Notes under the pieces: model-generated
The model's input: only the letters and a program-made list of their open reading frames with translations
Told to the model about the DNA's origin: nothing
Database searches by the model: none
In this document: piece after piece, positions 1 through 54,666 of the stretch
Layout of the letters: the number at the start of each line of letters is the position of its first letter
Numbering within the stretch: position 1 is the first letter of the stretch
From: a bacterium
Lineage (GTDB): Bacteria; Hydrothermota; UBA3073; JACQXS01
Reading direction: 5' to 3'
NCBI GenBank assembly: GCA_030605695.1
Contig: JAUWHX010000053.1
Coordinates: forward strand, 1 to 54,666
Length of the DNA stretch: 54,666 nucleotides
Translations under genes and position numbers: made by a program

Positions 1-626
1 GGAATCTTGTCGCTCTTTCTGGTGACGGAGGAACTTATGATATTGGCTTTCAAGGTTTATCAGGAGCTATTGAACGAGGACACGATTTTCTTTATATCTG
101 TTATGACAACGAAGCATATATGAACACTGGAATACAACGAAGCTCTGCTACTCCACGAGGTGCTCATACTACTACTTCTCCTGCAGGAACTGTTATTCCC
201 GGGAAAAAGCAATTTCGTAAGAACCTCACGGAAATTGTAGTTGCTAATGGAGCTCCTTATGTAGCACAAGCTATTCCATCAAATTGGGTTGATTTTACTC
301 GTAAAGTTAGGAAAGCACTGGATACCGAGGGTCCCACATTTATAAATATCTTATCTCCTTGCCCACTTGGATGGAGGTATCCGCCCAACAAAACAATTGA
401 AATTGCTCGTCTTGCTGTGGAGTGCAGATTCTGGCCTCTTTATGAAATTGAAAACGGCAAATATAAACTAAATTATAAACCTCGTAAAGAAGTGTCAGTT
501 GAGGAATGGTTGCGTCTACAAGGCAGATTCGCACATCTCTTTACACCTGAGAATGAACATATAATAGAAGAGATACAGGCAGAAGTTGACCGCAAATGGG
601 AACTTCTTTTAGAGAAATGCAAATAG
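1..626 (+). CDS. porB: Pyruvate:ferredoxin oxidoreductase beta subunit, 3' part (5' end outside window)
   Basis: Catalyses, with its partner subunits, the thiamine-diphosphate-dependent oxidation of pyruvate (or another 2-oxoacid) to acyl-CoA, reducing ferredoxin. The reading frame is open from base 3, so the gene enters from outside the window. The visible start of the frame carries the TPP/Mg motif: GDGGTYDIGFQGLSGA, followed about 26 residues later by the Asn side (CYDNEAYMNTG). This is the characteristic beta-subunit core. The C-terminal region (SPCPLGWRYPP) also fits the family. An internal ATG at 120 is not the start, because the TPP motif lies upstream of it. Partner subunits would be expected just left of the window. 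Substrate choice among 2-oxoacids cannot be read from this piece. Confidence 0.93.
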   Translation, partial: NLVALSGDGGTYDIGFQGLSGAIERGHDFLYICYDNEAYMNTGIQRSSATPRGAHTTTSPAGTVIPGKKQFRKNLTEIVVANGAPYVAQAIPSNWVDFTRKVRKALDTEGPTFINILSPCPLGWRYPPNKTIEIARLAVECRFWPLYEIENGKYKLNYKPRKEVSVEEWLRLQGRFAHLFTPENEHIIEEIQAEVDRKWELLLEKCK

Positions 627-634
627 AAATAATC

Positions 635-723
635 AACCACAAAGGCTCTAAGGCACAAAGGTCACAAAGATTTTTTAAATATTTCTTGCCTTTGTGTTCT
701 CTGTGTCTTTGTGACTCTGTGGT
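635..723. repeat. Hairpin-forming CACAAAG/CACAGAG repeat pair (MITE-like)
   Basis: The whole porB-rho gap is two inverted arms. Left arm 635-669 carries AACCACAAAG, GGCACAAAG and GTCACAAAG. Right arm 689-723, read in reverse, carries ACCACAGAG, TCACAAAG, ACACAGAG and ACACAAAG. About 20 AT-rich bases separate them. This is the same repeat family that bounds the GxxExxY gene at 50958-51532, but without a gene inside. Confidence 0.75.
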
Positions 724-734
724 GAATTAAAATT

Positions 735-1985
735 ATGGATATTGCAGAACTTAAATCCACAGGGCTATCTGTGCTCCAGAAAATAGCACAAAAGAATGGA
801 GTTGAAGAAGTTAAAAAGTTAAACAAAGAAGCTCTTATATCCAACATACTTAAAAGCCAGATTGAGCAAAAGGGATTCCTATATGGCAAAGGGATGCTTG
901 AAGTTCTACCAGAGGGATATGGGTTTCTGCGTTCCTCAAAAAATGCCTACCTTATTTCTCCAGATGATATTTATGTCTCTAATACTCAAATAAAACGTTT
1001 TAATCTTCATACAGGTGATTTTGTTGTAGGGCAAGCAAGGCCTCCAAAAAATTCAGAACGATACCCTGCTCTCCTAAAAATTGAAGCAGTCAATTTAGAT
1101 AATCCTGATGTTTGCAAACAAAGAACTCCATTTGACGAACTCACTCCTTTCTATCCTACTCAAAAAATAAACCTTGAATGTAAAGATAGTGACCTTTCTA
1201 TGCGAATTCTTGACCTTCTTGCTCCCATTGGCAAAGGGCAACGAGGACTTATTGTCTCTCCTCCTCGTGCTGGTAAAACTGTACTCTTGCAGAAAATTGC
1301 TAACTCAATTACTGAAAACCACCCCGAAATAACTTCTGTTATCTTGCTCGTTGATGAGCGTCCTGAGGAAGTTACTGATACTCGCAGAAATACTCAAGCA
1401 GAAGTTGTCGCTTCAACATTTGATGAAGCTGCTGACCGCCATGTCCAGGTAGCACGGATGGTTCTTGAAAAAGCTAAACGTCTCGTTGAACAGAAAAAAG
1501 ATGTTGTTATATTGCTTGACTCCATTACAAGACTTGCACGTGCTCATAATACTGTTCTGCCTCACTCCGGACGCACTCTATCCGGAGGAGTAGATGCTGA
1601 AGCTCTTCGTGGACCAAAAAGATTCTTCGGTGCCGCAAGGAATATTGAAGAAGGTGGGTCACTCACTATTATTGCTACTGCTCTTGTTGAAACTGGCTCA
1701 AGAATGGACGAGGTCATTTTTGAGGAGTTTAAAGGAACAGGAAATATGGAACTTGTTCTGTCCCGTGAACTCTCTAATCGCGGAATTTACCCTGCTATTG
1801 ACCTTAATAAATCAGGAACCAGGAAAGCCGAACTGCTTTTGTCAGAAAAGATACTTATGAGAATTAACATCTTAAAGCGAGTCCTTCTGGAGATGAATCA
1901 GATAGAAGCTATGGAGCTTATGCTTACACGAATATCTCGAACCAAGTGTAACGACGAATTCCTTGAAAAGATGAACTCCCGATAA
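735..1985 (+). CDS. rho: Transcription termination factor Rho
   Basis: Hexameric RNA-dependent ATPase/helicase that ends transcription of untranslated RNA. The 416-residue length is normal. In order: an N-terminal helical Rho_N segment (residues 1-45), a cold-shock-like RNA-binding domain (about 50-125, with GYGFLR and [10 protein letters not shown]), then the RecA-like ATPase with Walker A SPPRAGKT (Lys181) and Walker [15 protein letters not shown], and the secondary RNA-binding region near [20 protein letters not shown]. No Shine-Dalgarno is evident before the ATG, and the inverted CACAAAG repeat immediately precedes it. No intrinsic terminator is visible behind the gene. Confidence 0.97.
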
Positions 1986-2058
1986 CTCCTTAAACTCCTA
2001 AGCCCTTCTGGAATATCTTTATTTCTTTGCATTCTCTGTAATTATCTTCTTTTTCCCC

Positions 2059-2087
2059 TTGACAAAAATGAGTTTTGGAAGTATATT
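2059..2087 (+). promoter_or_regulatory. Sigma70-type promoter for the 2105 gene
   Basis: TTGACA at 2059-2064, 17-bp spacer, TATATT at 2082-2087. It is followed by a strong AGGAGG at 2095-2100 before the ATG at 2105, so the leader is about 11 nt but contains a full ribosome-binding site. Confidence 0.8.
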
Positions 2088-2104
2088 GCTAAATAGGAGG
2101 GAAA

Positions 2105-3670
2105 ATGGGAATTATATTAGCATTATTTATTTTTCAGGCAATTCCAGTAACTTATGCTGATACCACCTGGCTTATGTATGGTAGCAATCTTGAAAATACA
2201 CATTACCAAAAAATGGTAGGAGCTATGGCAGATACGCCTTATGTTAAATGGTCTTATTCAACAGGAGCTCCCATAGAATCCTATGGTGCATCGGTAGCGG
2301 ATATTGATATGGATGACACAATGGAAGTCGTGATTGGAAGCAATGACAGGAGAGTTTACTGTCTGAATGGAATAACCAGAAGAGTGAAATGGAGTTATCC
2401 AACAGGAGGTATGGTAGATGCTTCTCCAGCGTTAGCAGATATTGATGGTGATGATACAATGGAAGTCATCGTCGGAAGTAAGGACAAGAAAGTTTACTGT
2501 CTGAATGGAGTAACTGGTTTGCCAAAATGGATTTATCCAACAGGAGGTATGATAGTGTGTTCTTCTCCGGCGATAGCAGATGTTAACGGAGATGACACGC
2601 TGGAAGTCGTAATCGGAAGTAATGACTATAAAGTTTACTGTTTGAACGGAATAACTGGTAAAGAGGTCTGGATTTATCCAACAGGATATCAAGTGTGGTC
2701 TTCCCCAGCGATAGCAGATGTAGATGGAGATGACACAATGGAAGTCGTAATTGGAAGCAGGGACGATACAGTTTACTGTTTAAATGGAATAACAGGTATA
2801 CCGGAATGGACTTATGCAACAGGAGCTCCGATAGAGTCTTCTCCAGCAATAGCAGATGTAAACGGAGATGATACACTGGAAGTCGTGATTGGAAGTAAGG
2901 ACAATAAAGTTTATTGTCTGAATGGAGTAACTGGTTTAAGAAAATGGAGTTATAGAACAGGAGGGACAGTAAACTCTTCTCCGGCGTTAGCAGATGTAAA
3001 CGGAGATGACACAATGGAAGTCGTAATCGGAAGTACGGACGGTAAAGTTCACTGCTTAAATGGAGTAACTAGTAGAGTGAAATGGGCTTACCCCCCAGGA
3101 CTTTTCCCATCAGGAGGTAGCGTTCATCGTGGTATATCGGTCGCAGACTTAGATGGAGAGCTTTCTGGAGAGTGTAAACTTGAAGTTCTTGTCCCCAGTC
3201 ATTTTACTGATTCGCTTGTCTGTCTTAATGGTGAGAATGGGTCTGTTTTGTGGATAAAGCAATTAGCCAACGATGTTCATGATATAACTATTGCAGATAT
3301 TGATAATGACGGATGCGTAGAGCTAATAGTCGGAACCCAGAGTGGAGATAAAATTTGGGCATTGGATGACATAGGAAATCGCACTAATTGTAAGTGTGAT
3401 GGTTCTAATGTAGAAGAAAACGGAGAGCCAAGAGTTAAGGGTTTAGAGTTCAGAGTTATGGGCGAAGGGATTTATCTTTTCACTCCAAATGCCATAGATA
3501 TAGACATAAAACTTTATGATGTATGTGGTAGGTTACAGCAGATACTTTATAAAGGTGTTTTAACCAAAGGCGGGCACACATTTATTCCAAACATAGAATC
3601 CAGTGGTATTTATTTCGCAGTCCTTCGTAGTCATAGATTAAGACAAAGCTTAAAAATAATAAGATTTTAG
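2105..3670 (+). CDS. Exported beta-propeller protein (FG-GAP/PQQ-like repeats) with C-terminal sorting-like module
   Basis: Secreted or surface protein of unknown ligand. The start is fixed by AGGAGG four bases before ATG. Residues 1-18 are a signal peptide ending near TYA/DTTW. Residues about 45-360 are at least seven near-identical repeats of about 43 residues (VYCLNGITG..W.YPTGG....SPAIADV.GDDTMEVVIGS), with DxDGDD calcium-type loops; the DNA repeats too (about 129 bp), which points to recent internal duplication. The last about 80 residues (KLYDVCGRLQQILYKG...GIYFAVL) resemble the type IX/FlgD-like C-terminal module. The linker before it (about 3430-3460) is encoded by a GTTAAGGGTTTAGAGTTCAG-type short repeat read in frame. 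No enzyme motif seen. Confidence 0.85.
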   Translation: MGIILALFIFQAIPVTYADTTWLMYGSNLENTHYQKMVGAMADTPYVKWSYSTGAPIESYGASVADIDMDDTMEVVIGSNDRRVYCLNGITRRVKWSYPTGGMVDASPALADIDGDDTMEVIVGSKDKKVYCLNGVTGLPKWIYPTGGMIVCSSPAIADVNGDDTLEVVIGSNDYKVYCLNGITGKEVWIYPTGYQVWSSPAIADVDGDDTMEVVIGSRDDTVYCLNGITGIPEWTYATGAPIESSPAIADVNGDDTLEVVIGSKDNKVYCLNGVTGLRKWSYRTGGTVNSSPALADVNGDDTMEVVIGSTDGKVHCLNGVTSRVKWAYPPGLFPSGGSVHRGISVADLDGELSGECKLEVLVPSHFTDSLVCLNGENGSVLWIKQLANDVHDITIADIDNDGCVELIVGTQSGDKIWALDDIGNRTNCKCDGSNVEENGEPRVKGLEFRVMGEGIYLFTPNAIDIDIKLYDVCGRLQQILYKGVLTKGGHTFIPNIESSGIYFAVLRSHRLRQSLKIIRF

Positions 3671-3683
3671 TCAATAGAGGATT

Positions 3684-4805
3684 TTAATCTTTAACTTTTC
3701 GTATTACCTCCTCTGCAACCTCTAAAGTTGTATTCTTCCCCCCGAGGTCATAAGTTTTCACTTTTCCTTCTCTCAGCACACTTGCTATGCTGTTTTCTAA
3801 CCTTGACGCCACTTTTCCTTCCCCGATATACTCCAGCATCAACTTAACAGATAAAAGCATCGCTATGGGGTTAACTTTATATTGTCCTGCATATTTAGGT
3901 GCACTCCCGTGAGTCGGCTCGAAAAGTGCATATCCATCCCCAATATTTGCAGAACAGGCAAAACCAAGCCCTCCCACAAGTTGAGCACTGAGGTCAGAAA
4001 TTATGTCTCCAAACATATTAGAGGCGGCCAAAACACTATAATTCTGCGGATTCTTCAATAACCACATACACATTGCATCTACATTTGCCTCCCATAACTC
4101 AATCTCGGGATACTCTTTTGCGAGTTCACGTGCCTCGCGAATCATCAGCCCGGAAGTCTCTCTTATAACATTTGGTTTCTCTACAACAGTAACAGATGGC
4201 TTTTTATATTTTTTGGCATATTCAAAAGCCGCTCTCAAAATGCTCTGGCAAGCTTGACGAGTAAATATCCTACAGGAAAGAGCCATATCATTCAAATCTA
4301 CATCCAGAAATGATTTCATCTTGGGATGCATCAAGAGAGCGTCTTTTACCTCAACAGGAAGGGGATGAAACTCCACACCAGAATAAAGCCCTTCCGTGTT
4401 TTCCCTGAAAATAATCAAATCAACATCATCTCTATAATTTAAAGGATTTCCAGGATATGCCTTGCACGGTCTCATATTTGTACGAAGCTTAAGAGTCTGA
4501 CGAAGCCTGACAATCGGACTATAATAAATAAGTCCTTTATCTCGGAGTAATGGGCTGAGCTCTTTTACTGCTTCTTCTTTTGGCTTGCTTGTGATAGCTC
4601 CGAAAAGACAGCAATCCGTGCTTTTTAATAATTCTATGGTTCTATCGGGTAATGGATTTCCTTCCTGTTTCCAGAACTCCCACCCTACATCCCCATTTAT
4701 ATATTCAGCGTCTAAATTTACTGCCTCAAGCACTAACATTGCTGCATCCATTACATCCTTGCCTATCCCGTCTCCCGGCAAACATGCAATTCTATATTTA
4801 GCCAT
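3684..4805 (-). CDS. Isocitrate/isopropylmalate dehydrogenase family, probably NAD-dependent isocitrate dehydrogenase
   Basis: Oxidative decarboxylation of a beta-hydroxyacid, most likely isocitrate to 2-oxoglutarate. The 373-residue length matches the homodimeric family. Seen: N-terminal LPGDGIGKDV, the substrate-binding arginines in LRQTLKLRTNMRP, FRENTEGLYSGVEF, and the metal/nucleotide region NMFGDIISDL plus EPTHGSAPKYAG. Tail features usually used to separate isocitrate, homoisocitrate and isopropylmalate enzymes are not decisive by eye. There are no leucine or lysine pathway neighbours, which favours isocitrate. It is the last gene of the uvrB-nadC operon; its start overlaps the thioesterase stop by 8 bp. 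Confidence 0.85.
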   Translation of the reverse strand: MAKYRIACLPGDGIGKDVMDAAMLVLEAVNLDAEYINGDVGWEFWKQEGNPLPDRTIELLKSTDCCLFGAITSKPKEEAVKELSPLLRDKGLIYYSPIVRLRQTLKLRTNMRPCKAYPGNPLNYRDDVDLIIFRENTEGLYSGVEFHPLPVEVKDALLMHPKMKSFLDVDLNDMALSCRIFTRQACQSILRAAFEYAKKYKKPSVTVVEKPNVIRETSGLMIREARELAKEYPEIELWEANVDAMCMWLLKNPQNYSVLAASNMFGDIISDLSAQLVGGLGFACSANIGDGYALFEPTHGSAPKYAGQYKVNPIAMLLSVKLMLEYIGEGKVASRLENSIASVLREGKVKTYDLGGKNTTLEVAEEVIRKVKD

Positions 4806-5217
4806 TTTTGACCTCCTTGCTAATTAATTTCATAAAGCCTTTGGGTGGTTTTATTGCTTTCCTTTGTGTATTCACAAATGTATGAACAGTATATCCAGTT
4901 ACTATCACTTTTTTACTTTTCTCCTCAAGAATCTCGTAATCCATTCTTATTTTTGCTCCTTGAGGTTTCTTCAAGAATGTCTTAACAGTTATTATCTCGT
5001 CGTATCTTGCTCCACGCTTGTATTCGCAATGAGCTTCTATAACGGGGAGCATTATGCCACGATTCTCAAGCTCGCGGTATGGAAGCCCTAATTCCCGAAA
5101 TAGTTCATTCCTTCCGCGTTCAAAGTATTCAAGATAACGAGCATAATATACAACACCCATCTGGTCTGTATCTGCATAACTAACACGAATCTTAATCTTC
5201 CCCTCAATCAATTTCAT
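4798..5217 (-). CDS. ybgC: YbgC/FadM-type acyl-CoA thioesterase (hot-dog fold)
   Basis: Hydrolyses acyl-CoA or acyl-ACP thioesters. The 139-residue length and the signature ADTDQMGVVYYARYLEYFERGR (residues 15 onward) are diagnostic of the 4-hydroxybenzoyl-CoA thioesterase family; Asp18 in the TDQ position is the expected catalytic aspartate. The later strand PVIEAHCEYKRGARYDE and IRMDYEI complete the hot-dog fold. It overlaps nadC by 4 bp and idh by 8 bp, so the three are one transcriptional and probably translationally coupled unit. In many Gram-negatives YbgC travels with tol-pal; here it does not, so its substrate is unclear. Confidence 0.9.
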   Translation of the reverse strand: MKLIEGKIKIRVSYADTDQMGVVYYARYLEYFERGRNELFRELGLPYRELENRGIMLPVIEAHCEYKRGARYDEIITVKTFLKKPQGAKIRMDYEILEEKSKKVIVTGYTVHTFVNTQRKAIKPPKGFMKLISKEVKNG

Positions 5218-6056
5218 AAGACCATAAGATTCATATCTATTGAGCTCACTGAATGGGTCAATGCCCCTACCGAAATATAATCTACCCCAGTTTCTGCAAT
5301 CTCACGCACATTCTCTAAATTTACTCCTCCAGATACCTCAAGACAGCATTTAGCAGTTGGCATTTTGCATTTTCTTGTCGCCTCTTTTATCTCATCTACA
5401 CTCATATTGTCAAGCATAATTCTAAAAAAATCTACTGGATAATCTAACACAACATCTAACTCCTCAAGATTCTTGACCTCCACCTCAACTTTGAACTTTG
5501 AACTTTTCACTTTTAACTTCTCCATTGCTTCTCTTATTCCTCCAACTGCCTTGATGTGATTATCTTTGATTAAAATCATATCAGAGAGTCTCATCCGATG
5601 ATTCTCGCCTCCTCCACACCTCACAGCATACTTCTCAAGTTCTCTCAAGCCCGGTGTTGTCTTCCGAGTATCAAGAATCTTAACCCCAGTCCCACTGACT
5701 CTCTCAACGAATTTGTTAGTCAAAGTAGCTATTCCAGAAAGCCGTTGCAGGAAGTTTAATGCAACTCGCTCTCCTTTTAGAATAGTTCTCAAATTGCCTT
5801 CAAGCTCAAATAGAACAACACTTCTCGCAAACTTCTCCCCATCTTTGATTAGCTGGGTGAATTTGATATCAGGGTCTAATGTAGTGAAAACTGCCTGCGC
5901 AACTTCGCCACCAGCGAGTATCCCTGACTCTTTTGCTTTTATGACTGCCCTTCCATTGCTATCAGGAGGTATGATAAGCTCCGTAGTAATATCTCCGCTA
6001 CCTATATCCTCTCGGAGAGCTCGTTTCACCAATCTTTTCATAGGAATCTTATACAT
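5214..6056 (-). CDS. nadC: Nicotinate-nucleotide pyrophosphorylase (carboxylating), quinolinate phosphoribosyltransferase
   Basis: Converts quinolinate and PRPP to nicotinate mononucleotide in de novo NAD synthesis. The 280 residues carry the family marks EDIGSGDITT near the N-terminus, LNFLQRLSGIATLT, ILDTRKTTPGLRELEKYAVRCGGGENHRM, ILIKDNH, and the C-terminal EVSGGVNLENVREIAETGVDYISVG. Two short stretches are unusual: KVKSSKFKVEVEV (DNA 5486-5520) and RKCKMPTAKCC (DNA about 5345-5380). Both are encoded by dispersed tandem-repeat DNA (TTTGAAC-type and AAATGC-type) sitting in surface-loop positions. nadA and nadB are not in the window. Starts 4 nt after the 21-bp-repeat ORF stop. Confidence 0.95.
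   Translation of the reverse strand: MYKIPMKRLVKRALREDIGSGDITTELIIPPDSNGRAVIKAKESGILAGGEVAQAVFTTLDPDIKFTQLIKDGEKFARSVVLFELEGNLRTILKGERVALNFLQRLSGIATLTNKFVERVSGTGVKILDTRKTTPGLRELEKYAVRCGGGENHRMRLSDMILIKDNHIKAVGGIREAMEKLKVKSSKFKVEVEVKNLEELDVVLDYPVDFFRIMLDNMSVDEIKEATRKCKMPTAKCCLEVSGGVNLENVREIAETGVDYISVGALTHSVSSIDMNLMVL
5486..5520. repeat. TTTGAAC-type tandem array inside nadC
   Basis: On the plus strand: three consecutive 8-bp-period units of the form AACTTTGAACTTTGAAC, ending in TTTTCACTTTTAAC. It is read in frame by nadC as Lys/Ser/Phe/Val-rich residues. The same unit type fills intergenic gaps elsewhere in the window. Confidence 0.7.
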
Positions 6057-6060
6057 TAAA

Positions 6061-6264
6061 CTATACTCTCATTTTGGACACCTGTGTGGGTCTTCCACCC
6101 GACTGTGTGGAGCTTCCACCCGACTGTGTGGATTCTCCACCTGACTGTGTGAACTCTCCACCTGACTGTGTGGACTCTCCACCTGACTGTGTGGACTCTC
6201 CACCTGATTGTGTGAACTCTCCACCTGACTGTGTGGTTCTTCCAGACACCTGTCTATCTTTCAT
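6061..6264 (-). CDS. Low-complexity ORF of 21-bp repeats (QSGGExT heptads), coupled to uvrB
   Basis: A 67-residue ORF made of about eight 7-residue repeats (variants of ESTQSGG). Whether it is translated is inference. Its ATG overlaps the uvrB stop (ATGA, 6261-6264) and its stop lies 4 nt before the nadC ATG, so it fits the operon exactly. Each 21-bp unit contains a small inverted repeat (GTGGA-nnn-TCCAC), and all three minus-strand frames are open through most of the array, so selection may act on DNA or RNA structure rather than protein. The first codons ([10 protein letters not shown]) resemble the units of the second 21-bp array at 28052-28294. No known function. Confidence 0.5.
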
Positions 6265-8291
6265 AGGGAAGCCCCTCCTTTGCCGTTCCGTGTCTTTTGT
6301 AGTTCAAAATCCTTTTTCCTAACTTCACTCTTTAGCTTCCTTAATCTATCTCTAACCTCTGCCGCTTCTTCGAAGTTTAGTTCCTTAGCCAGCAAACGCA
6401 TCTCTCGTCCAAGCTCCTGTATTCGCTCAATCTTCTCAATCTTCGTAAGGTATTTATCTTCAGAATCTTCTCGCACTGTTCCGCCAGAGGAAGAAGACAG
6501 GGTTGTTGTTCCCAAGATTTCTTCCCGAGTCTTGTAAATTGTCTTTGGAGTTATCCCGTGCTCCTTATTATATTTTACCTGCAACTTCCTTCTCCTGTCG
6601 GTTTCTCTGATAGTTTTATCCATAGAGCGAGTTATATTATCAGCGAACATTATCACTTCGCCATTCACATTCCTTGCAGTCCTACCTGCCACCTGAATAA
6701 GCGAGGTGAATGACCTTAAAAACCCCTCACGGTCTGCATCAAGAATGGCTACAAGCGATACCTCCGGCAAATCAAGTCCCTCACGCAACAAGTTAATCCC
6801 AACAATACAATCAAATTCCTCAAGCCGCAATCCTCTCAAGATGTCAATTCGCTCAAGTGCCTTAATCTCCGAATGCAACCACCTCACCCTTATTCCCTCC
6901 CGTGCAAGATATTCGGAAAGGTCTTCTGCCATCCGCTTTGTGAGTGTGGTAACGAGAACTCTTTCATGCTGACTCGCTCTTTGTTTGACCTGGTCTATTA
7001 GGTCATCAATCTGCCCACGCGTGGGTTTAACGGTTATTTTTGGGTCAATAAGACCCGTCGGTCTTATTATCTGCTCAACCACTTGAGAAGAGTGATTATG
7101 CTCAAATTCAGAAGGAGTCGCACTTGTGAATATCACCTGATTTGTTAGATTCAAGAACTCATCGAACTTAAGAGGGCGATTATCGAGTGCTGATGGAAGT
7201 CTAAACCCATACTCTACAAGCGTCTCTTTCCTTGAGCGGTCTCCATTATACATACCATTTAATTGCGGAATGGTAACATGCGATTCGTCTATTATCAGCA
7301 AGTAGTCTTCTGGGAAATATTCAATTAAGCAGGCGGGTCGCTCACCGGGATTGCGGCCACTAATCCATCTTGAATAATTTTCAATCCCAGAGCAATACCC
7401 AACCTCGCGCATTAACTCTATATCATATCGTGTGCGAGTTTCAATACGCTGTGCTTCTATTAACTTGCCTTGGGATTTAAACCAGTGAACCCTTTCCTCA
7501 AGCTCCTGTTCTATTCCTGTAATCGCACGCTCAAGAGTTGATGACGTAACAACAAAATGTTTTGCCGGATAAATGTGAACCCACTTCAGTTCGTTAGTTA
7601 CCTCCATAGTCACTGAATTTATCTCGCAAATCTTTTCTACATCGTCACCGTCAAATTCTATCCTTAAACCATCCTCAAGATAAGCTGGGCGAACTTCAAT
7701 AACATCTCCTCTTACTCTAAATGTGCCTCGACGGAAGTCTATGTCGTTCCTCGTATAATGAATATTAACGAGCTTTTCAAGAAATTCTTTCCTTTCTATC
7801 TTTTCCCCGATTCGCACTGGCACAACAAGATTCTTGTATTCACTGGGCGAGCCAAGTCCATAGATGCAAGAAACTGATGCAACTATAAGCACATCTTTCC
7901 GTTCAATCAAAGAAGATGTAGCAAGAAGTCGCATACGGTCAATTTCATCATTTATTGAGGCATCTTTCTCTATATAAGTATCAGTTGGAGGTAAATATGC
8001 TTCTGGTTGATAATAATCATAATAGCTGATGAAATACTCTACTGCGTTATTAGGGAAAAATCCCTTGAACTCGCCATAAAGCTGAGCCGCAAGTGTTTTG
8101 TTATGAGAAATTACAAGAGTAGGAAGTTGAATCTCTTGGATAACATTGGCAATTGTAAAAGTCTTACCTGAACCAGTAACCCCAAGCAATGTCTGAAACT
8201 TATTTCCTCTCTTAACTCCCTCAATTAGTTTTTGGATTGCCTTTGGCTGGTCTCCTTTTGGCTCATACTTAGCTGTAAGCTCAAACCTCAT
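6261..8291 (-). CDS. uvrB: Excinuclease ABC subunit B
   Basis: DNA-damage verification helicase of nucleotide excision repair; receives DNA from UvrA and recruits UvrC. The 676 residues are full length: Walker [11 protein letters not shown] (Lys43), the beta-hairpin with [12 protein letters not shown] at about 92-103, the DEAD-like [11 protein letters not shown], helicase motifs [24 protein letters not shown] and QVAGRTARN, and the C-terminal UVR motif [17 protein letters not shown] for UvrC/UvrA contact. It is the first gene of a five-gene minus-strand operon, with a leaderless-type promoter directly upstream. Confidence 0.98.
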
Positions 8292-8299
8292 ATTTTATC

Positions 8300-8327
8300 A
8301 TTATAATTACTTTTTAAGACCTGTCAA
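8300..8327 (-). promoter_or_regulatory. Leaderless-type promoter of uvrB
   Basis: On the minus strand: TTGACA (8327-8322), 16-bp spacer, perfect TATAAT (8305-8300), then 8 nt to the ATG at 8291. A start site 7-8 nt after the -10 box would fall at or just before the ATG, and no Shine-Dalgarno is present. Confidence 0.8.
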
Positions 8328-8462
8328 CAATTTTTCCTGCTTGTTTCTCTCTCATCTCTTGAGAATTTTAGAATCTTTTCAATGATTTTGACAATGATAT
8401 TGTTGTTTTTGAACAAAAAAGTGTTCAGATTTATTCCTAAAAAACAGTCTCTAAAAAAAGTC

Positions 8463-8491
8463 TTGACATTTATATTAAGTGATAGTATAGA
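8463..8491 (+). promoter_or_regulatory. Promoter of tRNA-Leu(TAA)
   Basis: TTGACA at 8463-8468, 17-bp spacer, TATAGA at 8486-8491, about 47 nt ahead of the mature tRNA 5' end. No other gene lies between. The 8292-8462 gap holds only the uvrB promoter and AT-rich sequence. Confidence 0.65.
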
Positions 8492-8538
8492 TGAAAAAAG
8501 ATGTATATTTGCAGAAATTCTTGAAAATAAACCAATGG

Positions 8539-8622
8539 GGGCGAGTGGCGGAATGGCATACGCAACGGACTTAAAATCCGTCTCTCTTCAAGAGATTGAG
8601 GGTTCGAATCCCTCCTCGCCCA
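8539..8622 (+). tRNA. tRNA-Leu (anticodon TAA)
   Basis: Cloverleaf of 84 nt. Acceptor GGGCGAG (8539-8545) pairs with CTCGCCC (8615-8621) and the discriminator is A. The anticodon loop is CTTAAAA inside a GGA/TCC stem, giving anticodon TAA, read as UUA leucine. A long class II variable arm (TCTCTTCAAGAGA) and a T arm GAGGG-TTCGAAT-CCCTC follow. CCA is not encoded; a run of T follows directly. Confidence 0.96.
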
Positions 8623-8677
8623 GTTTTTTGAAAATAGTAACAGAGGAATATTTTTCTCTGTTTGAAAAGGAGGTATT

Positions 8678-9088
8678 ATGCGAAAGCTGTTTCCAATATT
8701 CATTTGTTTGTTTGTCATTGGGTGTATGAAAGATAAATTTCCACCACAACAGTTTATGCTTACAGGAGCAGTTAGAGTCCACAATGAAGTGAAAGAAAAA
8801 TCGAAAGTGGTGTTTGAGGTTTGCAAAGGCATAGAATGGCTTAATCCAGATAAGACGTGGAATACAACTACCGATAAATGGGGCAACTATAAAATTGTAG
8901 TCTCAAGCGATTGGTTTGGATGTTATTATAGGGTTAAAGTAAGTGCCGTAGATAAACATAATAATTTTTTCGCTTCTGAGTGGGAGTATGGAATTGTTAA
9001 TTTCGGCGAAAGCAAAAAAGACTTCTGGCTTGGAGAAAAGAAAAAGGAAGAAGAAAAGAAAAAAAGACGAAGGAGACGGAGATATTAA
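8678..9088 (+). CDS. Small lipoprotein of unknown function with basic C-terminal tail
   Basis: The start is fixed by AAGGAGG (8667-8673) four bases before ATG. Residues 1-16 are a lipoprotein signal with lipobox FVIGC, so Cys16 would be lipidated. The middle (residues about 25-115) contains alternating strand-like segments (FMLTGAVRVHNEV, WGNYKIVVSS, YYRVKVSAVD) that look like a single beta-sandwich domain. The last about 18 residues are nearly all Lys, Glu and Arg, encoded by a polypurine tract. Its TAA (9086-9088) overlaps the probable start region of the helicase gene that follows, suggesting co-transcription. No family recognised. Confidence 0.7.
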   Translation: MRKLFPIFICLFVIGCMKDKFPPQQFMLTGAVRVHNEVKEKSKVVFEVCKGIEWLNPDKTWNTTTDKWGNYKIVVSSDWFGCYYRVKVSAVDKHNNFFASEWEYGIVNFGESKKDFWLGEKKKEEEKKKRRRRRRY

Positions 9089-10959
9089 AAACACTGAACC
9101 CTCAACAAAAAGAAGCAGTTCACGATACTGATGGCTATTTGCTTGTCCTTGCAGGAGCGGGAAGCGGAAAAACAAGAGTCCTCACCTATAAAGTAGCCTG
9201 GCTTATTGAAAATCTCCGAATAAAGCCATGGGAAATCCTTGCTGTCACATTTACCAATAAAGCTGCTAATGAGATGCACTCAAGAATCGAGTCTCTCATA
9301 GGCAAAGCAGCTACAAAAGTCTGGATTTCCACATTCCACTCATTTTGTGCCAGAGTCCTCAGAAAATACGCAGAAATACTCGGATACTCCAGAGATTTCA
9401 CAATCTATGACGCATATGACTCTAAAAGCCTAATAAAGCGAATCATCAATGACCATTCCATAAACCTCCAAATCTCGCCAAAAGCAATCGCAGGAAAAAT
9501 AAGCAAAGCCAAAAATCGCCTCATATCACCCGAAGATTACTCTGAGTCCGATGACTTCAGAGCCCCTCTCATAAAAACAGTATATGAGCTCTATCAAGAA
9601 ACCCTGAAAACAAACAATGCTATGGACTTTGATGACTTGCTCGTCAACGCCTATGAAGTCCTCAACCGAAGCAATGAAGCACTCTTAAGATTCTCATTCA
9701 AGTATATCCTTGTTGACGAATATCAGGACACAAACCACATCCAATATGAATTGCTAAAACTCCTTTCAACGAAACACAATAATCTAACTGTAGTGGGAGA
9801 TGAAGACCAGTCAATTTATGGGTTCAGAGGAGCTGATATTGGGCATATCTTGCGATTTGAGAAGGATTTCCCAGACGCCAAACTCATACGGCTTGAAGAA
9901 AACTATCGCTCTACCGGGCTCATACTCCAGGCAGCATCTCAGGTCGTCAGCCATAATAATTATAGAATCGGGAAAGAGCTCTGGACTAATAATCCTGATG
10001 GTGAGCCACTCTCTCTCTTCACGGCTCCAGATGCCTCTCGAGAAGCTTATGAGCTTGTTAATACAATTAAGGGACTCTCACACCCTCTCAATGATTTCGT
10101 AATCCTATACCGCACAAATGCTCAGTCAAGAGTCATTGAAGAAGCTTTCCGACTTTCTAACATCCCCTATACAATAGTTGGCGGAATAAGATTCTATGAA
10201 CGCAAGGAGATAAAAGACGCTTTGGCTTACTTGAGAGTCCTTATAAACCCACAGGACTCGGTAGCTTTTAATAGAATAATTAATACCCCACATCGTGGAA
10301 TAGGTCCTGGCACCCTGCAAATCTTATCTCAATTTGCTGAAAAACAAGATACATCGGTTTACTTTGCATTAAAAGAAGTGGATAAAATTGAAAGTATCTC
10401 GACAAGGAGGAAAAAAACACTCAAAAAGTTCTTCAAACTTATGGAGTCCCACCGCAAAAAGATAGGCAAGCCAGACAAGTTAATCGACACTATACTTCAC
10501 GAAATCGGATACTGGGATAAACTTGAAGAGGAAGACACTCTGGAAACTCAATCAAGAATTGAGAACCTGCAGGAACTTATTAGAGGAGCTTCTGATTATT
10601 CCTCTCTGGATGAGTTCCTTGAAACCGTGAGTTTATTTACGAACATAGATAAATGGGATGACACTCAATCATACATAACTCTTATGACTGTTCACAATGC
10701 AAAGGGTCTTGAATTCCCGATTGTCTTTATTACAGGACTTGAGGAGGGTTTATTCCCTCACAGCTTATCTCTTAATAACGAAGTAGAACTTGAGGAGGAG
10801 CGAAGACTTTTCTATGTTGCACTCACAAGGGCAAAGGAAAAAGTTTATTTATCTTATGCTCTTGACAGAAAGGGATATGGATACTCTTTAAAATCAAGAT
10901 TCCTTGATGAAATCCCACCTGAGCTAATTGAGGAAAGCAGTATTTACTCCAATCTCTAA
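9082..10959 (+). CDS. UvrD/PcrA-type superfamily 1A DNA helicase
   Basis: 3'-5' DNA helicase for repair and replication restart. Motifs in order: LNPQQKEAV (Q motif), Walker A AGAGSGKTRV, VTFTNKAANEM, ISTFHSFCARVLR, VDEYQDTN, VGDEDQSIYGFRGA, LEENYRST, MTVHNAKGLEF and LFYVALTRAKEKVYLS. The C-terminal extension that binds partners in PcrA is missing; the protein is about 625 residues. The start is uncertain. The Q motif lies before the first TTG (9139), and no ATG or GTG exists in the open frame. The ATA at 9082 has AGGAG six bases upstream, so a non-AUG start is proposed. The stop is followed by a tandem-repeat array. Confidence 0.93.
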   Translation: MLKTLNPQQKEAVHDTDGYLLVLAGAGSGKTRVLTYKVAWLIENLRIKPWEILAVTFTNKAANEMHSRIESLIGKAATKVWISTFHSFCARVLRKYAEILGYSRDFTIYDAYDSKSLIKRIINDHSINLQISPKAIAGKISKAKNRLISPEDYSESDDFRAPLIKTVYELYQETLKTNNAMDFDDLLVNAYEVLNRSNEALLRFSFKYILVDEYQDTNHIQYELLKLLSTKHNNLTVVGDEDQSIYGFRGADIGHILRFEKDFPDAKLIRLEENYRSTGLILQAASQVVSHNNYRIGKELWTNNPDGEPLSLFTAPDASREAYELVNTIKGLSHPLNDFVILYRTNAQSRVIEEAFRLSNIPYTIVGGIRFYERKEIKDALAYLRVLINPQDSVAFNRIINTPHRGIGPGTLQILSQFAEKQDTSVYFALKEVDKIESISTRRKKTLKKFFKLMESHRKKIGKPDKLIDTILHEIGYWDKLEEEDTLETQSRIENLQELIRGASDYSSLDEFLETVSLFTNIDKWDDTQSYITLMTVHNAKGLEFPIVFITGLEEGLFPHSLSLNNEVELEEERRLFYVALTRAKEKVYLSYALDRKGYGYSLKSRFLDEIPPELIEESSIYSNL

Positions 10960-10970
10960 TCCCTAATCTG

Positions 10971-11049
10971 CAAACCCTTAAACCCTTAAACCTTTAAACC
11001 TTTAAACTCTTATTATAATTTTTCTTTTCTCTGTGCTCTCTGTGGTTTA
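10971..11049. repeat. Repeat-filled intergenic gap (CCTTTAAAC array and CACAGAG unit)
   Basis: 10971-11009 is a run of AAACCCTTAAACCCTTAAACC-like units of 7-8 bp. 11029-11049, read in reverse, is AAACCACAGAGAGCACAGAG, the same family as the inverted ends at 50958 and 51532. From 11050 to 11110 the sequence continues with CTTCTTAACTCTTAACCC-type units. No gene is visible in 10960-11149. Confidence 0.7.
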
Positions 11050-11113
11050 TAAACTCTTCAACTTCTTAACTCTTAACCCTTTGTGATTAAAAAACTGTGT
11101 CATTAAAAAAGAA

Positions 11114-11141
11114 TTGACAAATCAGGAAACTGTAGTATAAT
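11114..11141 (+). promoter_or_regulatory. Leaderless-type promoter of the LVIVD gene
   Basis: TTGACA (11114-11119), 16-bp spacer, perfect TATAAT (11136-11141), then 8 nt to the ATG at 11150. The geometry is identical to that of uvrB, with no Shine-Dalgarno. Confidence 0.8.
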
Positions 11142-11149
11142 AACTAAGA

Positions 11150-12481
11150 ATGGGCAAGAGATTTATTGGTTCTTTAATCCTTTTATTTGCTATACCTTCT
11201 TTCGCTCAAGCGGATTCAATTGTGAGGGTGGGAGCGTGTAAGACAGCATATCATCCCAAGAGTCTTATAGTTAGAGACAGCTTGCTTTATCTTGCTGATG
11301 GAGGGTCTTTTGTGGTGATTGATGTGAGTGATCCTACCAATCCATGGGTTAGGAGTGTGCTTGAAGATCCCTTTGGAATTACACCCGAGGTTGTAGGTAT
11401 AAATGTGTTTGCAAAAGATACATTAGCCTATATAAGAGAAAATGAGGTTTTTGCGATCATTAATATTGTTGATCCAGATTCTCTATTCCTTATTAAAGCA
11501 ATTCTAATTCCTGGATGTATGGGAGACCCCAGAGGACTTTTTGTGGCAGATACAATAGCTTTCTTGGCAAATATGAATCATGGTATTATTATATGTGATA
11601 TAAAGGATCCTACAAATCCTTCTTGGGTAGATACTTTCTCCACTTATTGGGCCATAAATTTAACAATGAGAGATTCAATACTTTTCATTGCTGATTTGGA
11701 TAGTGTTTTAATTGTAAATGCAAAGAACCCTATGAATCTTCAGAGAATAAGCTCAGTGCCTTCTCTTGAACTGAAAGGGACTCATGGACGTATCTATGAT
11801 GTAGCTGTACGAGGAGATTATGCATATTTTACAGTAAACTGGTATTGGAGTCCCGGGAAATTAGGGATAGTAGATATATCTGATTTAAAAAATCCAGAGA
11901 TAATTGGAGAAGTAAGAGGACTTAAGGGAGCGCCAGTGGCAATTGACTTAGAAAACGATTATGTATATATTGCTGCTTCTTGGGCTGAGTCTCGTAAAGA
12001 GAAAGGTGTAAGAGGAGGTATAAGAGTTGCTGATATTGCAAACCCCGATAGTGCTTCATTAACAGTAAGTTATGATACTCCGGGAAATCCTAAGGATGTT
12101 TATGTAGTAGGAGACCTTATTTATGTTGCTGATTATGATAGCGTTCAGATACTCAGGCATATATGCTCAGGAATTGAGGAAAGAGAGAAGTTAAAATTAC
12201 AAAGTGTAGAGTTAAAAGTTTATCCGAATCCATTTAAGAGACAAGTGGCTATTGAGTTCACTGTCCCATTCTCTGCCAATGCGTGTTTAGAGATTTATGA
12301 TGCAGTAGGCAGGAAAGTTCGCACCTTATATAACGGCATATTATGGCATACAACATTTAAGTTTTATTGGAACGGGAAAGACGACTACGGGAAAGAAGTT
12401 GCAGTAGGCAAGTATTTTGTTACTCTCACACCGGAAGGTTTATGGGCTCCAACAGGAGAAGAAATTATCTATCTAAAGTAA
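11150..12481 (+). CDS. Exported LVIVD-repeat beta-propeller protein with C-terminal sorting-like module
   Basis: Secreted or cell-surface protein, function unknown. Residues 1-20 form a signal peptide (ILLFAIPSFAQA). The body carries repeated strands of the LVIVD type (VIDVSDPTNPW, IIICDIKDPTNPSWV, LGIVDISDLKNPEIIG, IRVADIANPDS) making a beta-propeller. The C-terminus (VYPNPF, then LEIYDAVGRKVRTLYNG, WNGKDDYGKEVAVGKYFV) is the FlgD-like/type IX sorting-like module also seen in other exported proteins here. It has its own promoter and probably a leaderless mRNA. The preceding gap is repeat-filled. Confidence 0.85.
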   Translation: MGKRFIGSLILLFAIPSFAQADSIVRVGACKTAYHPKSLIVRDSLLYLADGGSFVVIDVSDPTNPWVRSVLEDPFGITPEVVGINVFAKDTLAYIRENEVFAIINIVDPDSLFLIKAILIPGCMGDPRGLFVADTIAFLANMNHGIIICDIKDPTNPSWVDTFSTYWAINLTMRDSILFIADLDSVLIVNAKNPMNLQRISSVPSLELKGTHGRIYDVAVRGDYAYFTVNWYWSPGKLGIVDISDLKNPEIIGEVRGLKGAPVAIDLENDYVYIAASWAESRKEKGVRGGIRVADIANPDSASLTVSYDTPGNPKDVYVVGDLIYVADYDSVQILRHICSGIEEREKLKLQSVELKVYPNPFKRQVAIEFTVPFSANACLEIYDAVGRKVRTLYNGILWHTTFKFYWNGKDDYGKEVAVGKYFVTLTPEGLWAPTGEEIIYLK

Positions 12482-12594
12482 ATCTGCGTTCATCTTTGTG
12501 CCCTCTGTGTCTTTGTGGTTAATTATTTATTTTTTGCAATCTGTAATTTGTAATCTGCAATAAACTCTCAACTCTCAACTCTTAACTTTTTCAT
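12482..12594. repeat. Dispersed repeats between LVIVD gene and UPF0104 gene
   Basis: 12482-12526, read in reverse, is AACCACAAAG, ACACAGAGG, GCACAAAG, AACGCAGA (CRCARAG family). 12533-12594 continues with GCAATCTGTAATTTGTAATC and CTCAACTCTCAACTCTTAAC tandem units. The unit types match other intergenic and intragenic repeats in the window. Confidence 0.7.
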
Positions 12595-12632
12595 TTGACT
12601 TTACCAGAAAAGCTATTAGTATTCTCCATATT

Positions 12633-13667
12633 ATGGAAGCAGACAAAAAGGCAATGAACAAAATAAAAAAGGGATTGAGAATTTTCCTTATAATCACTGT
12701 TATAAGCGTCATAACTATCCTAACTGTTACAGTCAAAAAAGAAACCTTCTTAAGCTTAAAACAAGTAAGCCCTTTATTCCTCACGCTTACATTAGCCGTT
12801 TGCCTATTCCGAATGTTCCTTGAATGCCTGAGATTGCAAACACTTACTTGGGCATTTGGAAACTCAATTAACCTGAAGTCAAGTGCAGAATTTACTATAG
12901 GAGGATATTTCCTTTCGCTCACTCCTTTTGGAGCAGGTGGCTTGCCTATGCAGATTTATATTCTTATGAGAGAGAAATTCTCATTTGGCGAATCAGGAGC
13001 TGTTATTGCATTGAGAGGAATTACTTCTCTTATCGCTTTTGCTTTCGGCATACCCATACTAATTAGCTCCCGTGCCATTTTTGATGGAGCAGGAATTAGA
13101 ATCCTATCAGGATATCTTATAACTATTTATGCTATATTCCTCATTCTGTTTGTTCTGGTAATGTTAAGAACGGATAGAGTTAAGTATCAACTCTCGAGAT
13201 TCAGTAAATTCCTTATCCGCCACAGAAAGGAGAAATTGGCAAATTGGATAAATAAACTTTGTGATGAACTCAAGAGATTCAAGTTCGGATTCAAAAAATG
13301 CTGGAGCAAAGGAAAGTATAAACTTATACTTACAATCTTTATCTCAGTAGTTTCGCTCTTTTTTTATATCCTCATAGCTCCTTTGCTCTTTAAGGGACTT
13401 GGAGTATCAGCTCCAATTATGAAAACAGCAATAATTCAACTTATCCTTACATTTGTATTGATGTTTGCACCAACTCCGGGGGCTTCAGGAATTGCAGAAG
13501 GAGCAGGATTCGCACTTTTTCAGGGTATTTGTATGAAACAAGAACTGCTTGGTATTTATGTTGTGTTATGGAGATTTTTTACCTATTATATAGGAGTAAT
13601 TATTGGCGGACTTATTATCTTAAAAATGTTAGTCGGACATAAAACCTTTAAACCCTTGAACCCTTGA
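12633..13667 (+). CDS. UPF0104/lysylphosphatidylglycerol synthase transmembrane-type (flippase-like) protein
   Basis: Integral inner-membrane protein of the YbhN/AglD family, thought to move or modify lipids or glycolipids; the substrate is unknown. About eight hydrophobic segments are visible, with the family signature SLTPFGAGGLPMQIYILMRE near residue 95 and the late APTPGASGIAEGAG. A start at 12654 is possible (an AAGG lies just upstream). The 12633 ATG would be near-leaderless from a weak TTGACT (12595-12600) / TAGTAT (12617-12622) promoter. The last codons and the stop (TFKPLNP) are made of the CCTTTGAACC-type tandem repeat that continues to 13733. Confidence 0.8.
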   Translation: MEADKKAMNKIKKGLRIFLIITVISVITILTVTVKKETFLSLKQVSPLFLTLTLAVCLFRMFLECLRLQTLTWAFGNSINLKSSAEFTIGGYFLSLTPFGAGGLPMQIYILMREKFSFGESGAVIALRGITSLIAFAFGIPILISSRAIFDGAGIRILSGYLITIYAIFLILFVLVMLRTDRVKYQLSRFSKFLIRHRKEKLANWINKLCDELKRFKFGFKKCWSKGKYKLILTIFISVVSLFFYILIAPLLFKGLGVSAPIMKTAIIQLILTFVLMFAPTPGASGIAEGAGFALFQGICMKQELLGIYVVLWRFFTYYIGVIIGGLIILKMLVGHKTFKPLNP

Positions 13668-13761
13668 ACCTTTGAACCCTTGAACCTTTGAACCCTTGAA
13701 CCTTTGAACCCTTGAACCTTTGAACCCTTGAACTCCTAACATCTGACCTCTGACCTCTGAC
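13641..13761. repeat. 16-bp tandem array (CCCTTGAACCTTTGAA) plus CTGACCT array
   Basis: 13641-13733 consists of about five near-perfect 16-bp units (CCCTTGAACCTTTGAA). It begins inside the UPF0104 coding sequence and supplies its stop. 13743-13761 is three CTGACCT units ending 3 nt before the next ATG, so the leader of the following gene is repeat DNA without a Shine-Dalgarno. Confidence 0.85.
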
Positions 13762-13764
13762 ATA

Positions 13765-14355
13765 ATGAAAGTATTAGGTATAATCGGAAGCCCTCGTAAA
13801 GAAGGAAATACTGATATACTCGTATCAGAAGTCCTTAAAGGAGCCAGTAGGGACGTTCAATTGAACGCCCATACAATAGAGAAAATATACTTAGATGACT
13901 TTCGGTTGTTTCCTTGCAAGACCTGCGGTAAATGCAAGACCACCGGAGTATGTGTCCAGCCAGATGATTTTAATCTAATTCTTGAGAAGATAAAAGACTC
14001 ATCTGCCATAGTGCTTGGTTCACCTGTATATTGCAAGACCGTTACAGCCCAGACAAAAATCCTTATTGATAAAATAGACTCCAGCCAAATTATCGTCTCT
14101 TCCACTTCAGATGGAAAAACCAAGTTCTCACGCCGTATCCGAACTAACAAAAAAGGTGTAATTATTTGTATAGGAGACTTATCAGGACTAAATACAGTGA
14201 AACAATCTGCTGGAGTTATGAGATGTTTATTTCGTGACCTGAGCATTGAGGTCATAGATGAAATATTAGCAAACAAGCTCAGCGAAAAAGGTGATGTCTT
14301 GAAGAACAAGCCCATTTTACAACAAGCTTTTATAGCAGGAACTAAATTAAGATAG
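13765..14355 (+). CDS. Flavodoxin-like NAD(P)H-dependent FMN reductase / iron-sulfur flavoprotein family
   Basis: Small FMN-binding oxidoreductase of 196 residues. The N-terminus has the flavodoxin-fold phosphate loop GSPRKEGNTD (residues 8-17). A cysteine cluster CKTCGKCKTTGVC at about 52-64 is typical of the iron-sulfur flavoprotein subgroup. AIVLGSPVYCKTVTAQTKILIDKID is the second FMN-contact strand. Physiological electron partners are unknown. It stands alone, directly behind a repeat array. A 7-bp inverted repeat (TCTGTCT/AGACAGA, 14359-14385) follows the stop but has no T run. Confidence 0.85.
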   Translation: MKVLGIIGSPRKEGNTDILVSEVLKGASRDVQLNAHTIEKIYLDDFRLFPCKTCGKCKTTGVCVQPDDFNLILEKIKDSSAIVLGSPVYCKTVTAQTKILIDKIDSSQIIVSSTSDGKTKFSRRIRTNKKGVIICIGDLSGLNTVKQSAGVMRCLFRDLSIEVIDEILANKLSEKGDVLKNKPILQQAFIAGTKLR

Positions 14356-14510
14356 GAGTCTGTCTGAAAGTCCTTCTTAGACAGAAGGTAGCCATTTGAC
14401 CATCTTGTGAAACGACACCAAAGAACACTATTCAAATATCTGCCAGTTCTCTTTCCATCTCTTAAACCTGTTTATAGCTTCACGCTTGCTCCCAGCACAT
14501 AGAATTAATA

Positions 14511-15590
14511 TTACTTAATTATTCTCGGAAGTAATTTACTCACAACCCTATCTGCCATTTCTATCAAGTCTTCTCTTTCCCCACTTGAGCTTCTTCCTAT
14601 TTCCTCTGCCATCACTTTTGCTGTCCCAACATCAATTACCTTACAAGTAATATTTACTTTATCGCCTACCCGTGTTACTTCACCAATTACCACAATCTCT
14701 GCTTCAGCCAATCTGCCTATTTTTACATAGTCTTCTACTGTAAAATCCTCTTCTTTCTTGCTAATGTTCGCTTCTGTCGTAGCATTTTGTAACTTCCCAC
14801 CTTTCACTGCCTTGAATTTGTCTGTTTTACCAAAACCAGCTTTTATATACCCACTAACATATGTCCCATGACGATATTCCCTTGCCTCACGGGTGAGTTC
14901 CTCAAACTTAAATACCCAGAAGAGAGTCTTTTCCTCTTCTTCTGTTTCTCTCACCACCGGAGCAAAGTCTTTGTTCAATTCCAATATCACTTCCTCGGTA
15001 AGGTCCAGCCCTTCTTTTGTATATACAACACCCGTTGATGCTACATCAAATATTATTGTGTAGTCTCCCTTTTCCCCAAATTCTTGTAAGATTAAATTCA
15101 CTTTATCAATAAAGGGTTTCATTAGCTCAACATTCTTCTGCTTTGCCAATCCTTCTTGCCCCCATATTCTTTGAATGAACTCCTCATACTCTATTTGAAG
15201 TTGCTCTATATCCTGTCGCTTTCTTAATCTGGCATCTTCTGAAAGCATAAGACTTTGGGAATCAAACTCTTTTATAGAACTTTCTATCTTCTGCTTCTTT
15301 GCTATGGCTTCTTCTTGCCATTTTGCGAGTTCCTTTTCAAGTTTCTGCTTAAGTTCGTTCTTTCCCCTATATTCTTCAAGAATCCGATTTGAGTCTATAT
15401 GCCCTATCTTTACATCACCTGAAATAGTCACAGGTGTAGCTATTAAAAGTAGGAGTAAGCTCCCGCTCACAATTTCCTTTAATGGCAAATTCCTGCTTGC
15501 CTCCTTCGGAGAATCCTGTGGACAACATTTAACCCTCACCCATTTCCAAACTCTTAACTCTAAACTCTTAACTCTAAACTCTTTCTTCAT
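14511..15590 (-). CDS. OmpH/Skp-type periplasmic chaperone fused to a CsgG/FlgT-like domain
   Basis: A strong AGGAGGAGG just before ATG 15590 fixes the start. Residues 1-38 are an unusually long basic extension, whose first 20 residues are encoded by GAGTTAAGAGTTTAGAG-type repeat DNA. Then comes a hydrophobic signal (SLLLLLIATPV). Residues about 58-215 are OmpH/Skp-like (IGHIDSNRILEEY, a long coiled coil, YTIIFDVASTGVVYTKEGLDLT). Residues about 220-359 carry a second domain (VEDYVKIGRLAEAEIVVIGEVTRVGDKVNITCKVID...) typical of periplasmic CsgG/FlgT/TolB-N-like proteins. Family knowledge suggests a chaperone for outer-membrane proteins; the fusion's role is inference. Confidence 0.8.
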   Translation of the reverse strand: MKKEFRVKSLELRVWKWVRVKCCPQDSPKEASRNLPLKEIVSGSLLLLLIATPVTISGDVKIGHIDSNRILEEYRGKNELKQKLEKELAKWQEEAIAKKQKIESSIKEFDSQSLMLSEDARLRKRQDIEQLQIEYEEFIQRIWGQEGLAKQKNVELMKPFIDKVNLILQEFGEKGDYTIIFDVASTGVVYTKEGLDLTEEVILELNKDFAPVVRETEEEEKTLFWVFKFEELTREAREYRHGTYVSGYIKAGFGKTDKFKAVKGGKLQNATTEANISKKEEDFTVEDYVKIGRLAEAEIVVIGEVTRVGDKVNITCKVIDVGTAKVMAEEIGRSSSGEREDLIEMADRVVSKLLPRIIK

Positions 15591-15627
15591 TTTTCCTCCT
15601 CCTTTGGCTTCCTCGCCAGTGTTTCTA

Positions 15628-15655
15628 ATTCTATACCTCCTTCCCTGCTTGTCAA
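15628..15655 (-). promoter_or_regulatory. Promoter of the OmpH fusion gene
   Basis: Minus strand: TTGACA (15655-15650), 16-bp spacer, TAGAAT (15633-15628). About 37 nt and a strong Shine-Dalgarno separate it from the ATG, so this is a normal led transcript, unlike uvrB. The rest of 15591-15769 holds a degenerate CACAGAA repeat near 15740-15765. Confidence 0.65.
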
Positions 15656-15769
15656 TATTTTTTCTAAAGATTTCTGACAGGTCACAGACTCTACGAGAAT
15701 AATCTCAATGTTTTTATGTATTGTCGTAGGATAGAATTTTCTTCTGTGTGATTCTGTGGCTTATGTATT

Positions 15770-16966
15770 CTATTCTAATATTATGAATTTCTGCGTAGTC
15801 TTGAATCTCCCACTCTTAAGCTGAATGAAGTAAATACCCTTCTTGTAGGGGCAGGATTTATCGTGTCCACCCATTAGCTCAATCTCGTGATGTCCTGCAC
15901 CAACTTCTCCATCCACAAGGGTCTTTACCAATCTTCCTCCCAAATCATAAACCTTGAGAGTTGTTAGTTGAGAGTTACGAGTTGTTGGTTCATCAGGCAA
16001 CTCATATCTGATAATCCCAGACCCAACTACTGGATTCGGATAAACCTCTAAACTTATGCCTATTGCCTTATGCCTATTGCCTGTCTCTTCCTCCACTCCT
16101 GCATCAGAAATCCTTATAAGATAGACATCACCAGAGTCAGCACCAAAAGAAACTGTCAATCCTGCGATTATAAAGCCCCTGCTTGCACACTCTTGAACAG
16201 ACCTGCCACACTCAAAGTCAGTTCCTCCATAAGTTTTTGTCCACAAAGAGTCACCATCTGCATCTGTCCTTATAAGCCAGACATCATAAAAACCAGCACC
16301 AAAAGAAAATGTCTCTCCTGCAATTATAAATCCCCCACCTGCACATTCTTGAACAGAATTGCCCCCATCACAGCGAGTTCCTCCATAAGTTTTAGTCCAT
16401 AAAGTATCACCATTTGCATTTGTCCTTATAAGATAGACATCACCAGAGCCAGCACCAAAAGACCATGTCCATCCTGCAATTATAAAGCCACCGCTTACAC
16501 ACTCCTCTACAGAATAGCCATAATCAGAGATAGTTCCGCCATAAGTTTTAGTCCACAGTGTATCACCATCTGTATCTGTCCTTATAAGCCAGACATCATT
16601 CTCGCCAGCACCAAAAGACCCTGTCCGTCCTGCAATTATAAAACCACCTTCTGTACACTCTTGGACAGACTTGCCATAATCATCGTCAGTTCCGCCATAA
16701 GTTTTAGTCCAGAGAGTATCACCATCTGAGTTTGTCCTTATAAGATAGACATCGTAACCGCCAGCACCGAAAGACCGTGTCGCTCCTGCAATTATAAAAC
16801 CACCGCTTGCACACTCTTGAACAGAATTGCCATAATCATAGCTACTTCCTCCATAAGTTTTTGTCCACAGGGTATCAGGTGCCTGTGCAAATAATTTTGT
16901 GGGAAAGGTTTCCAAACCTTGAAAACCTACTAATAATAAAACAGTGATAAAAAATCTCTTAACCAT
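15770..16966 (-). CDS. Exported repeat protein (delta-60/propeller-like) with C-terminal sorting-like module
   Basis: Secreted protein of 398 residues from the ATG at 16966, chosen for its AGGAAG site and because the signal peptide (MVKRFFITVLLLVG) starts there; the open frame upstream to 17164 is repeat DNA. Residues about 36-290 are five 50-residue repeats (DTLWTKTYGGT..DYGNSVQEC..GGFIIAG.T.SFGAG..DVYLIRT). The C-terminus (EVYPNPVVGSG...LKVYDLGGRLVKTLVDG...KGIYFIQLKSGR) is the sorting-like module. The signal peptide end QGLETFPTKLFAQ is encoded by a REP palindrome (16895-16922), and two other short repeats sit in frame at about 15957-15995 and 16045-16085. Confidence 0.82.
   Translation of the reverse strand: MVKRFFITVLLLVGFQGLETFPTKLFAQAPDTLWTKTYGGSSYDYGNSVQECASGGFIIAGATRSFGAGGYDVYLIRTNSDGDTLWTKTYGGTDDDYGKSVQECTEGGFIIAGRTGSFGAGENDVWLIRTDTDGDTLWTKTYGGTISDYGYSVEECVSGGFIIAGWTWSFGAGSGDVYLIRTNANGDTLWTKTYGGTRCDGGNSVQECAGGGFIIAGETFSFGAGFYDVWLIRTDADGDSLWTKTYGGTDFECGRSVQECASRGFIIAGLTVSFGADSGDVYLIRISDAGVEEETGNRHKAIGISLEVYPNPVVGSGIIRYELPDEPTTRNSQLTTLKVYDLGGRLVKTLVDGEVGAGHHEIELMGGHDKSCPYKKGIYFIQLKSGRFKTTQKFIILE
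16861..16891. repeat. 31-bp direct repeat, copy 1 (inside the 15770 gene)
   Basis: Identical to 17735-17765 except for one base (31 bp, same orientation). This copy encodes the start of the mature protein (AQAPDTLW). The two copies bracket the REP/RAYT cluster, 874 bp apart. Confidence 0.85.
16895..16922 (-). repeat. REP palindrome, in frame in a signal peptide
   Basis: Minus strand TCAAGGTTTGGAAACC followed by TTTCCCACAAAA. The stem is AAGGTTT/AAACCTT, with the TCCCACA tail. It is read as part of the signal peptide of the 15770-16966 protein. Confidence 0.85.
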
Positions 16967-16980
16967 TTGTCTTCCTACAG

Positions 16981-17008
16981 TTTTGTGGGAAAAGGTTCCC
17001 AGCCTTGA
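16981..17008 (-). repeat. REP palindrome upstream of the 15770-16966 gene
   Basis: Plus strand TTTTGTGGGAAAAGG, TTCCCAGCCTTGA; a diverged copy of the same REP. It lies just outside the gene's ribosome-binding site. Confidence 0.75.
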
Positions 17009-17064
17009 AAATATTCCTTGCACTCTGCAACTTATCACTTTTTCCATCACATTCTTCTTATCTT

Positions 17065-17090
17065 TCGGGACTAGGAAGTCCCTCCCACAG
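17065..17090 (+). repeat. REP palindrome (GGGACTAGGAAGTCCC type)
   Basis: GGGACT-AGGA-AGTCCC hairpin followed by the CTCCCACAG tail. The same sequence occurs at 17659-17684. Confidence 0.85.
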
Positions 17091-17117
17091 AAAAAGTCCC
17101 TCCTTGATAAATTATAA

Positions 17118-17171
17118 TCAGGACTTGGAAGTCCCTCCCACAGTTTTGTGGGAAAGGTTTCCAAACCTTGA
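17118..17171. repeat. REPIN: two REPs in inverted orientation
   Basis: 17118-17143 (GGACTTGGAAGTCC then CTCCCACAG) is joined head to head with 17144-17171 (TTTTGTGGGAAAGG, TTTCCAAACCTTGA). TCCCACA and TGTGGGA can pair around a short TTT loop. This is the REP doublet arrangement known as a REPIN. It ends 4 nt from the RAYT stop codon. Confidence 0.85.
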
Positions 17172-17684
17172 CATATTACTCCAAATCATATTTGCTTTTC
17201 CAATAAGGATATTCCTTTGGATTATCAACAATTCCTGCCCTTACTGGATTATACCAGCAATATTCTATAATCTTATATAAACTTTCATCTTTTCTTATCA
17301 AATGGTCATAATACTGGTCTTGCCAGATAGAATTTTTTATTCCTATCCTTTGTCTTATTCTCCTTCCAGTAAATTGCTTTAGAGTCTTTAACACTTCTGC
17401 TAAAGTTTTATCACCAGTAAGTTGAAAAACAAGGTGAACATGGTCAGGCATCACAATACAGAAATGAAGGTCAATATACCCTTTTTCCACAAGCCAATCA
17501 AGAGCATTGAGGAAAATTTGGGCATTCTCTTTATCAAGAAAGATTTTCTGCTTGTTATGACAACAGGTGGTGATAAAATAGAATGCTTCCTTTTGAGAAA
17601 ATCTTCCTTTTCTTAATTCTCTTGAACCCTTTTCAGGGATTTTGATTTTCATATCTTATCGGGACTAGGAAGTCCCTCCCACAG
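17144..17684. mobile_element. REP-RAYT-REP module
   Basis: The RAYT gene (17176-17652) is bounded 4 nt to the left by a REP (17144-17171) and 6 nt to the right by a REP (17659-17684). The two REPs are in inverted orientation with their TGTGGGA/TCCCACA tails facing outward. Known RAYT systems have the same layout, but whether this unit moves as a whole is not shown by one copy. Confidence 0.75.
17176..17652 (-). CDS. REP-associated tyrosine transposase (RAYT, Y1/HUH family)
   Basis: Single-strand DNA nuclease/transferase of the TnpA-REP branch of IS200/IS605 Y1 transposases; these domesticated enzymes act on REP palindromes. The 158 residues carry FYFITTCCHNKQ near the N-terminus, the HUH pair MPDHVHLVF (His71, His73), and the C-terminal EYCWYNPVRAGIV, in which Tyr131 is the likely catalytic tyrosine by family analogy. 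Length and motifs are intact. REP palindromes lie within 4-6 nt of both ends and in four further places within 300 bp, which supports the assignment. No partner tnpB is present. It lies between two envelope genes with no sign of shared transcription. Confidence 0.93.
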   Translation of the reverse strand: MKIKIPEKGSRELRKGRFSQKEAFYFITTCCHNKQKIFLDKENAQIFLNALDWLVEKGYIDLHFCIVMPDHVHLVFQLTGDKTLAEVLKTLKQFTGRRIRQRIGIKNSIWQDQYYDHLIRKDESLYKIIEYCWYNPVRAGIVDNPKEYPYWKSKYDLE

Positions 17685-17727
17685 AAATCTCTCCCACAGA
17701 AGTCTCTCCCACTAGGAAGTTCCCACA
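17659..17727 (+). repeat. REP palindrome plus degenerate copies
   Basis: 17659-17684 is identical to 17065-17090. It is followed by partial tails (TCTCCCACAGAAG, TCTCCCACTAGGAAG, TTCCCACA) up to 17727, which look like decayed REP copies. Confidence 0.8.
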
Positions 17728-17734
17728 AATGTTC

Positions 17735-17765
17735 TTGTCCACAGTGTATCAGGTGCCTGTGCAAA
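17735..17765. repeat. 31-bp direct repeat, copy 2 (gene fragment)
   Basis: Matches 16861-16891 with one mismatch. On the minus strand it would read FAQAPDTLWTRTF followed soon by a stop, i.e. the same signal-peptide junction as the 15770-16966 protein. It is a fragment of a paralogue or a duplicated edge of the REP/RAYT region. Confidence 0.75.
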
Positions 17766-17833
17766 GCAGTAAGGAGTAAGTAGTAGGGAGTACAAAGCAG
17801 TAATTAGTGATAAGAGATTAGAGATTAGTTTTT

Positions 17834-17857
17834 GGGCTTGATAAATCAAGCCCCTAC
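17834..17857 (-). repeat. Second palindrome type with GTAG foot
   Basis: A perfect 9-bp stem, GGGCTTGAT/ATCAAGCCC, with a 2-nt loop. On the minus strand it is directly preceded by GTAG, the foot tetranucleotide known from many RAYT-linked REPs. It lies just downstream of lptC. The preceding 17766-17825 is a GAGTAAGTAGTAGGGAGTA-type tandem repeat. Confidence 0.7.
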
Positions 17858-17865
17858 CAAATTGA

Positions 17866-18423
17866 TTACTTTGAATTTTCACCGTATCCATAAGTTTCCT
17901 TGAGTTTTATTTCTGTCAGGCCGGGGTCGCTTTCAAAGTCCCGACCCTCAATTTTCTTGTTGTCCTTTGTTGTAATCAAAACCTTTTCTTTAGTTTTAAT
18001 CTTGCCAAGTTTATTTACCCAATTCAAAGACTGGGTCTCAAGTTCTGCACCCTCCACTCCTATAACCTTTACATTCCCCATTGCCTGCATATCGTTGGTA
18101 GCTGTAGCAAGGACACCGCTGTCTGAAACAAGAGTTGAATGAGGAGCTCCTTCCTTGTAAAATTGGAGTGTGACTTTATAGACTACTGTTTCGTTTTCGT
18201 ATAAGAGTGCCTTATTTGCATTTAGGCGGAAATTTGGAAGCCCTTCAAGAGTCTCAACAAGCTCAAAGTTCTTTATGATTTGCTCTACTTCTCTTTGGGG
18301 GAGAGGAGATTCTTTCTCCTTTTCCTTGCATCCGAGAATAAAAAGTAGACAGTAGACAGTAGACAGTAGACAGGGAAGAAAAATCCAATAATCCCATTTC
18401 AATTTCGCATTTTTCATTTTCAT
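17866..18423 (-). CDS. lptC: LPS export ABC transporter periplasmic protein LptC
   Basis: Periplasmic bridge component carrying lipopolysaccharide from the LptBFG transporter toward LptA. The 185 residues have an LptC/YrbK beta-jellyroll: FELVETLEGLPNFRLNANKALLYENETVVYKVTLQFYKEG, LVSDSGVLATATNDMQAMGNVKVIGVEGAELETQSLNWV and IEGRDFESDPGLTEIKLKETYG. The N-terminus is a lipoprotein-like signal (LLSTVYCLLFILGC). Its hydrophobic core is encoded by CTACTGTCTACTGTCTACTG repeat DNA, and the residues before it by AAATGAAAAATGCG-type repeat DNA. A weak TTGACT lies 27 nt upstream at 18450-18455. No other lpt genes are nearby. Confidence 0.85.
   Translation of the reverse strand: MKMKNAKLKWDYWIFLPCLLSTVYCLLFILGCKEKEKESPLPQREVEQIIKNFELVETLEGLPNFRLNANKALLYENETVVYKVTLQFYKEGAPHSTLVSDSGVLATATNDMQAMGNVKVIGVEGAELETQSLNWVNKLGKIKTKEKVLITTKDNKKIEGRDFESDPGLTEIKLKETYGYGENSK
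18335..18423. repeat. Tandem repeats forming the lptC signal sequence
   Basis: 18345-18375 is four copies of a 7-bp AGTAGAC unit, and 18395-18423 is an AAATGC-like array. Both are read in frame at the lptC N-terminus. Confidence 0.75.
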
Positions 18424-18469
18424 ATATATATGATAAATTTTTCCAGAAAAGTCAAGAGGAAAAAAATTA

Positions 18470-18530
18470 AGGGGTTAAAGGTTTAAGCGTTGAAGGGTTT
18501 AAAGGTTTAAGAGTTTAAGGGTTAAAAGGT
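18470..18530. repeat. GGGTTTAAAGGTTTAAGA-type tandem array
   Basis: About eight 7-8 bp units of GGTTTAA(A/G) in the lptC-18647 gap. The remainder of 18424-18646 shows no gene; it is AT-rich. Confidence 0.75.
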
Positions 18531-18646
18531 CTGAAACTATCCATACAAGCTCATAAACACATACAAAAAAGTTTTAAAGTAATAATCTATGTCTTGCTCC
18601 ATTATATCCCCGAAAATCAGCAAATTTGCAAAGCAACTGGAAATTG

Positions 18647-19450
18647 CTACTTGTTGGTGGGGAATCTGAATCTGTTTTTTGCTATGGGGTGAAATGTTGA
18701 AGAGTTCAAGGGTTTGAGAGTTGAAGAGTTAAACTCTATTTTGTAAATTGAACTGGGGATGGAAAACCTGCCATTCTCTGCAATGACCCTCATCTGAAGT
18801 AATAACTTGGTATATCCTATTTCATTTAAATTCTTTTCAACTATCTTCCCATTTTTCCTGAATTTTATCTTTTCAATCTTAACCTCTGTTGGAGAAGTTG
18901 AGAGAGGAGCTATCGTTATAATATTTGGGTCTCCTTTCCAAGAAGTTATCTTCTTTGCCCAAATTTGCACTACACACCTGTCAGGATAATCTTCAGGCAA
19001 CCAAATATTGAACTTAATATCCTTGGTCCATTTACTAAGTGGAGGTAAATCAGTAGATGGCAAAGGAGGTTTGGGTTTTCCAAAGATTGGTTTTTCAAGA
19101 GGTGCAAATCCACATGCTATTAGCAGTCCATTTACAGACATATAAGCAATCTTCCCTGACATCCAATTCCCTATTGAATTCATTAATCCAGTCTTGCTAT
19201 TATTCTTTATCCTTCTATCCTTTTTAGCATACTCTTCCCACAATGCCCAGTTCTCAAAACTCATATATGCCCAAGTTTTCGTGAGAAAGGTAAAAGTTTC
19301 TCTTATTTTTACCTGAGCCAATGAATTACCCTGCTTCTGCTTCCCTTTCTTTTTCCTGACAACAGGAACCCCCTTCCAGTAATAAAAAGTCTTGTCTCCT
19401 ATCGAACCCCTTATCTCAGTTATCAACCCACTCGTCTTATATTTAGCCAT
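18647..19450 (-). CDS. Conserved-looking protein of unknown function, basic
   Basis: I do not recognise a family with confidence. The 267 residues start MAKYKTSGLITEIRGSIGDKTFYYWKG, then a very basic stretch (RKKKGKQKQ), Trp-rich helices (WAYMSFENWALWEEY), and from about residue 140 a beta-rich half (KFNIWLPEDYPDRCVVQIWAKK). The N-terminal pattern recalls short phage- or surface-associated proteins that begin with a GxIGxxxFxxWKG strand; that is a weak resemblance. The tail SSTLKPLNSSTFHPIA is encoded by CTTCAACTCTCAAACCC-type repeat DNA. It is transcribed from a leaderless-type promoter diverging from queH. There is no signal peptide or membrane segment. Confidence 0.65.
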   Translation of the reverse strand: MAKYKTSGLITEIRGSIGDKTFYYWKGVPVVRKKKGKQKQGNSLAQVKIRETFTFLTKTWAYMSFENWALWEEYAKKDRRIKNNSKTGLMNSIGNWMSGKIAYMSVNGLLIACGFAPLEKPIFGKPKPPLPSTDLPPLSKWTKDIKFNIWLPEDYPDRCVVQIWAKKITSWKGDPNIITIAPLSTSPTEVKIEKIKFRKNGKIVEKNLNEIGYTKLLLQMRVIAENGRFSIPSSIYKIEFNSSTLKPLNSSTFHPIAKNRFRFPTNK

Positions 19451-19458
19451 TTGTTTAT

Positions 19459-19486
19459 ATTATATATAGATTTGTTGTTTTGTCAA
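19459..19486 (-). promoter_or_regulatory. Leaderless-type promoter of the 18647-19450 gene
   Basis: Minus strand: TTGACA (19486-19481), 16-bp spacer, perfect TATAAT (19464-19459), 8 nt, ATG. Third instance of exactly this geometry. Confidence 0.8.
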
Positions 19487-19519
19487 GTAAAAAAGCAAGA
19501 AAAATCGTAAAAAATTAAA

Positions 19520-19547
19520 TTGACATTGATTTATTTGTATTTATAAA
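19520..19547 (+). promoter_or_regulatory. Promoter of queH
   Basis: TTGACA (19520-19525), 16-bp spacer, TATAAA (19542-19547), then 12 nt to the GTG at 19560. There is no Shine-Dalgarno; a leader of about 5 nt is predicted. Confidence 0.7.
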
Positions 19548-19559
19548 TTTAGACAAATC

Positions 19560-20153
19560 GTGGATAAGAAGGTAATCTTGCATATTTGTTGTGCTCCCTG
19601 TGCTACGGAAGTTGTTGAAAGCTTGAGAAGAAAAGGATATGAGGTAACAGGATTCTTTTATAACCCTAATATATATCCTAAGGAAGAGTATGCCCTGAGA
19701 TTAGATAATCTTCATAAACTTGCATCTTGTGTGGATTTGCCCTTCTTTGAAGGAGCGTATAATACAAGAGATTGGTATAAAGAGATTCAAGGTTCAAAAG
19801 TTCAAAGGTTTAAGGGTTCAAAGGTTCAAGGGTTGGAAGCTGAGCCTGAAGGTGGTGAAAGATGTAAGATTTGTTATCGGATGAGACTTGATTACACAGC
19901 ACGAATTGCTAAAAGCAAAGGATATAAAGTTTTTGCTACGACTCTTACGGTATCACCATATAAACTCTCCAAGATAATAAACCCAATTGGTGAGGAAGTG
20001 GGGGAGAGGCATAAGATAAAATTCCTTGCAGAAGACTTCAAGAAGCAAGATGGGTTTAAGCGTAGCGTGATGCTATCCAAGAAATATGGGCTATACCGTC
20101 AGTCATATTGTGGGTGTGAGTTTAGCTTAGGAAATGAAGGTTTAAGGGTTTAA
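19560..20153 (+). CDS. queH: Epoxyqueuosine reductase QueH
   Basis: Reduces epoxyqueuosine to queuosine in tRNA wobble modification; the non-cobalamin enzyme. Diagnostic cysteine motifs: HICCAPC (residues 8-14), ERCKICYRMRL, and C-terminal SYCGCEFS, with TTLTVSPYKL between. GTG start. Residues about 77-93 (QGSKVQRFKGSKVQGLEAE) are an insertion encoded by a GGTTCAAAAGTTCAAAGG-type array, placed just before the second cysteine motif, where the family normally has a short loop. The final codons and stop come from the same repeat type. It shares a transcription unit with recJ, 16 nt downstream. Confidence 0.93.
   Translation: MDKKVILHICCAPCATEVVESLRRKGYEVTGFFYNPNIYPKEEYALRLDNLHKLASCVDLPFFEGAYNTRDWYKEIQGSKVQRFKGSKVQGLEAEPEGGERCKICYRMRLDYTARIAKSKGYKVFATTLTVSPYKLSKIINPIGEEVGERHKIKFLAEDFKKQDGFKRSVMLSKKYGLYRQSYCGCEFSLGNEGLRV
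19785..19835. repeat. GTTCAAAGG tandem array inside queH
   Basis: Six 7-9 bp units of GGTTCAAAGGTTTAAGGG type, read as Gly-Ser-Lys-Val-Gln-Arg-Phe-Lys. A second array of the same kind (20138-20169) ends queH and directly precedes the recJ ATG. Confidence 0.85.
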
Positions 20154-20169
20154 AGGTTTGAGGGTTTAA

Positions 20170-21921
20170 ATGAAGAAGAACTGGGTACTGGCTGAATCTG
20201 TTTCAGAAGATAAAGTTGAGAGACTCTCAAATGCTTCAACTCTGTTCAACATAAAAGAGCTTGGCATATCTAAAATTGCATCCGAGATTCTCGTATCCCG
20301 AGGATATATGGAGCCGGAGGAGGCAGATAAATTCCTCAACCCCAAGATTGAAGACCTTCATAGTCCCTTTTTAATGCCCCAGATGGAACAGGCAGTTAAT
20401 CGGATAACGCAGGCAATAAAAGCAAAAGAAAAGATATTAATCTACGGGGATTATGATGTTGACGGAACTACAGCCGCAAGCTTACTCTATAATATATTCA
20501 GGAAATTTGGCTTAACCACGGAAGTTTATATCCCTAATCGCTTAGCAGAAGGATACGGACTAACCGAGAAAGGCGTTGAATATTGCTCAAGCTCTTATGT
20601 AAACTTGATAATTACAGTTGATTGTGGAGTAACTAATGTTGAGGAGGTTAGTTTTTTGCAGGATAACGGCATAGATGTGATAGTAACTGACCATCATGAG
20701 TCGGAGGATAAATTGCCCCCAGCTTTTGCGATTCTTAACCCAAAAGTTGGTGGGGGATATCCATTTCGTGAGCTTTGTGGGTGTGGGATAGCATTTAAAC
20801 TTGGTCAGGCGATTTATGAAAGACTTGGACTTGAGACTCAGGAACTTATGAATTGTCTGGATTTAGTTGCTCTTGCTACAGTGTGTGATGTAACTCCTCT
20901 TGTTGAGGAGAATCGCATAATTGCGAAATACGGGATGAAAACTTTAGCCAATACCCAAAATACTGGCCTTCAAGCTTTGCTTGAGTCTGTAGGGCTTAAA
21001 AATCACTCTATTGATACAAGGCACTTAGGATTTGTGTTAGGTCCGCAAATAAATGCTCGGGGCAGATTGGGTGAAGCAAAAGATGTAGTTAAACTTTTTA
21101 CTACTGCGGATAGGGGAGAAGCAGATAAAATTGCCAATAAACTCAAACAAGAAAATATAGAGAGACGGTCTATTCAGGAAAAGATTCTGGAAGAGGCACT
21201 TCAAGAAGTTGAAAAGATAGATCTTTCCGAGAAAAAGGCAATAGTTCTTGCAAAAAAAGGATGGCATCCCGGGGTGATAGGAATCGTGGCTTCAAGATTG
21301 GTAGAAAAGTTTCATAGGCCGGCAATTCTTATAGATGAAGATAGTGGCAGGGGGTCGGGGAGGTCTATATCGTCATTTCACCTGTATAATACTTTGTCCC
21401 AATGTAAAAAACTTTTAACCAACTTTGGAGGACATCAGCTTGCCGCAGGACTCACTATCGAGCCCAAGAATATTCAATTATTCAAAAAGGAATTCGAGAC
21501 CCTTGCTTTTTCTCAATTGATGTCTGAGGAATTAACACCTAAGTTTTTTATTGATAAGGAGATAACCCATCAAGAAATAACTGAAGATTTATTTAATGAA
21601 GTTCGCAGATTTGCTCCTTTTGGGGTTGGGAATCCGAGACCTGTTTTTCTAACGGAAAGATTACAGGTGGTTGGATATCCTAAAATAGTTGGGAAAAACC
21701 ATATAAAATTTAAAGTGCGTGGCGAGAGGCATACAGGCATTAAAGCAATAGGTTTTAACCTTGGGGGAATTTCAAAGAATTTGGCTACAGGTCAGTACAT
21801 AAACTTAATTTACTCGCTTGACAAAGAACGGTATCGTGGAGAATCCAATATATTGTTAAAAGTTAAAGATATTGAGATTTCAACACAAAAGAACCACAGA
21901 GAACACAGAGAAAAAACTTGA
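20170..21921 (+). CDS. recJ: Single-stranded-DNA-specific exonuclease RecJ
   Basis: 5'-3' ssDNA exonuclease of recombination and mismatch/base repair. The 583 residues contain the DHH-family metal motifs IYGDYDVDGTTAASLL, TVDCGVTN, VTDHHE and CDVTPLV, the DHHA1 domain with GGHQLAAGLTI, and the C-terminal OB domain (RFAPFGVGNPRP). The last ten residues (KNHREHREKT) and the stop are encoded by an AACCACAGAGAACACAGAG repeat, so the natural C-terminus has been replaced or extended. The start follows a repeat array without a Shine-Dalgarno, so translation may depend on queH. Confidence 0.97.
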   Translation: MKKNWVLAESVSEDKVERLSNASTLFNIKELGISKIASEILVSRGYMEPEEADKFLNPKIEDLHSPFLMPQMEQAVNRITQAIKAKEKILIYGDYDVDGTTAASLLYNIFRKFGLTTEVYIPNRLAEGYGLTEKGVEYCSSSYVNLIITVDCGVTNVEEVSFLQDNGIDVIVTDHHESEDKLPPAFAILNPKVGGGYPFRELCGCGIAFKLGQAIYERLGLETQELMNCLDLVALATVCDVTPLVEENRIIAKYGMKTLANTQNTGLQALLESVGLKNHSIDTRHLGFVLGPQINARGRLGEAKDVVKLFTTADRGEADKIANKLKQENIERRSIQEKILEEALQEVEKIDLSEKKAIVLAKKGWHPGVIGIVASRLVEKFHRPAILIDEDSGRGSGRSISSFHLYNTLSQCKKLLTNFGGHQLAAGLTIEPKNIQLFKKEFETLAFSQLMSEELTPKFFIDKEITHQEITEDLFNEVRRFAPFGVGNPRPVFLTERLQVVGYPKIVGKNHIKFKVRGERHTGIKAIGFNLGGISKNLATGQYINLIYSLDKERYRGESNILLKVKDIEISTQKNHREHREKT

Positions 21922-22022
21922 ACCACGAATTACACGAATGAGTTTTTTTAACCGCAGATGAACGCAGGTAGACACAGATTTTTACAAGACAAGATAATCA
22001 CTGCAGAGACGTAGAGAAAAGA
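21892..22022. repeat. Mosaic of dispersed repeats behind recJ
   Basis: 21892-21910 AACCACAGAGAACACAGAG; 21919-21943 TTGAACCACGAATTACACG; 21950-21983 AACCGCAGATGAACGCAGG then TAGACACAG; 22001-22022 CTGCAGAGACGTAGAG. Four end types of the same style abut one another; the first lies inside the recJ reading frame. Confidence 0.8.
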
Positions 22023-22027
22023 AAAAC

Positions 22028-22055
22028 TTGACATTTGTATATCTTTCTATATTAT
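22028..22055 (+). promoter_or_regulatory. Promoter of the TPR gene, leaderless-type
   Basis: TTGACA (22028-22033), 16-bp spacer, TATTAT (22050-22055), 6 nt to the ATG. No Shine-Dalgarno. Confidence 0.65.
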
Positions 22056-22061
22056 TAAATA

Positions 22062-22721
22062 ATGGCTAAAAGAGTTAGGAAAAAGGAACTCAAAAAAGAT
22101 AAACTCGTAGAAGAAGGAACAAGATTTTTTTTCTATCTTACCAAGAATAAAGCTAATATTGTTTGGATAATTGGAGTGATTTTGTTAGTTTGCATAGGAG
22201 GGGCATATTTCTACCGAACCATTCAAACTCGGCATAAAAGGGCAGAATTTGAGGAAAGAGAGGCAATTACAATCTACGGGACTGGTAATATCAGAGAAGC
22301 CCTTACCAGATTTGAAGATATTTCGCAATTATATTCTAAAACCACATCCGGCATAAATTCTCTTTACTGGTTAGGCAATATATATTATTTTCAAGGGCAA
22401 TATCAAGAAGCGAGGGAGTTTTTTGAGAACTATATAAATAAAGGAAAAGACCAAATTCTTCTGCAAGGTGCATTGCTTGGACTCGGAGACACTTATTTCC
22501 AGAAAGAAGATTATTTTCAGGCATCCCAAAAATACGAAGAACTCACAACCAAATTTCCGAATTCCTCGCTTATCCCCAAAGCCCTATTTCAATTAATTAG
22601 ATGTTATCAAGTCCTTAATCAACTAAACGATGCGAAAGAAACCCTGCAAATCCTTTCGAAGAATCACCCATCCTCCCATTATACCCAAAAATCCCAAAGT
22701 CTGATAATAAATCTTATGTAA
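22062..22721 (+). CDS. Membrane-anchored TPR protein (YfgM/BamD-like arrangement)
   Basis: 219 residues: a short basic cytoplasmic N-terminus (AKRVRKKELKKDKL), one membrane helix (IVWIIGVILLVCIGGAYFYR, residues about 33-52), then periplasmic tetratricopeptide repeats (ALTRFEDISQLYSKTTSGINSLYWLGNIYYFQGQYQEA, then LLGLGDTYFQKEDYFQASQKYEEL). This layout is that of YfgM-type ancillary translocon subunits; the exact partner is inference. It has a leaderless-type promoter. 22722-22896 behind it has no gene; a CACACAGATT/CGCAGATT repeat lies at 22807-22840. Confidence 0.78.
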   Translation: MAKRVRKKELKKDKLVEEGTRFFFYLTKNKANIVWIIGVILLVCIGGAYFYRTIQTRHKRAEFEEREAITIYGTGNIREALTRFEDISQLYSKTTSGINSLYWLGNIYYFQGQYQEAREFFENYINKGKDQILLQGALLGLGDTYFQKEDYFQASQKYEELTTKFPNSSLIPKALFQLIRCYQVLNQLNDAKETLQILSKNHPSSHYTQKSQSLIINLM

Positions 22722-22806
22722 ACTAAAAGAAGATGGGTCTTGGTTTGTTGCGACATAAGGGATTATATGGTATGCCTTTCACGGTAGGTAAGTATTTCTG
22801 AAAAAT

Positions 22807-22840
22807 GGCACACAGATTCTCGCAGATTAGAAAGATAGTC
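22807..22840. repeat. CACAGATT/CGCAGATT dispersed repeat
   Basis: GCACACAGATTCTCGCAGATT followed by GATAGTCGC; the same family as the hairpin pair at 48335-48430. Confidence 0.6.
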
Positions 22841-22896
22841 GCAAATTTGAATGGAATAAACTATAAAAGTCTATTGATAAGATACAAGATACTTAT

Positions 22897-24753
22897 TCAT
22901 CTTCGGAGAATAAACCATTCTGCACATAACAGTAGAATAATCAAGAAAATAGAGAACCAATATTGACTTAGATTAAAGTGAGATTTGAATTTTCCCGGTT
23001 TTAATTTTATATCTAAATCCTTTATATTATCTACATATCTACCTCCGGAGACCTGTGATAGAGCACGCAAGAAATTGCGGTCCGATGCAAGTTCCTGAAG
23101 CTCAACCTGCGATGTTACAAGGAATTCTCCTTCTACATAAGTTTTCTCTTGCATACTTGCTTTATATTTATATTTTCCGGGAGGCAAGAAGTCAATAGCA
23201 CCTTCATAATTACCATCTCCAAGTGAGTAAAGAAAAATTGATTTTATATCTGTTTTTTGCTCTGAAATTATCTTAACAGTAATTTTGGAATTTGGGTCTG
23301 GCTTGTAGTCAGGAGTATAAGCTTGAGCCTTAAACACTACCCTCTCCCCTGTTTCATAAATTTGGTCTGTTTCCATAAAAAGAGGAGATAGTTCTTTTCG
23401 TATAGTAATAAGTCTTATGAGTTTATTCCAGAATTTAATCTCTGACTTAAAACTCCATTTCCAGATATCTTCAGCTGCCATTCCTACTACTATTCCATCT
23501 CCATATTGTACTTTTGCAATTAAAGGATTACCTTCTGATGTAGCACATAAAACTCTTGCAGCCCCTTTAATCCCTTTGACTTTATGTATTTCTTCTAATG
23601 GCGGAAGTTCTTTTCTACCGAAAACATCAAAATCTACAACTTTTATAGGATATTTGTTTTCTTTTGTTCCTGAATCAAGGATAAGCGGTGAAATATGCTT
23701 GCAAACTTTGCCAATAAGAATAACTCCTGTACCTTTATCCACAAGTTTCTCTATTGCAGGATATTCAAAGTTATTTAAGATAATCACATCGTATGGAGTA
23801 TGAAAATCCGGCGAATTGGTGATTCCATCACGAGACAACCACTTTCCTTCTTTTATCTTTATCCACCAGTTAAAGTCAATACGATGGTCCTGAGCAACTT
23901 CAAGTCTTGTAAACTTGAAGTTCCAATTTGGTGATTTGCCAAACCATCCTACTTTTATACGCGACTTAAGTGCAAAAATCCCAAACTCTCTCTTGTTGTT
24001 CTCTTCATCTATCTCACCAGGGAGTGCAGAAATGTTAATTTCATAAAAATGTGTCCCAGCACTTCTTGGAGTTACACTTAATTCAATTTCACCTTGCATT
24101 CCGTTTTTAGGAAGTAATGCCCTTTTCTCTTGTAAGATACGACCATTTTCTTTAAGTAATATCTGAATATTTTGTTGCTTATATCCCGTATTTTCAAGAC
24201 TTAACTTAATTGGTATATGGTCTTTGGTATAAACTATTTTGTTATATATGAGGTTTGAGATGCGGATATCCTTTAATATGGAATCGCCTATCCCAATAGT
24301 GTAAATTGGAATCCCTTTCTGTCGGGCTATTTCTATAGGGTCAGGGCCTGTATTATTAATGCCATCGGATAAAAGAAGATAAGCTGAGGGAGTTAGAGCT
24401 TGAAGTAGAGCATTTCCTATATTAGTAAGCTTTCCATTGGCAGTTAAACTATCTTTATTTGCGGGATATGCGTGGGTATCAAATCCATAAATCTTTTTCT
24501 TGAGTTTGATTTCAGGAAGTATTTGGTCTACTTTTTTAAGCCTCTCCCCTACTCCCATTGATTTTGATGTATCAATCAGAACAAGAAGCCAGGGTTTTCC
24601 CTTAAGAGTAAGCTTGAAAAGTGGCTCAAAGATACATCCGAGGATCAGGAAAAATGAACAAATCCTTAAGAGTTTTGTGAGGTTTTTTTCCTTCTTAAGT
24701 AGAAAAGTAAGGGCAACAATCCCTAAAAATACGATAATGAAATAGAAAGACAC
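22897..24753 (-). CDS. Membrane VWA-domain protein (BatA-like / DUF-type) with GATase-like middle
   Basis: 618 residues, GTG start overlapping the tamB stop by one base (TAGTG). Two N-terminal membrane helices (residues 1-20 and about 30-48), then a von Willebrand A domain with the MIDAS-type DTSKS (near residue 62) and LLLSDGINNTGPDP. The middle has a CARDB-like stretch, then a class I amidotransferase-like fold (VIILNNFEYPAI..LVDKGTGVILIGKV). The end carries one membrane helix before the basic end (CAEWFILRR). Such proteins are widespread in Gram-negative candidate phyla; function unknown. Last gene of the spoIID-bamA-tamB unit, which suggests an envelope role. Confidence 0.75.
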   Translation of the reverse strand: MSFYFIIVFLGIVALTFLLKKEKNLTKLLRICSFFLILGCIFEPLFKLTLKGKPWLLVLIDTSKSMGVGERLKKVDQILPEIKLKKKIYGFDTHAYPANKDSLTANGKLTNIGNALLQALTPSAYLLLSDGINNTGPDPIEIARQKGIPIYTIGIGDSILKDIRISNLIYNKIVYTKDHIPIKLSLENTGYKQQNIQILLKENGRILQEKRALLPKNGMQGEIELSVTPRSAGTHFYEINISALPGEIDEENNKREFGIFALKSRIKVGWFGKSPNWNFKFTRLEVAQDHRIDFNWWIKIKEGKWLSRDGITNSPDFHTPYDVIILNNFEYPAIEKLVDKGTGVILIGKVCKHISPLILDSGTKENKYPIKVVDFDVFGRKELPPLEEIHKVKGIKGAARVLCATSEGNPLIAKVQYGDGIVVGMAAEDIWKWSFKSEIKFWNKLIRLITIRKELSPLFMETDQIYETGERVVFKAQAYTPDYKPDPNSKITVKIISEQKTDIKSIFLYSLGDGNYEGAIDFLPPGKYKYKASMQEKTYVEGEFLVTSQVELQELASDRNFLRALSQVSGGRYVDNIKDLDIKLKPGKFKSHFNLSQYWFSIFLIILLLCAEWFILRR

Positions 24754-27700
24754 TAATATCTGATTTTAAATTGGACTCCTGTTCTAATACCTTCGTCAGT
24801 TCTTTCTCCAACAAAAGAGCTATATTTCCAAGGACTATACTCTGCTTTAAAATTATGCTTTGAGGGAGAAAAAAGGTCATTAGTATAACTTACATAGAGG
24901 TCTTTAAGTATATATTTACCTATATTGAATCTTGCAGTTTTTTCTTCTCCAAATAATTCTGCTTCAAGTCTTAAAACATCTACTCCTATTTGTGATTTTA
25001 AATCATCAGGGACAATTTCGTTTAAGATTAAGGAAGAAACAACTTTAAGACCCACTGTTTGTGCATATTGAGATTTTTGAAGTTTTAATAGGTCTCCTGC
25101 TTTCATGTTAAGTGAAAGTAAGCTTATTATATCTTCCATAGGCATAGGAGGAGAAGATGAAAGACTGACCTCAGGGCTCCTCATTGTCCCGGTTACCTGA
25201 AGTTTTATAGTGCTTACAGTGTCTTGTCTTGTTATACTTGTATCTATAGATGTATCTGCTATCGTATAGTTAACTGTAGTTGATGCAGACAAATCTATCT
25301 TTGGATTAATATCGGGTGAGTTTGTGAACTCAAATTCTCCTCTGTCAATTCTAAACTGTCTTTCAAATATACCTTTGAATGAATAAGAAAAATATCCTTC
25401 TTTTATTTTCGTATTACCTGAAATGAAGAAATCTTCTTTTTCTTTTTTCACTTTAACTTTCCCTTCCAATTCTGCATCAACCATTGAGTTTTTTATCCAA
25501 ACTTTGTTCGGAAAATTTACTGTTAAATCATAATCCAAAGGATTTTGTAGATTAACTGAGACTTGTTTTTTGAATGGCATAGACACAATTGCTTCCTTCA
25601 CTTCTATGTTTCCCTTTAATTCAGGATTCTTGATAGACCCTTCTAAAGATAAATTAGTTGATATAGTTACATCCACATCTTCAATAGACCTTATTCTTAA
25701 GTTCTTTGCATAAATATCAAGGTTTAATTTTTCAGGAATTTGAATACTTCCTGCTATCTTAACAAAACCATCAGATGTTTTTCCTTCGAAAGAGTTTATA
25801 TGTATTTTATTTCCTTCAAAATTTAGCTTTCCCACAGGCCTCTTTAAAGTTGTGCCAAGAACTTTGACATTCATACTCTCTCCACTGAAGCACAAGCTTC
25901 CATATAGTTTTGGCTCTTTTATCTTTCCTTTAATCCGCAATTTTCCATCAATGCTTCCTTTTTTTATTTCAGCAAATTTGCGGTAGAGAAAGAAAATATT
26001 CTCACCAAAATTTGAGAAAGTTAGATTTATATCCATTGATTTATTTGATATGGAAAACGGAATTGCAACCGGAAACTTGCCGGATATTTTTGCAGTTCCC
26101 TTTCCTTTAGTAATCTCTCCTCTTTCTACATGAAGATAATGGTCTTTATATAATAAGACAGCAAATATTTTATCTACCGCTACACCTGTATAAGAAAAGT
26201 TATTTATCTCGGAAACCAAAGAAATTATTGGACTTTGAATACTTCCATTAACATTACAGGTGAAATATGCGTTTCCCTCTAAAATATCAGAGAAACTGTG
26301 GAGGTCTAAATTTCTACCTACCATTGCAAGAGCAAGTTTGTTTTTGGAAGCCAAACCTCTTACTTGAACCAGCGAATCATTTACTAATAATTCACAAGCG
26401 TTAATATTAAGTTGGTTTTTCCTGAATTCAATTTTAATATCTTTATTATTTGAGACTCGCATATCAGGAGAAGAGAATGAAAAAGTGCGAATCACAAAAG
26501 CATTTTCATATTCATAACCTTTAACTTCTAAATTTATAGAACCATCCCGAGCTTTAATTTCATAGTTTCCCCGCCCTGAACTTGTGCTAAATATACCTCT
26601 ACAACTCTCAAATTTATTTCCGTACAAATCTAAATTCGCAAGGTTTATCTCTCCTTCTCCTTTCGGAGGAAGCAAGTTCTCAAGATTTAAATTCCCAGAA
26701 AAATAATCACTCTTTATCTTGCCAGATTTAAAATCTTTTATATAAAATGTTCCAAAGACACCTGGGTTTTTAATATTGCCTTGAATTGTAAGCTCAAAAT
26801 TCGATACCCCTGAAACCTGTGAAGAAAACATTCCAACCTCCATATCTTTACCAATAAGTAAAAGATTAACTTCTTCTGGATAAACAGTACCTTGAGCCAA
26901 AATTTTACCCCCTTCATTCTCCATAGACAATGAAACAATCTTAACCTCTGAGGGCTTATACATAATGCGAGCTTTCATAGACTTTAATCTTTTAGTTTTT
27001 ATACTTCCGGAGAGGTCAATTGCAAATTGAAATTCTTCTCCCTTACCCTCAATTTCTATTTTCCCAGCCAGATTAGATGGGACCCTTTTAGAAAAAAAAG
27101 CTAAATCTATTTGCTCACCCATTAATATAGCATGATACGAAATAGGCCTGGAATCTAAATCAATGCAAACATCTCCTGAAAAATTCATTTCTTCTAACTT
27201 CCATTCTTTTATTTTCAGTTTTAAATCCCTATTTAACAAAACGAAATCTGTATTCAAATTACCAATACAATGATTCTTATATTTTCCATTGTTAAATTGT
27301 GCCTTTCCTCTTATTGACAAGCTATCACCACACTTTACTATTTCTGCATCTAAATTTGCTATTCCTTTTAAGTTCTCGTCAATCTCTTGAGCTTGAATAT
27401 TGTCCCCCTCAAGCTTAAAATTAAGAGAGTCAGAATTTAGTACACCGGAAATACTGACTTTTCCTCCAAAGACTCCAACGAATAACTCTTGAACTTCAAT
27501 AAAGTCTTGAGTTAGGGAGAGTATGCCATTAACCTCCTCAACATTTATCAATTTCTCTTTTAATTCTATATTTACTTCTCCTCGCTTAATGTGTAATATT
27601 TGCTCTCCTTCTTCCTTTTCCAATGAACCACGAATGTCCGAAAACTCAACAGCCTTTATTTGCGGGATATTCAAAAGTAAGCCATTACTTAAAACAAAAG

Positions 27701-28049
27701 ACTTTATGCTGAAAGGGGAAACTATAAGAGTATGTGCCGTATCACTCACATCTATTTCAATAATAGGAGCATCTATTTTAATCTTTTTTATTTCCTTTCT
27801 CATAATAGATATTGGAGTGTATCGCACTGAAATCCGCGAAGCATTAAAGACTTTGCCAAATTTTACTCCTCTCAGGTCAAGATGTGTAAATAAATTTCCA
27901 CTTATCTTCTCAACCTTTAAGTCAGGGATTGAATTGATTCTATGTCTTATCCGTTCAAGAATAAATCCATTATAAAAAAGGATAAAGAATATTCCAATCA
28001 AAACAGGCAAAATAAGAATCTTTATCCAAAGTTTCACTTTCTTTTGCAT
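24753..28049 (-). CDS. tamB: TamB/AsmA-type inter-membrane translocation or lipid-transport protein
   Basis: Long periplasm-spanning protein anchored by one N-terminal helix (WIKILILPVLIGIFFILFYNG). 1098 residues of repetitive beta structure (recurrent I.GS.L..P...G.....) end in the DUF490 domain (RGEFEFTNSPDINPKIDLSAST..., GEEKTARFNIGKYILKDLYVSYTNDLFSP). The family is known to act with BamA/TamA-type barrels or to move phospholipid. It lies next to such a barrel gene in the same operon. The ATG shares one base with the stop of the 21-bp-repeat ORF (TAATG), so translation is probably coupled. Confidence 0.93.
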   Translation of the reverse strand: MQKKVKLWIKILILPVLIGIFFILFYNGFILERIRHRINSIPDLKVEKISGNLFTHLDLRGVKFGKVFNASRISVRYTPISIMRKEIKKIKIDAPIIEIDVSDTAHTLIVSPFSIKSFVLSNGLLLNIPQIKAVEFSDIRGSLEKEEGEQILHIKRGEVNIELKEKLINVEEVNGILSLTQDFIEVQELFVGVFGGKVSISGVLNSDSLNFKLEGDNIQAQEIDENLKGIANLDAEIVKCGDSLSIRGKAQFNNGKYKNHCIGNLNTDFVLLNRDLKLKIKEWKLEEMNFSGDVCIDLDSRPISYHAILMGEQIDLAFFSKRVPSNLAGKIEIEGKGEEFQFAIDLSGSIKTKRLKSMKARIMYKPSEVKIVSLSMENEGGKILAQGTVYPEEVNLLLIGKDMEVGMFSSQVSGVSNFELTIQGNIKNPGVFGTFYIKDFKSGKIKSDYFSGNLNLENLLPPKGEGEINLANLDLYGNKFESCRGIFSTSSGRGNYEIKARDGSINLEVKGYEYENAFVIRTFSFSSPDMRVSNNKDIKIEFRKNQLNINACELLVNDSLVQVRGLASKNKLALAMVGRNLDLHSFSDILEGNAYFTCNVNGSIQSPIISLVSEINNFSYTGVAVDKIFAVLLYKDHYLHVERGEITKGKGTAKISGKFPVAIPFSISNKSMDINLTFSNFGENIFFLYRKFAEIKKGSIDGKLRIKGKIKEPKLYGSLCFSGESMNVKVLGTTLKRPVGKLNFEGNKIHINSFEGKTSDGFVKIAGSIQIPEKLNLDIYAKNLRIRSIEDVDVTISTNLSLEGSIKNPELKGNIEVKEAIVSMPFKKQVSVNLQNPLDYDLTVNFPNKVWIKNSMVDAELEGKVKVKKEKEDFFISGNTKIKEGYFSYSFKGIFERQFRIDRGEFEFTNSPDINPKIDLSASTTVNYTIADTSIDTSITRQDTVSTIKLQVTGTMRSPEVSLSSSPPMPMEDIISLLSLNMKAGDLLKLQKSQYAQTVGLKVVSSLILNEIVPDDLKSQIGVDVLRLEAELFGEEKTARFNIGKYILKDLYVSYTNDLFSPSKHNFKAEYSPWKYSSFVGERTDEGIRTGVQFKIRY

Positions 28050-28294
28050 TAGCTGGATTTTCCAGCTGTTTGTCTAACTTTCCCAGCTGTTTGTCTATCT
28101 CTTCCAGCCGATTGTCTATCTCTTCCAGCTGATTGTCTATCTCTCCCAGCTGTTTGTCTATCTTTCCCAGCCGATTGTCTATCTTTCCCAGTCGATTGTC
28201 TATCTCTTCCAGCCGATTGTCTATCTCTTCCAGCTGATTGTCTATCTCTCCCAGCTGATTGTCTATCTTTCACAGCTATCTGTCTATCTCTCAT
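28049..28294 (-). CDS. Low-complexity ORF of 21-bp repeats (DRQSAGR heptads) between bamA-like and tamB genes
   Basis: 81 residues, almost wholly 7-residue repeats (DRQSAGR, DRQTAGK). Translation is inference. The ATG at 28294 lies 22 nt after the bamA-like stop, without a Shine-Dalgarno, and the stop overlaps the tamB ATG. In another minus-strand frame the same DNA would encode a perfect coiled-coil heptad (QLEEIDN/RLGKIDK), but that frame lacks a start and has a stop at 28270-28272. The unit shares GnTGGA...ACAnTCA and phase with the array at 6064-6264 (12 of 21 bases). Confidence 0.5.
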   Translation of the reverse strand: MRDRQIAVKDRQSAGRDRQSAGRDRQSAGRDRQSTGKDRQSAGKDRQTAGRDRQSAGRDRQSAGRDRQTAGKVRQTAGKSS

Positions 28295-28316
28295 ACTGAT
28301 TTGACATTTGGCATTT

Positions 28317-30032
28317 CTAAAACATATACCCGATTCCAAAATACACTCGTCCATTGCCGAGGTCTGTCTCTAAGATTCTGTACCCATAATCAATTCGCAA
28401 AGGACCTATCGGAGTGCAATACCTTAACCCAAATCCTGCACCAAGTTTCATTCCTTTGGTTGTTACATCTTCTTTTTTCTCCCATATATTTCCTGTATCC
28501 ATAAAATAGGCAAGCGAAAACTTCTTCCAAACAGGAATTCGAAACTCAATGTTCATAAGTCCTATCCAGTCTTTCCACTCTTCTGGAATATATATCATAT
28601 CCGGATATCCTCTTATTGTATTTACCCCACCCAACGCAAACTTTCGCTCCAATGGTGCTTCTTTTAATATGCCACCAAACTTGATTCTTGTTGCAATGAC
28701 ATTCCTTAAAAAACGAATATTGAGTGAAAAATTAAATATGAACTTGTTAAATTTGAGATCTCCTCCTAATCCTGCATACTCATAAGAAAAGGACTGTATT
28801 CCTCCTATTCTGGGGTAAAAGATATCATCTCTTGTATCATACGAAATTGAAAAAATTGCCGAGTTCACTACTCCACCTGGTTCTTCAAGTTCTCCTTTGC
28901 TATCAATTCTTTCATAATTATAGATAAAAAATGCTTGAGTATATTTCCCAATATATCGTCCAATTCTGCCCTGTGCTCCTATATGAGTAAGTTGATAGGC
29001 AAGCTTTTCTGCAAAAATACTGTCCTGAATATAGAATTTATAAAAAGGTGCAAATTCCGCCTTAAAATGAGTGTCTAAAAAATAAGGCTCACGGTATGTA
29101 ATATTTACTTCCACTTTCTGTAATTCTTCTATCTTAAATGGATTGAGTTCGTATTTGCCCAACATTCCTAAATTTTGCCCATTATTCCATAAATTTGCAT
29201 GTCCCCATCCAATATCAAACCACGCTCGGTTAGGAGAACCATATCCTCCTCCAAACACTACCCATCTCGGAAGTTTCTCTTTCACTGAAAACACCACGTC
29301 CACCGTATCTTTTTTACTCTTCATTCCATTCAGTTCAAAGCTAACTTCCTCAAAGAGGTCAGTTCCGTAAATACGAGCTTGAGCAGTATGAAGTTTCCTC
29401 GGTGAATAAAAATCTCCCTTTTTAAATTGAATCTCCCTCCTAATTATTCCAATCCTTACACTCTCCAGTCCAGTTATTCTTATACCTCCAAACCTCACGA
29501 ACTGATGTTCTCTGATTTGAAAACAGAGTGTTACTTCGTATGAGAGAGAGTCATCCACTTTATGTTCTACCTCTGCATAAGGATATCCATAATCAGCGTA
29601 AAGATCTGTAATTGCCCACTTTGCAACAAAAATACGTTCTTCGTCCAATGGGTTCTCAGCCTTCAATTTGATAATACGAGCTAACTTTTGGTCACTAAAA
29701 ACCTCATTTCCTTCAATTTGAATCTCTCTTATATATGTCCTTAATCCTTCTTCTATATATATATCACATTTTATCAATCTACGCTCAAAATCAACTATGT
29801 TCTTGTCCAACTTCGTGATTTTTATATCTTTGAATCCATGATTCTTGTAAAAATTTGCGAGTCTCTTCTTGTCCATATTCGCTTGAAACTCATCATATAT
29901 CTCTCTGCGAGTAGTGTGGATTACTTTCTTTAACTTTTTATCTGAAAAAGTGCGATTCCCGTGAAAATCTATATCTTTCACCACAAACTCTTTAACTTCT
30001 TGAGCAATTAAAAATAAAATAAATACATACAT
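28317..30032 (-). CDS. BamA/TamA-family outer-membrane protein (POTRA plus D15 barrel)
   Basis: Outer-membrane assembly or translocation pore. 571 residues: short signal (MYVFILFLIAQ), three POTRA-like domains (VKDIDFHGNRTFSDKKLKKVI, REIQIEGNEVFSDQKLARIIKLK, FVRFGGIRITGLESVRIGIIRREIQ), then a 16-strand-type surface-antigen barrel (KFALGGVNTIRGYPD, the L6 RGYP motif) ending in FGIGYMF with the C-terminal aromatic typical of OMPs. Three POTRAs and the tamB neighbour favour a TamA role, but this could also be the cell's BamA. Starts one base after the spoIID stop. Confidence 0.92.
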   Translation of the reverse strand: MYVFILFLIAQEVKEFVVKDIDFHGNRTFSDKKLKKVIHTTRREIYDEFQANMDKKRLANFYKNHGFKDIKITKLDKNIVDFERRLIKCDIYIEEGLRTYIREIQIEGNEVFSDQKLARIIKLKAENPLDEERIFVAKWAITDLYADYGYPYAEVEHKVDDSLSYEVTLCFQIREHQFVRFGGIRITGLESVRIGIIRREIQFKKGDFYSPRKLHTAQARIYGTDLFEEVSFELNGMKSKKDTVDVVFSVKEKLPRWVVFGGGYGSPNRAWFDIGWGHANLWNNGQNLGMLGKYELNPFKIEELQKVEVNITYREPYFLDTHFKAEFAPFYKFYIQDSIFAEKLAYQLTHIGAQGRIGRYIGKYTQAFFIYNYERIDSKGELEEPGGVVNSAIFSISYDTRDDIFYPRIGGIQSFSYEYAGLGGDLKFNKFIFNFSLNIRFLRNVIATRIKFGGILKEAPLERKFALGGVNTIRGYPDMIYIPEEWKDWIGLMNIEFRIPVWKKFSLAYFMDTGNIWEKKEDVTTKGMKLGAGFGLRYCTPIGPLRIDYGYRILETDLGNGRVYFGIGYMF

Positions 30033-30033
30033 C

Positions 30034-31116
30034 TCAATATATTTTCTCTACCCTTATTCCTTTATAATAATATTTAAGAATACTCTCGTATTTATACCCC
30101 TTGCGAGCCATCCCTATAGCTCCATATTGACATAATCCTATTCCATGACCATATCCTTTGCCATTTATTTTTATCTTATCTCTTTTCATTCTTATATCAA
30201 GAAATCTGCTTTTGAGTCCAAGTTTTGCTCTCAATTCTTCACCTCTTATACTCTGATTTCCCTCAGCACTTGTAATTTTAACCAATTCTATCCTCCCAGA
30301 CCTATCTCTTTTAGAAACTCTTATAGATTTTACTTTGCCAAAAGCTGACAAAGGATACTCACCTTCCCATCTGTAATGTGGAGAAAACTTACAAAACTGA
30401 CAGGTTTTGCTCTCAAGATAAGGTTTCCTTCCATCTTGTGTTTTTCCACCGCAAGTACTTGAATACATTGCATTTATTACTTCACCTTTGTATGTACAGA
30501 CAATTCCACAAGTCTCATTAATTGCTTTATCAGTAGTTTTAATCTCAGCTTCCATTCCGCCATATACTTGGTCCTCTACAGTTGCTTTTAAATCATATCT
30601 ATTACCTTTAACTTTGGATAATGAAAAACTCCTTGCTATTACTGCCTGTGCTTTCAAAGCCTCAAACTCATCTGCTCGTAGTTCACAGGGCACCACACCT
30701 CTTAAATAATCCTCTACATTAACTTTATTTATTATCTGGAACTTGGAATCTGAAGTTTTATATATTACAAGTTCTCCTCTATATTTCTTGCCATTAAACC
30801 CTATTATATCATCAGATGTGGAAATTTCAATCGGGTAAGTTAAGGCAGACACTTCTTTTCCACTAACTTTCACTTTTCCATCTTTAATTTCTAATTTTTT
30901 TCCTTTTGCTTCTGACTTTCCACTTTTCATCTTTAAATCCTTTCCCTTAACTTCAATTCCATAGGTCTCTGCCAGAAAAACCTTTACATTGGGAACCCTT
31001 CCACTTTTTTTACCAGTCATTCTATACACCGGGGCACAACTCAAGACAAACAAGCAAATTATTATACTCCACAACTTCAGGCAAGTTGACATATTTATAT
31101 TATATATTATCGGCAT
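30034..31116 (-). CDS. SpoIID/LytB-domain lipoprotein
   Basis: 360 residues. Signal with lipobox (IIICLFVLSC), so it is probably anchored to the outer or inner membrane. The SpoIID core is complete: NVEDYLRGVVPCELRADEFEALKAQAVIARSFSL, YSSTCGGKTQDGRKPYL and GYGHGIGLCQYGAIGMARKGYKYESILKYYYKG. SpoIID proteins cleave denuded glycan strands of peptidoglycan (lytic transglycosylase). First gene of the operon with the bamA-like and tamB genes. An alternative start MSTCLKLW lies eight codons in. Confidence 0.9.
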   Translation of the reverse strand: MPIIYNINMSTCLKLWSIIICLFVLSCAPVYRMTGKKSGRVPNVKVFLAETYGIEVKGKDLKMKSGKSEAKGKKLEIKDGKVKVSGKEVSALTYPIEISTSDDIIGFNGKKYRGELVIYKTSDSKFQIINKVNVEDYLRGVVPCELRADEFEALKAQAVIARSFSLSKVKGNRYDLKATVEDQVYGGMEAEIKTTDKAINETCGIVCTYKGEVINAMYSSTCGGKTQDGRKPYLESKTCQFCKFSPHYRWEGEYPLSAFGKVKSIRVSKRDRSGRIELVKITSAEGNQSIRGEELRAKLGLKSRFLDIRMKRDKIKINGKGYGHGIGLCQYGAIGMARKGYKYESILKYYYKGIRVEKIY

Positions 31117-31129
31117 ATTTATACAAAAC

Positions 31130-31157
31130 TATATACCCCAAAATCTCCTCTTGTCAA
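31130..31157 (-). promoter_or_regulatory. Promoter of the spoIID-bamA-tamB operon
   Basis: Minus strand: TTGACA (31157-31152), 16-bp spacer, TATATA (31135-31130), 13 nt to the ATG at 31116. No clear Shine-Dalgarno. Confidence 0.7.
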
Positions 31158-31179
31158 GTAAATTCTGCATCCTCGCCCT

Positions 31180-31217
31180 ACGACAAATCGTCGTGCGACT
31201 AATTTGTCGTTTTTTTC
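31180..31217 (+). terminator. Stem-loop with T run, orphan
   Basis: ACGACAAAT (31180-31188) pairs with ATTTGTCGT (31202-31210), followed by seven T. It has intrinsic-terminator form on the plus strand, but no plus-strand gene ends nearby, so its role is unclear. Confidence 0.5.
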
Positions 31218-31395
31218 TCGTCTTGTTTTGTTGGGTTGAGGGGGAGGGAGGGATTTTGATTTTCGGTGATGAAAAGAGCATATTTTGCCGATTTTCGTCG
31301 TATAAATAACTTGGATGAGGATTTATATCTTAAAACAATTTTATGGGTCTCTACGGGCTTGTATTTGATTTTATTCAGAACTTGCGGTTTTGTCC

Positions 31396-31424
31396 TTGAC
31401 AACTTATGCGATTCTAATTATATT
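31396..31424 (+). promoter_or_regulatory. Promoter of tRNA-Leu(CAG)
   Basis: TTGACA (31396-31401), 17-bp spacer, TATATT (31419-31424), 14 nt before the mature tRNA. Confidence 0.8.
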
Positions 31425-31438
31425 ATGAGGACGAATAT

Positions 31439-31522
31439 GCCGGAGTGGTGGAACTGGTAGACACGCAGCGTTCAGGACGCTGTCCCATTATTGGGGTGTG
31501 GGTTCAAATCCCACCTTCGGCA
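31439..31522 (+). tRNA. tRNA-Leu (anticodon CAG)
   Basis: 84-nt class II cloverleaf. Acceptor GCCGGAG (31439-31445) pairs with CTTCGGC (31515-31521, one G-U) and the discriminator is A. The anticodon stem-loop is CAGCG-TTCAGGA-CGCTG, so the anticodon is CAG. Long variable arm TCCCATTATTGGGG; T arm GTGGG-TTCAAAT-CCCAC. CCA is not encoded; T5 follows. Its last 15 bases (CACCTTCGGCAGTTT including flank) recur at 36324-36338. Confidence 0.96.
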
Positions 31523-31922
31523 GTTTTTGTTCCTCTGATTCCAATAATAACAAGGGCTTACGGATATGAGTTCGAATTGAACTATGTAATACAACTTGGT
31601 TTTTTGAGCTGTGGAAACCATTTCATTTTCTATCAATATACCCGCCATCCTCATTTTTGCAAGTTGTTTTTCGGAAAATGCTAAAATCTGTGGTGGAAGA
31701 TAAGGGAAGAGATTATTCTACTGCTTAATCCATTGCTGCCTTTCCTTGTCAAATGTATATCCATTCCTCGTCAATTCTCTTTTTCACTGTTCCATATTTA
31801 TATCCTGCTATTCTTAATCTCCCATTTCTTCTGCCAAGGCAAACTTATTTGTCTTGGAAACTCCGGATAAACGAGAGGATTTCTATCCATGCTTTGCTAC
31901 ATTTGATTTCGTGAAGACAGTT
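31523..31922. other. Gene-free gap with a possible decayed coding relic
   Basis: No intact gene. On the minus strand, about 31710-31840, GRRNGRLRIAGYKYGTVKKRIDEEWIY can be read, and after a one-base shift it continues FDKERQQWIKQ to a stop. This looks like the C-terminal end of a protein; transposase-like tails have this style, but identity is a guess. Confidence 0.25.
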
Positions 31923-32303
31923 TTATTTCTTCTCCGACAGTTTTGCAAGTCTCCGCCTGATCTCTTCCCCTATATCAGTTGCAGGGAAAGGTTTAGTAAT
32001 ATAACCATCGGCTCCTGCCTCAAATGCATCTTCCATATCACCTACCCGTGACAATGCGGTAAGCATAAATATCGGTATATTTTTAGTCTTTAAATCAGTT
32101 TTTAAAATTGCACATGCTTCAATTCCGTTCATTTCCGGCATCAGGATATCAAGCAAGATAACATCTGGCTTTCTTTTCTTTGCTATCTCTACGCCTTCCT
32201 TCCCATCGGGTGCTATTAATACTTCGAACCCAGCTTTCTCTAAATTGAACTGCAAAAGTCTACATATATGAGGTTCATCATCAACGACCAGTATCTTTTG
32301 CAT
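31923..32303 (-). CDS. Single-domain response regulator (CheY-like)
   Basis: Receiver domain only, about 126 residues from ATG 32303: ILVVDDEPHICRLLQFNLEKAGF, phospho-acceptor Asp in VILLDILMPEMNGIEAC, switch residues IFMLTALS and Lys in YITKPFPATDI. No output domain, so it signals by protein contact. A TTG start at 32318, overlapping the previous stop, is an alternative. Last gene of the six-gene signalling operon; ends 7-8 nt after its neighbour with no promoter between. Confidence 0.92.
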   Translation of the reverse strand: MQKILVVDDEPHICRLLQFNLEKAGFEVLIAPDGKEGVEIAKKRKPDVILLDILMPEMNGIEACAILKTDLKTKNIPIFMLTALSRVGDMEDAFEAGADGYITKPFPATDIGEEIRRRLAKLSEKK

Positions 32304-32310
32304 TTTATAA

Positions 32311-32670
32311 TTACCCAAGTACCTCTTTTATTTTTGCCAATATCGTCTTAAATGCCACAGGTTTCACTATGTAACCATCTGCACCTTGTAATTCACATAC
32401 ATCTCGGACTTTATTTTTTGCAGTAAGCATAACAACAGGAATAGACTTCGTTTTATGACTTTTCTTTAATTTCAGCAAGGTACTATATCCATCCTCAAGA
32501 GGCATCATAATATCCAGAAATATAAGGTCTGGATTCTCATTAAGAGCTCTGTCAAACGCATCTATACCATTTAAAGCAGTTATAACTTGATACCCATATT
32601 CTTCAAGATTAAAACTCATAAATTGCACAAAATTCTCATCATCATCTACAACCAATATTTTCTTATCCAT
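32311..32670 (-). CDS. Single-domain response regulator (CheY-like)
   Basis: Receiver domain of about 119 residues from the ATG at 32670, which has GGAAAGGG upstream and overlaps the kinase stop by 8 bp. ILVVDDDENFVQFMSFNLEEYGY, Asp in DLIFLDIMMPLEDGYS, VVMLTAKNK, Lys in YIVKPVAFKT. No DNA-binding or enzymatic output. Tight coupling to the upstream kinase suggests it is a phosphorylation partner. Confidence 0.92.
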   Translation of the reverse strand: MDKKILVVDDDENFVQFMSFNLEEYGYQVITALNGIDAFDRALNENPDLIFLDIMMPLEDGYSTLLKLKKSHKTKSIPVVMLTAKNKVRDVCELQGADGYIVKPVAFKTILAKIKEVLG

Positions 32671-33694
32671 TTTCCCTTTCCTTTTTAGCAAATACAGGTA
32701 TGGTAAAGTAAAATGTACTACCTTTTCCTACTTCACTTTCTACCCATACTTTGCCTTTATGTTTTTCTACCAAATCTTTCACAATAGCAAGACCTAATCC
32801 TGTTCCAGGAATTGCATGTGTTGCTGTTTCAACTCTATAAAATTTCTCAAATATCTTCTCTAAATGTTTTTCTTCAATTCCAATGCCTGTATCCTGGACA
32901 GAAATTTTAATATATTTCCCCCTATTCCATTGCTCAGCTCTTACCCAAATACCTCCTTTTTCTATGAATTTAATTGCATTACTGACAAGATTCACAAGAA
33001 TTTGAAGTAGGGCATTTTTATCAGCTCTAACCATTGGCAAGGAATCCAAAGCCTCTGTTTCAAAGAAAAGTCCTTTCTTTTTAATCTTCTCGGAAATCTC
33101 TGGTTTTAATTTTTCCATTATTTCTGAAATATCAACGGGTTCAAAATTAAGTTGCAGCTTTCCTGATTCAACGAGAGAAAGGTCAAGCAAATCCTCAATA
33201 AGTTGATTTAATCTGTCAGATTCTTGGTCAACTATTGTTAAGAATTTCTTGCGATTGTCTTCAGAGACTTCAATATCAAGGAGTGTAGATACGAATCCTT
33301 TTATAGAAGCAAGTGGCGTTCTTAGCTCATGTGATACATTGGAGATAAGTTCGGTTTTTATTCTGTCTGTTTCTTTCAATTTTTGAGCACGAATTTCAGC
33401 GGACATCAATTTATAGCGTAAGCGTTTAATTGATATTTTTGCGATAATAATATAAACACAAAAAAGTAAACTTAGTACTACAAATCCTATTAAAAGCACA
33501 TTGCTCGTATACTTGTTCCATCCTCCATCTATGGGCTCCGAATAAATATGCATTAAAACTGTAAATATCACAAGTGCCACTAAAATTCCAAGTACTATAC
33601 TTAGTAATTGCAAATCTCTTTTTTCTAATCTCTTCAATCCCTCCATGCCTTCTTTGATTTTTCTTGTTGAAGCTGGTTTTATCTTTCTAAACAT
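32663..33694 (-). CDS. Membrane sensor histidine kinase, no PAS
   Basis: 343 residues: cytoplasmic basic N-terminus, two membrane helices (about 30-50 and 66-86) with a short loop of about 15 residues, then HisKA with SNVSHELRTPLASIKG and HATPase with the N box (LLQILVNLVSNAIKF), G1 VQDTGIGIEEKHLEKIFEKFYR and G2 GTGLGLAIVKDLVEKHKGKVWV. The kinase core is nearly identical to that of the next gene upstream, pointing to a recent duplication followed by exchange of the N-terminal sensor. Overlaps that gene by 8 bp, with AAGGAAA before the ATG. Confidence 0.94.
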   Translation of the reverse strand: MFRKIKPASTRKIKEGMEGLKRLEKRDLQLLSIVLGILVALVIFTVLMHIYSEPIDGGWNKYTSNVLLIGFVVLSLLFCVYIIIAKISIKRLRYKLMSAEIRAQKLKETDRIKTELISNVSHELRTPLASIKGFVSTLLDIEVSEDNRKKFLTIVDQESDRLNQLIEDLLDLSLVESGKLQLNFEPVDISEIMEKLKPEISEKIKKKGLFFETEALDSLPMVRADKNALLQILVNLVSNAIKFIEKGGIWVRAEQWNRGKYIKISVQDTGIGIEEKHLEKIFEKFYRVETATHAIPGTGLGLAIVKDLVEKHKGKVWVESEVGKGSTFYFTIPVFAKKERENG

Positions 33695-35033
33695 CTTTTC
33701 CTTCAGTAAAAGCTGGAATAGTAAAGTAAAATGTACTACCTTTCCCTAATTTACTTTCTATCCATACTTTGCCTTTATGTTTTTCTACTAAATCTTTTAC
33801 AATAGCAAGTCCTAATCCTGTTCCAGGAATCGTATGTGCTACTGACTCAACTCTGTAAAACTTCTCAAATATCTTCTCCAAATGTTTTCCTTCAATCCCA
33901 GTGCCTGTATCCTGCACAGAAATTCTAATATATTTTCCACTATTCCAAGGTTCAGCTTTTACTAAAATACTCCCTTTTTCTGTAAACTTAATTGCATTAC
34001 CGACAAGATTTACAAGAATTTGGAGTAGAGCATTTTTATCAGCTTTAACCATTGGTAAGGAATCCAAAGCCTCTGTTTCAAGGAAAAGTCCCTTTTTTTT
34101 AATCTTCTCGAAAACTTCTATCTTCAATTTTTCTATTTTCTCTGAAATATTAACTGGCTCAAAATTAAGTCGTACCCTTCCAGATTCAATGCGGGAAAGG
34201 TCAAGCAGGTCTTCTATAAGCTGGTTCAATCTGTCGGATTCTTGATTAATTATTGTTAAGAATTCCTTCTGCTCATCTTCAGAGACTTCAGTCCCAAGAA
34301 GTGTAGATACAAATCCCTTTATAGAAGCAAGTGGTGTCCTTAGTTCATGTGATACATTGGAGACAAAGTCGGTTTTCATTCTATCAACTTCTTTCTCTTT
34401 GGTAATATCTCTCAACACTATTACAGTTCCTAACCCTTTTCCAACTTGAGTTAACACTGAAGATATTCGTCCATTCAAAACTCTCTCTGTGCCACTTTCC
34501 CTATCTGTAACAATAAGTTCCTTTGAATAGTATTCATGTCCACTTTCCAGTTTTCGAGTTATCAAATCCAAGATTCTAACATCTTCTAAGCACTCAAGTA
34601 CATGTCGTCCCATTACTTGACTTCTTTTGATACCCAATAGCCTTTCAGATGCGGGGTTTACTATTACGATATTACCTTTAGAGTCTATCACCAGTATTCC
34701 GTCAGATATGCTGAAAATTGTAGCTTGAAACGTATTCTTTTCTTTCTCTAATTCTATAGTTCTTTCTCTCACTTTATTTTCTAAAGTTGCTTTTATCTTT
34801 TCTAATTTAGCAGTTCTTTTTTTTACTTCTCCTATCATCATATTTATTCCAGTTGATAATGCGCCGAGGTCATCTTCTCTCCCATGTTCTGAGCGAACTT
34901 CAAAGTCACCCATCGCTACTTGTGATATTATACTTATCATATGAGTTGCTTGTCTTTCCACATATTCCTTGTATTCGGATTTCTCTTTCCTTGGTTGCTC
35001 AACAAAATCTTTTTTTTCTTTCTTTCTTGCCAT
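33687..35033 (-). CDS. Cytoplasmic HAMP-like/PAS sensor histidine kinase
   Basis: 448 residues from the ATG at 35033 (a TTG seven codons further up is less likely). No membrane segment. Residues about 35-75 are HAMP-like (MISIISQVAMGDFEVRSEHGREDDLGALSTGINMMIGEV). Then comes a coiled coil, a PAS domain (IFSISDGILVIDSKGNIVIVNPASERLLGI), a second sensor part (VIVLRDITKEKEVDRMK), HisKA (SNVSHELRTPLASIKG) and HATPase (VQDTGTGIEGKHLEKIFEKFYR, GTGLGLAIV). The absence of a membrane anchor suggests it senses an intracellular cue or works with the small protein encoded just upstream. Confidence 0.93.
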   Translation of the reverse strand: MARKKEKKDFVEQPRKEKSEYKEYVERQATHMISIISQVAMGDFEVRSEHGREDDLGALSTGINMMIGEVKKRTAKLEKIKATLENKVRERTIELEKEKNTFQATIFSISDGILVIDSKGNIVIVNPASERLLGIKRSQVMGRHVLECLEDVRILDLITRKLESGHEYYSKELIVTDRESGTERVLNGRISSVLTQVGKGLGTVIVLRDITKEKEVDRMKTDFVSNVSHELRTPLASIKGFVSTLLGTEVSEDEQKEFLTIINQESDRLNQLIEDLLDLSRIESGRVRLNFEPVNISEKIEKLKIEVFEKIKKKGLFLETEALDSLPMVKADKNALLQILVNLVGNAIKFTEKGSILVKAEPWNSGKYIRISVQDTGTGIEGKHLEKIFEKFYRVESVAHTIPGTGLGLAIVKDLVEKHKGKVWIESKLGKGSTFYFTIPAFTEGKDV

Positions 35034-35108
35034 TATTGTTTCCAAAATACGCAAATTATCTTTTTATCTATATCTCTACCTATCTGGAGTTAAATATATT
35101 ATCTATTT

Positions 35109-35654
35109 TTATTTCCACTCCATTTCCCATTCTGTACACTCATCACCTCTTTCTCTACATTTAGTTTGGGCAACCTTAATGTTCTTGCCACCTGTTTTTT
35201 CCACTGCATATTCGCCCCAACCTTCAATCACAAGGTCTGTTAAATGAGTTGTTTCAATTCCTGTGAGTCTGATAGTAGCAGATTTCTTCTCCAATTTTAC
35301 TATATCTATTTTTCCTGTGTCAAAGTATATATTCCACAAGGCTGGGAACTTTTTTATTATCATCGCTGACGAGGCAAACTTGAAGAACAACTTTAGATAC
35401 CATTTCTTACCATACATAGCCTCAAATTTACCCATATCTATAAAAAATCGCTCATTCCCTTTTGTCACTAAAGTATCTATTATTCGATAAAGAGGACGCG
35501 CTATTTCCTCATAAGAGTGCCATTCATGAGGTATAAGATTCTGTAGAACTACCTTAACCTTTTCGTCCAAATTTCCCAAAACCTTATTAGCAACTCCCTT
35601 TTTCTGAAGATACTCCAAATCAGCTATTAGGCTTATCCCTCTAATTTTTGCCAT
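35109..35654 (-). CDS. Small sensory-type protein, DUF2378/V4R-like
   Basis: 181 residues, with GGAGG seven bases before ATG. Helical N-terminal half (ADLEYLQKKGVANKVLGNL, PHEWHSYEEIARPLYRIIDTLV) and beta-strand C-terminal half ending CRERGDECTEWEMEWK. The final pattern (C..RG...C.W...W) is what I recall from the TIGR02265/DUF2378 and 4-vinyl-reductase-like ligand-binding domains found beside bacterial kinases. The assignment is tentative. Its position, first-but-one in the kinase operon, fits an input or adaptor role. Confidence 0.65.
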   Translation of the reverse strand: MAKIRGISLIADLEYLQKKGVANKVLGNLDEKVKVVLQNLIPHEWHSYEEIARPLYRIIDTLVTKGNERFFIDMGKFEAMYGKKWYLKLFFKFASSAMIIKKFPALWNIYFDTGKIDIVKLEKKSATIRLTGIETTHLTDLVIEGWGEYAVEKTGGKNIKVAQTKCRERGDECTEWEMEWK

Positions 35655-35706
35655 TATTGTCCTCCATATTGTTAGCAGTCTTAGTGAAAACTCCTAAGGC
35701 CTTCAC

Positions 35707-36081
35707 TTAATTATAGAGCTTTAAAACGTTATTTACTGTAGCAAGTAACTCTTTTGGATGAAAAGGTTTAGTAATATAATCATCAGCACCTACTTCTCTG
35801 CCACTCACTCTGTCTGTAAGCTGAGCCTTTGCTGTAAGCATTATAACAGGGTAAGACTTCCATTTGGAATCAGCTTTAACTCTTTTGCACAGTTCTAATC
35901 CATCAATTTCTGGCATCATCACATCAGCAATTATAAGGTCTACTTTCTCCTTCTCCAGTATTTTCAAAGCTTCCTGCCCATCTTTTGCAGTGATAACTGA
36001 ATATCCTGCTCTTTCCAAATTAAACTGGACAAGCCTTAGCATATGAGGTTCATCATCCACAACCAATATTTTTTTCTCCAT
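35707..36081 (-). CDS. Single-domain response regulator (CheY-like), first gene of signalling operon
   Basis: 124 residues: ILVVDDEPHMLRLVQFNLERAGY, Asp in LIIADVMMPEIDGLELC, VIMLTAKAQ, and Lys in YITKPFHPKEL. Receiver only. It is the promoter-proximal gene of a unit of six (three receivers, two kinases, one sensory-type protein), all on the minus strand. With no DNA-binding output in the set, the regulated target must lie elsewhere. Confidence 0.93.
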   Translation of the reverse strand: MEKKILVVDDEPHMLRLVQFNLERAGYSVITAKDGQEALKILEKEKVDLIIADVMMPEIDGLELCKRVKADSKWKSYPVIMLTAKAQLTDRVSGREVGADDYITKPFHPKELLATVNNVLKLYN

Positions 36082-36128
36082 TTTTATCTCTTTTTTTTCA
36101 ACTTTCTCTTCCTAATTAATTCGCAAAT

Positions 36129-36157
36129 ATCATATTTTATATTTTTAATCTTGTCAA
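36129..36157 (-). promoter_or_regulatory. Promoter of the signalling operon
   Basis: Minus strand: TTGACA (36157-36152), 17-bp spacer, TATGAT (36134-36129), about 47 nt before the ATG of the first response regulator. Confidence 0.7.
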
Positions 36158-36238
36158 TAATTTTTGCAGAAAAACATTTCTGTCACCTGTTGAATCTTTT
36201 GTTTTAAATAAGCGAGGAATACTTAATGCTGAAGGGTT

Positions 36239-36336
36239 ATTGTTTCTAATGTTACACCTGTGTCACAGTTGAATCTTTTTAACTTTGTGGCGCTTATGAA
36301 ACTTTCCGCAATAGTACATCTCGCACCTTCGGCAGT
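36239..36336. repeat. 98-bp intergenic repeat, copy A
   Basis: About 90% identical to 45516-45613 (ten differences counted by eye). Sits directly behind the carB stop. It ends in CACCTTCGGCAGTTT, identical to the 3' end of tRNA-Leu(CAG) and its flank. A partial internal duplicate (GTTGAATCTTTT) lies at 36189-36200. Nothing else is visible in 36158-36380. Confidence 0.85.
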
Positions 36337-36380
36337 TTCTTTGATAAGAAAGCAAAGAATTTGCCTAAATGTAGGGGATA

Positions 36381-39300
36381 TTACTTTCTTTTTGTATGGC
36401 TAAAAGATTGGGTACTTTTGCTATAATATTCCTGCAAGCATTTTACTTCAAGGCTGTTTTTTCTTAAAGCCTCAATCCCTTCGATAGCTGAGCGGGCTGC
36501 AGAGATAGTTGTAGTATAGGGAATCCTTTCCTCCAGTGCTGTTCTACGAATTTCATAATCGTTATATTGCGATTCTTTGCCTAACGGAGTGTTAATCATT
36601 AGATGAATTTTACCTGCTTTCATTGAATCAATTATATGAGGACTTCCTTCATATAACTTTAATATTCTCTTTGCCTTTATCCCACAGCTCTGGAGAAATT
36701 CCTGTGTTCCTTCAGTTGCCAGGATATTAAAACCTAACGAACATAATTTCATCGCCAATGGAGCCACCGATTTTTTATCTCTATCGTGTACTGATATGAG
36801 AACCGTTCCTTCTCTGGGTAATTGAGAAAACACAGAGAGCTGGGATTTAGCAAAACTTATGCCGAATTCGTTGCTAATTCCCATCACCTCACCTGTAGAT
36901 TGCATTTCTGGTCCGAGGAGCATATCCACACCATCAAGTTCAGCGAAAGGGAAGACAGATGCTTTAACAGATACATACTGTGGAATTATCTCTTTGGTAA
37001 ATCTAAGTTCTGTCAAGCTTTTTCCTGACAGGACTTTTGCGGCAAGGCGTGCAAGTGGAACACCAGTTGCTTTAGAAACGAAAGGTATAGTCCGTGATGC
37101 TCTTGGATTAACTTCTAAGACGTATACTATTCCATCCTTTACTGCAAACTGGATATTTAAAAGTCCGATAATCTTCAGTTCCTTGGCTAACAACAAGGTT
37201 TGTTTTCTAATAGTATTTATCCACTCCGGGGCACTCATACAGGGTGGAATTGAGCAGGATGAATCTCCTGAATGGACACCTGCTTCTTCAATTTGCTGCA
37301 TTATTCCACCGATAACGACTAATCTTCCGTCAGATATTGCATCAACATCATATTCAAAAGCATCCTCTAAAAACTTATCTACAAGAATAGGATGTGCTGG
37401 TGAGATTTCTGTAGCCCGGGTCATATAATCTAAGAAAGTCCGGTCATCATAAACTATTGCCATTCCCCTACCACTAAGAACATAAGACGGTCTCACTAAT
37501 ACTGGATAACCTATTCTGGATATTATCTTTTTAGCTTCCTGAAGAGAAAAAGCAGTTCCATATTGAGGTTGCTTTAAACCGAGTTTATTTGCGATTTTGC
37601 CAAATCGCCTACGATCTTCAGCACAATCTATTGAATCTGGGGATGTTCCCATAATCGGGACTCCAACGTGCTCAAGAGCTAATGCTAACTTTAATGGCGT
37701 CTGTCCTCCCATTTGAACAACCACTCCTGCAGGTCTCTCAATATCAACTATATTCAAGACATTTTCGAGTTGTATGGGTTCAAAGTATAATTTATCCGAA
37801 ATATCGTAGTCAGTTGAGACTGTCTCCGGGTTATTATTTACCATAATTACTTCATATCCTTCTTCTTTCAATGATAGCACGGTTTGGACACAACAATAAT
37901 CAAATTCTATCCCCTGACCGATACGATTAGGACCGCTTCCTAAAATGACAACTTTTTTCTTGGTTGAAGGTAGGGACTCGTTCTCTTTTTCATAACACGA
38001 ATAATAATATGGTGTATATGACTCAAACTCAGCTGCGCAAGTATCCACAGATTTCATTGTCGGTAAGACTCTTTGGGACTTCCTGAATTGACGGAAAGCA
38101 AGTTCGTCAACTCCTGCAATTATTGCAAGATACGAATCAGAAAAACCGAATTGCTTCGCCTTAATTAACAACTCCCTTTTTGACTCTGAACACTCAGCTT
38201 TGCCTTTGGACACAATAAATTGTGTCCCTACATTTGTCTTCAGCGACGTCTCAAATTCCACAATTTCTTTGATGTTATAAAGAAACCACGGATCAATTGA
38301 AGTAAGTTGATTGACTTCAGCCACTTCCATTCCACATTGAAAGGCATATTTGATATATACAATCCGTTCAGCAGTCGGAGTTTCAAGTTTCTTCCGTAAG
38401 TCAGAGAGATCTTCGAGTTTGACCTCTCTTTTCCACTTAGCCTCAAGCTCTTGAGATTCAAGAGAGTAAATCCCTTTTTGTAGAGCTTCCTTAAATGTTC
38501 TGCCTATAGCCATTACTTCGCCTACAGACTTCATGTGGATTGTAAGTTTTGAGTCTGCATGTGGAAATTTATCAAATGCCCATCTTGGAATCTTTACCAC
38601 GCAATAGTCTAATGCAGGCTCAAAACAAGCCGGAGTGCGTTTTGTAATATCATTTGGAATCTCATCTAATGTATATCCTACTGCGAGCTTTGCCGCAATC
38701 TTTGCAATTGGGAAGCCCGTTGCTTTTGAGGCTAACGCAGAGCTTCTGGATACTCTTGGGTTAAGTTCAATCACCACCATTCGTCCATTTTGTGGATTCA
38801 CAGCAAACTGAATGTTTGAGCCTCCGGTATCGACGCCAATCTCTCTTATTGCCAAAATGGCACCATCTCTCATTCCTTGATACTCTTTATCAGTAAGTGT
38901 CTGCTGGGGGGCAACCGTAATGCTATCACCTGTGTGGATGCCCATTGGGTCAAAATTCTCTATAGAACAAATAATGATTACATTATCTTTACAGTCCCGC
39001 ATTACTTCTAATTCGTATTCTTTCCAACCAATGAGTGACTCTTCTATCAGTATAGTATGTATGGGACTTATATTTAATGCCTTTTTAGCTAATTTTCTAA
39101 ATTCTTCCAAATCTAATGCAACTGATCCTCCTTTTCCTCCTAATGTGAAGCTCGGGCGAATAACCACAGGAAAACCAATCTTGTGTGCTATCTGGAGTGC
39201 TCCCTCCATATCATAAGCATATCCACTTTCAGGTACTAAGAGACCAATCTTTGTCATTGCCTCTTTAAACAAGTTTCTATCCTCAGCTTTTTTAATTGTA

Positions 39301-39662
39301 TCTATATTCGCACCTATAAGTTCTACTCCATACTTTTCAAGAGTTCCATCAGATGATAAGGATACTGCAATATTCAGTGCCGTTTGTCCTCCCATTGTGG
39401 GAAGAAGAGCATCAGGTCTCTCAAGCTCAATTATTTTAGCACATATGTCTGGGGTAATAGGTTCTATATAAGTCCTATCCGCAAGTTCTGGATCAGTCAT
39501 GATAGTAGCTGGATTGCTATTTACTAAAATGATTTTGTACCCTTCCTGTCGGAGTGCTTTACAAGCCTGGGTTCCGGAGTAGTCAAATTCACACGCCTGT
39601 CCAATCACAACTGGGCCGGAGCCGATAAGCATTATCTTTTTAATGTCTTCTCTTTTTGGCAT
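36381..39662 (-). CDS. carB: Carbamoyl-phosphate synthase large subunit
   Basis: Uses ammonia from CarA, bicarbonate and two ATP to make carbamoyl phosphate for arginine and pyrimidines. 1093 residues, full length: two ATP-grasp halves, each opening with [21 protein letters not shown] and [20 protein letters not shown], with [11 protein letters not shown] and [10 protein letters not shown] loops and [18 protein letters not shown] / [18 protein letters not shown]. An oligomerisation domain lies between them, and a C-terminal MGS-like allosteric domain carries [19 protein letters not shown]. Last gene of the arginine operon; 76-nt gap to carA, with no Shine-Dalgarno seen. Confidence 0.98.
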
Positions 39663-39738
39663 AAGTTGTTAAGGATTAAGTTTTTTGTATAATCCGCTTA
39701 GCATCCGACCAATTTCACCACAATTTAATTCTTACTGT

Positions 39739-40866
39739 TTAATCCTTAATTCTCATTAATTCAACAAACTCCCTGAGTAGATAATTTGTATCATGTGGAC
39801 CAGGTGAGGCTTCTGGATGATACTGAACCGAGAAAATAGGATATAAACTGTGTCTCATTCCTTCAACTGTTCCATCATTGAGATTTCGGTGAGTAATGAC
39901 ACAACCCACTTTCTCCAGCGAGTCAGGGGTCACAGCGAAACAATGGTTTTGTACTGTAATTTCAATTCGCTGAGTCATAAGATTCTTAACAGGATGATTA
40001 CCACCATGATGACCAAACTTTAGTTTAAAAGTTTTCGCTCCTAATGCAAGTGAAAGTATCTGATGGCCAAAACATATTCCAAAAACTGCTTTTATCTCTT
40101 TGGACTTTGAACTCTGAACTTTAATCCCTTTTTCTATAATCTCCTTTGTATTGCGAATAGCATATGGCACTCCCTCTGGATCGCCAGGACCGTTAGAAAA
40201 CAAAATCCCATCGGGCTTCAGGGCGAGGACATCAGAGCTCGACGTATCTGCGGGTACCACATGGACTTTGCATCCAAGAGATACCAGCATGCGAAGAATG
40301 TTATGCTTAATGCCAAAGTCATAAACAATTACCTTTGGCCTGGAGTCATCGGTGTCCCAGTCTCCCGATTTTTGACTATCACGGATTGTAACCTCCTTAA
40401 CAAGGTCTTTTCCAATCAATCCTGGAGAGTCTTTCGCTTTTTTAACTAAACTTTCCTTATTTAAGTCTACGGTGCTTATGACAGCTTTCATTGAGCCTTT
40501 ACTACGAATGTGCCTCACAAGTGCTCTTGTATCTATATCTCTTATCCCAATAGTCCCATGTTTTTCAAGAAACTCGCCGAGCGAGGTTTTGCTCCTCCAG
40601 TTGCTTGGTAGTTCGGAGTATTCCCTAACCACAAATCCCTCAACCCAAATCCTGGAGGACTCAAAATCTTCCTTGTTTACACCATAGTTTCCAATCAACG
40701 GATAGGTCATCACAACAATCTGCCCCTTATAAGAGGGGTCTGTAAGAATCTCTTGATAACCACACATACTGGTATTGAAAACAATTTCTCCTGCTTTTTC
40801 TCCTACTGCCCCAAAAGATTCACCTTCAAATATTATCCCGTCTTCAATTGCAAGAATTGCCTTCAT
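39739..40866 (-). CDS. carA: Carbamoyl-phosphate synthase small (glutaminase) subunit
   Basis: Releases ammonia from glutamine for CarB. 375 residues: N-terminal CPSase domain (EDGIIFEGESFGA, NTSMCGYQEILTDPSY) and class I amidotransferase domain with nucleophile in FGICFGHQ (Cys) and the His/Glu pair in QYHPEASPGPHDTNYL. Residues about 249-257 (KVQSSKSKE), just before the strand leading to the catalytic Cys, are encoded by a GACTTTGAACTCTGAACTTT repeat (40101-40125); other family members have a short loop here. Overlaps argH by 4 bp (ATGA). Confidence 0.97.
   Translation of the reverse strand: MKAILAIEDGIIFEGESFGAVGEKAGEIVFNTSMCGYQEILTDPSYKGQIVVMTYPLIGNYGVNKEDFESSRIWVEGFVVREYSELPSNWRSKTSLGEFLEKHGTIGIRDIDTRALVRHIRSKGSMKAVISTVDLNKESLVKKAKDSPGLIGKDLVKEVTIRDSQKSGDWDTDDSRPKVIVYDFGIKHNILRMLVSLGCKVHVVPADTSSSDVLALKPDGILFSNGPGDPEGVPYAIRNTKEIIEKGIKVQSSKSKEIKAVFGICFGHQILSLALGAKTFKLKFGHHGGNHPVKNLMTQRIEITVQNHCFAVTPDSLEKVGCVITHRNLNDGTVEGMRHSLYPIFSVQYHPEASPGPHDTNYLLREFVELMRIKD
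40101..40125. repeat. TTTGAACTCTGAACTTT array inside carA
   Basis: Three 7-8 bp units, read in frame as Lys-Val-Gln-Ser-Ser-Lys-Ser-Lys between a helix and the catalytic-Cys strand. Confidence 0.65.
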
Positions 40867-42188
40867 AATAAATTGTCTGCCAAAGTTTGTATTTCTTTCT
40901 TCACTATGTTCTTAAGGTTTCGACGCCCCACACTAACTTTGTAGTCAAGAATATCATATATATCTTTGCAAAACTTATTGGAAAATGAATGATATTCGTT
41001 AATAGAAAGTTCCTTTAAGCTCTTATTTTTCTCGATAGCGTATCTAATAAGTAGGCCTACTATCTTGTGACTCTCTCTGAATGGAATACCTTTCTTTACA
41101 AGGTAGTCAGCAAGGTCAGTAGCTAAAAGGTAACTGCTTATTGACCTGCTTATTTTCTCTTTGTTGAATTTAAGAGTTGCCATTACATTTTTAAATATCT
41201 TTAAACAAGCAAGAACGGTACTTATAGTATCAAATAAAGGCTCTTTATCCTCTTGAATGTCTTTATTATAAGTTAATCCCAATCCTTTAAGCACAGTTAG
41301 AAGTGTAAATAAATTGCCAAAAACTCTACCTGTTTTACCTCTTATAAGTTCAAGTGAGTCTGGGTTTTTCTTCTGAGGCATAAGACTACTTGAACTACAC
41401 AGACTATCATCTATCTCTATAAAGCCAAATTCAGAAGATGACCATATTATGAAATCTTCACTGAATCTACTAAGATGCGTCATCAGGATAGCTATAGAAG
41501 ATAAAAACTCAAGGATGAAATCCCTATCACTAACTGCATCTATACTATTCTCTGAAACATTAGAAAAGTTCAATTCTTTTGCCAGAAACTTTCTATCTAA
41601 GTTATATGGATTCCCAGCAATTGCCCCTGAGCCCAATGGGCAGGTATCCATTCTCTTATAGCAATCAAGAAGCCGTTCTTTATCTCTCCTTAACATAAAT
41701 GCAAGAGAGAGGATATAATGGCTGAAAAGAATTGGTTGTGCTTGTTGCAAATGGGTGTATCCTGGCATTATTAAATCTATATTATCTTTTGCAATCTTAA
41801 CGATAGCTTTTTGGAGAGAAACTATCTTCTCAACAATATTTTTTATCTCTTTTTTTAAGAACATTCTCTCATCAAGAACAACTTGCTCATTTCTACTTCT
41901 TCCCGTGTGAAGTTTTTTGCCTACCTCTCCCAATTTTTCGGTTAACCTTTGTTCAATAGCAGTATGAATATCCTCCATCTGTAGAGGGAGAGATATTCCC
42001 TGCCGCATCTCATCTTTGATTTCCTGAAGAGCATCCACTATCTTTTGCAATTCCTTATCAGTAATTACTCTAGCTTTTTGTAATGCCTTTACATAAGCAA
42101 TACTTCCTTCTATATCTTCTTGGTAAAGGAATCTGTCAAAACTAATGGAAGAATTAAATTCTTCAAAAATGGGGATTTTTTTCTTCAA
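40863..42188 (-). CDS. argH: Argininosuccinate lyase
   Basis: Last step of arginine synthesis: argininosuccinate to arginine and fumarate. 441 residues with the fumarase/ASL signature SSSLMPQKKNPDSLELIRGKTGRV, LHTGRSRNEQVVLDERMF, and the catalytic-His region MPGYTHLQQAQPILFSHY. Overlaps the aminotransferase gene and carA by 4 bp each, so it is fully embedded in the operon. Confidence 0.97.
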   Translation of the reverse strand: MKKKIPIFEEFNSSISFDRFLYQEDIEGSIAYVKALQKARVITDKELQKIVDALQEIKDEMRQGISLPLQMEDIHTAIEQRLTEKLGEVGKKLHTGRSRNEQVVLDERMFLKKEIKNIVEKIVSLQKAIVKIAKDNIDLIMPGYTHLQQAQPILFSHYILSLAFMLRRDKERLLDCYKRMDTCPLGSGAIAGNPYNLDRKFLAKELNFSNVSENSIDAVSDRDFILEFLSSIAILMTHLSRFSEDFIIWSSSEFGFIEIDDSLCSSSSLMPQKKNPDSLELIRGKTGRVFGNLFTLLTVLKGLGLTYNKDIQEDKEPLFDTISTVLACLKIFKNVMATLKFNKEKISRSISSYLLATDLADYLVKKGIPFRESHKIVGLLIRYAIEKNKSLKELSINEYHSFSNKFCKDIYDILDYKVSVGRRNLKNIVKKEIQTLADNLL

Positions 42189-43660
42189 TTTAATTTTTTA
42201 AGTGCAAGCTCAATTCTATTTAAAGCAAAATCCACTTCCTCTTCTGAAATAATTAGAGGAGGAAGAAATCTTGCTATATTCCCTGTGGAAAGTGAGGATT
42301 TGATTTTGCAATTCTTAAGCTCCTCTTGAAATTGAGAAACATATTCTTTTGAAGGAAGCTTAATCCCTATCATTAAACCCAATCCCCGAATTTCCTTTAT
42401 GAGAGGAGACCCAATATTATGCAATCCTTCAAAAAATTGTTTAGACCGTAAAACTACATTTCGCGTAATATTTTTCCTCTGCATCTGCCTCACAGCGATA
42501 AAAGCCGAAGTCATTGCCATTGGATTTCCACCAAACGTACTACCGTCGTAGCCAGGTTTCATTTTTTCACTTACCTCTTTTTTGGTAACTACAGCGGTAA
42601 CAGGAAATCCTCCACCAAACGATTTTCCGATTACCATAATATCAGGTGCAACTCCATATACTTGAGAAGCCCACCATTCATCTTCATGGGTAGCGATTCT
42701 CCCAAACCCAGTTTGTACCTCATCACAAATTAGTAATGCATTATATTTATCACAAAGTTCTCTCAATGCCCTTGGAAAATCCGGAAGTGCAGGAGTATTT
42801 CCAGCTTCCTCACCCTGAATTAACTCCAGAATGACAATTCTTGCTTTTCCTGAAGCTAAAATTTCCTTTATAGGTTCTATCTTATTGAAAGGGACAAAAT
42901 GAACCCATCCCTCATGGTCAAGCCCAAATGGTTCACGATAATATTTATTATAAGTTACACTAACTGCGCCATGAGTCCTACCATGAAATCCATTTTCCAT
43001 AGCAATTACGCCTTTCTGTTTCGTATAAGCTTTTGCTATCTTCAATGCCTTATCTACTGCCTCTCCACCTGAATTCTGCCAATAGAATTGAGTTAATCTC
43101 TCAGGCATCAATGGATGTATAATTTTCAAAAATCTGGTTCTCGGTATATGAACTCTATCTTCTTTCACAGAAATAAGTCGTGATGCCTGATTAAAGAGCC
43201 CAAGAGCTACTTCGTCGTTCTTAAAACCAAGATTCGCAGCACTATAATTTGAGTCCAGGTCTAAGTATCTTTCACCTTTAGTAGTTGTTATCCAAACTCC
43301 ATCTCCAGTTACCGGAACAATGTCTTTCTCCAAATGAGACACTGGAATCTTAAATTCTTCATGAAGTTGAATTGCCTCATTGGTTCCTATTTCTGCACTC
43401 ATAAGAAGACTCTTAACCTTTTCTATCTTATCTTGAGGAATAAATTCTGTCAATATATTTGCAATCTTTTCTCCTTGAGATTCTGTAAGCTCATCTCTAT
43501 CATTCCTTATTTCTGCTAATTCCTTACACTTTTCAAGTACTTCAGCTGACTCTTTTTTGTTAAATACAAGTCCAATAACTTCTTCTATTCTCTCGTATGT
43601 AGCATTCAATCTTTCTGGATGCCTTTCCGGATTGTTGATAATAAGCTCTTTAAGATTCAT
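42185..43660 (-). CDS. Class III PLP aminotransferase (acetylornithine/ornithine aminotransferase-like), N-terminally extended
   Basis: 491 residues from the ATG at 43660, which has AGGAAGG seven bases upstream; an ATG six codons earlier is less likely. PLP lysine in MVIGKSFGGGFPV (Lys346 from this start), LLICDEVQTGFGRI, and FYWQNSGGEAVDKALKIA. Residues 1-105 form a helical extension (rich in KES.EVLEKCKELAE) absent from standard ArgD. The neighbours argG and argH suggest acetylornithine or ornithine transamination, but argB, argC, argJ and argF are not in the window, so the exact substrate is inference. Overlaps argG by 11 bp. Confidence 0.85.
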   Translation of the reverse strand: MNLKELIINNPERHPERLNATYERIEEVIGLVFNKKESAEVLEKCKELAEIRNDRDELTESQGEKIANILTEFIPQDKIEKVKSLLMSAEIGTNEAIQLHEEFKIPVSHLEKDIVPVTGDGVWITTTKGERYLDLDSNYSAANLGFKNDEVALGLFNQASRLISVKEDRVHIPRTRFLKIIHPLMPERLTQFYWQNSGGEAVDKALKIAKAYTKQKGVIAMENGFHGRTHGAVSVTYNKYYREPFGLDHEGWVHFVPFNKIEPIKEILASGKARIVILELIQGEEAGNTPALPDFPRALRELCDKYNALLICDEVQTGFGRIATHEDEWWASQVYGVAPDIMVIGKSFGGGFPVTAVVTKKEVSEKMKPGYDGSTFGGNPMAMTSAFIAVRQMQRKNITRNVVLRSKQFFEGLHNIGSPLIKEIRGLGLMIGIKLPSKEYVSQFQEELKNCKIKSSLSTGNIARFLPPLIISEEEVDFALNRIELALKKLN

Positions 43661-44852
43661 CTTGAAACCTTCCTGCATAAGTTTTAAGGTCTAATCCCCA
43701 TAGTTTAATAAATCCCTCTGATGCTTTATGGTCAAAAGTATCACTCTTATCGTATGTAGCAAGCTCATGCTCGTATAAAGAAAAAGATGACTCTCTCCCT
43801 ACTATACTGCAATTTCCTTTGTAAAGTTTAAGTCTTGCTTTTCCTGTTACATTCTCTTGAGTAGACTCAATAAATGCATCAATTGCTTTTCTGAGAGGAG
43901 AAAACCAGCGTCCGTAATATACAAGCTTAGAATATTTCTCTTCAACTAACTTCTTGTAATGAAGCATCTCTCTTATTAGGACCAACGATTCCAAACCCTT
44001 ATGTGCAGTAATCAATAATTGAGCAGCAGGACATTCATATATCTCTCGTGACTTTATTCCAACAAGCCTATTTTCAATATGGTCTATCCGCCCAACTCCA
44101 TTAGCTCCCCCAATCTGATTCAATTTCTCCACTAACTCTACAGGACTCAATTTCTCTCCGTTAATTTTTTCAGGAATCCCCTGTTTAAATTCAATTTCAA
44201 GATATGTAGGCTGAGCAGGACAACTCTCAGGCGAAACTGTGAATTCATAGACTTCCTCAGGTGGTTCAATCCACGGGTTTTCAAGAACTCCACATTCAAT
44301 GCTTCTTCCCCAGATATTCTGGTCTATACTGTAAGGATTTTGAATGCCAACATCCACTGGAATCCCATTAGTCTTTGCATACTCCATTACCTCACCTCTT
44401 GAAAGTCTCCATTCTCTTGCAGGAGCAACAATTTTTAACTCAGGGTCAAGTGCAGATATGGACACATCAAATCTGACCTGGTCGTTTCCTTTCCCAGTAC
44501 ATCCATGAGTTACAGTCGTTGCCCCTTTTTTATGTGCCATATCTACAATGAGCTTTGCAATCAGAGGTCTTGAGAGCGCCGTAGAAAGGGGATATTGGTC
44601 TTCGTAGGCTGCGTTTGCTTTTAAGGCAGGAAATAAATATTCTTTCACAAAAGATAACTTGGCATCTATACAAATAGAATCTACTGCCCCAATCTTTAAA
44701 GCTTTTTCTTTAATTGCTTCAAGATTCTCTTTTTGCCCTACATCTATTATTAAGGAAACTACATCAAAATTATATTCCTTCATAAGCCATTTAATGGCTA
44801 CCGATGTATCAAGTCCACCAGAATAGGCAAGTATAACTTTTTCTCGTGTCAT
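43650..44852 (-). CDS. argG: Argininosuccinate synthase
   Basis: Condenses citrulline and aspartate with ATP to argininosuccinate. The 400 residues show the P-loop ATP-pyrophosphatase motif LAYSGGLDTSVAIKWL (residues 8 onward), HGCTGKGNDQVRFDVS, DIGQKEN-like VDVGIQNPYSIDQNIWGRSIECGVLENPW and GRIDHIENRLVGIKSREIYECPA. Directly behind argR with a 60-nt gap that lacks a clear promoter. Confidence 0.97.
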   Translation of the reverse strand: MTREKVILAYSGGLDTSVAIKWLMKEYNFDVVSLIIDVGQKENLEAIKEKALKIGAVDSICIDAKLSFVKEYLFPALKANAAYEDQYPLSTALSRPLIAKLIVDMAHKKGATTVTHGCTGKGNDQVRFDVSISALDPELKIVAPAREWRLSRGEVMEYAKTNGIPVDVGIQNPYSIDQNIWGRSIECGVLENPWIEPPEEVYEFTVSPESCPAQPTYLEIEFKQGIPEKINGEKLSPVELVEKLNQIGGANGVGRIDHIENRLVGIKSREIYECPAAQLLITAHKGLESLVLIREMLHYKKLVEEKYSKLVYYGRWFSPLRKAIDAFIESTQENVTGKARLKLYKGNCSIVGRESSFSLYEHELATYDKSDTFDHKASEGFIKLWGLDLKTYAGRFQDES

Positions 44853-44912
44853 TACATTCCTCCTTTCACGAACATATTATCTTTCCCGTAGCATGAGAGG
44901 TTAAAACTTACC

Positions 44913-45434
44913 TCATTGCTTTCTCCTCCTTGATAAACGAGTTCGTGACTTGTTTATGTTAAAAATCCTTTTTCTCTTTAATAATCCTTTCATTGCTTGT
45001 TTGAAATAGTTCTCTACAGTTGGTATATTACTAACTTTGTCAATAGCAACAAAAATAGTGTCATCTCCGGCTACTACTCCCATTATTTCATCCAAATTTA
45101 GTATATCTATTGATCGAGCAACACCTTGAGCATTTCCAGCAGTCGTATGAACTATTATTAAATTTTGTGAGCGATTTATTCCCGTAACAAAATGCGAAAA
45201 TTCAAAGCTAAAACTCGAGAGGTCTCCAGAATGCACCCCCTCAGCAAGTTCATATACATAGGAACCTATGCCCGTGGGAACTTTTATAATTCCTGCCTCC
45301 CGAATGTCCCTAGACAAAGTCGATTGTGCTACTTTCTCCCCAATTCCACGTAGATATTTTATCAACTCTTCCTGAGTCCTAACACTTTTTTCTCTAACAA
45401 TCTCAATAATCTTATTCTGTCTCTCTCTTTTCAT
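44913..45434 (-). CDS. argR: Arginine repressor ArgR
   Basis: Hexameric arginine-dependent repressor. 173 residues: winged-helix N-terminus (RQNKIIEIVREKSVRTQEELIKYLRG...VAQSTLSRDIREAGIIKVP) and the C-terminal oligomerisation/arginine-binding domain (LIIVHTTAGNAQGVARSIDI, EIMGVVAGDDTIFVAI with the conserved Gly-Asp-Asp). A basic tail (KRKRIFNINKSRTRLSRRRKQ) extends beyond the usual end. As first gene it would control its own operon, argR-argG-aminotransferase-argH-carA-carB. Confidence 0.95.
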   Translation of the reverse strand: MKRERQNKIIEIVREKSVRTQEELIKYLRGIGEKVAQSTLSRDIREAGIIKVPTGIGSYVYELAEGVHSGDLSSFSFEFSHFVTGINRSQNLIIVHTTAGNAQGVARSIDILNLDEIMGVVAGDDTIFVAIDKVSNIPTVENYFKQAMKGLLKRKRIFNINKSRTRLSRRRKQ

Positions 45435-45460
45435 TGCATTTTTATTCAGAATTTTGGATA

Positions 45461-45487
45461 ATTATACAAAACATTTGAGCTTGTCAA
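45461..45487 (-). promoter_or_regulatory. Promoter of the arginine operon
   Basis: Minus strand: TTGACA (45487-45482), 15-bp spacer, perfect TATAAT (45466-45461), 26 nt to the argR ATG. Confidence 0.7.
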
Positions 45488-45494
45488 GTAAAAA

Positions 45495-45516
45495 ATTCAC
45501 AAAATATTCACAAAAA
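45495..45516. promoter_or_regulatory. Candidate operator: tandem ATTCACAAAAT
   Basis: Two 11-bp direct repeats (ATTCACAAAAT, ATTCACAAAAA) lie just upstream of the argR -35 box. ArgR boxes contain ATTCA/TGAAT arms but are usually inverted, so assignment to ArgR is tentative. Confidence 0.35.
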
Positions 45517-45613
45517 TTGTTTCTAATGTTATACCTGCATCACAGTGGAATCTTTTTAACTTTGTGGCACTTATGAAACTTTCCGCAATGGTGCATCTTG
45601 TACCTTCGGCAAT
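45516..45613. repeat. 98-bp intergenic repeat, copy B
   Basis: Partner of 36239-36336, again directly behind a minus-strand stop codon (45617) and in the same orientation. Ends in TACCTTCGGCAATT. Confidence 0.85.
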
Positions 45614-45616
45614 TCC

Positions 45617-46807
45617 TTAAAGAAGAAATAACCCGAGGATTACCGTTATTAAAAGTCCAATAATTGTAGGCAAAGCCGTTTCCTTGAGAAAACCACTAAG
45701 CCGAACCTTGAAGTATTCAATGGATACAGAAACACAAGGATGGACTGGGGAAATAATATAACCAAGAAGTATAGCAAAAAAGGTAATTGCAAAACTTTGG
45801 GGAGTCATAAAATCCAATGAGGAAGTTCCAAGAAATACTGGAATAACGATAGAGGCAGGGATTTGCACTCTTCCGGTAACAAAACCTAATCCAAAACCTA
45901 TAACAACGCAGAGTAAAGTTTTGGAAAGGGATAGAGAAGCTACTAATTCTCCCACTCCAGATTCTTTGAATATATTTGAAAAAACGAACATCCCAATTAC
46001 AATTAAAGCAAAATTCCAGGGCTTCATTTTTTCGCAAATCTCTTTTACATCAGTTAATCTGAACTTGCTACTTGCAAGTGCTAAAATCAAGCTACTTGAG
46101 ATTGCAAGAACTGTGGCTATCTCGCTAACCTTAAACTTAAATACACTTTGCAAGGAAAAGTCTATCAAAGGAGCCAATAAAATCACTCCCAAAGGCACCG
46201 ATAGGGCTTTTAAAGAAAAATTCCCTCTATATATCAATTTCCCTTTTATTTTCCTTAAAAAGAAAAAATATCCCAAAAAGATACTTAACAAGAATAATGG
46301 AAAAAGATAAGGAATAACTTCGTAAACCTGTAGACCAGCAATCTTGACTGAAACAATCAAAGTAGGAGAAAGAGGATATATAAGAAACGGTATATGACGA
46401 AACCACACATTAAGAGCAGCTTTTATTTTGGCATCATCTCCTTCGCCTGCTTTTTCAACCAGAGGTGCTGAGAGCAATGCTCCACCAGGCATTGGCAACA
46501 TTCCAACTAAACCGGGTGCTAATGCAAGAAATGGTTTTTTCCCTATCCTCAAGTTATTCACTATATTATCAAGTCCTCCAGATTTCTCTAAAATCCCTCC
46601 AATAATCGGAATAATCCCCATAGCAAGAGCAAGTAATAGTATAGAAGGGTCGGTTAAGGTCAGGAGGATATTTCTCCAGATGTGAGCTACAGGAAGAGTG
46701 AAAAAACCAAGCACAACACCTGCTGTTCCTATAGCTAAACCCAAATTCTTCTTTGAAACCAACAGAAGTACTGCAATTGAGACAAAAAATCCAATCCAGG
46801 TTAACAT
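45617..46807 (-). CDS. DUF401-family integral membrane permease (gluconate/Gnt-like)
   Basis: 396 residues with about eleven hydrophobic segments. The signatures GIIPIIGGILEKSGGLD, LVGMLPMPGGALLSAPLVEKAGEGDD, NVWFRHIPFLIYPLSPTLI and the late ISPVHPCVSVSIEYFKVRLSGF match the TIGR00529/DUF401 family, distant relatives of GntP-type proton symporters. Substrate unknown; the arginine genes downstream are separated by their own promoter, so no link is implied. Starts 2 nt after the propeller gene's stop, so the two are co-transcribed. Confidence 0.85.
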   Translation of the reverse strand: MLTWIGFFVSIAVLLLVSKKNLGLAIGTAGVVLGFFTLPVAHIWRNILLTLTDPSILLLALAMGIIPIIGGILEKSGGLDNIVNNLRIGKKPFLALAPGLVGMLPMPGGALLSAPLVEKAGEGDDAKIKAALNVWFRHIPFLIYPLSPTLIVSVKIAGLQVYEVIPYLFPLFLLSIFLGYFFFLRKIKGKLIYRGNFSLKALSVPLGVILLAPLIDFSLQSVFKFKVSEIATVLAISSSLILALASSKFRLTDVKEICEKMKPWNFALIVIGMFVFSNIFKESGVGELVASLSLSKTLLCVVIGFGLGFVTGRVQIPASIVIPVFLGTSSLDFMTPQSFAITFFAILLGYIISPVHPCVSVSIEYFKVRLSGFLKETALPTIIGLLITVILGLFLL

Positions 46808-46809
46808 CT

Positions 46810-48294
46810 TTACTTTTCCAGCTTCACAACTCCGCCATCTGTTCCAAAATATGCATTTCCTTTATCCAGAAAAATTGAATATACTCCGCCTTTTATAGGA
46901 GAATTATCTTCTGTATACTTCTTCCAGAAGTTACGCTTTTTCTCCCACACAGAAACTCCTTTATCGGTTCCTATATAGACTTTCTTGGAATCAGCGGCTA
47001 TTGATAAAATCTGCTCACCTGGAAGATGAACAGGATAAGTAAATCTGTCCCATTTCTCATTGGCATAAACTAAAAGCCCTTGCCTCGTGCTCCCAAAATA
47101 AACAGTAGAGCAAGTATCCTGCCTGTCCACAAATATCTTATATACTCCGTGTGCCAAAATCTTATCAGGGTCATCAAAGTTTTTCCACCTCTCCCCCACT
47201 TTTCGCATCATGCCTTTTGATGTAGCTACCCATATCTCTTTGGAACTTACTTTTATATCATTCACCCATACATTCTCAAAAATCTCTTCTTTCATTCCCT
47301 GCTCCATTCTAAATAGCCCATCCCGAGTTCCAATCCATAATTTATTATCCTCTACAGCTAAAGCTGTTATCTTTTCCGATGAGAATCTCTCATATCTCTC
47401 TGACTGCTTATCAAATTGAAAAAGTCCATAAGCAGTGCCAAGCCATATATGTTTTCCATCACTTACAAGTGAAACAACCTCAGACGACAAAAGTTCTGGC
47501 ATATCAGAACCTATAAGACTACGAACTCCAGTCAGCAAATAATAACTTGATGAACCTTGATTCAAGTCCCATCTCACTATCTCTCCTCCAGCCCCGATCC
47601 AGATATACTTTCCATCTTTCAGCATCGCTATTTGCCCTTTTCCTGAGAATCCCAATACATAGCGTTCAGGAATATAACTCATTGCATTATATTTATAAAC
47701 TCCTTGTCCGTGAGTCCCAACCCACAGCCAGTTTCCATCTCTTGCCGCACAGGTCATTTTATATTGATTTAAAAACTTATCCATCACATAATAAGGAGCA
47801 AGCCACGGATATTGAGAGGGACTAACTTTAGGAAACCACTCCACCTCAGAAGGCAAAGAATCTAAACTTTCCCATTCACTCTTAAATTTATCAAATCTTA
47901 TACATTGATATGAATTCCATAAATATATATAATCTCTTGATATACCCAGTGAACAGGGAGAGCTGTAACCAGAAGGAAAATCACTAACCTTGTAATTCTC
48001 AAAAACTGGGTTATACCTACCAAGAGCACTTGGAGTTGTGAACCATACTTCATTACTTGCAAAATCTTGAGCAACTAAATTTATATTATCAGGAAAAGCT
48101 TCACGGGTTCGTGGAACTACCCATCCACCTTTTAGCTTATCAAATCTCATAAGTCCACCTTCTCCTCCTATATAAATATATCTTATCCCGGGATTTATTG
48201 AATTCACGATTCTAAAATCAGCGTTCCCGAAATGTGTCCACCTCCAGGGCTCCTGAATATAAGCTATAAGAACTATACATAACAAACTAACCAT
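46810..48294 (-). CDS. Exported two-component-regulator-type propeller protein
   Basis: 494 residues: N-terminal signal or anchor (MVSLLCIVLIAYIQ), then two seven-bladed propellers of the Reg_prop kind, with blades such as KHIWLGTAYGLFQFDKQSERYERFSSEKITALAVEDNKLWIGTRDGLFRM and KKVYIGTDKGVSVWEKKRNFWKKY. It ends in the last blade (NAYFGTDGGVVKLEK) without kinase, membrane or sorting module. Probably periplasmic ligand sensor or scaffold; ligand unknown. Co-transcribed with the DUF401 permease. A repeat hairpin precedes it. Confidence 0.8.
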   Translation of the reverse strand: MVSLLCIVLIAYIQEPWRWTHFGNADFRIVNSINPGIRYIYIGGEGGLMRFDKLKGGWVVPRTREAFPDNINLVAQDFASNEVWFTTPSALGRYNPVFENYKVSDFPSGYSSPCSLGISRDYIYLWNSYQCIRFDKFKSEWESLDSLPSEVEWFPKVSPSQYPWLAPYYVMDKFLNQYKMTCAARDGNWLWVGTHGQGVYKYNAMSYIPERYVLGFSGKGQIAMLKDGKYIWIGAGGEIVRWDLNQGSSSYYLLTGVRSLIGSDMPELLSSEVVSLVSDGKHIWLGTAYGLFQFDKQSERYERFSSEKITALAVEDNKLWIGTRDGLFRMEQGMKEEIFENVWVNDIKVSSKEIWVATSKGMMRKVGERWKNFDDPDKILAHGVYKIFVDRQDTCSTVYFGSTRQGLLVYANEKWDRFTYPVHLPGEQILSIAADSKKVYIGTDKGVSVWEKKRNFWKKYTEDNSPIKGGVYSIFLDKGNAYFGTDGGVVKLEK

Positions 48295-48334
48295 TATTTC
48301 TTAACCATGAATTTCTCAAATTCCACAAAATTTA

Positions 48335-48430
48335 GCACGCAGATTCACACAGATTGAAAAGATTGTCACAGATTATATAAAAAACAACACATTCTGTGGA
48401 AATCTGTTTTATCTGTGAACATCTGTGTGC
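48335..48430. repeat. Hairpin-forming CACAGATT repeat pair (MITE-like)
   Basis: Left arm 48335-48373 (GCACGCAGATT, CACACAGATT, TGTCACAGAT) and right arm 48392-48430, which in reverse reads GCACACAGAT, GTTCACAGAT, AAACAGATT. About 18 AT-rich bases separate them. T7 follows the right arm. It occupies most of the gap 48295-48458. Confidence 0.8.
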
Positions 48431-48458
48431 AGTTTTTTTAATTCATTAAATTTGTAGT

Positions 48459-50933
48459 TCACTTAATCAAAAACATCTTCTTTGTTTTTGTAAAGTCCCC
48501 TGCCTCTAATTTATAAAAATATACACCACTTCCAACCATCTTGCCATTTTTATCTTTCCCATCCCAGCTAACATTGGTAATTGGGTTATTAGGTGATTGT
48601 GGAATTGGTAATATTCTTACTAATCTGCCAGATAAATCGTAAATCGTGATTCGTGCTGGTGGTTCGTGCTGGTCCGAACACGAAAACCGAACACGAATAA
48701 CGGTTTTTTGAGTAAATGGATTTGGATAGTTCTGAAATAATCTTGTGTGGGAAAGGTCTCCTGACCTTGATTCACTTTCTTCTACTCCCGGACATATTCT
48801 ATAATATACAACAAACTTCTGTGCAGTATCCATATTAGCAACAACTTGCAAGCTATCACACACAGAATCAACCCTTACTGTCTGATATATATCATCTATG
48901 CGAATACTATCGTTTCCAGTGCTCGTTTTTACAATAGCTTTCCCTTCATATATTCCTGAACTTGTGTCAGTTTCTATGAGAGCCACGGCTATACCGCTCG
49001 GGTATATACTTGACTTAATAATAGCTACTGCCGCCTCTCTGAATCTTGTATTCCTATCCTCTCCATAAATCCTTAAATACAAAGTATCAGGGTCATCCCA
49101 TAAGGAATCTATTATTACAGAATAATCGTTATCATAATTCCTGACAGAATCTATACTCACTGGTTCTCCTGGCACCCCAGAAATAAAATCATACTCAAAT
49201 GGCATTATATCAGCAGAACCTGCTATAAGATTTTGAATGGTTGTGCTATCAATGAACCACCAAAAGTTATTCTCAAGCGGAAGAATAATACTCGTATTAT
49301 TATCAATATCAGTATCTGGCTGGAAAGTATTGTAGTAAAGATGCGAATTGGAGACTCTAAGTATATCCGAGGTAGAATCAATGAAAGTCATACCCGACTT
49401 TGTATTTCCAATTGAGCCATTATCTACAATAAAACAACTATCAACTACAGTTTTTGAACTATCTGTGCTATAGATAGCACTACCCTTATTGGCTATATTA
49501 TTGATTATTGTATTACCAGTAAGTATTGGCCATGAAAAATCCCAGATGTAAACTCCACCACCACAATCAGCCAAATTATTCTCTATCGTATTGTTTTTAA
49601 TTGCAGGGGAACAGTAATAATTAAAGATAGAAAGTCCACCTCCGGAAACCGATGAGTTTCGTCTTATTATATTATTTTGGATCGTAGAAGAGGCATAATT
49701 AACATAAATGCCTCCACCGCCCACACTTGCCGAATTATTTACTATCCAATTATTCGTAACATTAATAGTTCCAGGTATATCACTCGTGATGCAAACTCCG
49801 CCTCCATAGCTTGCCGAGTTATTCTCTATCGTATTACTATGAATTGTAGAAGAGCACTGATTGATGTAAAACCCACCACCGTGATCATCGGCAGAGTTAT
49901 TCATTACCATATTATTCACTATAGTAGGGGATGAATACCTGATGTAAAGCCCACCTCCATTCCAATAATTTGTTGAGTTATTCTCTATAGTATTATCGAT
50001 AAGAGTAGGAGATGAATTATCCATGATGCACAACCCACCTCCTCTAATATCAGCTGAGTTATTTACTATCGTGCTATTCGTAATTTCAGGAGATGAATTA
50101 TCTGTAATGTAAAGCCCACCTCCATAATCATCACCAAAATTATTCATTATCGTATTATTCTTAAGCGTGGGAGATGAATTATTTATGATGGAAAATCCTC
50201 CTCCGTACCGTGCAGAGTTGTTATCTACTGTATTATTCGTAATCACGGGGAATGAATAATTGCGAATATGAAGTCCACCACCCCAAAAAGCCGGGTGGTT
50301 GTTACTTATCGTGTTATTAGTGATTATAGGCGATGAACCAGAGACGCAAAGTCCACTGCCAATAAATGCATCGTTATTCTCTATCACATTATCAGCAATT
50401 GTAGGACATGACTGACGAATGTAAAGTCCACCACCGTCTTGATAGGCTTCATTGTTAATTATCATACAAGACTCTATTGTAGGTGATGAGCTATTACAAT
50501 AGATACCACCACCACAATCATCAGGCCAAAAGTAACCATTTGCATTTCCACCGGTTATTGTAAATCCTTTTATCATTGCAGCGCGTGAACTCGAATCGCC
50601 AAAACTTGCTGAATCGCAGCAAATAACATGATAAGCTGTGTCAGTAGCTGTGTTATTTAATCCACTTAAGGTGCAGGATTCGGCACCATTGACACTCATA
50701 AAAACTATTGAATCTCGCATCGTGATGCCAAGAGAATCTATATCCCTGACATAATAAATCCCATCGTGCACAAGGACAGTATCTCCAGCACCGGACACAT
50801 TTATAGAATCCTGTATCCCTTGTGCCCCATCTGACTCATAAACATTCCTAACTTCCCCAAAAACCGATACTTGCATTGTCAGAGTTAATATAACACAAGA
50901 AGCTACCAAATATAAGTATTTATATCTAATCAT
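48459..50933 (-). CDS. Exported right-handed beta-helix protein with C-terminal sorting-like module
   Basis: 824 residues, with GGGAGG just before ATG. Signal peptide (YLVASCVILTLTMQVSVFG). Residues about 30-530 are parallel beta-helix turns (NNTIENNSA..GGGLYI..SSPTI.NNTI), a polysaccharide-lyase-like fold also used for binding; no lyase residues can be assigned. Residues about 560-700 are a beta-sandwich region (DDPDTLYLRIYGEDRNTRFREAAVAII). The end, NYPNPFTQ...ITIYDLSGRLVRILPIP...WDGKDKNGKMVGSGVYFYKLEAG, is the sorting-like module. The linker SRSGDLSHT just before it is encoded by a REP palindrome (48741-48770). Confidence 0.85.
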   Translation of the reverse strand: MIRYKYLYLVASCVILTLTMQVSVFGEVRNVYESDGAQGIQDSINVSGAGDTVLVHDGIYYVRDIDSLGITMRDSIVFMSVNGAESCTLSGLNNTATDTAYHVICCDSASFGDSSSRAAMIKGFTITGGNANGYFWPDDCGGGIYCNSSSPTIESCMIINNEAYQDGGGLYIRQSCPTIADNVIENNDAFIGSGLCVSGSSPIITNNTISNNHPAFWGGGLHIRNYSFPVITNNTVDNNSARYGGGFSIINNSSPTLKNNTIMNNFGDDYGGGLYITDNSSPEITNSTIVNNSADIRGGGLCIMDNSSPTLIDNTIENNSTNYWNGGGLYIRYSSPTIVNNMVMNNSADDHGGGFYINQCSSTIHSNTIENNSASYGGGVCITSDIPGTINVTNNWIVNNSASVGGGGIYVNYASSTIQNNIIRRNSSVSGGGLSIFNYYCSPAIKNNTIENNLADCGGGVYIWDFSWPILTGNTIINNIANKGSAIYSTDSSKTVVDSCFIVDNGSIGNTKSGMTFIDSTSDILRVSNSHLYYNTFQPDTDIDNNTSIILPLENNFWWFIDSTTIQNLIAGSADIMPFEYDFISGVPGEPVSIDSVRNYDNDYSVIIDSLWDDPDTLYLRIYGEDRNTRFREAAVAIIKSSIYPSGIAVALIETDTSSGIYEGKAIVKTSTGNDSIRIDDIYQTVRVDSVCDSLQVVANMDTAQKFVVYYRICPGVEESESRSGDLSHTRLFQNYPNPFTQKTVIRVRFSCSDQHEPPARITIYDLSGRLVRILPIPQSPNNPITNVSWDGKDKNGKMVGSGVYFYKLEAGDFTKTKKMFLIK
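48741..48770 (-). repeat. REP palindrome in frame in the beta-helix gene
   Basis: Minus strand TCAAGGTCAGGAGACC then TTTCCCACACAAGA: 21 of 25 core bases match the REP in the 15770-16966 gene, but it is read in a different frame. Confidence 0.8.
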
Positions 50934-50957
50934 CTTTCACCTCCCATTTATACAAAA

Positions 50958-50987
50958 TTAACCGCAGAGAGCGCAGAGGACACAGAG
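50958..50987 (+). repeat. Left inverted end of GxxExxY unit
   Basis: TTAACCGCAGAGAGCGCAGAG then GACACAGAG split into three CRCAGAG units of 9-10 bp period. Confidence 0.8.
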
Positions 50988-50990
50988 CTT

Positions 50991-51446
50991 TTATTTCTTT
51001 CTCTCCTCGTTCTTTGCAACCTCTACAGTTGCAGTTCTGCATTCTCTGTATCTCTCGCTCAGCACGATGCGTTTTATGCCGTCTTTTATTCTCTCTTCGT
51101 TAAAATTTAACAGCAAGCCTATTTCTAATTTGCTCGCCTTCAGATACGACAAAACTTGTGCCTCATGTATTGGACTCAATTTATTAACTGCCTTTAGCTC
51201 TACAATTACTTTGTCCTCTACCACAAAGTCTAATCTATATTTATGAGCAATAATTTCTTTATAGGGAACCTCAATCTCTAATTGCCGAGTAAATTTTATT
51301 CCTCTTAGACTTAATTCATGAGCAAACGCTTCTTCATAAACATTCTCTCCGAATCCGGGACCCAGTAGTTTATGGACCTCTATCGCACTTCCAATAATTT
51401 CTTTGGTTAAGTGAACTTCTGGAAAGTTATGCTGATTTAGTTTCAA
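50991..51446 (-). CDS. GxxExxY protein (PD-(D/E)XK-like)
   Basis: 151 residues of a common but functionally undefined family named for its motif, here GFGENVY (Gly31, Glu34, Tyr37) within LLGPGFGENVYEEAF. A PD-(D/E)XK nuclease-like core follows: RLDFVVEDKVIVELKAV gives Asp73, Glu83 and Lys85, and Gln97 lies in EAQVLSYLK. All expected acidic/lysine positions are intact. The gene is enclosed by inverted CRCAGAG repeats, the same sequence family scattered through the window. Role unknown; a nuclease acting on those repeats is one hypothesis. Confidence 0.88.
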   Translation of the reverse strand: MKLNQHNFPEVHLTKEIIGSAIEVHKLLGPGFGENVYEEAFAHELSLRGIKFTRQLEIEVPYKEIIAHKYRLDFVVEDKVIVELKAVNKLSPIHEAQVLSYLKASKLEIGLLLNFNEERIKDGIKRIVLSERYRECRTATVEVAKNEERKK

Positions 51447-51501
51447 GGTCTACCTCCTATTTTTGAGACCACAGAGTTTTATAAAACCATTCTCAATTTT
51501 T

Positions 51502-51532
51502 CCTCTGCGTTCTCTGCGAACTCTGTGGTTAA
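51502..51532 (-). repeat. Right inverted end of GxxExxY unit
   Basis: In reverse: TTAACCACAGAG, TTCGCAGAG, AACGCAGAGG. An extra inward ACCACAGAG lies at 51469-51477. Overlaps the stop codon (51529-51531) of the next gene. Confidence 0.8.
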
Positions 51533-54500
51533 CCCTTTTTCTCATAATCGCATATCACCCGACAGGAGCAAAATTTACACACCATATACTTGGGTCTCGG
51601 CTCAAAATCCAATTCCCGCACCCCTTGAGCTACTTCCTTAATAGTCTCTTTTATCTTCTCAACTTTTTTATCAATATCTTTTAATTCGCCCTGTATATCT
51701 GTCTCGACAAAATAAAACTTTACATCGTCTGGAAGTTTATTAAACCTTTCCTGATAAGCAAGAGCATAAATTGGAAGCTGAACACTATTTCTCACTCTCT
51801 GCCCCGCTTTTTCTTTAGTCTCCACCTCTCCAGTCTTATAATCAGTTATCACTCCTCCTAAGTTTTGAGCTTTGAGCTTTGAGCTTTGAGCTTCTATATC
51901 TACTCTGTCCCATCGTCCTCTAACTTTCACATCCTCAAGAAGAAAAGAAAAACTCTCTTCAACATAGGTAGGCATCCGACCATCAGCTTCTTCTCGTTCA
52001 ACGAAATTTCTTAAAACCTCCTCCCCACGCTTGAACCTTTGCTCTTCGTGCTCTCTTGAATGGAATCCTTCATTTACCCAATAATCCTTAAATACACGCA
52101 AAACCTTCTCAAATTCCATCTTTTTCCCTGATTTCTTAGCCAGAAGATAATTTTCTATTGCCTTATGCACAGCAAATCCATAAACCATCGCATGATGCTT
52201 TGGAATCGGCACCCGAAGCCAGTTTATATACCAATACTTACGAGGACAGGTAATCCAATTATCTATAGAACTACTTGATAAACTCAACACTTCTTTTCTT
52301 TTAAGCAATTTACCTTCTGCTTCCTTAGCCCCCTTAAACCGCTCAATCTGTTCTTTTGAGTCCTTTTTCTTGGCAATAATCTCGCCTTTTGAAAGGTCAA
52401 GTGCCTCCATAATAAACTGAGATGGTTTGCGTTCTCTCCTTCCTCCATAGTCTCTTGCACTCGTGAGAATCAACTCTTCTTTTGCCCGCGTCATCCCTAC
52501 ATAAAATAACCTTCTCTCCTCCTGAGTTCGTAAAAGAGATTCATCCAAAGAAGGCACTGGCTCTTTTATTAAATCAAGCGGAAGTTCAACCAAAGTGGGC
52601 ATTCTGCGATGAGGAAAGCTGTCTGCTACAAGCCCGGCAATCACAACAACTCTAAATTCAAGTCCTTTTGCCTTATGAACTGTCAGAATATTAACTGCAT
52701 CTATATCAAAATCTGCCTCAGCAACTGGTGGATTCTCGCCCAGCTCCATTAAACTTTCTATATGTTCTCGGACAAAAGGAACTTTATCTGTTTGGATTAT
52801 TCCGCTTACTTTATCAACGATTGATAAAAACTCTGCTATATTCTTTATCTGAAGTTCACTTTCAAGCGAAGGATTACTCACAAGTTCTTTAAGCCAGCCA
52901 GTCCGTGAGAGAAACTCATATAATACTCGCCCAGCTGACTTTTTCGTTGATAGTTCCATAAAATATTCAAGGTCATCTAAAAATCCTTTAATTGCGGCTT
53001 TTCCTTTGTCGGATAGGTTTTCTGTATATTGTCTTCTGATTTCTGATTTTAATATTCCATATAAGGACTTCCTGCGACGATTAGCCAGAGCAAGACACCT
53101 ACTAAGGTCAATTGCTGATATCCCGTAAGCAGGAGAATTTATAACACGATAAAGAGATTGCGTATCTTCGATGTTAGATACTAACCTGAGCACAGATATT
53201 AAAACTTGCACCTCATCTTTATCATAAAGTCCTTGGTTCCCAGCAGACTTCCATGGTATGCCTTTCAAATTAAATGCCCTGATAAATGGGTCTTGAAGCT
53301 GATTGGTGCGAATAAGAATTGCAAAATCGCTATACTTATAATCTGTCTCTTGTCTCTTGTCTCTTGTCTCTTGTCTCTTAATTACTCTATCTTCTATTAA
53401 ATCAGCTATCGCATCTGCCTCACTTCCCACACTATCATAATGCCAATACTTTACATCCCCTCCGAATAAGTCTAATTGTCCTTTCTGTGACTTGGGACTT
53501 GTGACTTGTGACTTGAGACTTTTATCCACTCCTACTTTTATTTCCAATCTCTCTGGATTATTGAAAATTATCAATCGCCGAGAGGCATCTAAAATCGACT
53601 GCCTGCTCCTATAGTTATCTGTGAGAACTATAGTATGAGCATTAGGATACATATCCTTAAATGATAAAATGTTCGCAAGACAAGCACCACGAAACTTATA
53701 AATTGACTGGTCATCATCTCCAACTACCGTCAGATTCCGATACCCTTTTTTATCGTAGCTCAGGGGATTATCTCCCACCAAAAGCTTCAAGAGCTGAAAC
53801 TGTGAATAATTAGTGTCCTGAAACTCATCTACCAAAATATACTTATACCGAGTTTGCAACTTTCTTAGCACACTTTTCCTGTCCCTTAAAAGCTTTAATA
53901 ACAAAGCTATTAAGCTTGGCATATCTACATAACTCGCTTCTCTTAAAAGTTCCTCGTATTTCTCATAACATTTCGCAATCTCTATTTGCTTTTCTGCATC
54001 CTCTCGCTCTTCATCAGAATCAGCTTTCTCATACTTTGATTTCGCATACTCAAGATACTCTTCTGCAGAAACATCTTCATCTTTGGCTCGGGATATAACA
54101 GTCAAAAGAGCTTGTAAATACTTCGTTGGATATGAAAGGGGTCTGAAATACTTGAGCGGAAACTCCCAGAGCTGTTCTCTCAAGAAAACAAGCAATTCTG
54201 GAGTGCTGAGGACTCTGAAACCGGGTGATATACCGAGTTCAAAGGCATATTCCCTTAAAATACTCTGCCCAAAAGAATGAAAGGTGCTTATCTCAACAGG
54301 CGACCATCCATAAGGAACAAGAACATCAACTCTTTCTTCCATCTCATTTGCCGATTTATCTGTAAAAGTGAGTCCAAGTATTTCTTCGGGTTTAGCAATC
54401 TTTTGGGCAATAAGCCAGGCAATACGATGGGTTATTACTTTGGTCTTTCCGGTTCCAGCACCTGCTATTATTAAAAGAGGACCCTTTTCCCAGGTAACTG

Positions 54501-54558
54501 CTTCAAGTTGCTTCTCATTAAGTCCACTTAAAATTTCCTTCTCTATTTTGCTTTGCAT
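51529..54558 (-). CDS. UvrD-family helicase with C-terminal PD-(D/E)XK nuclease (AddA/RecB-like)
   Basis: 1009 residues. Helicase motifs: Walker A IAGAGTGKTKV (Lys38), FTDKSANEM, ISTFHSFGQSIL, VDEFQDTNYSQF, VGDDDQSIYKFRGA, LTDNYRSR, NILTVHKAKGLEF, LFYVGMTRAKEELILT. From about residue 770: CPRKYWYINW, GRWDRVDIE, VITDYKTGE, QLPIYALAY and terminal CKFCSCRVICDY, the AddB/Cas4-type nuclease with a probable Fe-S cluster (one Cys in CPRKYW, three at the end). Three in-frame short-repeat inserts lie at 53486-53520, 53344-53380 and 51863-51893. The last is between the two catalytic strands. The stop codon lies in a CRCAGAG repeat. Acts in end-processing or repair. Confidence 0.93.
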   Translation of the reverse strand: MQSKIEKEILSGLNEKQLEAVTWEKGPLLIIAGAGTGKTKVITHRIAWLIAQKIAKPEEILGLTFTDKSANEMEERVDVLVPYGWSPVEISTFHSFGQSILREYAFELGISPGFRVLSTPELLVFLREQLWEFPLKYFRPLSYPTKYLQALLTVISRAKDEDVSAEEYLEYAKSKYEKADSDEEREDAEKQIEIAKCYEKYEELLREASYVDMPSLIALLLKLLRDRKSVLRKLQTRYKYILVDEFQDTNYSQFQLLKLLVGDNPLSYDKKGYRNLTVVGDDDQSIYKFRGACLANILSFKDMYPNAHTIVLTDNYRSRQSILDASRRLIIFNNPERLEIKVGVDKSLKSQVTSPKSQKGQLDLFGGDVKYWHYDSVGSEADAIADLIEDRVIKRQETRDKRQETDYKYSDFAILIRTNQLQDPFIRAFNLKGIPWKSAGNQGLYDKDEVQVLISVLRLVSNIEDTQSLYRVINSPAYGISAIDLSRCLALANRRRKSLYGILKSEIRRQYTENLSDKGKAAIKGFLDDLEYFMELSTKKSAGRVLYEFLSRTGWLKELVSNPSLESELQIKNIAEFLSIVDKVSGIIQTDKVPFVREHIESLMELGENPPVAEADFDIDAVNILTVHKAKGLEFRVVVIAGLVADSFPHRRMPTLVELPLDLIKEPVPSLDESLLRTQEERRLFYVGMTRAKEELILTSARDYGGRRERKPSQFIMEALDLSKGEIIAKKKDSKEQIERFKGAKEAEGKLLKRKEVLSLSSSSIDNWITCPRKYWYINWLRVPIPKHHAMVYGFAVHKAIENYLLAKKSGKKMEFEKVLRVFKDYWVNEGFHSREHEEQRFKRGEEVLRNFVEREEADGRMPTYVEESFSFLLEDVKVRGRWDRVDIEAQSSKLKAQNLGGVITDYKTGEVETKEKAGQRVRNSVQLPIYALAYQERFNKLPDDVKFYFVETDIQGELKDIDKKVEKIKETIKEVAQGVRELDFEPRPKYMVCKFCSCRVICDYEKKG
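51863..51893. repeat. TTTGAGC tandem array inside the helicase-nuclease gene
   Basis: Four 8-bp units of TTTGAGCT type, read as SSKLKAQ in the loop between the WDRVD and ITDYKTG nuclease strands. Confidence 0.8.
53344..53380. repeat. GTCTCTT tandem array inside the helicase-nuclease gene
   Basis: Five perfect 7-bp units, read as RQETRDKRQET. Confidence 0.85.
53486..53520. repeat. GTGACTTG tandem array inside the helicase-nuclease gene
   Basis: Four 8-bp-like units (TGTGACTTGGGACTTGTGAC type), read as SLKSQVTSPKSQK just before LDLFGG. Confidence 0.75.
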
Positions 54559-54591
54559 TCTAACTATTAGACTATAAGACTATCCAACTAT

Positions 54592-54619
54592 AATTTACAC
54601 ATCCTCTACTATTTGTCAA
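54592..54619 (-). promoter_or_regulatory. Candidate promoter of the helicase-nuclease gene
   Basis: Minus strand: TTGACA (54619-54614), 16-bp spacer, TAAATT (54597-54592). The leader of about 30 nt contains AGTCTTATAGTCTAATAGTT-type repeats. Nothing else is seen to the window end. Confidence 0.5.
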
Positions 54620-54666
54620 CGGAAAATGTTGCGAGAGTTTATCCCTACCTCTCCACTTTTTGATTT

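Follow-up and report, generated by a model that had tools for sequence, protein, structure and literature searches.

The locus described here raises the question of whether a small GxxExxY gene and the short inverted repeats at its two ends form a mobile unit, and whether the encoded protein itself acts on these repeats. The locus lies in a window of 54,666 nucleotides (the whole stretch of DNA that was analysed), in which a first-pass annotation had proposed a mobile unit resembling RAYT/REP with a different nuclease. The coordinates of the cassette, of its two neighbours and of the other array sites in the window are collected in Table 1.

Table 1. Positions of the cassette (locus L001), its neighbouring genes and further repeat arrays in the window.
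Feature	Position	Strand	Remarks
Left end of cassette	50958-50987	+	TTAACCGCAGAG AG CGCAGAG GA CACAGAG; three inward-pointing units; read from the sequence
GxxExxY gene	50991-51446	-	151 aa; TIGR04256, PF13366
Extra CACAGAG unit, inside the right end	51470-51476	+	Pattern search of the window
Right end of cassette, inverted copy	51503-51532	-	TTAACCACAGAG TT CGCAGAG AA CGCAGAG (minus strand, 51532 to 51503)
UvrD/AddA-type helicase-nuclease, neighbour outside the cassette	51529-54558	-	PF00580, PF13361, PF12705; C-terminus abuts the cassette
Secreted beta-helix protein, neighbour outside the cassette	48459-50933	-	PF13229; same neighbour in sister species G133
Gene-less hairpin, same architecture as the cassette	635-723	.	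Mixed CACAAAG/CACAGAG, mostly CACAAAG units
Gene-less CACAGAG half-array	11029-11049	-	Pattern search, flank reading
Gene-less half-array, mixed flavour	12482-12526	-	Single exact CACAGAG
Gene-less CACAGAG half-array	21892-21910	+	Followed directly by CACGAAT and CGCAGAT half-arrays

The outer ends of the two arms are exact inverted copies of TTAACC(G/A)CAGAG, and each arm contains three CRCAGAGNN units, nine bases apart, that run inward. A pattern search of the window placed the CRCAGAG matches of the left end at 50963, 50972 and 50981 and those of the right end at 51503, 51512 and 51521. The inverted pair was also detected without any preset motif, and the window contains 19 CRCAGAG matches where 7.1 would be expected; none of 100 shuffles gave as many as 19. 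Additionally, the stricter pair RCAGAGNNCRCAGAG gave 70 matches across the 93 contigs (1.98 Mb) of G000, the genome to which the window belongs, and the reversed-pattern control gave 0. The ends described by the first-pass annotation, with three CRCAGAG units in each arm, were confirmed in this way by sequence, by shuffles and by a genome-wide pattern control. When the two arms are joined, they fold as single strands far better than shuffled sequences (z of -7.3 for the focal arms and -10.0 for an AT-flavour arm pair). The extra CACAGAG unit inside the right end has the orientation opposite to that of the right array and could pair with it. The gene between the arms starts with TTG, and AGGAGG is located upstream of this codon.

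The site was compared with that of the sister species G133, where the helicase gene (93% identical) and the beta-helix gene are kept and a gene-less CACAAAG hairpin lies between them. According to this comparison, the TAA stop codon of the focal helicase is formed by the right outer end of the cassette, GGGTTAACC, and the stop codon in G133 differs, which bears out the earlier observation that the right arm overlaps the stop of the neighbouring gene. Cassettes can alter neighbouring proteins at their ends: the focal helicase stop (window 51529-51534) comes from the array, and in the gene before the cassette L140 the array units encode a gained C-terminus, KKTTEERQNTD, where the sister species reads KLYETR.

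In profile searches, the focal protein matched TIGR04256 (E 2.4e-44, 150.4 bits, cut-off 35) and PF13366 (E 7.7e-43, 146 bits, cut-off 22); these searches detected no other domain, neither the HUH Y1 transposase domain (PF01797) nor a DDE domain. A sequence-profile search for solved structures found no PDB relative. The best PDB matches obtained with Foldseek for the AlphaFold2 model (pLDDT 88.9) were LHK-Exo (E 1.1e-3, TM 0.50), lambda exonuclease, Cas4 SSO0001 and MGME1, all with moderate scores. The conserved residues of the family are G31..E34..Y37, D73, E83-x-K85 and Q97; among 67 sequences, D73 and K85 are invariant, and E83 and Q97 are conserved in at least 90%. The arrangement D...ExK...Q is that of active enzymes of the lambda-exonuclease/Cas4 group. 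From the modelled fold and these residues, the focal protein is predicted to be a lambda-exonuclease/Cas4-like PD-(D/E)XK nuclease. Between near-identical cassette copies the dN/dS ratio is 0.00-0.20, and the protein is therefore kept functional under strong purifying selection. A clear GxxExxY member was found in 53 of the 147 genomes of the phylum, with up to 19 matches in a single genome, and relatives occur in many other phyla, including an archaeon and cyanobacteria. No source that we searched assigns a function to GxxExxY proteins.

The focal cassette is one case of a general rule, namely a GxxExxY gene placed between inverted arrays of short repeats. The survey comprised 196 GxxExxY loci, 116 from the phylum of the window and 80 from many other phyla. 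As a motif-free test, the left flank of 250 bp was aligned with the reverse complement of the right flank. The mean score of 111 phylum loci was 32.1, compared with 18.9 for mispaired flanks and approximately 17.7 for flanks moved outward, and that of 72 loci from other phyla was 43.8, compared with 20.6 and approximately 18, respectively. Inverted repeats at the gene's own ends (scores exceeding 199 of 200 shuffles) were found in 78% of the 111 phylum loci and in 88% of the 72 loci from other phyla, the latter set representing one large clade, since it was found through one conserved peptide. Displaced flanks passed the same per-locus shuffle test in 1 of 100 cases in the phylum and in 2 of 67 cases in the other phyla, and only 0.4% of 447 neighbouring ORFs scored 30 or more. 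Part of the data consists of draft metagenome assemblies, and genomes of the same phylum are not independent. A chance origin of the ends is ruled out by the shuffles, the displaced flanks, the mispaired flanks and the neighbouring genes. It was also expected from the first-pass annotation that CRCAGAG arrays would be enriched at GxxExxY loci; arrays do flank these genes far beyond control genes, but CRCAGAG specifically is only one of their flavours.

In AG-flavour loci, exactly three units are present in 132 of 163 arms, the spacing is mostly 8-9 bases and the outer end reads ACC; AT-flavour arms contain two or three units with a spacing of 9-10. The units of the loci from other phyla are nearly always CRCNRAG. 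Among these loci, Sphingomonas parapaucimobilis YK209 has a GxxExxY gene (L419) with CACGCGAAG arms between fabD and fabG. In plasmid 1 of Gemmatirosa kalamazoonensis, a named sequenced strain, a GxxExxY gene (L418) has a complete CGCAGAG hairpin of about 85 bp on each side.

The genome of the window contains seven full GxxExxY genes and one fragment. CRCAGAG flanks only one of the seven, the copy in the window; the remaining genes have CACGAAT, CGCAGAT, GGACGCAGAT, GGGAAAA or CACTAAG units, mostly on both sides and in inverted orientation. CRCAGAG is thus one flavour among several, which also include CGCAGAT, CACGAAT and CACTGAA. Many array sites of this genome are gene-less short hairpins with the order AACC, units, a loop of about 20-110 bases, units, GGTT. 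Three of them (L015, L020 and L049) have a common interior as well as common units, and therefore resemble copies of a single miniature element that has become dispersed. The gene-less CRCAGAG sites reported earlier in the window do contain the repeats, but those at 635-723, 12482-12526 and 21892-21910 are of mixed flavour. Half-arrays of different flavours can be clustered, as with CACAGAG, CACGAAT and CGCAGAT in a row at 21892-21990 of the window (other examples among loci L350-L392); such clusters look as if older arrays attract new ones.

CRCAGAG as a general signal of GxxExxY genes was rejected, each protein clade having its own flavour. The 116 phylum proteins were placed on a tree, and 76 of their loci could be labelled with a flavour class (AG, AT or AA). 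The class changes 7 times on this tree, compared with a mean of 32.6 (minimum 25) after full shuffling of the labels and 22.5 (minimum 13) after shuffling within genomes; the tree is based on few columns and has many weak forks, and this result is independent of the deep ones. For 72 of the 76 loci, the flavour agrees with that of the nearest protein from another genome (38% by chance), fourteen genomes contain more than one flavour, and some of the unlabelled loci also form clades with their own repeats. These data show that the flavour tracks the protein clade and not the host. Joint inheritance of arms and gene could alone make the flavour follow the protein, which weakens the reading of the arrays as cognate targets; selection on the arms is nevertheless suggested by the fact that the units are conserved although identity between the proteins has dropped to about 45%. 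The cognate match is evident only where arrays border their gene: across whole genomes, AG and AT arrays that lack a gene are both abundant, whichever gene flavour is sampled, and matching at the genome level (AG arrays with AG genes, AT with AT) gave no discrimination among the 147 phylum genomes.

Evidence for movement was obtained from copies within genomes and from sister species. Where a genome has near-identical copies, their common DNA begins and ends with the outer units, and the flanks are unrelated (L063, L088 and L091 in G135; L127, L128 and L151 in G012; L069 and L097 in G126), and the element boundaries could be read from dispersed copies in G135, G012, G138 and G126. The cassettes L140 and L141 of G138 have cleanly empty sites in the sister species G137, where the site of L140 reads TGTATGAAATTATATGAAACC; empty sites in close relatives, for which the first-pass annotation had proposed a search, therefore exist, and insertion at plain gene junctions is shown. 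The cassettes L132, L152 and L096 are likewise absent from sister species. Target duplications, also envisaged earlier, proved to be absent or at most 2 bp: none above 2 bp was present at the clean L140 and L141 sites and none was seen among the G135 and G126 copies. We conclude that the gene, together with one inverted three-unit array on each side, makes up a mobile cassette of about 0.5-0.6 kb. It is very improbable that the arrays simply terminate transcription, or are intergenic hairpins of some other ordinary kind located beside the gene by chance; they are indeed intergenic and fold well, but this explanation is contradicted by the neighbouring genes and the displaced flanks of the survey, by the flavour that tracks the protein and by copies that move as gene plus arms.

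L096 lies within a different, larger MITE, and its insertion may therefore be the doing of that MITE. The ends of the latter are GGTAGTGCCAAATAG..TTTGACAATAC, and its left end has dozens of matches per genome (G142 and G143). One copy carries a GxxExxY cassette, and the empty site in G143 has a likely AATATTA duplication. In G142, the cassette on C134 (L262) is inverted and decayed at the site of the G143 cassette L147, which suggests inversion between the arms. Moreover, palindromic inserts (CCCCGTTAGAT..CTAACGGGG and CCCTGTTAAATA..TTTAACAGGG) were found within the CGCAGAT arms of L127, L151, L144, L146, L251 and L262. In the cases that were read they lie after CAGATTCA or CAGATGAA, and they seem to be another small element that targets CGCAGAT arrays.

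We propose, with a probability of roughly two in three, that the GxxExxY protein recognises and cuts arrays of its own flavour and thereby spreads both the cassette and the gene-less hairpins. The protein would recognise the tandem units of this flavour, perhaps when they are folded as a single strand or form a cruciform, and would cut at them, after which the cassette or a gene-less hairpin would be copied to a new place. Gene-less hairpins of the form AACC(unit)2-3..loop..(unit)2-3GGTT would be non-autonomous relatives of the cassette. That no target duplication reached 3 bp favours a repair-based or single-strand-based insertion over DDE transposition.

A related possibility is homing, in which the hairpins come first and the genes fill them: the nuclease would cut existing gene-less arrays, and the cassette would be copied in by homologous repair through the arms, in the manner of homing endonucleases. 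The absence of target duplication is in agreement with homing, as are a fold class that makes breaks rather than strand transfers and the fact that gene and hairpin have essentially only the arms in common. Four orthologous sister sites do contain a gene-less array opposite the cassette (that of L001 in G133, and those of L139, L092 and L104). Some cassettes, such as L104, probably inserted into an older array or next to one. However, five sister sites have no array, L140, L141, L132 and L152 having entered such sites, and the arrays at sister sites are mostly of another flavour. Additionally, PD-(D/E)XK enzymes of the lambda-exonuclease/Cas4 type are usually not site-specific, which we also count against homing, and we consider this explanation unlikely.

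AG arrays reach a mean of 24.0 per genome in the 53 phylum genomes with a strong GxxExxY match and 0.88 in the 94 without, so that the repeats are not equally common where the gene is lacking, in agreement with the first-pass annotation. At least 5 AG arrays are present in 30 of the 53 genomes with the gene and in 4 of the 94 without it (Fisher 7.5e-13, although the genomes are not independent draws); counted by family, the corresponding numbers are 14 of 18 and 1 of 19 (p 7e-6). AT arrays show 8.9 per genome with GxxExxY and 0.23 without. The four genomes with at least 5 AG arrays and no strong gene match are G013, G020, G064 and G094. In the 41 genomes with RAYT and without GxxExxY, the mean is 1.4 AG arrays. 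RAYT as the driver of these arrays is not supported, since the array number follows GxxExxY and RAYT has its own repeats, of the GGGGTCA type and others.

Two further gene families were analysed for comparison. RAYT genes of the same genomes, used as a positive control, were flanked in 78% of cases, by GGGGTCA-type and other repeats. The RAYT-like Y1_Tnp genes of the phylum (L308-L337) have long inverted repeats at both ends, often starting with GGGGTCAGACCT or GGGGTCAAATCT. Genes for four-helix-bundle proteins (S23/TIGR02436; L278-L307) scored 30 or more at 69% of 29 loci, and are located between inverted arrays with a period of 7 bp (AACAGCT, GGTTCAA, AGTAACG, CGTAAAT, AGTGGTC and others). 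Since these genes sit in analogous but different arrays, the layout does not depend on a nuclease. Because three unrelated families share this layout, each with its own repeat type, we argue for a family-specific coupling. The four-helix-bundle genes and their heptamer arrays may constitute a second system built on the same plan. Heptamer repeats have been described in cyanobacteria and Beggiatoaceae (PMC4679880), and those of the four-helix-bundle genes are perhaps related to them.

The shared layout has also to be weighed as an argument for GxxExxY genes being passengers, trapped between arms whose movement depends on host repair, RAYT or other transposases; the genes would then be retained for a different purpose, for instance defence or repair. 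The occurrence of arrays without the gene in some genomes and the location of L096 within another MITE would fit this explanation as well. Against it stand an array type that is specific to the protein family and, inside the family, to the clade, and array numbers that follow GxxExxY and not RAYT. Moreover, when array pairs 395-425 bp apart were collected regardless of their content (n=29), GxxExxY was found within 12 pairs, 17 contained no recognisable gene, and none of the 29 contained another recognisable gene. Relatives of the query were present in only 7 of 72,556 plasmid records and none was confirmed in the IMG/VR scan, unlike typical cargo. We therefore regard the passenger role as improbable, even more so than homing.

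The cassette works like RAYT/REPIN, but it is not a member of that group, as the HUH domain is absent. Both systems (RAYT/REPIN: PMC3116915, PMC8266576) consist of a chromosomal single gene between inverted cognate repeats, show several flavours within one genome, with each flavour next to the gene it belongs to (in the cassettes the flavour is specific to the gene clade), and have gene-less hairpin doublets dispersed between genes with no target duplication of note. They differ in the protein, a PD-(D/E)XK nuclease in the cassette and a HUH tyrosine nuclease in RAYT, and in the ends, which have three tandem degenerate units per arm in the cassette and one palindromic REP in RAYT. Additionally, RAYTs have been described as single copies (PMC3116915), whereas several recent copies of a cassette are found within one genome. 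Of the RAYT/REP-like mobile unit with a different nuclease that was proposed initially, the mobility stands, with dispersed copies and empty sites, but CRCAGAG is not general and the layout does not need a nuclease.

DDE insertion sequences and their MITEs are similar in that terminal inverted repeats enclose the gene, short relatives without the gene exist, copies are dispersed and some sites are empty. The cassette differs in that it contains no DDE protein, any target duplication at its clean sites is shorter than 3 bp, and its ends are tandem arrays. Homing endonucleases of the PD-(D/E)XK class exist, for example I-Ssp6803I, and, like the cassette, involve a small nuclease gene that spreads to sites without it. 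The cassette, however, lies outside introns and inteins, carries its own repeat ends and has several insertions at array-less sister sites. The four-helix-bundle genes resemble it in being small genes between inverted tandem arrays, but the protein is unrelated and the units have a 7-bp period, such as AACAGCT and GGTTCAA, and not CRCNRAG. In the open-access literature we found no report of the present repeat strings as bacterial repeats and no link between GxxExxY and repeats, although its limited coverage makes both negatives weak.

A broader proposal, which in our judgement has an even chance of being correct, is that these cassettes represent a widespread class of mobile elements. In this class, a lambda-exonuclease/Cas4-like PD-(D/E)XK protein, and not a transposase, would spread itself and gene-less hairpins by means of clade-specific tandem units with a 7-bp core, and the four-helix-bundle genes with heptamer arrays would form a second, independent class. 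The present results give GxxExxY proteins a likely role, name the DNA on which each clade should act, and account for families of short, degenerate repeats that lie scattered through intergenic regions. If the proposed cutting of own-flavour arrays is true, RAYT/REPIN would not be a one-off, and repeat-spreading systems would have arisen more than once with unrelated enzymes. If both classes are true, they would account for a large part of the short degenerate repeats in many uncultured and environmental bacteria.
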